NCBI GenBank assembly: GCA_900696615.1
Contig: CAADGS010000052.1
Span: forward strand, 1-36,806
DNA length: 36,806 nucleotides
From: an uncultured beta proteobacterium
Lineage (GTDB): Bacteria; Pseudomonadota; Gammaproteobacteria; Burkholderiales; Nitrosomonadaceae
Direction of reading: 5' to 3'
Each line of letters opens with the position of its first letter. Position 1 is the first letter of the stretch. Under the pieces are notes generated by a model. It was not told where the DNA came from. It saw nothing but the letters and a program-made list of their open reading frames with translations, and did no database searches. The translations under genes were made by a program, and so were the position numbers. Positions 1 to 36,806 of this stretch are shown here, piece after piece.

Positions 1-420
1 AGTTGGGTTGAAAAAACCGCCCGGACCGTCAAATTAAATCTGCTCCAATTTCATGGCGATGAAACGCCGGAATTTTGCGATCAATTTTCGCTGCCTTATA
101 TCAAAGCAATTAGAGTCAAACAAGACACGGATTTGTTACAATATGCAGAACGTTATAGTGCGGCCAAAGGATTATTGCTTGATACCTATGCAGAGAATTT
201 GCCGGGGGGAACAGGACATGTTTTCGATTGGCGTTTGATTCCACAACATTTGCCAGTACCGTTGATTCTATCGGGTGGCCTGAATCCTAATAATGTTGCG
301 CTGGCAATTAAGCAGATTAGGCCCTGGAGTGTCGATGTTTCAAGCGGTGTGGAAATTTCAAAAGGAATTAAAGATGAGAAAAAAATTTTTGCTTTCATGC
401 AAGGAGTTAAACAATCGTGA
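1..420 (+). CDS. trpF: Phosphoribosylanthranilate isomerase, C-terminal part (cut by window edge)
   Basis: TrpF isomerises N-(5-phosphoribosyl)anthranilate to the 1-deoxyribulose form in tryptophan synthesis. Frame 1 is open from the first base, so the start and the catalytic Cys near the N-terminus lie upstream; 139 residues remain of the usual ~205. Visible family signatures are LQFHGDE (fragment residues 15-21), LLLDTY with the probable catalytic Asp at fragment residue 61, the phosphate-binding GGTG at 69-72, SGGL, and the near-terminal DVSSGVE. The stop TGA overlaps the GTG start of trpB (GTGA), which implies translational coupling. It is the first visible member of a long biosynthetic operon. 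The family assignment is firm from these motifs; nothing suggests decay. Confidence 0.96.
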
Positions 421-1616
421 ATGCTTATGATCTTCCCAGCAAAGACGGTCATTTTGGACCATATGGCGGTATTTTTGTTGCGGAAACATTGATTTCAGCT
501 TTGGAAGATTTACGTAAGCAATATGAATTTTATCGTAGCGATCAAGATTTTCAAGCTGAGTTTGCTTATGAATTAAAGCACTACGTGGGGCGCCCTAGTC
601 CAATTTATCATGCCAAGCGTTGGTCGCAACATTTGGGTGGTGCGCAGATACTTCTAAAACGCGAAGACTTAAATCACACAGGTGCGCATAAAATAAACAA
701 TACGATTGGACAAGCGCTGCTGGCCAAGCGTATGGGCAAAAAACGCGTTATTGCGGAAACTGGTGCGGGTCAACATGGCGTAGCCAGTGCAACGGTAGCA
801 GCACGTTATGGCATGGAATGTGTAGTCTATATGGGGTCCGAGGATGTCAAGCGTCAAGCTACCAATGTTTACCGCATGAAGCTATTGGGTGCAACAGTCG
901 TACCAGTAGAATCTGGATCCCAAACATTGAAGGATGCGCTAAATGAAGCGATGCGAGACTGGGTTACCAATGTAGAGGATACATTTTATATCATCGGTAC
1001 GGTAGCGGGGCCACATCCTTATCCCATGATGGTAAGAGATTTTCAAGCGATTATCGGAAAAGAAGCCAAGGTTCAAATGCAAGCGGATTTTAATCAGCAA
1101 CCTGATGTGCTGATTGCTTGTGTAGGAGGGGGTTCTAATGCCATCGGATTATTTTATCCTTATATTGATGATACGAACGTCAGGCTGATTGGTGTGGAGG
1201 CTGCAGGAAAAGGGATTAATACCAACCAGCATGCAGCAACCTTATTAACGGGCAAACCTGGTGTATTACACGGAAATCGCACTTATTTGATTCAAGATGA
1301 ACACGGTCAGATTATTGAAACGCATTCCATTTCTGCCGGCTTGGATTACCCGGGGGTAGGACCGGAGCACGCATGGTTAAAGGATTGCGGGCGCGCTGAA
1401 TACGTGGCTGTCACAGACGATGAGGCGTTGCATGCGTTTCATGCGCTCTGCCGATACGAAGGTATTTTGCCAGCATTGGAGTCAAGCCATGCGTTGGCGT
1501 ACGCAGCCAAACTTGCACCGACATTGGCGAAAGATAAATTACTGCTGGTTAATTTATCCGGTAGGGGTGATAAAGATATGTCAACTGTTGCGCAAATGTC
1601 CGGTTTAACTCTGTAA
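417..1616 (+). CDS. trpB: Tryptophan synthase beta subunit
   Basis: TrpB is the PLP enzyme that condenses indole, channelled from TrpA, with serine to give tryptophan. It is 399 residues long, normal for the family. The PLP Schiff-base lysine is Lys92 in GAHKIN, and Glu114 in AETGAG is the catalytic acid; both sit 5 residues later than in the Salmonella enzyme. The cofactor phosphate loop GGGSNA is near residue 233. The start is GTG at 417, overlapping the trpF stop; no ATG gives a complete N-terminus, and the encoded opening ([15 protein letters not shown]) is typical. TrpB forms the alpha2-beta2 complex with the TrpA encoded 51 bases downstream. Confidence 0.98.
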
Positions 1617-1667
1617 CAAATATTATCCATATAGTGATAGTTTTTTGAAAAAATTGAGAGCGGATTG

Positions 1668-2552
1668 ATGGAATTTAACTTTGATAGTATTAAAAATTTT
1701 TTTAGTGGACAAAGCAGCACTCAAAATGCGCGTCGCATTGCAAGCACATTCAGTTCGTTGAAAGCTCAAAATCGTAAGGCTCTCATTCCATTTATTACAG
1801 CAGGTGATCCTACTCCGCAGATTACTGTTCAATTGATGCATCAACTGGTTCGCTCTGGTGCAGACATCATAGAACTCGGTATACCTTTTTCCGATCCGAT
1901 GGCAGATGGACCAACGATACAAAGGTCATCCGAGCGTGCTTTGAAACATCACGTGAGTGTAAAAGATGTATTGGCAATGGTAGCCGAGTTTCGCACAGTT
2001 GATAAAAAAACACCGATTGTGCTAATGGGTTACGCCAATCCGATCGAGGCGATGGGTTATGAGTCATTTGCTAGCCAGGCTAGAGCTTGCGGTGTAGATG
2101 GTATTTTGATTGTCGATTATCCGCCTGAAGAGTGTGAAAAATGGGTACAGTGTCTTGATGCGTATCAAATAGATGCGATTTTTTTATTATCACCGACAAC
2201 TCCTGCGAATCGGATTGAACAAGTAGCAAAAATGGCTAAGGGCTATGTATATTATGTTTCTTTGAAAGGTGTAACGGGAGCATCTCATCTTGATCTGAAT
2301 AATGTCGGTGAGATGTTGAAACAGCTGCGTGATCATATTTCGTTGCCTATTGGTGTTGGATTCGGTATTCGTGATGGCGAAACTGCCAGAGCCGTGGCAA
2401 GCTTAGCGGATGCAGTGGTAGTGGGAAGCAGAATCATTGAAGAAATTGAACGGTCTTCTGACAATGATTTGCTGGACAATGTCGCAAACTTTTCAACTGG
2501 ATTGCGCAATGCCATTGACGGAAATGTTAGTAATATTCAACCTAAAACCTAG
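1668..2552 (+). CDS. trpA: Tryptophan synthase alpha subunit with a 20-residue N-terminal extension
   Basis: TrpA cleaves indole-3-glycerol phosphate to indole and glyceraldehyde 3-phosphate. Catalytic residues are Glu69 (IIELGIPFSD) and Asp80 (MADGP), matching Glu49 and Asp60 of the enterobacterial enzyme with an offset of exactly 20. The protein is 294 residues against the usual ~268: an extra N-terminal stretch with a Phe/Ser/Asn-rich composition precedes the canonical opening RIASTFSSLKA. I chose ATG 1668, preceded by GAGAG about 8 bases upstream; an in-frame TTG lies directly before it at 1665. No in-frame ATG, GTG or TTG sits closer to the canonical N-terminus, so the extension appears to be translated. 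Whether it contacts TrpB is unknown. Confidence 0.96.
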   Translation: MEFNFDSIKNFFSGQSSTQNARRIASTFSSLKAQNRKALIPFITAGDPTPQITVQLMHQLVRSGADIIELGIPFSDPMADGPTIQRSSERALKHHVSVKDVLAMVAEFRTVDKKTPIVLMGYANPIEAMGYESFASQARACGVDGILIVDYPPEECEKWVQCLDAYQIDAIFLLSPTTPANRIEQVAKMAKGYVYYVSLKGVTGASHLDLNNVGEMLKQLRDHISLPIGVGFGIRDGETARAVASLADAVVVGSRIIEEIERSSDNDLLDNVANFSTGLRNAIDGNVSNIQPKT

Positions 2553-2564
2553 GAAACAATACTC

Positions 2565-3434
2565 ATGAGTTGGTTCCAGAACATCATTCCACCAAAAATA
2601 AAAAGAAAAGAAGCCGGTGAGAAAAAAATAGTACCGGAAGGTTTGTGGAGTAAGTGTAGTACTTGTGAGGCTGTTTTATACTACACAGATTTGGCTAAGA
2701 ATCTTAATGTCTGTCCCAAATGCGATTACCATAACCGCATTTCTGCAAGAAATCGCCTTGATCAATTACTTGATCCGGAAGGCCGCTATGAAATTGGGGC
2801 AGAAGTGGTTGCAACTGATGCGTTGAAATTCAAAGATAGCAAGCGTTATACGGATCGTTTAGCGCAAGCAAAAGAAAGCACTGATGAGAATGATTCCTTG
2901 GTGGTTATGCAAGGAACCATTAAGACTTTACCTGTCGTCGTGGCGGTATTTGAATTCGGCTTTATGGGTGGATCAATGGGATCCGCTGTGGGCGAGCGTT
3001 TTGTTCGCGGCGTCAAAATCTGCATTGATCAACACTTACCGTTTATTTGTTTTAGCGCCAGCGGTGGAGCTCGTATGCAAGAGGGCTTATTTTCATTAAT
3101 GCAAATGGCTAAAACAACGGCTGCTTTGACACGATTAAGTCATAATAAATTGCCATTTATATCGGTACTGACTGACCCTACCATGGGTGGCGTCTCCGCA
3201 AGTTTTGCCTTTATTGGTGATATTGTTATTGCCGAACCGGGTGCGCTAATCGGTTTTGCCGGTCCTCGTGTGATCGAACAGACAGTACGACAAACACTAC
3301 CTGAGGGTTTTCAACGAGCGGAATTCCTGTTGCATCATGGTGCAATTGATATGATTGTAGATCGCAGACAAATGCGCGACAAAATCGTCAATCTTTGTAC
3401 GGAGTTAATGCGTTTACCTGCTCCGATATTATAG
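2565..3434 (+). CDS. accD: Acetyl-CoA carboxylase carboxyltransferase subunit beta
   Basis: AccD, with AccA, transfers the carboxyl group from carboxybiotin to acetyl-CoA to make malonyl-CoA for fatty acid synthesis. The 289-residue protein has the N-terminal four-cysteine zinc ribbon (Cys31, Cys34, Cys50, Cys53) followed by the crotonase-like carboxyltransferase core with [11 protein letters not shown] and the [11 protein letters not shown] segment. The gene follows trpA by 12 bases (ATG at 2565). The trpA-accD-folC order is common in Beta- and Gammaproteobacteria, and transcription presumably continues through from trp. No odd features. Confidence 0.98.
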
Positions 3435-3493
3435 TTGCAGGACTCGTTCTATAAGTTACTGCCATTTATTAATGCATTATTAAGTCATATTAA

Positions 3494-4789
3494 ATGGAAG
3501 TTTCAAATACAAAGCTGAACACACTCGATAATTGGCTGGATTATCTCGAGGCGATTCACCCTAAAGCCATTGAAATGGGATTGGAACGAGTCAATGAAGT
3601 AAGATTGGCGCTTGGACTAGTCCCCGATTTTCCGATCATCATGGTGGGCGGTACTAATGGCAAGGGTTCGGTTTGCGCTATGCTTGAAGCCATTCTACAT
3701 CGGGCAGGCTATAAGGTGGGGTGTTATACATCTCCGCATTTATTGCGCTATAACGAACGCATTCGTATTGCCAAGAAAGAAATCGAAGATGATAAGCTTT
3801 GTCATGCCTTTGAACAAATTGATGTGGCAAGAAAATATTGTCATACTTCTTTGACTTTTTTTGAATTCGGTACTTTGGCAGCTGTACAACTATTCGTTCA
3901 AGAAGGCATTGATGTTGCGATTCTTGAAGTGGGTCTCGGTGGACGTCTCGACGCTGTAAATGTTTTCGATGCTGATTGTGCAATTCTCACCAGTGTAGAT
4001 CTAGATCACATTGAATATCTCGGGAATACGCGCGAAAAAATAGGTTCTGAGAAAGTTGCAATTTTTAGAAAAGATAAGCCGGCTATTTGTGCAGAAATTG
4101 GCCTGCCTGAATCTGTTAAGCAACATGTAGCAAACATAGGAGCAGATTTTTATCAACTGACAAAAGAATTCGGGTTTTTACTAAAGAATGCGCAATGGGA
4201 TTTTTGGGGACCCAAAGGGTGGAAGTTTTCTCTACCTTATCCGGCATTGCGAGGCGATAAGCAGCTACATAATGCAAGCGCTTGTCTGGCGGCTTTGGAC
4301 ACACTTAGTGAGTTAATACCTGTAAGCATGAATGAAGTGCGCCAGGGTCTGGTTGAAGTTGTGTTGCCAGGTAGATTTCAAGTCATTTCAACGCAACCGA
4401 TGATAATCTTGGATGTGGCGCATAATCCAGGCGCTGCTGCCGTTTTATCCAGAAATTTGGCAGAAGCGAAATCGGACGGACGTACTTTTGCAGTTTTTGC
4501 GATACTTCAAGATAAAGATATCGCTGGCGTCATTCAGGAATTGAAAAATGACATTGATTGTTGGTTGGTATCGACAATACACTCTTCGCGCGCTGCAACG
4601 GCAGATCAAGTCGTTAACGAAATTCAAAAAGCAGGTATTGCAAACAATGAACAACGCGTTAACAAATTTTCTGATTCTGTAGCGGCCTTTGTTTTTGCCT
4701 GTGAACACGCTAGTAAAAATGATAGAATTTGCGTGTTTGGATCTTTTTATACAGTGAGTGACGTGTTGCGGTATATAAACTCAATATGA
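3494..4789 (+). CDS. folC: Bifunctional dihydrofolate synthase / folylpolyglutamate synthase
   Basis: FolC ligates glutamate to dihydropteroate and then adds further glutamates to reduced folates, using ATP. The 431-residue length fits. The Mur-ligase-type P-loop GTNGKGS is at residues 53-59, followed by CYTSPHL, the LEVGLGGRLDAVN segment that binds Mg and ATP, and DHIEYLG. The C-terminal domain has DVAHNPGA. The gene starts with ATG 3494 after a 59-base AT-rich gap from accD with no clear Shine-Dalgarno sequence. It lies between accD and the SPOR-domain gene, the usual position in this operon type. Confidence 0.97.
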   Translation: MEVSNTKLNTLDNWLDYLEAIHPKAIEMGLERVNEVRLALGLVPDFPIIMVGGTNGKGSVCAMLEAILHRAGYKVGCYTSPHLLRYNERIRIAKKEIEDDKLCHAFEQIDVARKYCHTSLTFFEFGTLAAVQLFVQEGIDVAILEVGLGGRLDAVNVFDADCAILTSVDLDHIEYLGNTREKIGSEKVAIFRKDKPAICAEIGLPESVKQHVANIGADFYQLTKEFGFLLKNAQWDFWGPKGWKFSLPYPALRGDKQLHNASACLAALDTLSELIPVSMNEVRQGLVEVVLPGRFQVISTQPMIILDVAHNPGAAAVLSRNLAEAKSDGRTFAVFAILQDKDIAGVIQELKNDIDCWLVSTIHSSRAATADQVVNEIQKAGIANNEQRVNKFSDSVAAFVFACEHASKNDRICVFGSFYTVSDVLRYINSI

Positions 4790-4813
4790 GCAAAAAATGA
4801 TCGGATACTTCAA

Positions 4814-5515
4814 ATGAATAAGAATGTCAGTGAAGAAGAACTATTATTAAGAAAACGTGCTAGAAGGCGACTGGTAGGAGCGATTGTGTTAGTCGTTTTC
4901 TCTGTAATTGTTTTGCCAATTATTTTTGATGAACCCAAGTCTGATAATGAGCAGCATGAAATTGCAATTAACTTACCTGCGTCAGATAAAAATAGCCGAG
5001 CAGAAATTGCAATGATTCCACCCAAACAAGAATTTTCTGAGCAGAATGCAGTCGACGATGGATATCCACTTTCCGGTTGGCAAGAAGAATCCAAGAATAA
5101 CCCCCCCGATGAGTTGGAAGCGATGGAGGAATTCAGTGAACGGAAGCGTACTCCGATTCCTGGTATTAAACCGAAAATTGAAAGTAAACCTGCTTCCGAA
5201 GCAAGAAATATTGCTGCAACAACCGTCATCAATTCGGCAGAAAGTAAGAATATTCCCGATAGTAAACCTGCAGCGACAGAAATATCAAAAGAATTTGTAG
5301 TGCAACTGGGTGCTTTTTCCGACCAAGGAAAAGCCAAGCAACAGGTCGAGAATTTAATATTCAATGGGTTCAAAGCCTATACTGAAACCCTTAAAACGGG
5401 AAATGGCGAGGTAACACGAGTAAGAATTGGATCGTTTCCAACTCGAGCTGCTGCAGAACACGAAATTAAGAAGTTGAAAAAGGCTGGTTTTGATGGCGTA
5501 GTGACAATCAAATAA
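4814..5515 (+). CDS. DedD-like inner-membrane protein with C-terminal SPOR domain
   Basis: This is a probable bitopic inner-membrane protein of the divisome-associated SPOR class (DedD position, between folC and cvpA). Residues 1-19 are charged and cytoplasmic (RKRARRR), residues 20-38 form one membrane span, residues about 40-155 are a hydrophilic, probably disordered periplasmic linker, and residues about 160-233 are a SPOR domain (FVVQLGAFSDQGKAKQ and TRVRIGSFPTRAAAE motifs). SPOR domains bind glycan strands lacking stem peptides at the septum. A run of seven C residues near 5101 lies in the linker; losing one base would shift to a frame that stays open only to about 5300, removing the SPOR domain. 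The role is inferred from domain layout and neighbours. Confidence 0.88.
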   Translation: MNKNVSEEELLLRKRARRRLVGAIVLVVFSVIVLPIIFDEPKSDNEQHEIAINLPASDKNSRAEIAMIPPKQEFSEQNAVDDGYPLSGWQEESKNNPPDELEAMEEFSERKRTPIPGIKPKIESKPASEARNIAATTVINSAESKNIPDSKPAATEISKEFVVQLGAFSDQGKAKQQVENLIFNGFKAYTETLKTGNGEVTRVRIGSFPTRAAAEHEIKKLKKAGFDGVVTIK

Positions 5516-5594
5516 ATTTTCTATTGATAATCATAATGTTTTGTTTTAATTGTAAAGATATATCTAAATCTTTAAACCTATCTCAATTTTATTA

Positions 5595-6110
5595 ATGACC
5601 GTTTTTGATTATATTGTTGCCGCAATTTTTCTAGTTTCAATTTCCTTAAGTATCATGAGAGGGTTTGTTCGGGAGACATTATCCATAGCGGGTTGGATAG
5701 TGGCATTTATTATAGCCGGTGCTTATACCTCATATTTTGAACAGTTTCTTCCGGCTGAAATAACCGGTGAAACCTTAAGATTTTCAATTGCTTTCGTTTT
5801 AACATTTCTTTTAATATTGTTGATGACCGCATTATTAACCATGCTTTTGTCGGCACTTATTAAAGGTGTTGGATTAGGATTTATCGATCGTCTTTTGGGT
5901 TCTGTATTCGGTTTTTTAAGAGCATTAATTATTGTAACGTTGATGGTTTTATTAGCAGGCTTGACGGCCATTCCAAAACAGAGTTTTTGGCAACAAGCTG
6001 CATTGAGTCAGCCTATGGAAGCTGTGGCGATGCAAGTGCTGCCATGGTTGCCTGACGATTTATCAAAGCATATAAATTATGATAGAAAAGAAAGCTCTCA
6101 ATTTCAATGA
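5595..6110 (+). CDS. cvpA: CvpA family membrane protein
   Basis: The 171-residue protein has about four hydrophobic membrane segments (roughly residues 4-18, 28-44, 60-88 and 100-122) and the characteristic opening FDYIVAAIFLVSISLSIMRG. CvpA was named for its requirement in colicin V production in E. coli; in several Proteobacteria it is linked to envelope stress resistance, and its molecular activity remains unsettled. The ATG at 5595 lacks a recognisable Shine-Dalgarno sequence: the 79 bases after the SPOR gene are very AT-rich. It sits directly before purF, the conserved pairing. Confidence 0.92.
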   Translation: MTVFDYIVAAIFLVSISLSIMRGFVRETLSIAGWIVAFIIAGAYTSYFEQFLPAEITGETLRFSIAFVLTFLLILLMTALLTMLLSALIKGVGLGFIDRLLGSVFGFLRALIIVTLMVLLAGLTAIPKQSFWQQAALSQPMEAVAMQVLPWLPDDLSKHINYDRKESSQFQ

Positions 6111-6202
6111 CTTTTAATGTTCTTTACGATAAGGTGTAAAATGGCTTTTATTTCAAGTTGGTATTTAATAAACTGATAGAAGCAAAATTTCGGAGTATTT
6201 CT

Positions 6203-7723
6203 ATGTGTGGGATTCTCGGTATCGTTGCACAATCACCGGTCAATCAATTACTTTATGATGGTTTATTGATGTTGCAGCATCGCGGACAGGATGCGAGCGG
6301 TATTGTGACCGCACAGGGCAATACTTTTCACATGCATAAAGGGTGTGGTTTGGTGCGCGATGTATTTCGAACCAGAAACATGCGCGCACTAAATGGCAAT
6401 ATGGGGATCGGTCATGTTCGTTACCCTACGGCCGGCTCTGCAAGTTCTTCTGCTGAAGCGCAGCCTTTTTATGTTAATTCTCCATTTGGTATTGTGTTGG
6501 GTCATAATGGCAATTTGACCAATACGGGACAATTGACCGAAGAGTTGTTTAAAGCAGATTTACGGCATGTCAATACTAATTCTGACTCTGAAGTCTTACT
6601 GAATGTACTTGCTCACGAATTGCAAGCCGCTTCCCGAAATTATCAGCTGGATCCTGAAACAATTTTTGCTGCCGTATCCGGCGTACATAGGCGTTGCAGG
6701 GGTGCTTATGCGGTAGTAGCGATGATTGCTGGTTATGGTTTGCTTGCTTTTCGTGATCCACATGGAATAAGACCATTAGTATTTGGCGTTAATCAAAATG
6801 ATCTAGGTGATGAATATTTAATTGCTTCAGAAAGCGTTTCACTTGACTCACTTGGTTTCAAATTGATACGCGATGTAGCTCCTGGCGAAGCAATTTTTAT
6901 TGATGAAGGCGGTAATTTCTATAACAAACAATGTGCAATAAAGCACTCTCTCAATCCTTGTATTTTTGAGTACGTTTACTTAGCTAGACCTGATTCAGTA
7001 ATTGATGGTATTTCTGTTTATGAGGCTAGACTCAACATGGGTGAATATCTGGCTGAAAAGATTGCCAGATCAATGCATCATCTTGATATTGATGTCGTTT
7101 TTCCAATACCCGATTCGAGCCGGCCCAGTGCTTTGCAACTTGCCAATCGATTGGGAGTGAATTTTCGTGAAGGGTTTGTCAAGAATCGATACGTTGGCCG
7201 TACTTTTATCATGCCTGGCCAGCAACAACGACGGAAATCGGTGAGACAAAAATTAAATGCCATGAGCGTAGAATTTCGCGGCAAGAATGTATTACTGGTT
7301 GATGATTCCATCGTACGAGGCACGACAAGCCGGGAAATCGTTCAAATGGCGCGCGAGGCAGGTGCTAACAAGATATTTTTTGCTTCCGCCGCTCCACCGA
7401 TCAGATATCCAAATGTTTATGGCATTGATATGCCAACACGGCAAGAATTAATTGCCACAGATCGCAGTACTGAAGAAATTTGTAGAGAAATTGATGCCGA
7501 TTATCTTATTTTTCAAGATTTGGATGCGCTCAATGAGGCTGTTTCCAAAATATCACCCACAGTAAAAAAATTTGAAACTTCTTGCTTTGATGGAAATTAT
7601 ATTACCGGTGATGTTACATCCGAATACCTCCGAAACATTGAATTACAACGCAATTCGAATTCTTCCTTATTGCGCTCACGATCTACTACTCAGCTTGATT
7701 TAAGTTTAGTTGTTTCTGATTAA
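6203..7723 (+). CDS. purF: Amidophosphoribosyltransferase
   Basis: PurF makes 5-phosphoribosylamine from PRPP and glutamine, the first committed step of purine synthesis. At 506 residues it is the E. coli type, without the propeptide or cysteine ligands of the iron-sulfur (Bacillus) type. The start is ATG 6203, preceded by GGAG at 6192-6195; it gives MCGILGIV, so that Cys2 becomes the N-terminal nucleophile once Met is removed. An upstream in-frame start at 6158 would bury that Cys and is rejected. The Ntn glutaminase domain ([19 protein letters not shown]) is followed by the phosphoribosyltransferase domain, with the PRPP motif [13 protein letters not shown] near residues 362-374. The cvpA-purF-metZ order is conserved in many Proteobacteria. 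Confidence 0.98.
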
Positions 7724-7847
7724 CTCATTTTTCAACGCATACGATAATTATTACTTTTGATCGTGACAATCGTTCGATTATCTTGAAGAAGTTATAAGAA
7801 TATTTACCTGCTAAGGGTTTTAGCGTTTATGGAGGACCTTATTGAAT

Positions 7848-9023
7848 ATGTCAGATGATTTGCAGCCAGAAACTCTCGCAATTCGTACAGGTATACATCG
7901 CAGCCAATTTAATGAGCATTCTGAAGCAATGTATCTGACATCTAGTTTTGTTTTTGATAGTGCCGCGCAAGCAGCGGCACGTTTTATAGGAAATGAATCA
8001 GGTAACATATATTCCAGATTTACCAATCCCACGGTGTCAGCATTTGAAGAACGGCTTGCCAAACTTGAAGGTGCCGAAGCATGCGTAGCGACTTCATCGG
8101 GTATGTCAGCAATACTTGCATGTATCATGGGGTTATTGTCCGCTGGAGATCATATTGTCGCTTCGCGCAGTATATTCGGTGCAACAGTCAATTTATTTAA
8201 TAATATATTAAGTAAATTCAATATCGAAACAACATTTGTATCTGCAACTGATATTGAATCCTGGGAAACTGCAATAAAAGCGAATACTAAGCTTTTTTTC
8301 TTGGAAACGCCATCAAATCCGCTAACCGAACTATCTGATATTACTCAATTATCGCAACTTTCAAAAAAAGCCAAGATATGGTTAGTTGTTGATAATTGCT
8401 TCTGCACACCGATTCTACAAAAACCGCTTGAGTTAGGTGCCGATATTGTTATTCATTCCGCAACCAAATACTTGGATGGTCAAGGTAGGGTATTAGGAGG
8501 GGCCGTGTTAGGCAATCGGGATTTGTTAATGGATGGAGGCATATATGGATTTTTACGAACAGCCGGGCCGACGCTGAGTGCATTTAACGCCTGGATTATT
8601 CTGAAGGGTCTTGAAACACTTAAAATTCGTATGGACGCCCACTCCGAGCACGCGCTACAACTTGCGAAATGGTTAGAGTCACAGTCTAATGTAACGCGAG
8701 TTTTTTATCCTGGATTGCCTTCACATCCTCAGTATGAACTGGCAAAACGCCAGCAAAAATCCGGAGGCGGAATTGTTACTTTCGAAGTTCGGGGTGGTAG
8801 AAACGCGGCCTGGCGGGTTATTGACTCTGCTCGCTTGATTTCGATTACCGCTAATCTTGGTGACGTTAAGAGTACCTTAACGCATCCTGCCACAACGACG
8901 CATGCCCGTATCAGTCAAGAAGCCCGAGATGCGGCAGGAATATCTGATGGATTATTGCGCATTGCGGTGGGATTAGAAGCTGTTCAAGATCTTCAAAATG
9001 ATTTGGCACGCGGGTTATCTTAA
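7848..9023 (+). CDS. metZ: O-succinylhomoserine sulfhydrylase
   Basis: MetZ is a PLP enzyme of the Cys/Met metabolism family that converts O-succinylhomoserine and sulfide to homocysteine (direct sulfhydrylation). At about 391 residues the length fits. The PLP lysine lies in HSATKYLDGQG, with ATSSGMSAI and the ETPSNP motif upstream and GDVKSTLTHPATTTH near the end. Start choice is ambiguous: GGAGG at 7831-7835 is 6 bases before an in-frame TTG (7842) and 12 before ATG 7848, a difference of two residues. Position after purF, as in Pseudomonas, favours MetZ over MetB or MetY, but sequence alone does not prove the acyl-homoserine preference. Confidence 0.9.
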   Translation: MSDDLQPETLAIRTGIHRSQFNEHSEAMYLTSSFVFDSAAQAAARFIGNESGNIYSRFTNPTVSAFEERLAKLEGAEACVATSSGMSAILACIMGLLSAGDHIVASRSIFGATVNLFNNILSKFNIETTFVSATDIESWETAIKANTKLFFLETPSNPLTELSDITQLSQLSKKAKIWLVVDNCFCTPILQKPLELGADIVIHSATKYLDGQGRVLGGAVLGNRDLLMDGGIYGFLRTAGPTLSAFNAWIILKGLETLKIRMDAHSEHALQLAKWLESQSNVTRVFYPGLPSHPQYELAKRQQKSGGGIVTFEVRGGRNAAWRVIDSARLISITANLGDVKSTLTHPATTTHARISQEARDAAGISDGLLRIAVGLEAVQDLQNDLARGLS

Positions 9024-9154
9024 GGCAACTACTGATTTCTTAAGAAGTTCGAAACCATATTTGCTCAAGATTGCTTTTACTCCATAAATAGTGCCAAATA
9101 GATTTATTTCGATGTTGCGGTATTTTTTCACGAAATTCCGGTTTGGAAAAATTA

Positions 9155-9646
9155 TTAGATAACTTCGGCTTTTTCGATCACGACATCTTCTAGAGGAACA
9201 TTTTGATGTCCGGCACAATCACCGGTTTTGACTTTCTTTATTTTATCGACCACATCCTGCCCTTCTACTACCTTACCGAACACACAGTAACCATAGCCTT
9301 GCGGTGATGAAGATTTATAATTGAGAAATCCATTGTTGGTTACATTGATGAAAAATTGTGCCGTGGCCGAATGAACATCGGCAGTTCTAGCCATAGCAAT
9401 GGTATAAGCTTCATTTTTCAGGCCATTTGCAGCTTCGTTCTGAATAGGCGAGAGAGTTTCTTTTTGCTTCATTCCAGGTTCAAATCCACCGCCCTGAATC
9501 ATGAAATCGTCGATAACACGATGAAACAACGTATTATCATAAAAACCGCTGGTTACGTAGTTAAGAAAATTTTGCACAGTTTCCGGTGCTTTTTCGCTAT
9601 CGAGTTCAAGTGTAATCGTACCAAAATTGGTTTGTAATTTAACCAT
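9155..9646 (-). CDS. ppiB: Peptidyl-prolyl cis-trans isomerase, cytoplasmic cyclophilin
   Basis: A cyclophilin that isomerises Xaa-Pro bonds. The 163-residue protein has no signal peptide. It has the family core [18 protein letters not shown] with the catalytic Arg of FHRV, plus [19 protein letters not shown] and [14 protein letters not shown]. It is a short bacterial (PpiB-type) cyclophilin. It is downstream of, and in the same direction as, an exported paralogue that starts at 10255 and ends 21 bases before this start; the two share long identical stretches, so a tandem duplication followed by gain or loss of a signal peptide is likely. Convergent with metZ. Confidence 0.96.
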
Positions 9647-9667
9647 ATAAGTCCTTTTTTTAATTTG

Positions 9668-10255
9668 TTATTTTTCAGCTACTGGGATTCTAAGCATATC
9701 TTCAATGACTACACTGGTTTTGGGTACATCACTAGCAAATGGACCTTTGGGACCGGTTGGCATTGCTGCAATTTTCTTAACCACGTCGATGCCGCTGATT
9801 ACTTTGCCAAATACCGTATAACCAAATCCGCTTTGACTGGGTGCTTTGTAGTTTAAGAAATCGTTATTTGCCACATTGATAAAGAATTGCGCTGTAGCAG
9901 AATGAGGGTCCGATGTGCGTGCCATTGCAATTGTTCCTGTTTCGTTTTTTAAACCATTAGCTGCTTCGTTTTGTATGGGAGAACGTGTTGGCTTCTGAGA
10001 AAAAGATGTATCGATACCACCGCCTTGGATCATGAAATCTGGTATAACTCTATGAAATATAGTATTTTTGTAAAATCCATCATCAACGTACTGCAAAAAA
10101 TTTCGTACTGTTATAGGTGCCTTATCAGGATAAAGCTCCAATACCACATTTCCTTGGTTTGTTTTTATTTCAACCTTTGTGTTTTCGGCTTGGGTGCTCA
10201 GACTTACAATAAACAAAAAAAGAAAAAAAAAGATTTGGCTGAATTGCTTGAGCAT
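9668..10255 (-). CDS. ppiA: Peptidyl-prolyl cis-trans isomerase, exported cyclophilin
   Basis: This is the periplasmic counterpart of the adjacent cyclophilin. I start it at 10255, where ATG is preceded by AGGA with 6 bases of spacing; a longer frame from 10309 would mask the signal peptide. The first ~25 residues are a signal peptide: short basic start, Phe/Leu-rich core, cleavage probably after STQA. The catalytic core [35 protein letters not shown] and [15 protein letters not shown] follow, with a C-terminal extension ([11 protein letters not shown]). The hydrophobic core is encoded by runs of seven and nine T (minus strand), sites prone to slippage. It was probably co-transcribed with ppiB. 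Confidence 0.94.
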
Positions 10256-10311
10256 ATGTAATCCTGCTGAGAACGTTCTATAGTGTGGATAAGCGTTTGT
10301 TTTTTGCATTA

Positions 10312-10320
10312 TGTTATACT
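10312..10320 (+). promoter_or_regulatory. Extended -10 promoter candidate for cysS
   Basis: The sequence TGTTATACT matches an extended -10 element (TGnTATAAT) with one mismatch, about 90 bases before the cysS ATG. The hexamer 17 bases upstream (AGCGTT) is a poor -35, as expected for extended -10 promoters. This is a sequence match only. Confidence 0.4.
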
Positions 10321-10409
10321 CGATGATTTTATGGTTTTCTCGAGTTCGAGTATATCTAAAATTTCATTGCGAAGATAAGTAATTCTACATTTTATCGATC
10401 CCATTCCCT

Positions 10410-11792
10410 ATGCTTAAAATTTATAACTCAATCGCCCGAGAAAAACAAGATTTCGTGCCATTAATACCCAAAGAAGTAAAAATTTATGTGTGTGGTATGA
10501 CTGTTTATGATTATTGCCACTTAGGTCATGCCAGAGTATTGGTTGTATTTGATATGGTGGTGCGTTGGTTCAAGGCTGAAAATTTTGCCGTGACTTATGT
10601 ACGTAATGTTACCGATATTGACGACAAAATTATTAAGCGTGCGCAAGAAAATAATGAATCGATTGAGAATCTAACGAATCGTTTTATTCAGGCTATGCAT
10701 GAAGACTCTGCCGCGCTGGGTGTGACACAACCTAGCTATGAACCACGTGCAACAAGCTATGTGGAACATATGATTCATATGATTCAAGTTTTAGTTGATA
10801 AGAAACTTGCTTATCCAGCCAGTAACGGTGATGTTTATTATGCAGTACATAGTTTTCCCGAATATGGGAAACTTTCTGGCAAATCTCTGAATGACTTGCG
10901 TGCTGGTCAACGTGTAGAGATAGATGCAAATAAAACGGATCCGTTGGATTTTGTTTTGTGGAAATCGGCTAAGCCTGGGGAACCCAGTTGGGATTCTCCG
11001 TGGGGGAAAGGGCGTCCTGGCTGGCATATTGAATGCTCAGCCATGAGCGAGCAGCTCTTAGGAATACATTTTGATATTCATGGAGGCGGTCAAGATTTGC
11101 AATTTCCACATCATGAAAATGAAATTGCGCAAAGTGAAGGAGCGCATGATCATCCATTTGTGAATTATTGGATGCACAATGGATTTGTAAGAGTTGATAA
11201 TGAAAAAATGTCAAAATCGTTGGGAAATTTTTTTACAGTTCGAGAAATATTAAAACATTATCAAGCCGAAGTCGTTCGATTTTTTATTTTGCGTGCACAT
11301 TATCGCAGTCCGTTAAATTACTCTGATCATCATCTTAAAGATACGAAATTAGCGCTTGACCGGTTGTATATTGCTCTTAAAGATGTTGACACAAACGAGG
11401 TTTCAGAAATAGATTGGAATAATGCTGTGGCGCGGAAATTCCGCGATGCGATGAACGACGATTTCAATACCCCCGAAGCAATCTCTGTATTATTTGAACT
11501 TGCCAGCGGTATTAATAAATCCGGTTCGAAGGAAAGTGCGAGTTTATTGAAAAGGCTGGGAAGCTTCTTAGGCTTATTGCAACAGAATCCGCAAGATTAC
11601 TTGCAAAATAAAGCTGTAATGAGTGAATCGAATTCTCTTGCAACAGATAAGATTGAACTATTAATTCAACAACGAATTAATGCGCGCAAGGAAGGCCGGT
11701 ATGATGAAGCAGATAGGATTCGAAAGAATCTTCAGGAGCAAGGAATCATTCTCGAAGATAGTGCACAAGGTACGACGTGGCGATATCAATAA
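10410..11792 (+). CDS. cysS: Cysteinyl-tRNA synthetase
   Basis: CysS charges tRNA-Cys. The 460-residue class I synthetase has the zinc-site Cys in [16 protein letters not shown] (HIGH variant HLGH), further zinc ligands in [11 protein letters not shown] and [12 protein letters not shown], and the [10 protein letters not shown] signature near residue 267. The C-terminal anticodon-binding DALR region ends normally. The gene is monocistronic here: ppiA/ppiB diverge upstream and a 365-base gap follows. ATG 10410 has only a weak ribosome-binding site. Confidence 0.98.
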
Positions 11793-12157
11793 CTTCATAT
11801 TTGCTTACACGCTGGTAAAAAAATATACGCCGCATTAACAGGCCGGTGAGAAACTATCCGATTACCGTTAGGATGTTAAGAGATGCACAAGGTGCTCATT
11901 TATTAAGCATAAACGCCATTTCTCACCTATTTATTACAAGCATCAGCGCTCCCAGAAGCGTTCTGCAAGAGTCTGTTAGAAATGTTACATAGTATTAAAT
12001 GAAGAAAGTGAATTGGACGCTGGCCCGGATTCAATTTGGAAGTGCGGTATTTTTTAACGATCTATTGATGTATTAATCAAGGCATTTGGTAAATTTCGGG
12101 CCAATGAATCGGTTTAATATTCATTTAACCCGGCTTCATAATCTAGAAAACCATCAA
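11793..12157. other. Intergenic region without a gene; one 9-bp inverted repeat
   Basis: 365 bases between cysS and the fghA stop. I find no convincing gene; the longest small frame is 39 codons with no recognisable similarity. GGTGAGAAA at 11845-11853 is mirrored by TTTCTCACC at 11919-11927, with a 65-base loop. A weaker 7-bp pair, AATGAAT/ATTCATT, is at 12103-12125. Neither is followed by a T run, so neither is a clear terminator. The region separates AT-richer cysS from the GC-richer formaldehyde unit and could be a junction of an old insertion. Confidence 0.5.
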
Positions 12158-13000
12158 TTATGATAATACATCGCAATGATATCTTAAATGCTCGCTAATA
12201 AAAGTGCTAATGAAATAATAACTATGGTCGTAGCCGCTATGAAAGCGTAGCGTGAGTTTTTGATTCGCTTCACGGCAGGCCTTTTTCAGGATGTCAGGGT
12301 TTAGCTGTTCCGCCAGGAATTGATCGTCTGAGCCTTGATCAATAAACATATCCGGTACACGGCGGCCGTCTTCGATCAGCGCGGTGGTGTCGTATTTGCG
12401 CCAATTTTGCTGATCTTCGCCTAGGTAATTGCGAAATGCTTTTTGCCCCCATGGACAGCGCATTGGAGCGCAGATTGGTGCGAATGCTGAAACCGAGTGG
12501 AACAGGTCGGGATAGCGCAGCGCCAGGATCAACGCGCCATGTCCACCCATCGAGTGACCAAAAATGCCGATGCGATCTGGGTCGGCGGGGAATTGTTCGA
12601 TCACAATGTTGTGCAATTCCTGCGTGATGTAGTTTTCCATGCGGTAGTACTGCGACCAGGGAGTTTGCGTTGCATCCAAGTAAAATCCCGCGCCGGCACC
12701 GAAATCCCAGGCATCGGTTTCCCCGGTAATGCCGGTTTGGCGCGGGCTGGTGTCCATCGATACCAGCATCAGGCCGTATTCGGCAGCATAACGTTGCGCT
12801 CCGGCTTTGATCATGAAGGTTTCTTCGGTGCAGGTGAGTCCGGCAAGGAAAAACACGACCGGAACGCGCTGCTGCTTCGCTTGCGGCGGTTGATACACCG
12901 AGAAGCGCATCGGCAGACTGATGGCCGTGGATGGATGCTGGTAATAGCCTTGGATGCCGTCGAAGCAACGGTGCTGGCTGCGAGTCTCCAAAGCAACCAT
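12158..13000 (-). CDS. fghA: S-formylglutathione hydrolase
   Basis: FghA hydrolyses S-formylglutathione to formate and glutathione, the second step of glutathione-dependent formaldehyde oxidation. It is 280 residues from ATG 13000. This start overlaps the stop of the preceding dehydrogenase gene (TGATG); an in-frame TTG one codon earlier is less likely. The esterase-D alpha/beta-hydrolase features are the nucleophile Ser in FGHSMGGHGA, the Asp in DQGSDDQFL and the His in GYDHSYYF; FFLAGLTCTEETF near residue 55 is also typical. GC content is clearly above the window average, as for frmA. Co-occurrence with FrmA makes the substrate assignment strong. Confidence 0.96.
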   Translation of the reverse strand: MVALETRSQHRCFDGIQGYYQHPSTAISLPMRFSVYQPPQAKQQRVPVVFFLAGLTCTEETFMIKAGAQRYAAEYGLMLVSMDTSPRQTGITGETDAWDFGAGAGFYLDATQTPWSQYYRMENYITQELHNIVIEQFPADPDRIGIFGHSMGGHGALILALRYPDLFHSVSAFAPICAPMRCPWGQKAFRNYLGEDQQNWRKYDTTALIEDGRRVPDMFIDQGSDDQFLAEQLNPDILKKACREANQKLTLRFHSGYDHSYYFISTFISEHLRYHCDVLS

Positions 13001-14106
13001 CAATAAATCACCACGGAGCGAATCGATTCGCCCGCCTTCATTAGGCGGAAGCCTTCGTTGATGTTGTCCAGATTTAGCGTATGCGTGATCAACGAGTCGA
13101 TGTCGATTTTGCCTTCCATGTACCAGTCAACGATTTTCGGTACATCGGTGCGCCCACGCGCGCCACCAAATGCGGAGCCTTCCCACTTACGTCCGGTAAC
13201 CAGTTGGAATGGCCGCGTGCTGATTTCGGCACCGGCGTCGGCGACGCCGATGATGATGCTGCGCCCCCAGCCTTTGTGCGTACATTCCAAAGCTTGACGC
13301 ATCACTTTGGTGTTACCGATGCATTCGAAACTGTAATCTGCCCCACCGTCGGTCAGTTGCACTATAGCGTCGACGAGGTTGGGCACGTTGTTTGCATTGA
13401 TAAAATGTGTCATGCCGAATTTGCGCGCCATTTCCTCACGTTCCGGGTTAATATCGATGCCGATGATTTTATCGGCACCGATCATGCGGGCGCCTTGAAT
13501 CACATTCAACCCAATGCCACCCAGGCCGAACACCGCGACGTTGGCACCGGCTTCGACCTTAGCGGTATAAATCACGGCACCGAGTCCGGTGGTAACACCG
13601 CAGCCGATGTAACATACTTTGTCGAACGGTGCATCTTGACGGATCTTAGCTAATGCGATTTCAGGTACTACGGTATAGTTGGAGAATGTGGAAGTACCCA
13701 TGTAATGAAACAGCGGCTTGCCGTCGATAGAAAAACGCGACGTGCTGTCCGGCATCAGGCCTTTGCCTTGCGTGGCGCGAATCGCTTGGCACAAATTGGT
13801 TTTTTTCGATAAGCAGAATTTGCACTCGCGGCATTCAGGTGTGTACAACGGAATTACGTGATCGCCTTTGCGCAGCGATTTGACATTTTGGCCAACATCG
13901 ACTACCACGCCCGCACCTTCATGGCCGAGAACCGCAGGGAACAAGCCTTCTGGATCGGCACCGGACAATGTGTAATAATCGGTATGGCAAATGCCGGTGG
14001 CTTTGATTTCGACCAGTACTTCGCCGGATTTCGGGCCTTCCAGATCGATTTCTTCGATGGTTAGCGGGTCGCCTGCCTTCCAGGCGACGGCAGCTTTTGT
14101 TTTCAT
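13000..14106 (-). CDS. frmA: S-(hydroxymethyl)glutathione dehydrogenase / class III alcohol dehydrogenase
   Basis: A zinc-dependent NAD enzyme that oxidises S-hydroxymethylglutathione (formaldehyde plus glutathione) to S-formylglutathione; class III ADHs also reduce S-nitrosoglutathione. At 368 residues the length is typical. Catalytic zinc ligands lie in [10 protein letters not shown] and LGHEGAG, and the structural-zinc cluster is [15 protein letters not shown] near residues 92-106. The Rossmann motif GLGGIG follows near 195. The ATG at 14106 overlaps the upstream phosphatase stop (ATGA) and its own stop overlaps fghA, so the three genes are translationally coupled. GC is about 55-60 percent in sampled stretches, against about 40 percent in neighbouring purB. 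In an ammonia oxidiser this may handle formaldehyde from AMO-derived methanol, or nitrosative stress; that is inference. Confidence 0.97.
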
Positions 14107-14612
14107 ATGAGATTCCTGTTCAAAATGATGGTTTCGTGCAGATGTTTGAGTAAGCCTTGACTGGCTTCTTCCACCATATCCAGCACCAATTCAAAACCTT
14201 GATGGCCGCCGAAATAAGGATCGGGCACTTCCGTATTATCATCGTAGCTTTCTCCATATTTCATAAACAAATGAATTTTGTCATGATGGTGACGCAGACT
14301 GCGCTGCTGCAATAATCTCAAGTTTTCCTTGTCCATCGCCAAAATGTAATCAAATTCATCGAAATCACTCGATTCTACTGACCGTGCACGCAGGTCGTCC
14401 ATTATGTAACCGCGTTTCAATGCACTGCGCTGCGAACGCTCATCCGGCGGATTACCGATATGGTAAGCATGCGTACCAGCCGAATCTACCTCGATTAAAT
14501 GGTCGACCCCTGCAGATCTGACATAGTGTCGAAAAACCGCATCGGCAGTCGGGGAACGGCAAATGTTGCCCATGCAGACAAACAATATTTTAATTTTTTT
14601 AGGTTGGCTCAT
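14103..14612 (-). CDS. Low-molecular-weight protein tyrosine phosphatase
   Basis: A 169-residue cysteine-based phosphatase of the LMW-PTP family. The P-loop C-X5-R-S is at residues 13-20 (CMGNICRS), and the general-acid Asp is in the EVPDPYFGG motif near residue 132. The [14 protein letters not shown] segment is also characteristic. The stop overlaps the frmA start (ATGA), making it the first gene of a formaldehyde-detoxification unit, a coupling with no obvious biochemical reason. Family members outside polysaccharide loci often act on unknown targets; substrates cannot be read from the sequence. Confidence 0.94.
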
Positions 14613-14839
14613 GGTGTCATTTTCAAAAAATTAAGTTGCGAAATTACTTAGTCATACTTCCGGCTGTTCTGCTTGTGCTGATTTATTTTGAAAAAATGTT
14701 CAATAACCTTGCAAGCAACGTAGATTTATTTAACTTTATAAAAATAAAACCGTAACTCAGAAATAAAAGTAAGCAATCATCCCACGGTTTATTTTAGACA
14801 TATTTGTCCATAGAGTTTTACTGAATAAAGGAATATATC

Positions 14840-15121
14840 ATGTCATTGAAAAATTCAATTAAAGAATTTAAAGCCTACCTAGGTGACAGTGAATCGTTGT
14901 TAGATTTGAGCTACCCCAAAGTCGTAGAAATGATTAAATTGCACTGGGGTTACAAAGAGCTCTATACCTACGTGAATAAACTACTTGTTGTTGAGAAGGA
15001 ACGAAATAGGAGAGGATTTCCACTTGAGGTCATACAGGAAATTTATACTCTACTGGAAATACACGAAAAAATTTTTCCTGCCACAAAAATATCACCATCC
15101 GATAAATTCCGTAGCGGTTGA
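14840..15121 (+). CDS. Hypothetical protein, 93 residues
   Basis: I do not recognise this gene. It encodes a charged, mostly helical small cytoplasmic protein with no signal peptide or membrane segment. There is an aromatic patch (HWGYKELYTYVNKLL, around residues 36-50), then a basic stretch (EKERNRRG), and the C-terminus is likely disordered. AAGGA sits 7 bases before ATG 14840, which supports translation. It stands alone: 227 bases separate it from the divergent phosphatase gene and 184 bases from purB. Base composition is AT-rich like the general background, unlike the formaldehyde unit next door. Confidence 0.7.
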   Translation: MSLKNSIKEFKAYLGDSESLLDLSYPKVVEMIKLHWGYKELYTYVNKLLVVEKERNRRGFPLEVIQEIYTLLEIHEKIFPATKISPSDKFRSG

Positions 15122-15270
15122 ATGTGAGCTAAAAGTATAAAATAAGATTATTAATTAAGTAGCTGTAGTGGAAATTACAATCCCTAATTTTAGAAAACTT
15201 CAGTAGCATTTGTTTTTGTACATTAGTTCCGCTGTTGCCGGTTGTCTAGTCAGTCAAATTTCTCTCTCCA

Positions 15271-15279
15271 TGTTAAAAT
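15271..15279 (+). promoter_or_regulatory. Extended -10 promoter candidate for purB
   Basis: TGTTAAAAT fits TGnTATAAT with one mismatch, 26 bases before the purB ATG. No good -35 hexamer is present at the usual distance. Sequence match only. Confidence 0.35.
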
Positions 15280-15281
15280 GA

Positions 15282-16703
<1,422 letters not shown>

Positions 16704-16757
16704 CTTTCTTATTTAGAAGTGATTATTGATATACGTGTAAATTATTTCGTTGGAATG

Positions 16758-16785
16758 CTTGAAATTGAAATCTGTGACCCAATAT
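16758..16785 (+). promoter_or_regulatory. Sigma-32 (RpoH) heat-shock promoter of grpE-dnaK
   Basis: CTTGAA at 16758-16763 and CCCAATAT at 16778-16785 are separated by 14 bases, against the sigma-32 consensus CTTGAA-N13/15-CCCCATNT. The element ends 26 bases before the grpE ATG. No CIRCE inverted repeat (TTAGCACTC-N9-GAGTGCTAA) is visible, so the cluster appears to be RpoH-controlled rather than HrcA-controlled. Confidence 0.78.
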
Positions 16786-16811
16786 TAGCTTCTAACTAAT
16801 TAGGAGGTATA

Positions 16812-17405
16812 ATGCAGAGTTCAGAAAATTCAAGCAATTTAGAGTCAAATCAAGTAGAAACGTCACTTGCATCTGAGGAAACCAAAATTCCAGGCATAAC
16901 CAACGATGCAACAATTTCTACTGAATCGAAACAAGAACAATCATCTAACTTTGAGCATTTGTTGAAAGAAGCTGAAATTAAAGCGGCAGAACATCACGAT
17001 GCTTGGATGCGAGCAAAAGCCGAAACTGAAAATATCCGCAAGCGTGCCCAAACCGATGTGACGAATGCACATAAATATGCCATTGAGAATTTTGCGGGGG
17101 CATTATTGAGTGTGATGGATAGCTTGGATGCAGCACTAACAGTTGAAAATGCAAGCTTAGAGAGTTTTAAAAACGGTATGGAACTGACTCAGAAGCAATT
17201 AATCGGTGCTTTTGATAAATTTGGTATCGTGGTAATCAATCCTAAAGGAGAAAAATTTGATCCGCATCAACATCAAGCAATGTGCATGATCGATTCGGAA
17301 ATGGCTCCTAATACCGTGGTTGAAGTAATGCAGAAAGGCTACAAATTGCATGAGCGCGTAATTCGCCCTGCTCTCGTATCAGTTTCAAAAGCAAAAGACT
17401 CTTGA
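16812..17405 (+). CDS. grpE: Nucleotide exchange factor GrpE
   Basis: GrpE releases ADP from DnaK and also serves as a thermosensor. The 197-residue protein has a disordered, Ser/Glu-rich N-terminal ~45 residues, then a long coiled-coil helix ([31 protein letters not shown]) and the C-terminal beta domain ([38 protein letters not shown]). A strong ribosome-binding site, AGGAGG, precedes ATG 16812. The heat-shock promoter immediately upstream and dnaK 69 bases downstream fix the assignment. Confidence 0.98.
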
Positions 17406-17474
17406 TTTTTTATCCAGTATCTCCACTTTCAGATCAGTTAAAAAGCTGAATCAATTTTTAAAAGGATCTAAAAC

Positions 17475-19409
17475 ATGGCAAAAATTATTGGTATCGATTT
17501 AGGTACCACCAACTCTTGTGTAGCCGTAATGGAAAGCGGGAAACCGAAGGTTATTGAAAACTCCGAAGGTGCTCGCACCACTCCTTCAATTGTCGCATAC
17601 ACTGAAGAAGGAGAAATTTTAGTGGGTGCTTCGGCGAAGCGTCAGGCGATAACTAATCCCAAAAACACCTTGTTTGCGGTGAAACGCTTAATTGGGCGCC
17701 GTTTCGACGAAGATATGGTGCAAAAAGACATTAAAATGGTGCCATACAGTATCATCAGAGCCGATAATAATGACGCATGGGTAGAGGTTCGTGGCAAAAA
17801 AATTGCGCCGCCTGAAGTTTCTGCACAAGTATTGCTGAAAATGAAGAAAACCGCGGAAGATTATCTGGGTGAAACAGTTAGCGAAGCGGTCATTACGGTA
17901 CCTGCTTATTTTAACGATTCACAACGACAGGCAACTAAAGATGCGGGACGAATCGCCGGCCTGGAGGTAAAACGTATCATTAATGAACCCACTGCTGCTG
18001 CACTTGCTTTTGGTCTGGATAAGAAAGAAGGCGACCGAAAAATTGCGGTATATGATTTGGGCGGTGGGACTTTTGATATTTCAATTATCGAAATTGCTGA
18101 AATTGAAGGTGAACATCAATTTGAAGTCTTGGCGACTAATGGCGATACTTTCCTCGGGGGTGAAGATTTTGATTCACGGGTGATTGAGTATTTGGTCGAT
18201 GAATTTAAGAAAGAGACCGGTATCGATCTGAAAAAAGATATGCTGGCATTGCAGCGTCTGAAAGACGCTGCGGAAAAAACTAAAATTGAATTATCGTCCA
18301 GCCAGCAAACCGAAGTTAACTTACCGTATATCACAGCAGATGCTTCGGGTCCAAAACACTTGGCTGTCAAAATTACCCGTGCCAAATTGGAAAGCCTTGT
18401 GGAAGAGCTAATCGAACGCACGGTTGGGCCTTGCCGTACTGCTATGAAGGATGCAGGCTTGAGTGCATCAGATATTGATGATGTGATTCTGGTTGGCGGT
18501 CAAACACGCATGCCCAAAGTTCAAGACAAGGTTAAGGAAATATTTGGTAAAGAACCGCGCAAAGATGTGAATCCCGATGAAGCAGTTGCTGTCGGTGCGG
18601 CCATTCAAGGCGGTGTTTTACAAGGTGACGTAAAAGATGTTTTGCTGTTGGATGTAACACCTTTATCGCTCGGTATTGAAACACTGGGTGGAGTAATGAC
18701 CAAGCTGATTCAAAAAAACACTACGATCCCAACGAAGGCGCAGCAGGTGTTTTCTACTGCAGAAGATAATCAGACAGCAGTGACTATCCATGTTTTGCAA
18801 GGTGAACGCGAGATGGCTTCGGGCAACAAAAGCTTGGGGCAATTCAATTTAAGTGATATTCCACCTTCACCACGCGGAATGCCGCAAATCGAAGTAACAT
18901 TTGATATTGATGCGAATGGTATTTTACACGTATCGGCTAAAGACAAAGCCACAGGCAAAGAAAACAAAATCAAGATTCAGGCTAGTTCAGGTTTGTCGGA
19001 TGATGAGATTGAACGGATGGTAAAAGATGCCGAAGCACATGCAGAAGAGGATCATAAAGCACTTGAATTGGTTTCTAGTCGCAATCAATGTGATGCCATG
19101 ATTCATTCTGTTAAGAAATCCTTGAAAGAATACGGAGATCAGCTCGACGATGCGGAAAAAGCAAAAATTGAAACTGCTTTAAAAGAAGCCGAGGATGTGC
19201 TTAAGACTGATAAAAAAGAGGATATTGATGCAAAAACACAAGCTTTAACCGAAGCTTCGCATAAATTGGCTGAAAAAATGTATCAACAAAAAGAGCAAAC
19301 GGATCAATCGACGCAGCCAGGTGCCGAGGCTGCTGCTGGTAAAAGTGAAAAACCGGTTGAAGGTGAAGTTGTTGATGCGGAATTTGAAGAAGTCAAAAAT
19401 AAAAAATAA
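17475..19409 (+). CDS. dnaK: Chaperone DnaK (Hsp70)
   Basis: DnaK binds exposed hydrophobic segments of client proteins in an ATP-driven cycle with DnaJ and GrpE. It is 644 residues. The nucleotide-binding domain opens with [14 protein letters not shown] (residues 4-17) and contains [13 protein letters not shown] near 195 and the hinge region [16 protein letters not shown] near 390. The substrate-binding domain and lid follow, and the protein ends in the conserved acidic tail [21 protein letters not shown] precedes the ATG. Codon use is cleaner and GC slightly higher than in flanking genes, consistent with high expression. A long hairpin follows the stop. Confidence 0.99.
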
Positions 19410-19429
19410 CGATTGTCGCGGTACAAGCT

Positions 19430-19497
19430 GAACGCAGAGGCGTGAAATGAAAACTTCGGTATTTCTTTCTACGTCCTCTGCGTTCTTTTGTTATTTT
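19430..19497 (+). terminator. Long UUCG-capped intrinsic terminator after dnaK
   Basis: A perfect 11-bp stem (GAACGCAGAGG 19430-19440 with CCTCTGCGTTC 19475-19485) continues inward through a one-base bulge and two mismatches to a C(TTCG)G tetraloop at 19454-19459. It is followed by TTTTGTTATTTT. The length and symmetry exceed an ordinary terminator, and a REP-like palindrome serving as terminator is an alternative. Confidence 0.75.
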
Positions 19498-19498
19498 C

Positions 19499-19507
19499 TG
19501 TTATAAT
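19499..19507 (+). promoter_or_regulatory. Extended -10 promoter candidate for dnaJ
   Basis: TGTTATAAT is a perfect extended -10 element, located 14 bases after the terminator stem and 41 bases before the dnaJ ATG. It would allow dnaJ transcription independent of read-through from dnaK. There is no good -35 hexamer. Sequence match only. Confidence 0.5.
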
Positions 19508-19548
19508 ACATGATGTTATGAATTTTATTGCGCTGGTAGAAAATTAAT

Positions 19549-20658
19549 ATGAATAAGCGTGACTATTATGAAGTCCTTGGTGTTGGCCGTGATGCTGATG
19601 AAAATACGATTAAGAAAGCCTACCGTAGGTTAGCTATGAAATATCACCCTGATCGCAATGCGGGTGATGTTAAATCGGAGGAAATGTTCAAAGAAGCCAA
19701 GGAAGCTTATGAAGTGCTGACCGATGCAAATAAACGTGCCATCTACGACCAGTTGGGTCATGCCGGTATTAATGGCAATGCGGCAGGCGGAGCTGGTGCA
19801 CAAGGATTTAGCGATGCATTTAGTGACATCTTCGGAGATATTTTTGGCACTCGTAGCGGACGATCGAATATGCATCGCGGCTCTGATTTACGTTATAACC
19901 TGGAAATATCTTTAGAGCAAGCAGCCCAAGGCACTGAAACAAAAATTCGCATTCCTACCACGGAAAAATGTGATACCTGTCATGGTAATGGTGCCAAGCC
20001 AGGCACTTCTCCTAAAACTTGTCCAACTTGTAATGGTCATGGACAAGTGAGAATGCAGCAGGGTTTTTTCTCAATCCAGCAAACTTGCCCCAAGTGTCAA
20101 GGCAATGGAAAAATCATCACACAACCTTGTACGGTTTGTCATGGTACCGGGCGTGTCAAACAACACAAGACCCTGAATGTAAAAATTCCAGTTGGGGTGG
20201 ATGACGGTGATCGCATTCGCATTTCCGGTGAAGGTGAAGCCGGTCTGAACGGTGGACCGCCGGGTGATTTATATGTGGTTGTGCATTTGTCAGCCCATTC
20301 TGTTTTTCGCCGTGAAGGTGATCATCTGCATTGTGAAATTCCCATCAGTTTCAGTGTGGCGGCGTTAGGAGGAGAAATTGAGGTACCTACGTTGGAAGGG
20401 CATGCAAAGATTAAAGTTCCTGCAGAAACGCAAACAGGTAAGATTTTCCGTTTACGAGGGAAGGGAATTAAAGGTGTTCGTAGTCATGACAAAGGTGATT
20501 TACTTTGCCATGTTATTGTGGAAACACCGGTTAAATTAACAGCTCGCCAGAAAGAGTTATTAGAAGAGTTAGAAGCAATTAGTCTTAAAGATGGTTCCCG
20601 ACACAGCCCTAGAGCAAAATCGTGGATGGATAAAGCCCGTGAGTTTTTTTCGGAATAA
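19549..20658 (+). CDS. dnaJ: Chaperone DnaJ (Hsp40)
   Basis: DnaJ delivers clients to DnaK and stimulates its ATPase. The 369-residue protein has the J domain (residues 1-70, HPD in KYHPDRN), a Gly-rich linker (residues 73-105, [20 protein letters not shown]), and the zinc domain with four CxxCxGxG repeats ([32 protein letters not shown]). The C-terminal beta domains follow ([18 protein letters not shown]). This is a type I DnaJ. The gene is separated from dnaK by the hairpin and a promoter candidate, so it may be uncoupled from the grpE-dnaK transcript. Confidence 0.98.
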
Positions 20659-20779
20659 AAATTTTTTTAATGCATGAGGTGTAGCAGTTAAGGCCTGGTC
20701 CGTTAGATAAACCCACCCATAAGGCAATTGGAACACTCAATTCAAATCTGAGAGTCTTAGAATCAAAATCGATAAAGAT

Positions 20780-20813
20780 AAAAAAAGCAGATAAAACGAG
20801 ATCCGCTTTTTTT
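20780..20813. terminator. Bidirectional intrinsic terminator between dnaJ and smbP
   Basis: AAAAAAAGCAGAT (20780-20792) pairs with ATCCGCTTTTTTT (20801-20813) around an 8-base loop. The single A-C mismatch on the plus strand becomes a G-T wobble on the minus strand. T runs flank the stem on both strands, serving the convergent genes dnaJ and smbP. Confidence 0.85.
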
Positions 20814-20831
20814 AATAGATTCTGGATCGGT

Positions 20832-21185
20832 TTATTTTCCCGTTGCCTCATGCATGTGCCGTAGTGCTTCTGTTACATGCTTAGTTGCCACATCGGCATG
20901 ATCTTGTTTGGCGTGCGCAATTGCTTCGTCTAAATGTTTAATTGATTCGGCTATGTACTCCTTCTGGGTTTCAGTAAGCTCTTTTTCCGCTTCTTTGGCA
21001 TGAATGAGGCTTTCTTGTGCATGCTCCAGTAATACCTTAGTGTGTCCAGATTTTCCGTGTGTCTGTGCTGATTCAGCGTGTTTAATGGCTTCAGTGGTAT
21101 GCGGATTTATATTTGCAGCGATTGCTTGCGAAGCGAAAATTAATGCTAAAAAATTCAAAATAGTAATAACCTGTGATAGTTTCAT
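20832..21185 (-). CDS. smbP: Small periplasmic His-rich metal-binding protein (SmbP-like)
   Basis: The 117-residue precursor has a signal peptide (residues 1-23, MKLSQVITILNFLALIF, cleavage probably after AIAA). The mature helical protein of about 93 residues carries 12 His, in repeats of the type HAxxxxxHxKxGH and EHAxESLxHAKEAE. This matches SmbP of Nitrosomonas europaea, a periplasmic protein that binds several Cu and other divalent ions. ATG 21185 is supported by GGGG 7 bases upstream; a longer frame from 21254 would hide the signal peptide. The likely role is copper buffering for copper enzymes such as AMO, inferred from the N. europaea protein. A hairpin with a T tract lies in the leader. 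Confidence 0.9.
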   Translation of the reverse strand: MKLSQVITILNFLALIFASQAIAANINPHTTEAIKHAESAQTHGKSGHTKVLLEHAQESLIHAKEAEKELTETQKEYIAESIKHLDEAIAHAKQDHADVATKHVTEALRHMHEATGK

Positions 21186-21208
21186 ATTGTTACCCCGTTC
21201 AGTTAATG

Positions 21209-21234
21209 AATAAAAAGAATCGCTAAACAGCGAT
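21209..21234 (-). promoter_or_regulatory. Terminator-like hairpin in the smbP leader
   Basis: On the minus strand, ATCGCT-GTTT-AGCGAT (21234 to 21219) forms a perfect 6-bp stem with a 4-base loop, followed at once by TCTTTTTATT. It lies 34-49 bases before the smbP ATG, too close for a complete promoter and leader to fit between comfortably. This suggests a transcription attenuator. Confidence 0.5.
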
Positions 21235-21474
21235 GAGGTTTGTATTGAATTCAATGCGGATTTTCATTTATTGATATTTAGATACGTAATATCATTATCG
21301 ATTTGTGAACGAATACCCGATAAAGTTCCCATTATCTAAAATAAGTTCGTTAGATTTTTTTAAGCAAACTCCAACCATACAAATCGAAAGGAATTTCTCA
21401 ATTATCGAAACTCTGAACTCGGCTAGTTTAGTTTGAAATTTACTAGATTCCTTGTCATAGCGAAATAGCGGCTG

Positions 21475-22257
21475 TCAATGATATAGCGCATCTTCAATTA
21501 TTTTGTTAAGCAGTTGATAATCAACCCATTGTTTTCCGAGTGTATCTCCACTTATATGAGTAAATGGTCGGAATGGTTCACCAAGATCTGAGAGCACTGC
21601 GACTGCCCCGTTAAAATTTTGTAATCGGGTATAACCGCTAACTGTAACGAGAGTTGCTAGGTTTGCCGCCATTGCCGATTTAAGGCCATTTTCTGAATCT
21701 TCAATTGCGATACATTGATGCGGTGATAATTTGAGTTGATTTAGCACCCAGTGATAAATGTCGGGTGCGGGTTTTTTCTTGGGAACAATATCGCCGGCAC
21801 CGATTACCGCAAACCATTCAATGGATGCTTCACCTAAAGTCGACTTTAGCAGAGCCATGACATTCTCCATAGTGGTTGTGGTTGCAATCGCAAGCTTTAC
21901 TTTTTCTTGATGCAATTCTTGAATTAACCGTGCTACGCCAGGGCGCAATGGGATATGGCCAGTTTCCATTAAAGATTCAAAATACTTGGTTTTGGCCTTA
22001 TGCAGGCTACCGATCCACTCCGGCAGATCACTTCTTTCAAGGGTGGCTGGTGCATATTGTTCCATGTAATGCCGTATCCGTTCTTTTCCACCGGTAATTT
22101 GCAGCAATTTACCATAAAGATCGATATCCCAGTTCCAGCTAAGACCAAAATCGTGGAATGCGGCATTGAACGCTAGACGGTGTCCATCTTGTTCCGTGTC
22201 TGCCAGAGTACCGTCAACATCGAATAATACTGCTTGTAATTTATTACATGTGTTCAT
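21475..22257 (-). CDS. cbbY: CbbY-type HAD phosphatase (probable xylulose-1,5-bisphosphate phosphatase)
   Basis: A 260-residue haloacid-dehalogenase-family phosphatase. Motif I is FDVDGTLADTE (nucleophile Asp near residue 13) followed by DGHRLAFNAAF, which is typical of CbbY; motif II Thr is in AIATTTT, motif III Lys in KKKPAPDIY, and motif IV is IEDSENGLKSA. CbbY enzymes remove xylulose-1,5-bisphosphate, a misfire product that inhibits Rubisco, and usually sit in cbb operons. Here the gene follows sua5 by 9 bases, with no Rubisco genes in the window. A general sugar-phosphate phosphatase is the alternative. Confidence 0.82.
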   Translation of the reverse strand: MNTCNKLQAVLFDVDGTLADTEQDGHRLAFNAAFHDFGLSWNWDIDLYGKLLQITGGKERIRHYMEQYAPATLERSDLPEWIGSLHKAKTKYFESLMETGHIPLRPGVARLIQELHQEKVKLAIATTTTMENVMALLKSTLGEASIEWFAVIGAGDIVPKKKPAPDIYHWVLNQLKLSPHQCIAIEDSENGLKSAMAANLATLVTVSGYTRLQNFNGAVAVLSDLGEPFRPFTHISGDTLGKQWVDYQLLNKIIEDALYH

Positions 22258-22266
22258 AGCGATAAC

Positions 22267-23337
22267 TCAACATATGTTTGAAGAATGATAGCTGGCACGT
22301 TGTAATCGATCGGCGATGGCCAGCCAGCTTGGGTGATTAGGAGGAGATTCAATCAAAAGATAATCAAATGCTTCTTCATCGAATTGACGTAATTTTGCAT
22401 ACAATTGTTTGCCATAAGCAATGGGATCGGCCGGCATGGCGCAGTGTCCGATAATGTGATCTGAAAATTGTGGTTTATCGGCCTTCGACCAAGTCATAAT
22501 AAGTATGCGGAATTTTTGTGTAGTTAATGTGATAGCCTGCTGCCATATTTGTTCCGTAGGGTAAATTCTCAGTGGGGTTATCGGTGCATAATGCGCAGGC
22601 AGCATTCCGGAGAAACGCATAGTTTGGTTGGTAGTGGTTGCCAAATTGACCGGTATATCCAATGCCATTTCAAGTTCCGGACAAGTAATTCCGCCCGGGC
22701 GCAGTATTTTAACTGACTGTTTATCAAAACATACGATAGTGCTTTCCAAACCTACTTCACAAGCGCCACCTTCGAGAATCATGTCGACCCTTTCACCCAA
22801 TTCTTGCTGCACATGCAAGGCGGTCGTCGGGCTGATGCGTCCAAAGCGATTGGCTGATGGTGCAGCTAAGGCTTTCCCAGATCCAAGTTCATCGAGTAGC
22901 GCCAGTGCGATTGGGTGTGCTGGCATCCTTATGCCGACAGTATTCTGACCGCCGGTGACACTGTCGGGTACTTGCTGGCTGCGGTGCAAAATTAGTGTCA
23001 ATGGACCGGGCCAGAATGTATATGCCAATTTCCAAGCCGCTTCAGGTATAGCCTGTGCCCAATAATTCAATTGCGAGATATCGCCAATATGTACAATAAG
23101 CGGATGATCGAGAGGGCGCTGCTTTATGTCATAAATTTTTCTTACTGCAATGGCATTGTTTACATCTGCACCGAGACCGTAAACAGTTTCGGTAGGAAAT
23201 GCGACCGTACCACCATGATTTAGAATTCGCGCAGCTGTAATAACATGCTCTTGTTGTTCTGGTGTTAATTCTGATTTATTGCGCGCGTATTGTGTCTGCT
23301 TCATTCGATTTGATTGCGTAGATTTATTGATAATCAC
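22267..23337 (-). CDS. Threonylcarbamoyl-AMP synthase, Sua5 type
   Basis: Makes threonylcarbamoyl-AMP from threonine, bicarbonate and ATP for t6A modification of tRNA position 37. The 356-residue protein has the YrdC domain (GGTVAFPTETVYGLGADV, KQRPLDHPLIVH, ALAAPSANRFGRISPT, residues ~25-225) plus the C-terminal Sua5 domain, linked by the conserved PGMLPAHYAP-like segment (SGMLPAHYAP). The GTG at 23337 overlaps the upstream stop as GTGA and is chosen for coupling; ATG 23304 is an alternative that drops 11 residues. It lies in a clsB-sua5-cbbY unit whose products have no evident metabolic link. Confidence 0.93.
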   Translation of the reverse strand: MIINKSTQSNRMKQTQYARNKSELTPEQQEHVITAARILNHGGTVAFPTETVYGLGADVNNAIAVRKIYDIKQRPLDHPLIVHIGDISQLNYWAQAIPEAAWKLAYTFWPGPLTLILHRSQQVPDSVTGGQNTVGIRMPAHPIALALLDELGSGKALAAPSANRFGRISPTTALHVQQELGERVDMILEGGACEVGLESTIVCFDKQSVKILRPGGITCPELEMALDIPVNLATTTNQTMRFSGMLPAHYAPITPLRIYPTEQIWQQAITLTTQKFRILIMTWSKADKPQFSDHIIGHCAMPADPIAYGKQLYAKLRQFDEEAFDYLLIESPPNHPSWLAIADRLQRASYHSSNIC

Positions 23338-24521
23338 CGGACATTATCATACCAATCGTAGCCTAGTATGCCTTGTATAATGCGAACAATATAAAAGCTT
23401 AACCAGTTTACAATAATCCTTCGCCATGACAAAAAGCTTTTGTCAGTTGAAGCGATGCATAATGATTCCTGCGTAATGGCAATTTTCAAGCTTGTTCTTA
23501 ATTCATTAGCGAATTGATGGTCTTCGATCAAAATATTGGCTTCGCGTGCCAATAGCAAACTGAAAGGATCGATGTTGGAAGATCCAACTGTGGCCCAAAA
23601 TTGATCGATCACGGCAACCTTTGCATGTAAATAACTGCGATTGTATTCATAAATTTTTATTCCAGCCTGCAAGAGATTTTCATAGAGTGCCTGGGTTGCA
23701 TGATATTGAAGACGATATTCAATTTTACCTTGTAATAAAAGCACAACTTGAACACCACGTTGAGCAGCATTTTTCAGGGCGTTACTAAACTTTCTGCCAG
23801 GCAAAAAATAAGCATTGGCAATTATGATCTCGGTTCGGGCATGGTGAATGGCATTTAGGTAGGCATGTTCAATATCATGCCGGTGGCGCCAGTTATCACG
23901 AATGACAAAGGCAGCTTTTTGGTTACCGCAAGATTTATTGCTTGGTGTAAGAATGGGGGGATGGGTCCAGCGTTTCTTTAAATGTGCCCATGCCACTACC
24001 TTCCATAAATGCTTTACAGCTTTATAAATTTGTTCAAGTAGAGGGCCTTTGATGGCAACAGCATAATCAAAACGTGGTGTAAGTCCTTCCGGGTTATGTT
24101 GATCATCGATAATATTAATTCCACCAACGAAAGCGATTTGTGCATCGATAATAGCTATCTTGCGATGCATACGGCGCAATCGGTGGCGTCGCGGCATAGA
24201 GAAAATAAACTCCGGTCTGAATATTAGCAGCTTAATACCGGATTGAAGCATGTTTTCTATTTCCGTTTGAGAAAGATTTTGCGATCCAAACCCATCAAGT
24301 AGGAGGTGAACGGATACCCCTCGTTGTACTGCATTTTTTAGTGCTTCTATAATTTTTTTGCCGATAGTATCGCTTTCAAGAATATAAACTTCGAGATGTA
24401 TTTCAATTTGTGATCCATCAATAGCAGCTTTTAATTGCGGAAAATATTCTTCGCCGTTTTGCAGTAAGGTGATCGCATTATTCTCAACGTAACAAGGATT
24501 TCTCATGCTGGAAATATACAT
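23334..24521 (-). CDS. clsB: Phospholipase-D-family cardiolipin synthase (ClsB-like)
   Basis: A 395-residue protein with two HKD motifs: HRKIAIIDAQIAFVGGINI near residue 120 and HAKVAVIDQFWATVGSSNID near residue 300, the paired catalytic His/Lys/Asp sets of PLD-type transferases. There is no N-terminal membrane anchor, which fits ClsB (YbhO) rather than ClsA. A C-terminal amphipathic segment (IIVNWLSFYIVRIIQGILG) may attach it to the membrane. ClsB makes cardiolipin or phosphatidylglycerol; the exact substrate cannot be read here. ATG 24521 is used, with ATG 24506 possible; neither has a clear ribosome-binding site. Confidence 0.87.
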   Translation of the reverse strand: MYISSMRNPCYVENNAITLLQNGEEYFPQLKAAIDGSQIEIHLEVYILESDTIGKKIIEALKNAVQRGVSVHLLLDGFGSQNLSQTEIENMLQSGIKLLIFRPEFIFSMPRRHRLRRMHRKIAIIDAQIAFVGGINIIDDQHNPEGLTPRFDYAVAIKGPLLEQIYKAVKHLWKVVAWAHLKKRWTHPPILTPSNKSCGNQKAAFVIRDNWRHRHDIEHAYLNAIHHARTEIIIANAYFLPGRKFSNALKNAAQRGVQVVLLLQGKIEYRLQYHATQALYENLLQAGIKIYEYNRSYLHAKVAVIDQFWATVGSSNIDPFSLLLAREANILIEDHQFANELRTSLKIAITQESLCIASTDKSFLSWRRIIVNWLSFYIVRIIQGILGYDWYDNVR

Positions 24522-24621
24522 CGCGTCAATGTAAATACTGATCTACTTACATAGAAAGGATGAGAATTATGCGCATGATTGAGGTTGGCGATGCGCAAAT
24601 TATTCGTCATAGCGGCCTTAT

Positions 24622-25719
24622 CTATGAAATCTCCAGCATTCTATTCAATGCTAATCTCGCCAGTTTAGCTTCTTCTTCGGGAACTTTTATTTGGTTTACG
24701 ACGGCACCTTGTACCAAATTTTCCAAAGTCCAGGCTAGATGCTGCGGGTCGATTCGCGCCATTGTTGAACACATACACACCATCGGCGACATGAACTGAA
24801 CGATTTTTCCTTGCGATTTAAATTCCTCGGTAATACGACCCACCAGATTCAGTTCAGTGCCAACTAGCCAACGCGTGCCACTTTTTGCAGCCGCGATAGT
24901 TTTAATGATGTATTCAGTTGAACCGACATAATCCGATGCTTTGCAAACTTCAAAGTTACATTCCGGATGTGAAATGACAATACCGTCCGGATATTGATTG
25001 CGGAAACGGATAATGTGTTGAGGCTGGAACATTTGATGCACTGAACAATGACCTTTCCACAATAAAATTTTTGCTTTTTTAATTTGTTCTACAGTTAATC
25101 CGCCCATTGGCTCATCAAAATTCCATACGGGCATTTCTTCCAGTGATATACCAAGTTGATATCCACTCCAGCGTCCGAGATGCTGATCAGGGAAAAACAA
25201 AACTTTTTCGCGCTGCTTAAATGACCATTCCAGAACTTTTCCGGCATTACTCGATGTGCAAACTATACCACCATGTTCTCCGCAAAATGCTTTAAGGTCT
25301 GCGGCGGAATTAATATATGTAACTGGAGTGATTGCTTCATCGGGATTAAGCAATTCTGAAAGCTCGCGCCAAGCGCGTTCAACATTGGCAAGATTGGCCA
25401 TGTCAGCCATTGAGCAACCCGCTGCCATATCCGGCAATATGGCTATTTGTTGCGGACTCGAAAGTATGTCTGCAACCTCAGCCATAAAATGAACACCGCA
25501 AAAGACTAGATAATCGGCATCGGTTTGGGCTGCCAGAAACGAGAGTTTTAAGGAATCCCCTGTTAAGTCGGCATGACGGTATACATCGGCGCGTTGATAG
25601 TGGTGTGCAAGAATAACTGCGCGTTTTCCTAATGCACCTTTTGCGGCGATGATACGCTCAGCGCATATCTCGTCTTGTAATTGATCGTAATTTTCAAATT
25701 TTAAAGCTTCTGCACGCAT
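24622..25719 (-). CDS. nadA: Quinolinate synthase
   Basis: NadA condenses iminoaspartate with dihydroxyacetone phosphate to quinolinate in NAD synthesis, using a [4Fe-4S] cluster. The 365-residue protein shows the conserved cysteine regions VFCGVHFMAEVA, SHPECNFEVC and MCMCSTMARIDPQHLAW, plus ILAHHYQRADV. It stands first on the minus-strand run, with a 100-base gap to clsB, so co-transcription is possible but not evident. nadB and nadC are not in the window. Confidence 0.97.
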   Translation of the reverse strand: MRAEALKFENYDQLQDEICAERIIAAKGALGKRAVILAHHYQRADVYRHADLTGDSLKLSFLAAQTDADYLVFCGVHFMAEVADILSSPQQIAILPDMAAGCSMADMANLANVERAWRELSELLNPDEAITPVTYINSAADLKAFCGEHGGIVCTSSNAGKVLEWSFKQREKVLFFPDQHLGRWSGYQLGISLEEMPVWNFDEPMGGLTVEQIKKAKILLWKGHCSVHQMFQPQHIIRFRNQYPDGIVISHPECNFEVCKASDYVGSTEYIIKTIAAAKSGTRWLVGTELNLVGRITEEFKSQGKIVQFMSPMVCMCSTMARIDPQHLAWTLENLVQGAVVNQIKVPEEEAKLARLALNRMLEIS

Positions 25720-25849
25720 GCTATATTTCTTTATAAGTATTAGTTAAAAAAACACAATATTACATACAATATTAGGCTCAAGTTTACATTTAATGCAGGT
25801 CATGGAGAATTCATACAAAAAGCTATTGGTAAATTAGAAGGTTTACTTC

Positions 25850-25858
25850 TGATATAAT
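25850..25858 (+). promoter_or_regulatory. Extended -10 promoter candidate for the lpt-rpoN operon
   Basis: TGATATAAT is a perfect extended -10 element 64 bases before lptC, in the AT-rich divergent region with nadA. No good -35 hexamer is seen at 16-18 bases. Sequence match only. Confidence 0.45.
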
Positions 25859-25922
25859 TCAAAAAAATAGTTTTTTGTTGAATAGTGAATATGTTGGAAT
25901 AATTTTATAATTCGCATTTTTC

Positions 25923-26489
25923 ATGCATAGTCGCCTACATATTAGTTTTTTTCTAGTTGTTTTTATTTTTCTGTTGTTACTAACTTGGTGGTTGGATCAA
26001 ATTACTCGACCATCCGACCAGACTAAAGATAGCAGTTTATTTCAGAATCCTGATTATATCGCTGAAGATCTATCTGGTATAAGAATGGAGTATGGGACAG
26101 CAACGCAACGAAAATTTACCGCTGAAAAGTTATTGCACTTTGTGACCGATGAAATTACACAAATGGAACATGTCAGTTTTATCAACACTGAGCCCGCAAA
26201 ACCTCTAATGCGCATTAAAGCAGAGCGCGCGGAAGTTAGAAATAAAGGTAAGGATGTATACTTGTCAGATAATGTTACGGCAATAAGAGGGACGGATGAT
26301 GAAAGCAGCAAAATTACTTTGGTAACCCATTTTTTGCATATTATTCCGGATGAAGGATTAGTTAAGACAGATCAAGCGGTAAAGATTACCAAATTGAACA
26401 CTACGATTAATGCGATCGGAATGGAATTGAATAATCAGACAGGAGTGATCGAACTCTTGTCACGAGTCAAAGCAGTCGATAACAAGTAA
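25923..26489 (+). CDS. lptC: LPS export ABC transporter periplasmic protein LptC
   Basis: LptC joins the LptB2FG transporter to the periplasmic LptA bridge. The 188-residue protein has one N-terminal membrane span (residues ~6-24, ISFFLVVFIFLLLLTWWLD) and a beta-jellyroll domain (PDYIAEDLSGIRMEYG, ADNVTAIRG-like SDNVTAIRG). Sequence conservation is low in this family, so the assignment leans on topology and on lptA directly downstream (9-base gap). The more usual upstream kdsD/kdsC genes are absent here; nadA diverges instead. Confidence 0.92.
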   Translation: MHSRLHISFFLVVFIFLLLLTWWLDQITRPSDQTKDSSLFQNPDYIAEDLSGIRMEYGTATQRKFTAEKLLHFVTDEITQMEHVSFINTEPAKPLMRIKAERAEVRNKGKDVYLSDNVTAIRGTDDESSKITLVTHFLHIIPDEGLVKTDQAVKITKLNTTINAIGMELNNQTGVIELLSRVKAVDNK

Positions 26490-26498
26490 TTAAGATAA

Positions 26499-27029
26499 AT
26501 GAAATCTATTTCTATTGTATGGCTACTCGTGTCGTTATGTATTCAGCCGGCAATGGCTGAGCGAGCAGACCGAAAAAAACCTCTTTACCTTGAAGCCGAC
26601 CGCGCTACGGTCGAAGATGTTAACCGCAAAGAAGCCACGCGAGTCAGTGTATTTACCGGGAATGTAATTTTAACTCAAGGCACTATGCGGATTAGCGCTG
26701 ATAAAGTAATCATGAAAGAGGATCTTAATGGATTCAAGCAAGCAACCGCGATTGGCGATCTTGTAAGTTTCCGCCAAAAGCGCGACGGTTTAGATGAGTA
26801 TGTTGAAGGGTGGAGCCAGAGGGTTGAGTACGATAGTAAAACAGATAAAATTGAATTATTCCGTCAAGCACGATTGAAGCGGGGTTTTGATGAAGTGCAC
26901 GGTGACTACATTTCTTACGATATGAATACTGAATTCTTTAAGGTAATTGGTAGTAAAGAACGCGGCGACTCAACAGGACCAGATAAGCGCGTACGTATTA
27001 CCATTCAACCTAAAGATAAATCTGAATAG
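26499..27029 (+). CDS. lptA: LPS transport periplasmic protein LptA
   Basis: LptA forms the periplasmic bridge that carries lipopolysaccharide to LptDE. The 176-residue precursor has a signal peptide (residues 1-20, cleavage probably after AMA) and an OstA-like beta-jellyroll: LYLEADRATVED, FTGNVILTQGTMRISADKV and EYDSKTDKIELFRQARL are typical. It lies between lptC and lptB, the standard order. A weak ribosome-binding site suggests coupling with lptC. Confidence 0.96.
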   Translation: MKSISIVWLLVSLCIQPAMAERADRKKPLYLEADRATVEDVNRKEATRVSVFTGNVILTQGTMRISADKVIMKEDLNGFKQATAIGDLVSFRQKRDGLDEYVEGWSQRVEYDSKTDKIELFRQARLKRGFDEVHGDYISYDMNTEFFKVIGSKERGDSTGPDKRVRITIQPKDKSE

Positions 27030-27073
27030 CCCGGTAATTAACATTGCACTAAGAATCCAGATTATTCCAGGCA

Positions 27074-27796
27074 ATGAGTGAATTAAAAGCTAATAATTTA
27101 AAAAAGCGTTATAAATCACGCACAGTTGTTAAAGATGCGTCCTTTTCATTGAATAGCGGTGAAGTTATTGGTCTATTGGGGCCGAATGGCGCAGGAAAGA
27201 CCACATGCTTTTATATGATCGTAGGTCTTGTACCCCTCGATGGCGGGACAATATTTCTGGACGATCAAGATTTGAGCCAGCTTCCTATTCATCAGAGAGC
27301 AAAGCTTGGTTTGAGTTATTTACCTCAAGAAGCATCCATTTTCAGGCGCTTAACAGTTGAAGAAAATATTCTTGCGGTATTAGAACTGCAAAATCTCGAT
27401 GAAGAAACAAAACAGCGGTATTTAGATGGTTTATTACACGATTTGCACATTAGCCATTTACGTAATAATTCTGCAATTAGTTTGTCTGGCGGAGAACGCC
27501 GTCGCGTCGAAATAGCGCGTGCGTTAGCCTCGCAGCCGCGTTTTATTTTGCTTGATGAGCCATTTGCCGGCGTTGACCCCATTGCGGTTCTGGATATACA
27601 GAAAGTTGTTGCGTTTCTTAAGGAACGAAAGATTGGGGTGCTGATTACTGATCATAATGTTCGTGAAACATTAGGTATTTGCGATCGAGCTTATATTATT
27701 AGTGAAGGACAAGTACTTGCTAAAGGTAAGCCTGAGGAAATTATTGACAATGAACAAGTTAGAGAAGTTTATCTGGGAGAGCACTTCCGGTTGTAG
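27074..27796 (+). CDS. lptB: LPS export ABC transporter ATP-binding protein LptB
   Basis: LptB is the cytoplasmic ATPase that powers LPS extraction with LptF and LptG (not in this window). The 240-residue protein has Walker [10 protein letters not shown] (residues ~37-45), Q-loop YLPQEASIF, signature [15 protein letters not shown], Walker [14 protein letters not shown] and the switch His in [10 protein letters not shown]. The C-terminus [10 protein letters not shown] is a family hallmark. rpoN follows after 50 bases, a widely conserved pairing. Confidence 0.98.
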
Positions 27797-27846
27797 GTTG
27801 TAATCAGTGAATACAATGAACAAATTCTAACTGTGTATTTTTAATC

Positions 27847-29301
27847 ATGAAACCAACGCTTCATCTAAAACTGTCTCAACAGCTTAAGCTTACACCGCAA
27901 TTACAGCAGTCAATACGATTACTGCAATTATCAACACTTGAATTAAATCAAGAGATTGAACGTATTGTTCAAGAAAATCCATTGTTGGAATTAAGTGAAG
28001 ATTGGAATGCGCATATGCCAGACCTTCCGCCAGTTAATTCCGCGGCTAATGATTTACCTGAGCACGATGGTGCCTCGGCTGGAGTGGCTAGTGCTGAAGA
28101 TAAAATTCTTACCGAAGAGCGGAGTGAGAATGATTTGGAATGGTATCAGGAGGGTTTTTCCTCTTATGGTGCGCTTGAAGAGGATGAGTATGCAATGATG
28201 CAAATTCCTGCTAAGCCCGCAAGTTTGCGCGAGTATTTGAATACGCAGGCTTCATGTTTGAATCACATTTCCGATCGTGAAAAAAGAATAATCGGTTTAT
28301 TGATTGATAGCCTGGATGATGATGGTTATTTACTCCAGCCTTTGGACGAATTGATGGAGATGCTTCCCTTTGAGCTTAATATCAGTTTATATGATTTGGA
28401 AAACGCACTGAAAATCTTGCAGAGCCTTGATCCACCAGGTATAGGGGCGAGAAATTTGCAGGAATGCCTGGTATTGCAATTACAAATGATGCCTGATAAC
28501 ACAGCATATCGTGATCAAGCGCTTAAAGTAGTCCGGGAGCATCTGAAAGTACTTGCATCACATGATTATAATCAAATTAAGCGGTTATTAGGATGCAAGG
28601 ATGAAGCGCTACGCGCTATCCAGAAATTGATCACCAAGCTTAACCCCAAACCGGGTTCCGAATTTAGCTCTCAAAGCGAACGCTATGTTGTGCCAGATGT
28701 TACAGTTACTAAAAATAATGGAATCTGGGTTGCGAATCTCAATATCGGTGCACTGCCAAAGCTCAGTATCAATCAACTGTATGCTAACATATTAAAGGAA
28801 GCGCGCTATAACTCAGCCAGTACGTTAGCTAATCAATTAAATGAAGCGAAATGGTTAATTAAGAATATCCACCAACGTTCAACAACGATTTTGAACGTAG
28901 CCAATGCTATTGTAGCGCGGCAGCAGCAATTTTTTGAGCACGGTGAAGTAGCTATGCGTCCGATGGTATTAAGAGAGATCGCAGAAGTATTGAATTTGCA
29001 CGAATCTACGGTATCGCGTGTTACCACTCAAAAATTTATGCTAACCCCACGTGGTATTTTCGAGCTTAAATATTTCTTTTGTAGCCATGTAGCGACGGAT
29101 TCAGGCGGAGCTTGCTCGGCTACAGCCATTCGAGCCTTGATTAAACAACTTATACATGAAGAAAATTCAAAGAAGCCACTGAGCGATAACAAAATTGCGG
29201 ATATTCTTGAACAGCAGGGCATTGTTATTGCTCGAAGGACGATTGCAAAATATCGAGAGTCCCTACAAATTCCTGCAGCAAATCTTCGCAAATCATTTTA
29301 A
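27847..29301 (+). CDS. rpoN: RNA polymerase sigma-54 factor
   Basis: RpoN directs polymerase to -24/-12 promoters and needs AAA+ activators. The 484-residue protein has the Gln/Leu-rich region I (SQQLKLTPQLQQSIRLLQL), an acidic region II (residues ~55-110), the core-binding domain, the helix-turn-helix (LNLHESTVSRVTTQKF) and the RpoN box ARRTIAKYRE close to the C-terminus. All functional parts are present. It is located after lptB and before hpf, ptsN and hprK, the usual order. Confidence 0.98.
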   Translation: MKPTLHLKLSQQLKLTPQLQQSIRLLQLSTLELNQEIERIVQENPLLELSEDWNAHMPDLPPVNSAANDLPEHDGASAGVASAEDKILTEERSENDLEWYQEGFSSYGALEEDEYAMMQIPAKPASLREYLNTQASCLNHISDREKRIIGLLIDSLDDDGYLLQPLDELMEMLPFELNISLYDLENALKILQSLDPPGIGARNLQECLVLQLQMMPDNTAYRDQALKVVREHLKVLASHDYNQIKRLLGCKDEALRAIQKLITKLNPKPGSEFSSQSERYVVPDVTVTKNNGIWVANLNIGALPKLSINQLYANILKEARYNSASTLANQLNEAKWLIKNIHQRSTTILNVANAIVARQQQFFEHGEVAMRPMVLREIAEVLNLHESTVSRVTTQKFMLTPRGIFELKYFFCSHVATDSGGACSATAIRALIKQLIHEENSKKPLSDNKIADILEQQGIVIARRTIAKYRESLQIPAANLRKSF

Positions 29302-29319
29302 TTAAAAAAAGGAAGAATA

Positions 29320-29646
29320 ATGAACCTTAAACTTACCGGCAATCATGTGGAAATAACCGATGCTATGCGCGACTATGTTATTTCAAAAATTAGCAAAATC
29401 ACACGGCACTTTGATCATGTTATTGATGTGAGTGTTATTTTGTCGGTTGAAAAACTGAAACAAAAAGCGGAAGCAAATGTTCATGTACGTGGCAAAGATA
29501 TTTTTGTCGAGACCGATAGTGAAGATATGTATGCGTCCATCGACAGTCTTGTCGATAAGCTGGATCGTCAGATACTGAAACACAAAGAAAAAAACCTTGA
29601 ACGCCGTAATCACGGAGCGTTAAAAGACCAGGAATTTGAAGAATAA
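29320..29646 (+). CDS. hpf: Ribosome hibernation promoting factor (short HPF)
   Basis: A 108-residue RaiA/HPF-family protein that binds the 30S decoding region and helps form inactive 100S ribosomes under starvation. It opens MNLKLTGNHVEITDAMRDYV and has the conserved SEDMYASIDSLVDKLDRQI segment. The length corresponds to short HPF, without the C-terminal dimerisation domain of long HPF. A good ribosome-binding site, AAGGAAG, precedes the ATG 18 bases after rpoN, so it is part of the rpoN operon. Confidence 0.97.
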   Translation: MNLKLTGNHVEITDAMRDYVISKISKITRHFDHVIDVSVILSVEKLKQKAEANVHVRGKDIFVETDSEDMYASIDSLVDKLDRQILKHKEKNLERRNHGALKDQEFEE

Positions 29647-29742
29647 AAATCATTCATGCGTGCTCAGCGAAAACAATGTTCGCGTATCTATAGATGTGTT
29701 TTAGCATGGCATGTTTAGTGTTTGCCTGAATTAATTTTACTT

Positions 29743-30210
29743 ATGAATTTGATTTCACAGTTATTACCCCCGTCAAATGTAATTGTCGATTTAGATGTAG
29801 CAAGCAAGAAGCGAGTGTTTGAACAAGCGGGATTGTTATTTGAAAATACTAACCAGATTGCACGAAGCCAGGTCTTTGATAGCCTATTTGCACGTGAAAA
29901 ACTGGGTTCGACGGGATTGGGACAGGGCGTTGCGATCCCGCACGGACGCATTAAAGGATTGCGAGAAGCAGTTGCAGCGCTAGTAACGATGAAAGAAGCC
30001 ATTCCATTTGATGCTCCTGATGGTCAACCTGTCAATATCGCTTGCATTTTATTGGTACCGGAGAAAGCTACCGATAAGCACTTACAAATTTTAAGCGAAT
30101 TAGCGCAAATGTTTAGTGATAAACAGTTTCGAGATAATATTTTACGTAGTAAAGATGCGGCGGCGATACATAAACTGATCGCTGATTGGGAACCGAATGT
30201 CACGAATTAG
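29743..30210 (+). CDS. ptsN: Nitrogen-regulatory PTS EIIA component (EIIA-Ntr)
   Basis: PtsN is the terminal phosphoacceptor of the regulatory PTS-Ntr chain (EI-Ntr, NPr/HPr, PtsN), linked to potassium and nitrogen control. From ATG 29743 it is 155 residues; an in-frame TTG at 29722 would add seven residues and is less likely. The phosphorylated His lies in GVAIPHGRIKGL near residue 66. The C-terminal AQMFSDKQFRDNILRS segment is typical. It overlaps hprK by 14 bases. No sugar EII components are seen, consistent with a purely regulatory role. Confidence 0.96.
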   Translation: MNLISQLLPPSNVIVDLDVASKKRVFEQAGLLFENTNQIARSQVFDSLFAREKLGSTGLGQGVAIPHGRIKGLREAVAALVTMKEAIPFDAPDGQPVNIACILLVPEKATDKHLQILSELAQMFSDKQFRDNILRSKDAAAIHKLIADWEPNVTN

Positions 30211-31156
30211 TGTTGCGCAATTATTTGAGGATAAAAAAGAGAAGCTTGGCCTGACTTGGATAGCAGGGCAGAGCGGCGGTGATATTGAACTCAGTGATGA
30301 AGCGATCGGAAAATCCGGCCAAGGAGTAATCGGTCACTTGAATTTTATTCATCCGGATTGGATTCAAGTTATCAGCAGCGATGAGATTCACTATTTAAGC
30401 AAGCTTGAACCCGCCTCACTTGAAAAGAAACTGAATCAGCTTATACAAAGTAATCCGGCCTGTATTATTGTTGCCGATAATGCAGAAGTCCCTGTAGCAA
30501 TATTTAACATGGCAAGTTCATCTAATATTCCATTATGGTGCTCGCCTTATCCTAGCCTTGAGATTATCTGGGTGATTCGTACCTACTTAGGAATTGTTTT
30601 GGCACCTTCGTGTACTTTGCACGGTGTGCTACTGGATGTTCTAGGTATGGGCGTCATGATAACGGGGGAAAGTGGTGTAGGTAAAAGTGAATTAGCTCTT
30701 GAATTAATTAGCCGAGGTCATGGCTTGGTTGCTGATGATGTGGTGGAATTACGTCGTATTGCTCCTGAAACATTAGAAGGCCGCTGTCCTCCAATATTGA
30801 GAGATTACCTGGAAGTACGCGGCTTGGGTATGTTGAATATTCGAACGATTTTTGGTGAGACTGCGGTTCGTCGCCATAAAAATATGAAGCTAATCGTTCA
30901 TCTCCAGAATAGTGGTGGAACGGATGCTAGATTATTGGAGCGGTTGCCCCTTAGCAATCTGAACGAAAATATTATGAATGTGGACATTCGTAAAGTTATT
31001 ATTCCTGTTGCTGCGGGCAGGAATCTTGCCGTGTTAGTGGAAGCCGCAGTGCGTAATTATGTACTGCAATTGCGAGGCATCGATAGCACTAAGGATTTTA
31101 TTGAACGGCATGATCTAGCAATGGGTACGGAATCAGCAGATAAACACCAGAGCTAA
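30197..31156 (+). CDS. hprK: HPr kinase/phosphorylase
   Basis: HprK phosphorylates or dephosphorylates a seryl residue of HPr. The 319-residue protein has the N-terminal DRTGG-like domain (residues 1-130) and a C-terminal kinase with P-loop GESGVGKSELALELI near 156, followed by HGLVADD and the K3 loop AAGRNLAVLVEAAVRNY. The start ATG 30197 lies inside the end of ptsN. As in many Proteobacteria, hprK sits with ptsN and rpoN, but rapZ, often next, is replaced by ubiX. Confidence 0.97.
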   Translation: MSRISVAQLFEDKKEKLGLTWIAGQSGGDIELSDEAIGKSGQGVIGHLNFIHPDWIQVISSDEIHYLSKLEPASLEKKLNQLIQSNPACIIVADNAEVPVAIFNMASSSNIPLWCSPYPSLEIIWVIRTYLGIVLAPSCTLHGVLLDVLGMGVMITGESGVGKSELALELISRGHGLVADDVVELRRIAPETLEGRCPPILRDYLEVRGLGMLNIRTIFGETAVRRHKNMKLIVHLQNSGGTDARLLERLPLSNLNENIMNVDIRKVIIPVAAGRNLAVLVEAAVRNYVLQLRGIDSTKDFIERHDLAMGTESADKHQS

Positions 31157-31264
31157 TTTTATCATTGGTATTAGTTTCCGAACACGTCATCGGTATCAAG
31201 CCTGTAGCGTGTTTTTTTCAGCCTGATGTAAGCGAGAAGATTGTTTAAATTGCCGGTCCCTGAC

Positions 31265-31885
31265 ATGAAGAATCCACATATACATACAATCACTTTAGCA
31301 TTTACCGGAGCATCTGGAATGCCTTACGGAATCCGCTTACTCGAGATGTTGCTTAAGGAAGGTAAGCAAGTGTATTTGCTCTATTCAAAAGTGGCGCAAA
31401 TCGTTGCGCAACAAGAAATGAATTTGGTATTACCATCCAGCGCCAAGGAAACGGAAGCTTTTCTCAGTGAGCGGTATCGTGTTGCACGAGGGCAGTTACA
31501 AGTATTTAGCCGCGAAGAGTGGTTTGCCCCCGTTGCTTCCGGATCAAATCCAGCGGATGCGATGGTGATTTGTCCTTGTACGATGGGAGCGCTAGCGGCG
31601 ATCGCAGCTGGTACGAGTGATAATTTGATCGAGCGGGCGGCCGATGTAACGCTAAAAGAAAACCGGTCACTTATTATTGTGCCCAGAGAAACCCCTTTCT
31701 CTGTCATTCATCTCGAAAACATGCTGAAACTTGCGCGAAGTGGTGCAGTTATTCTTCCGGCTAATCCAGGCTTTTATCATCATCCCCAAACCATACATGA
31801 CATGGTCGATTTTATTGTGGCGCGTGTTTTGGATCATCTGGGTGTTCACCATACATTGTTGCCTCGCTGGGGTATAGAACAGTAA
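31265..31885 (+). CDS. ubiX: Flavin prenyltransferase UbiX
   Basis: UbiX makes the prenylated FMN cofactor of the UbiD decarboxylase in ubiquinone synthesis. It is about 206 residues from ATG 31265; an in-frame TTG at 31241 is a possible longer start. The flavin-binding opening TLAFTGASGMPYGIRLLEML, the FAPVASGSNPADAMVICPCTM-like core (ASGSNPADAMVICPCTMG), and RPLIIVPRETPFS-like SLIIVPRETPFSVIHLENML match the family. It is separated from hprK by ~100 bases with no clear terminator. Confidence 0.95.
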   Translation: MKNPHIHTITLAFTGASGMPYGIRLLEMLLKEGKQVYLLYSKVAQIVAQQEMNLVLPSSAKETEAFLSERYRVARGQLQVFSREEWFAPVASGSNPADAMVICPCTMGALAAIAAGTSDNLIERAADVTLKENRSLIIVPRETPFSVIHLENMLKLARSGAVILPANPGFYHHPQTIHDMVDFIVARVLDHLGVHHTLLPRWGIEQ

Positions 31886-31981
31886 AGATTTAACCATTTC
31901 CCAGTATTTCTGATCGCTTGGTGTTTTCTTCAGAGTATATTCCGTAATTTTTCTGGTTTTGAGGATTGTATCAATTGCAGG

Positions 31982-32557
31982 TTAATGTTCCTTGGATTTG
32001 AAAATACCCGATTCTGTCACGACAAAATGCATTGGGATATCGTGAGACTGTGGATAAACATTTTCAAGCCGTTGAAATTCAAAAGCCACGCCGATGCTGA
32101 GCGGTTGTGATGGATAATTTGCTAACGTGCGGTCAAAATAACCGCTACCATACCCTAACCGGTAGCCATATTGATCAAAACCGACCATTGGAATAATGAC
32201 TGCATCAAGTCGAACAATCCGGGTTCCGGCAGGAATTGGGATGCCATAAGCACCTTCTCGCATGGATGTTTCGGGTGACCATTCACGAAAACGCAGCGGT
32301 GCATTTCTAGCCGTAACTTCCGGTAACGCCAGAGTTGCACCTTGTTCGATCAAATATTGAGACATTGATCGCGGATCGTATTCGGCACGGAATGGCCAGT
32401 AAATGCCAATAATCTTTTTTTGCGGTTGCGAAAACTTTTGCGTGAGAAAACCAGAAATAGCCTGACTCCATTGGCGATGCGTTTTTTCTGGAATCGCTTC
32501 GCGCGCCGCAATTAATTGCTTGCGTTGCTGTTTCTTCCATTCCGGCAAATTATCCAT
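31982..32557 (-). CDS. 5-formyltetrahydrofolate cyclo-ligase
   Basis: Converts 5-formyltetrahydrofolate to 5,10-methenyltetrahydrofolate with ATP (YgfA/Fau/MTHFS family). It is 191 residues from ATG 32557; a TTG at 32566 would add three. The N-terminal KKQQRKQLIAAREAIP and the C-terminal signature YRLGYGSGYFDRTLA are characteristic. It begins 9 bases after the mutY stop and is presumably co-transcribed with it. Convergent with ubiX. Confidence 0.94.
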   Translation of the reverse strand: MDNLPEWKKQQRKQLIAAREAIPEKTHRQWSQAISGFLTQKFSQPQKKIIGIYWPFRAEYDPRSMSQYLIEQGATLALPEVTARNAPLRFREWSPETSMREGAYGIPIPAGTRIVRLDAVIIPMVGFDQYGYRLGYGSGYFDRTLANYPSQPLSIGVAFEFQRLENVYPQSHDIPMHFVVTESGIFKSKEH

Positions 32558-32566
32558 AGCGGTCAA

Positions 32567-33625
32567 TTAAGAATGATCTGTTAAGAAATTTCGTTCTAAC
32601 AGTTTCCTAACGGGTGCCGGAATGCCTTGTTTAAGCGCATCGGATGGCTTAATCCAAATAAATTGCGGTAATGTAACGACAGATTTCGGTAAAACACGTA
32701 ACAGCCATGGGTAAATTCGTAATTTGAAATGTGTAAATTGATGATCAAACGGCGCTAATTCGATTCGAGTTTCTATTTGTATACCCAGATGTTTTTGGCA
32801 ATAATCTTCAGAATCTATACTTAACTCAATTTCAGGGGGGCACCATAATCCTCCCCAAATTCCATTTTCAGGTCTTTTTTCTAGCAACAATTTTTGCTGT
32901 TGCATTAACAATAAAAAAATGATTTCTTTTTGCGGAAGCGGTTTACGGGGTTTTGCAGCAGGGAGTTGTTGCACACGCTTTTCCAGCCATGCCACACACT
33001 GCGGTTGTAGCGGGCAAACTTGGCACAATGGGTTATGACGGGTACAAACAGTTGCTCCAAGATCCATCAGCGCCTGAGTGTATGTTTCAATCTTACCGTC
33101 GTAATGGTTGACCGGTAATGAGGCTTCTGCTTTTAGCCACAACAGATTCAGAGTCTTACGTTCTCCGAGATAACCAGAAATTCCAAAATAGCGCGCAAAA
33201 ATTCGCTTAACATTCCCGTCTAAAATCGCTTCACGTTGGCCGAAAGCAAAAACTGCGATGGCAGCGGCGGTAGAACGTCCGATGCCTGGTAATTGTTGAA
33301 TCAATTCTCGATGTTGCGGAAATTGCCCGTGATATTCTTGTATTATTTGTCGTGCTGCCAAATGCAAATTGCGCGCACGTGAATAATAACCAAGTCCGCT
33401 CCACAGAGCCAGTATGGTATCCAATGATGCGTATCCCAGGTCGCGTATAGTTGGGAATTCTCGCATGAATCGTACATAATAGGGTATAACCGTAGTTACT
33501 TGAGTCTGTTGTAACATGATTTCCGATAACCAAATCGCATATGGATCGCGGCTTGCTTGCCAGGGAAGATCATGGCGACCATGTTGTTTATGCCAATCGA
33601 TTAGTTTAGTTGCAATGACTGGCAT
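32567..33625 (-). CDS. mutY: A/G-specific adenine glycosylase MutY
   Basis: MutY removes adenine mispaired with 8-oxoguanine. The 352-residue protein has the catalytic Glu35 in LSEIMLQQTQV, the helix-hairpin-helix LPGIGRSTAAAIA, catalytic Asp in ILDGNVKRIF, and the iron-sulfur cluster loop C-X6-C-X2-C-X5-C (CTRHNPLCQVCPLQPQC) near residue 190. The C-terminal NUDIX-like domain (EKRPENGIWGGLWCPPE, HQFTHFKLRIYPW) recognises 8-oxoG. Nothing is missing. Confidence 0.97.
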   Translation of the reverse strand: MPVIATKLIDWHKQHGRHDLPWQASRDPYAIWLSEIMLQQTQVTTVIPYYVRFMREFPTIRDLGYASLDTILALWSGLGYYSRARNLHLAARQIIQEYHGQFPQHRELIQQLPGIGRSTAAAIAVFAFGQREAILDGNVKRIFARYFGISGYLGERKTLNLLWLKAEASLPVNHYDGKIETYTQALMDLGATVCTRHNPLCQVCPLQPQCVAWLEKRVQQLPAAKPRKPLPQKEIIFLLLMQQQKLLLEKRPENGIWGGLWCPPEIELSIDSEDYCQKHLGIQIETRIELAPFDHQFTHFKLRIYPWLLRVLPKSVVTLPQFIWIKPSDALKQGIPAPVRKLLERNFLTDHS

Positions 33626-33681
33626 AGCGCTGCAAACAAATTACCGTGGTCAGATGGGATGTTCAAAAATATGTCAAGTTT

Positions 33682-33936
33682 CTACTCAAAAACTACTTCG
33701 CGGAATTTGGCATTGGGTGTCAACACTTCCATTTTAGTAAGTTGTGTCAGCTCGACCTGTTGTTGTGGATTACCGTCGATAAGCAAGCATTCCCGTCCTT
33801 TAGGCGAATTGACAATATCAATGGCTTTACCTTCAATCACTTGATTGTTTTTTAAGCTCAGCTTGAGCAGATAACGATACATACACGCAACTTCGACAAA
33901 ATCATGGAGTTCGCACGAAATGGCATCTTCAGACAT
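33682..33936 (-). CDS. rof: Rof-like Rho-binding antiterminator (YaeO family)
   Basis: An 84-residue small protein that aligns by eye along its length with E. coli Rof/YaeO, which binds Rho and blocks its RNA loading. Shared features are an N-terminal I-x-C-x-x-x-D/H pattern (ISCELHDFVEVAC), a central LLKLSLKNNQVIEGKAID strand region and a final VEL/REL-xxLTxxxV segment. AAGGA 9 bases before ATG 33936 favours this start over ATG 33945. It lies 56 bases upstream of mutY on the same strand and just after a strong hairpin. The match is by memory of the family; the fold (Sm-like) is not provable here. Confidence 0.78.
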   Translation of the reverse strand: MSEDAISCELHDFVEVACMYRYLLKLSLKNNQVIEGKAIDIVNSPKGRECLLIDGNPQQQVELTQLTKMEVLTPNAKFREVVFE

Positions 33937-33970
33937 GGAGATCATTCCTTCAAGTAGTGGTTGGAAGACA

Positions 33971-34013
33971 TAAATTGTAGTAGTTCAGATTCGATCGTGA
34001 CTACTACAATTTA
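33971..34013 (-). terminator. Perfect 14-bp hairpin directly after the DUF3467-like gene
   Basis: TAAATTGTAGTAGT (33971-33984) and ACTACTACAATTTA (34000-34013) are perfect inverse complements, with a 15-base loop that can fold again as GAT-TCG-ATC. The stem begins 2 bases from the stop codon at 34015. T content downstream is short (TTTA), so it may stabilise the 3' end rather than terminate alone. Confidence 0.65.
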
Positions 34014-34014
34014 T

Positions 34015-34485
34015 TTAATGTGTTTTTTTAGACCAGGGAAATCTGAAGCTACTGGAATGACTCTTTGGCGTATTATTTTCTTGTGAAGTTGCAATATCCG
34101 GAACTGTTTTATCTGCGTGATTAGTCATTGTTTGTTGCATGGGTGCTTGAGTCGTGTTTATTTTGTTCAACAACTGGTTCAACTGCTGCGCCAATTGATT
34201 TGCTGCATCAATACTGATAGCCAATCTACACGACATTTTTGCACTAACGGTACCAACGGTTTTTTCACCTGATTTGGCTATTTGATTTAATGCATGTATG
34301 GTATGAGGATCAAGAAAGCCGAAATCCACGATAACAGCGCCTTGTCCAATCTGAACAGATGTGAAATTAGAATAGATAGGTTGTCCTGTATGTTCGCCTT
34401 GTAGCATACTCACTCTAACTTGCATCGCAGAGGGTGGTACGGTGTTGCTTTCACTATCAGTCGATGTAACGTTTTCTTCTACCAT
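34015..34485 (-). CDS. Small DUF3467-like protein, longer paralogue with C-terminal tail
   Basis: A 156-residue protein of unknown function. The core (residues ~22-107) reads QGEHTGQPIYSNF, GAVIVDFGFLDPHTIHALNQ and MSCRLAISIDAANQLAQQLN, a pattern resembling DUF3467 (Y-x-N-F ... V-x-x-D-F-G ... helix). Here it is followed by a Gln/Thr/Ser-rich, probably disordered tail ending FPWSKKTH. There is no signal peptide or membrane segment. A clear GAGGAAAC ribosome-binding site precedes ATG 34485. The gene lies 104 bases after its shorter paralogue, whose core is largely identical. Function cannot be assigned. Confidence 0.82.
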   Translation of the reverse strand: MVEENVTSTDSESNTVPPSAMQVRVSMLQGEHTGQPIYSNFTSVQIGQGAVIVDFGFLDPHTIHALNQIAKSGEKTVGTVSAKMSCRLAISIDAANQLAQQLNQLLNKINTTQAPMQQTMTNHADKTVPDIATSQENNTPKSHSSSFRFPWSKKTH

Positions 34486-34589
34486 GCTTGTTTCCTCATT
34501 TAACTATGCCATTTACTCTGATGAACCAATTTGTCAATTTGTTCGCTTGAATTCCTTAATGTAATGCAAAAAACACTCGATTCGCAATT

Positions 34590-34910
34590 TTACGTTTTTT
34601 TATGAAACAGTTGGTTTAATTGTTGCGCTAAGCTATTTGCTGCTTCGACGCTGATAGCCAATCGGCATGACATTCTAGCCCCCACAGTCTCGGGAATTTT
34701 TTCACCAGAACGAGCAAGGCGATTTACCGCATGAATAGTTTGTGGATCAAGAAAACCAAAATCTACAATAATCACACCTTGCCCGCTTTGTACCGATGTA
34801 AAGTTGGAGTAGAGCGGCTGTCCGGTATGTTCGCCTTGCTGCATTCTGATATTAATTTGTGTGGATTGAGATTTGGTAACGTCTGCTTGTAATTCATTAT
34901 TATCTGCCAT
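34590..34910 (-). CDS. Small DUF3467-like protein, shorter paralogue
   Basis: A 106-residue protein comprising an ~18-residue polar start and the same core as the next gene: QGEHTGQPLYSNFTSVQ, GVIIVDFGFLDPQTIHAVN, MSCRLAISVEAANSLAQQLN. It ends right after the core, without the tail of its paralogue. The ribosome-binding site is GGAGA, 6 bases before ATG 34910. The two genes form a tandem pair, probably one transcription unit, with a repeat-containing upstream region (34963-35045). I recognise the core only as DUF3467-like; the function is unknown. Confidence 0.84.
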   Translation of the reverse strand: MADNNELQADVTKSQSTQINIRMQQGEHTGQPLYSNFTSVQSGQGVIIVDFGFLDPQTIHAVNRLARSGEKIPETVGARMSCRLAISVEAANSLAQQLNQLFHKKT

Positions 34911-34962
34911 TGGATTCTCCGTTCATTATAAATTAACCTGTCATCGTAATTCGCGATAGTGA

Positions 34963-35003
34963 TATTAAATCATGTGCATTCAAAAGTATTAAATTATGTG
35001 CAT
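34963..35003. repeat. Two direct repeats TATTAAATYATGTGCAT, 24-bp spacing
   Basis: TATTAAATCATGTGCAT (34963-34979) and TATTAAATTATGTGCAT (34987-35003) differ at one base. They lie 53-93 bases upstream of the 34910 start codon, on the promoter side, so they could be regulator-binding sites. Confidence 0.75.
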
Positions 35004-35045
35004 GGATTCTAAATCCGCTTCCATTGTCGGTTGTTGAATCCATGC
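35000..35045. repeat. Perfect 10-bp inverted repeat GCATGGATTC/GAATCCATGC
   Basis: Arms are at 35000-35009 and 35036-35045, with a 26-base centre. The left arm shares its first four bases (GCAT) with the end of the second direct repeat. No T run follows on either strand, so a regulatory or recombination site is as likely as a terminator. Confidence 0.7.
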
Positions 35046-35284
35046 TGTATCACACTGATTTATGAATATGCTTATAGCACGTAGCTAGCAGGACAGTGTA
35101 TGGTTGAAATTTGCTAGAGGACTTGATTCTAACAACTTATTCTTAGTAAAAGTTATAAACTCTGACTCAGCCAGGAGATATTAGCCGATCTGTTGGAACG
35201 GTTCGCAAAGAGAATTGGTAGCGGGGCGGAGCGGTAACGGCTAGAACGACGCATTGAACTTTAAAATCGGATTTGATAATCAGC

Positions 35285-35614
35285 TCAGATGTCACGGCAT
35301 CCCGCGATTTCCAATCCACCTCCGCACTTCCAGCACAGTTGGAAATTTGCCGGATTTTCCTCATTGCAAGATGGGCATTGCACAGTACTGTTCGTGATTG
35401 GGGTAGATTCGTAGGTATCGATGACGCGTTTGGCACGTTCAAAATCGTCGTCGCGCGTGATCCAGACTTCAGGGTAGGCATGCGTAAAGGGGATTTCTCC
35501 TGCGACACCTTGGGCGTGCTGGTTAAAAATTTTTGCAGGAATATAGGCGTGTTCGAGCAGATCAAGTACTATCTGCGCTTCCATCAGATTGTTGGCGGAA
35601 TAAATTTTTTTCAT
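35285..35614 (-). CDS. DUF2007-domain protein with C-terminal zinc ribbon
   Basis: A 109-residue cytoplasmic protein. Residues 1-65 match the DUF2007 (putative signal-transducing) pattern: KIYSANNLMEAQIVLDLLE, IPAKIFNQHAQG, PEVWITRDDDFERAKRVID. Residues 79-96 form a zinc ribbon of the type CPSC-x10-13-CWKC (Cys ligands in QCPSCNEENPANFQLCWKCG). The fused zinc ribbon suggests binding of nucleic acid or protein, but no function is established. It is divergent from rdgC across 43 bases, and its own promoter must lie within or near that gap. Confidence 0.86.
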   Translation of the reverse strand: MKKIYSANNLMEAQIVLDLLEHAYIPAKIFNQHAQGVAGEIPFTHAYPEVWITRDDDFERAKRVIDTYESTPITNSTVQCPSCNEENPANFQLCWKCGGGLEIAGCRDI

Positions 35615-35657
35615 GCATCAATGAATATAAAGATAATCAACCGGTTAATTGGATCAA

Positions 35658-36548
35658 ATGATGTGGTTTAGAAATTTGCAAATATATCGTATCACCAGCG
35701 GAAATATAACACCGAATAGTCTGGAAGAAACACTTTCGCAGCATACTTTGCAGCCGTGCACGCAAATGCAGATGCAAAGCCGAGGCTGGTTGCCGCCACG
35801 CGATGAGCAACCGAATTTTGTGCTGGCTTTTGGTCAGCATTGGTTGATTGCGTTAGGCGTGGAAAAAAAATTGCTGCCGGCGGCGGTAATTAGCCAACAT
35901 GCCAAAGCGCGGATTGCTAACTTCGAGCAAGTGCAAGGCTATAGAGTAAGCAAGAAGCAAGTACGGGATATCAAAGAAGCGACAATTATTGAGTTATTGC
36001 CGCGTGCGTTTGCACAACAGCACAAGACTTATGCGTGGATCGACGCAGTTAACAACCGCCTGATTCTGGATACAGTAAGTGCCAGTAAAGCCGAGGAATT
36101 CATCGAAGTGCTGCTGAAAACGGTGCCGGATATCAAGTTGGCGCCACTGGATACAAAAATTTCACCTTCTACGGCGATGACACGCTGGTTATCCGGTGAT
36201 GATATACCATCGATTTTTACCATCGATCGCGATTGCGAATTGCAAGGTATGAGCGATGAGAAAGAAACGATCAAATACACCTGTCATACGCTCGATGCCG
36301 AAGAAACCGGACGACATATCCGGGCTGGAAAGAAGGCGACCAAGTTGGCGATGACGTGGGATGGCAAAATTTCGTTTGTACTGCACGATAATTTGCAGCT
36401 TCGGCGAATTGTCCCTCAGGATATTCTGAAGGAATCCACCGAAAGCGATGAGGAGCGATTCGTCAGCGACTTTACCATCATGACGGGTGAATTAAGTCAA
36501 TTGATCAGCGAAATTATCGATGCTTTAGGCGGAGAAGACCGCGATTAA
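35658..36548 (+). CDS. rdgC: Recombination-associated protein RdgC
   Basis: RdgC forms a DNA-encircling ring dimer that modulates RecA and replication-fork restart. The protein is 296 residues from ATG 35658; ATG 35661 gives the classic MWFRNLQIYR opening, and a TTG at 35649 is unlikely. Conserved segments include MQSRGWLPPR, LLPRAFAQQHKTYAWID, HIRAGKKATKLAMTWDGKISF and the near-terminal DFTIMTGELSQLISEIIDALGG. It resembles E. coli RdgC along its whole length. GC is somewhat higher than in the preceding small genes. Confidence 0.96.
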   Translation: MMWFRNLQIYRITSGNITPNSLEETLSQHTLQPCTQMQMQSRGWLPPRDEQPNFVLAFGQHWLIALGVEKKLLPAAVISQHAKARIANFEQVQGYRVSKKQVRDIKEATIIELLPRAFAQQHKTYAWIDAVNNRLILDTVSASKAEEFIEVLLKTVPDIKLAPLDTKISPSTAMTRWLSGDDIPSIFTIDRDCELQGMSDEKETIKYTCHTLDAEETGRHIRAGKKATKLAMTWDGKISFVLHDNLQLRRIVPQDILKESTESDEERFVSDFTIMTGELSQLISEIIDALGGEDRD

Positions 36549-36566
36549 ATCTATGAACTACTACAA

Positions 36567-36806
36567 CTAATGTTTGTTGTTTTTTACTTGCTCATTGATT
36601 CCCGCCAGCACACCACTGGCGAGTTTGCCGATAAAATCCGCCGTTGCGTGCGCCAAGCTGCTGCTTGTCTCTAATTGAGCGTGTCCCACTGAAGCAATCT
36701 GTTGCGCGATAGTTGCCAACGCATCTTTTATCTGCGCGCCCACGGTGGTGCCATTGTTTTGCGCATGGTGGCTGAGATCGTGCAGAATATCGGAAATTAA
36801 TCCTTG
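36567..36806 (-). CDS. Unidentified Ala-rich helical protein, C-terminal 79 residues
   Basis: An open minus-strand frame enters from the window edge and stops at 36567-36569. The 79 visible residues are Ala/Gln/Ser/His-rich and predicted helical (DALATIAQQIASVGHAQLE, HATADFIGKLASGVLAGINE), ending KNNKH. This heptad-like, soluble composition resembles phasin-like or apolipoprotein-like helical proteins, but I do not recognise a family. It converges with rdgC, 18 bases apart. The full length is unknown. Confidence 0.65.
   Translation of the reverse strand, partial: QGLISDILHDLSHHAQNNGTTVGAQIKDALATIAQQIASVGHAQLETSSSLAHATADFIGKLASGVLAGINEQVKNNKH

Follow-up and report, generated by a model that had tools for sequence, protein, structure and literature searches.

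A family-wide hairpin between dnaK and dnaJ of Nitrosomonadaceae with features of a leaky terminator

Introduction

How bacteria hold DnaK in excess of DnaJ is a question on which an RNA signal between the two genes would bear. In the available part of one report, a potential hairpin is described as common to the dnaK-dnaJ gap of Sodalis glossinidius and Escherichia coli, and for Sodalis a sigma32 site is placed upstream of dnaK and neither a sigma32 nor a sigma70 site in the gap (PMC6887450). When the Salmonella cytoplasm is starved of Mg, dnaK mRNA reportedly stands ~2.5-fold above dnaJ mRNA; according to the accessible portion of that study, PhoP makes the dnaJ mRNA less stable, the dnaK-dnaJ gap encodes the sRNA tpke11, and the authors see no intrinsic terminator there (PMC12077118). 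In E. coli, RNase III affects the heat induction of dnaK along with RpoH, a result which, as far as the available text goes, does not extend to the hairpin itself (PMC9032294). A search of the open-licence literature (titles and abstract beginnings) returned no report of a Nitrosomonas dnaK-dnaJ hairpin or transcript map. Here we ask what kind of signal occupies this gap in a Nitrosomonas heat-shock operon.

Results

A stable hairpin lies in the dnaK-dnaJ gap

The window, i.e. the whole stretch of 36,806 nucleotides analysed, was assigned to Nitrosomonas because its DnaJ shares 92% identity with the DnaJ of a named Nitrosomonas MAG and because its genome groups in one genus with genomes G001-G036. 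It carries a grpE-dnaK-dnaJ operon with the following features:

16758-16785, plus strand: sigma32-like promoter upstream of grpE (CTTGAAA, 13 nt, CCCAATAT), matching 13 of 14 consensus positions
16812-17405, plus strand: grpE (Pfam GrpE, 1.9e-51)
17475-19409, plus strand: dnaK (Pfam HSP70, 2.3e-269)
19430-19440, plus strand: outer 5' arm of the hairpin, GAACGCAGAGG, with the family-wide core CGCAG(AG) (sequence, RNA fold, family comparison)
19441-19474, plus strand: inner stem plus loop; sequence variable, pairing mostly retained in relatives; the C(UUCG)G at 19454-19459 is private
19475-19485, plus strand: outer 3' arm, CCTCTGCGTTC (sequence, RNA fold, family comparison)
19486-19498, plus strand: U-rich tract with interruptions, TTTTGTTATTTTC, where release would presumably occur (sequence; T conservation across the family)
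19499-19507, plus strand: TGTTATAAT, extended -10-like, of doubtful function (two in the window; 2/63 genus gaps)
19549-20658, plus strand: dnaJ (Pfam DnaJ_C, 5.3e-53; DnaJ, 4.1e-27; DnaJ_CXXCXGXG, 2.2e-18)

With dnaK ending at 19409 and dnaJ starting at 19549, the gap measures 139 nt, and dnaK lies directly upstream of dnaJ in 41/41 genus loci and in 56/56 further loci. The sigma32-type reading of 16758-16785 uses a 14-position consensus. Sites of this type upstream of grpE in four named Nitrosomonas contigs match it at 13, 12, 12 and 12 of the 14 positions, and the window's site is likely the main promoter of the operon.

The two outer arms, GAACGCAGAGG and CCTCTGCGTTC, form a perfect 11-bp complement around an imperfect inner stem. 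The predicted RNA fold of the hairpin comprises 24 pairs at -29.3 kcal/mol (z -6.05), and none of 200 dinucleotide shuffles was equally stable. A preliminary description of the locus had noted a stem of ~23 bp with a C(UUCG)G cap and a U-rich tract behind it, which the fold bears out, with the cap at 19454-19459 and the tail TTTTGTTATTTTC at 19486-19498. Taken by itself, the inner stem is weak (z -1.1). The hairpin has the stable, G+C-rich stem-loop of an intrinsic terminator, kept across the family. In a 64-nt fold scan of both strands it was, on the plus and the minus strand, the sole entry among the top 25 outside the listed ORFs, the other 23 lying entirely within them. Since the reverse strand of the hairpin folds too (z -7.28), the strand had to be settled by comparison. 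A terminator scan of the window did not return the hairpin site, probably because that scan seeks an uninterrupted stem with a short loop. Likewise, no Rfam family matched the hairpin at its gathering cut-off; at E ≤ 5, positions 19350-19600 gave only a snoRNA and a microRNA family, both far under cut-off. Among 97 Nitrosomonadaceae gaps, CTTCGG forms the loop in the window only, and its other holders (L276, L277 and L285) carry it elsewhere in the gap. Judged across these gaps, only the window genome has C(UUCG)G as a cap, and this is no conserved part of the hairpin.

The hairpin is bound to a single locus

The arms had also been likened to a dispersed palindrome, the hairpin then being a REP-like element recruited as a terminator, and a genome-wide search for the 11-bp arms had been proposed as a check. 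In the assembly (92.5% complete), GAACGCAGAGG occurs without mismatch solely at the two hairpin arms themselves; with up to one mismatch it is found at 16 places, versus 10 for a reversed control word. Across 61 Nitrosomonas genomes, the pattern CGCAGAG-(18 to 48 nt)-CTCTGCG is present in 48, once in 44 of them and more than once in four (G033, G036, G071 and G075), and the reversed control pattern is found in five. A covariance model of the hairpin built from 34 gap sequences matched 60/61 of these genomes at E ≤ 0.01, at one place each when both strands of one spot are taken as one place; with 82 candidates per genome scored under strict filters, weak distant copies could escape this search. 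Extended to the family (40 candidates per genome scored), the model matched 109/125 genomes in 4/4 genera at E ≤ 0.01, with at most two matches per genome among the matches listed. In all 43 hit-centred loci, at least 80% of the covariance match falls within the dnaK-dnaJ gap. The 16 misses comprise three genomes (G106, G091 and G145; 72-84% complete) without a dnaJ at E ≤ 1e-120 and 13 with one. Eleven of the latter reach -33.5 kcal/mol or below when the first 110 gap nucleotides are folded. The remaining two are L285, at -18.3 and with an insert interrupting its hairpin, and L296, at -18.7 and without a strong hairpin.

CGCAGAG occurs 24 times in 263,874 bases (window included), against 18.2 expected; the arm words are not over-represented, and a dispersed uptake-type word was rejected on this ground. 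The hairpin shares with REP/BIME elements its palindromic arms and intergenic position, but such elements have many copies per genome, whereas this one sits at one place per genome in a fixed locus. The pattern and covariance-model searches led us to reject the REP-like origin, which we regard as extremely improbable; L285 has a transposon-like insert with inverted repeats, which went into the hairpin and is no copy of it. The element is bound to one locus and is not a repeat element.

The L285 insert (genome G108) spans gap bases 46-214, its inverted-repeat ends being identical at 22/23 nt; it lies inside the hairpin, with remnants of both outer arms on either side. Separately, in L142 (genome G050), repeated CGCGGAGGA-like units make up a very strong hairpin in the dnaK-dnaJ gap, closer in look to the dispersed-repeat type than the Nitrosomonas element is.

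A nearly invariant stem base encloses a covarying inner stem

The 97 gaps read were 41 genus gaps and 56 further ones, with at least three cases of one gap counted twice (as a named contig and as a genome). Among the further loci, the 43 hit-centred ones are 23 that make up all genus matches outside the first set and 20 picked from 28 in other genera, and 13 are the covariance model's misses; proportions in other genera are therefore not unbiased. Both arms were found with at most three mismatches in total in 91/97 gaps and with none in 61; in the seven gaps with three mismatches, a chance pair is possible. Six gaps have no arms (L284, L288, L290, L292, L295 and L296), five of which nevertheless fold strongly. 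Of 82 distinct sequences, 80, 80, 73, 80 and 80 carry C-G, G-C, C-G, A-T and G-C, respectively, at the five core pairs. By contrast with this outer core CGCAG/CTGCG, which is nearly invariant across the sequences compared, the inner stem varies with compensating changes.

Pair changes were counted in an alignment of 34 of the 41 sequences with 13 consensus pairs, in which 92.3% of cells are paired, versus 88.2% in shuffles. Changes on both sides of a pair occupy 29 cells, compared with 11.2 in shuffles (0/500 as high) and 8-20 with slid partners, and they affect seven pairs, compared with 4.6 in shuffles (10/500 as high). For the three inner pairs, both sides have changed in 8, 7 and 7 sequences, and pairing is absent in 10, 9 and 4. 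The genus-wide MAFFT alignment was poor in the inner stem, and a second count of pair changes therefore used ungapped sets of sequences with the same length, a few of whose rows are mis-registered diverged gaps. At an interior length of 34 nt (35 distinct sequences), 7/14 pairs have both-sided changes, of which the inner stem accounts for only three; sets with interiors of 33, 35, 32, 30 and 28 nt give 4/11, 10/21, 5/19, 10/19 and 6/19 pairs. The interiors alone fold at z ≤ -2.0 in 34/41 gaps. In the outer ten pairs, G.T cells (71) exceed A.C cells (14), as would be expected if the plus-strand RNA is what matters, though in part because the T positions on the 3' side are conserved anyway. Exact 7-bp arms were observed in 61/63 gaps versus 25.6 in shuffles, a background so high that this test was used only together with controls.

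The U tract is conserved apart from pairing

Downstream of CTCTGCG, T occupies positions +1 to +4 in 69, 71, 73 and 73 of 84 distinct sequences and positions +9 to +11 in 57, 64 and 61, against a background of 29% T (+13 to +24). The mirror base of +4 on the 5' side is nearly evenly distributed (T 22, C 19, G 17, A 26), and T stands at +4 in 35 of the 39 sequences where pairing is impossible. Its conservation even there argues that the sense-strand U tract is selected for its own sake. Such a tract speaks more for a termination or pausing signal than for a hairpin used in processing alone; an RNA chaperone binding there would also be compatible with it.

One feature of an intrinsic terminator is an uninterrupted tract of ~7-8 U right after the stem. 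In the genus gaps the longest T run is four in 42/62 scored gaps and never exceeds six; the window tail, TTTTGTTATTTTC, has 6 T in the first 8 positions after CTCTGCG, most relatives having 4 or 5. As the tract falls short of the standard, we call the hairpin terminator-like and leaky rather than a standard terminator.

The hairpin differs from other terminator positions of Nitrosomonas

For comparison, 62 scored of 63 Nitrosomonas dnaK-dnaJ gaps were set beside 28 regions downstream of groEL and 27 scored of 29 downstream of rplS. The groEL regions come from 28/30 loci, L210 and L211 (divergent, 72%) being left out; hairpins downstream of dnaJ were too varied for use as a terminator control. 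Median stem length is 21 bp in the dnaK-dnaJ gaps versus 15 bp downstream of groEL and 17 bp downstream of rplS, and the median longest T run, read from count distributions, is 4 versus 7 and 3. In the negative control, the 75 nt before dnaK, the stem is 10 bp and the 56-nt fold has a median of -4.3 kcal/mol; 1/26 of these regions contains an exact 7-bp arm pair. Counting T in the richest 8-nt window gives a median of 5 for the gaps, the rplS regions and the grpE-dnaK control alike, and of 7 for the groEL regions. T richness of the tail thus equals that of the rplS and grpE-dnaK controls, so what argues for the U tract is its conservation position by position.

The groEL downstream terminators share with the dnaK-dnaJ hairpin a G+C-rich stem followed by a sense-strand U tract. 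The dnaK-dnaJ hairpin differs in its longer stem, its shorter, interrupted U tract, its position within an operon and its far more conserved arms: the most frequent exact 7-mer arm pair shared between loci is found in 48/63 dnaK-dnaJ gaps, versus 8/28 groEL and 6/29 rplS regions. On these two controls, the arm conservation is unusual for a terminator position in Nitrosomonas. Among the groEL terminators themselves (L182-L209), the arm AACAGAC is common to 8/28 and the rest differ.

Uncoupling by the hairpin had been thought to set the locus apart from the usual dnaKJ operon, a view that the wider comparison does not support. In other Betaproteobacteria, 68/74 gaps of at most 260 nt fold at z ≤ -2 (25 shuffles each), albeit with different arms (top common pair 6/84), and the available part of the Sodalis report likewise predicts an extended hairpin at the same position, also in E. 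coli, with no sigma32 site in the gap (PMC6887450). The Nitrosomonas locus, too, has an extended hairpin in a heat-shock dnaK-dnaJ gap and no sigma32 site there. The likeness is one of description, to a hairpin that is itself a prediction, and grpE is located elsewhere in those species, unlike in the Nitrosomonas operon (PMC6887450, as far as available).

Promoter-like sequences in the gap are not conserved

The best sigma32-like matches in the 63 gaps are at the level of mononucleotide shuffles, and a sigma32 promoter within the gap was rejected for this reason. Just past the hairpin, the perfect extended -10 reported in the preliminary description is indeed present, TGTTATAAT at 19499-19507. 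The window has two copies of TGNTATAAT, the motif at these positions, where 2.33 are expected, so that its presence alone means little. A perfect extended -10 is found in 2/63 genus gaps, versus 0.3 from shuffles, namely in the window and in G005, its nearest relative (DnaJ 99% identical), and is not conserved across orthologous gaps; nor did a promoter scan of the window that requires a -35 as well list TGTTATAAT. A lineage-specific dnaJ promoter at this site is possible, if otherwise unsupported. The claim that a dnaJ promoter fully uncouples the two genes is not supported, given this distribution and the sigma32-like site upstream of grpE.

Discussion

A leaky terminator within the operon is the best explanation

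Sequence comparison establishes the structure of the hairpin, its single place per genome, its position, its conservation and its sense-strand U tract. What it does is best explained, with about an even chance of being right, by a leaky intrinsic terminator, or attenuator, within the heat-shock operon grpE-dnaK-dnaJ. Transcription would start at the sigma32-type promoter upstream of grpE and proceed through dnaK, and the long stem would fold on leaving the polymerase. The short, interrupted U tract would then free only part of the polymerases, the remainder proceeding into dnaJ, and the hairpin remaining at the 3' end may also shield the dnaK mRNA. The outcome would be less dnaJ mRNA than dnaK mRNA. 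We infer that transcription ends at the hairpin, that it does so only in part, and that the DnaK:DnaJ ratio is affected. The tract is short and interrupted in most species, and termination could be negligible. Of the original proposal that the hairpin stops transcription after dnaK, a stable, selected hairpin with a U-rich tail remains as a plausible stop, but full uncoupling of the two genes is unsupported.

A tentative alternative, to which we give less than an even chance, is a processing or stability element: the operon would be read through, RNase III (in the long stem) or RNase E (beside it) would cut near the hairpin, and the hairpin would guard the 3' end of dnaK, leaving the dnaJ portion to faster decay. 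The long stem (median 21 bp) suits this reading, as does the different stability of the dnaK and dnaJ parts of the mRNA reported for Salmonella in cytoplasmic Mg starvation (PMC12077118, available part). Because T richness of the tail is not above that of the rplS and grpE-dnaK controls, the leaky-terminator reading is slightly weakened and processing slightly raised. T is nonetheless conserved where pairing does not need it, a pattern that a site for processing alone would not obviously explain, and our literature searches found no RNase data for the Nitrosomonas group. The Salmonella gap, an 85-nt dnaK-dnaJ stretch, is likewise discussed as the place where expression of the two genes parts; by analogy, a PhoP-dependent loss of dnaJ mRNA stability that needs no terminator would count against a leaky terminator. 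No intrinsic terminator is seen there in the text available, whereas the Nitrosomonas hairpin has a U tract after its stem (PMC12077118).

The conserved stem base raises a further alternative, which we consider unlikely: a protein or small RNA may recognise the core CGCAG/CTGCG and thereby turn termination or decay on or off, for instance in response to heat. The family-wide form of this proposal, in which a core recognised by protein, small RNA or temperature would control the passage of polymerase or mRNA from dnaK into dnaJ throughout Nitrosomonadaceae, is equally unlikely; if true, the core would make the hairpin a regulated attenuator of the DnaK:DnaJ ratio. The excess of one exact arm pair over the groEL and rplS regions speaks for recognition, but it was gauged at two control positions only, and constrained pairs beside a U tract may look invariant since both sides must change together. 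Five of the six gaps that lack the arms still fold strongly, and Rfam gave no family at its cut-off. Slightly less probable still is the model of the preliminary description, an efficient terminator after dnaK with a separate sigma70 promoter, TGTTATAAT, for dnaJ. It can draw on the T-rich window tail and on a perfect motif, shared with G005 and above the shuffle level, that leaves space for a ~35-nt leader; the motif is, however, absent from the other 61/63 gaps, at chance frequency in the window and missing from the two-hexamer promoter scan.

Read as a leaky terminator, the hairpin is a known kind of feature in a new, family-wide instance, a case backed by pair changes of dnaK and dnaJ being separated by an RNA signal within one operon. 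Its standout feature is a stem-base conservation that exceeds that at two other terminator positions of Nitrosomonas.

Other features of the window

Convergent to dnaJ, on the minus strand at 20832-21254, lies a gene for a small metal-binding protein (SMBP, Pfam 2.1e-28). Two adjoining minus-strand genes for cyclophilin-type peptidyl-prolyl isomerases (9155-9646 and 9668-10309) have in common a 62-nt direct repeat of 76% identity. A 265-nt repeat of 71% identity is common to two further adjoining minus-strand ORFs, one at 34015-34485 with a weak DUF3467 match, under its cut-off, and one at 34590-34910 with no family match.
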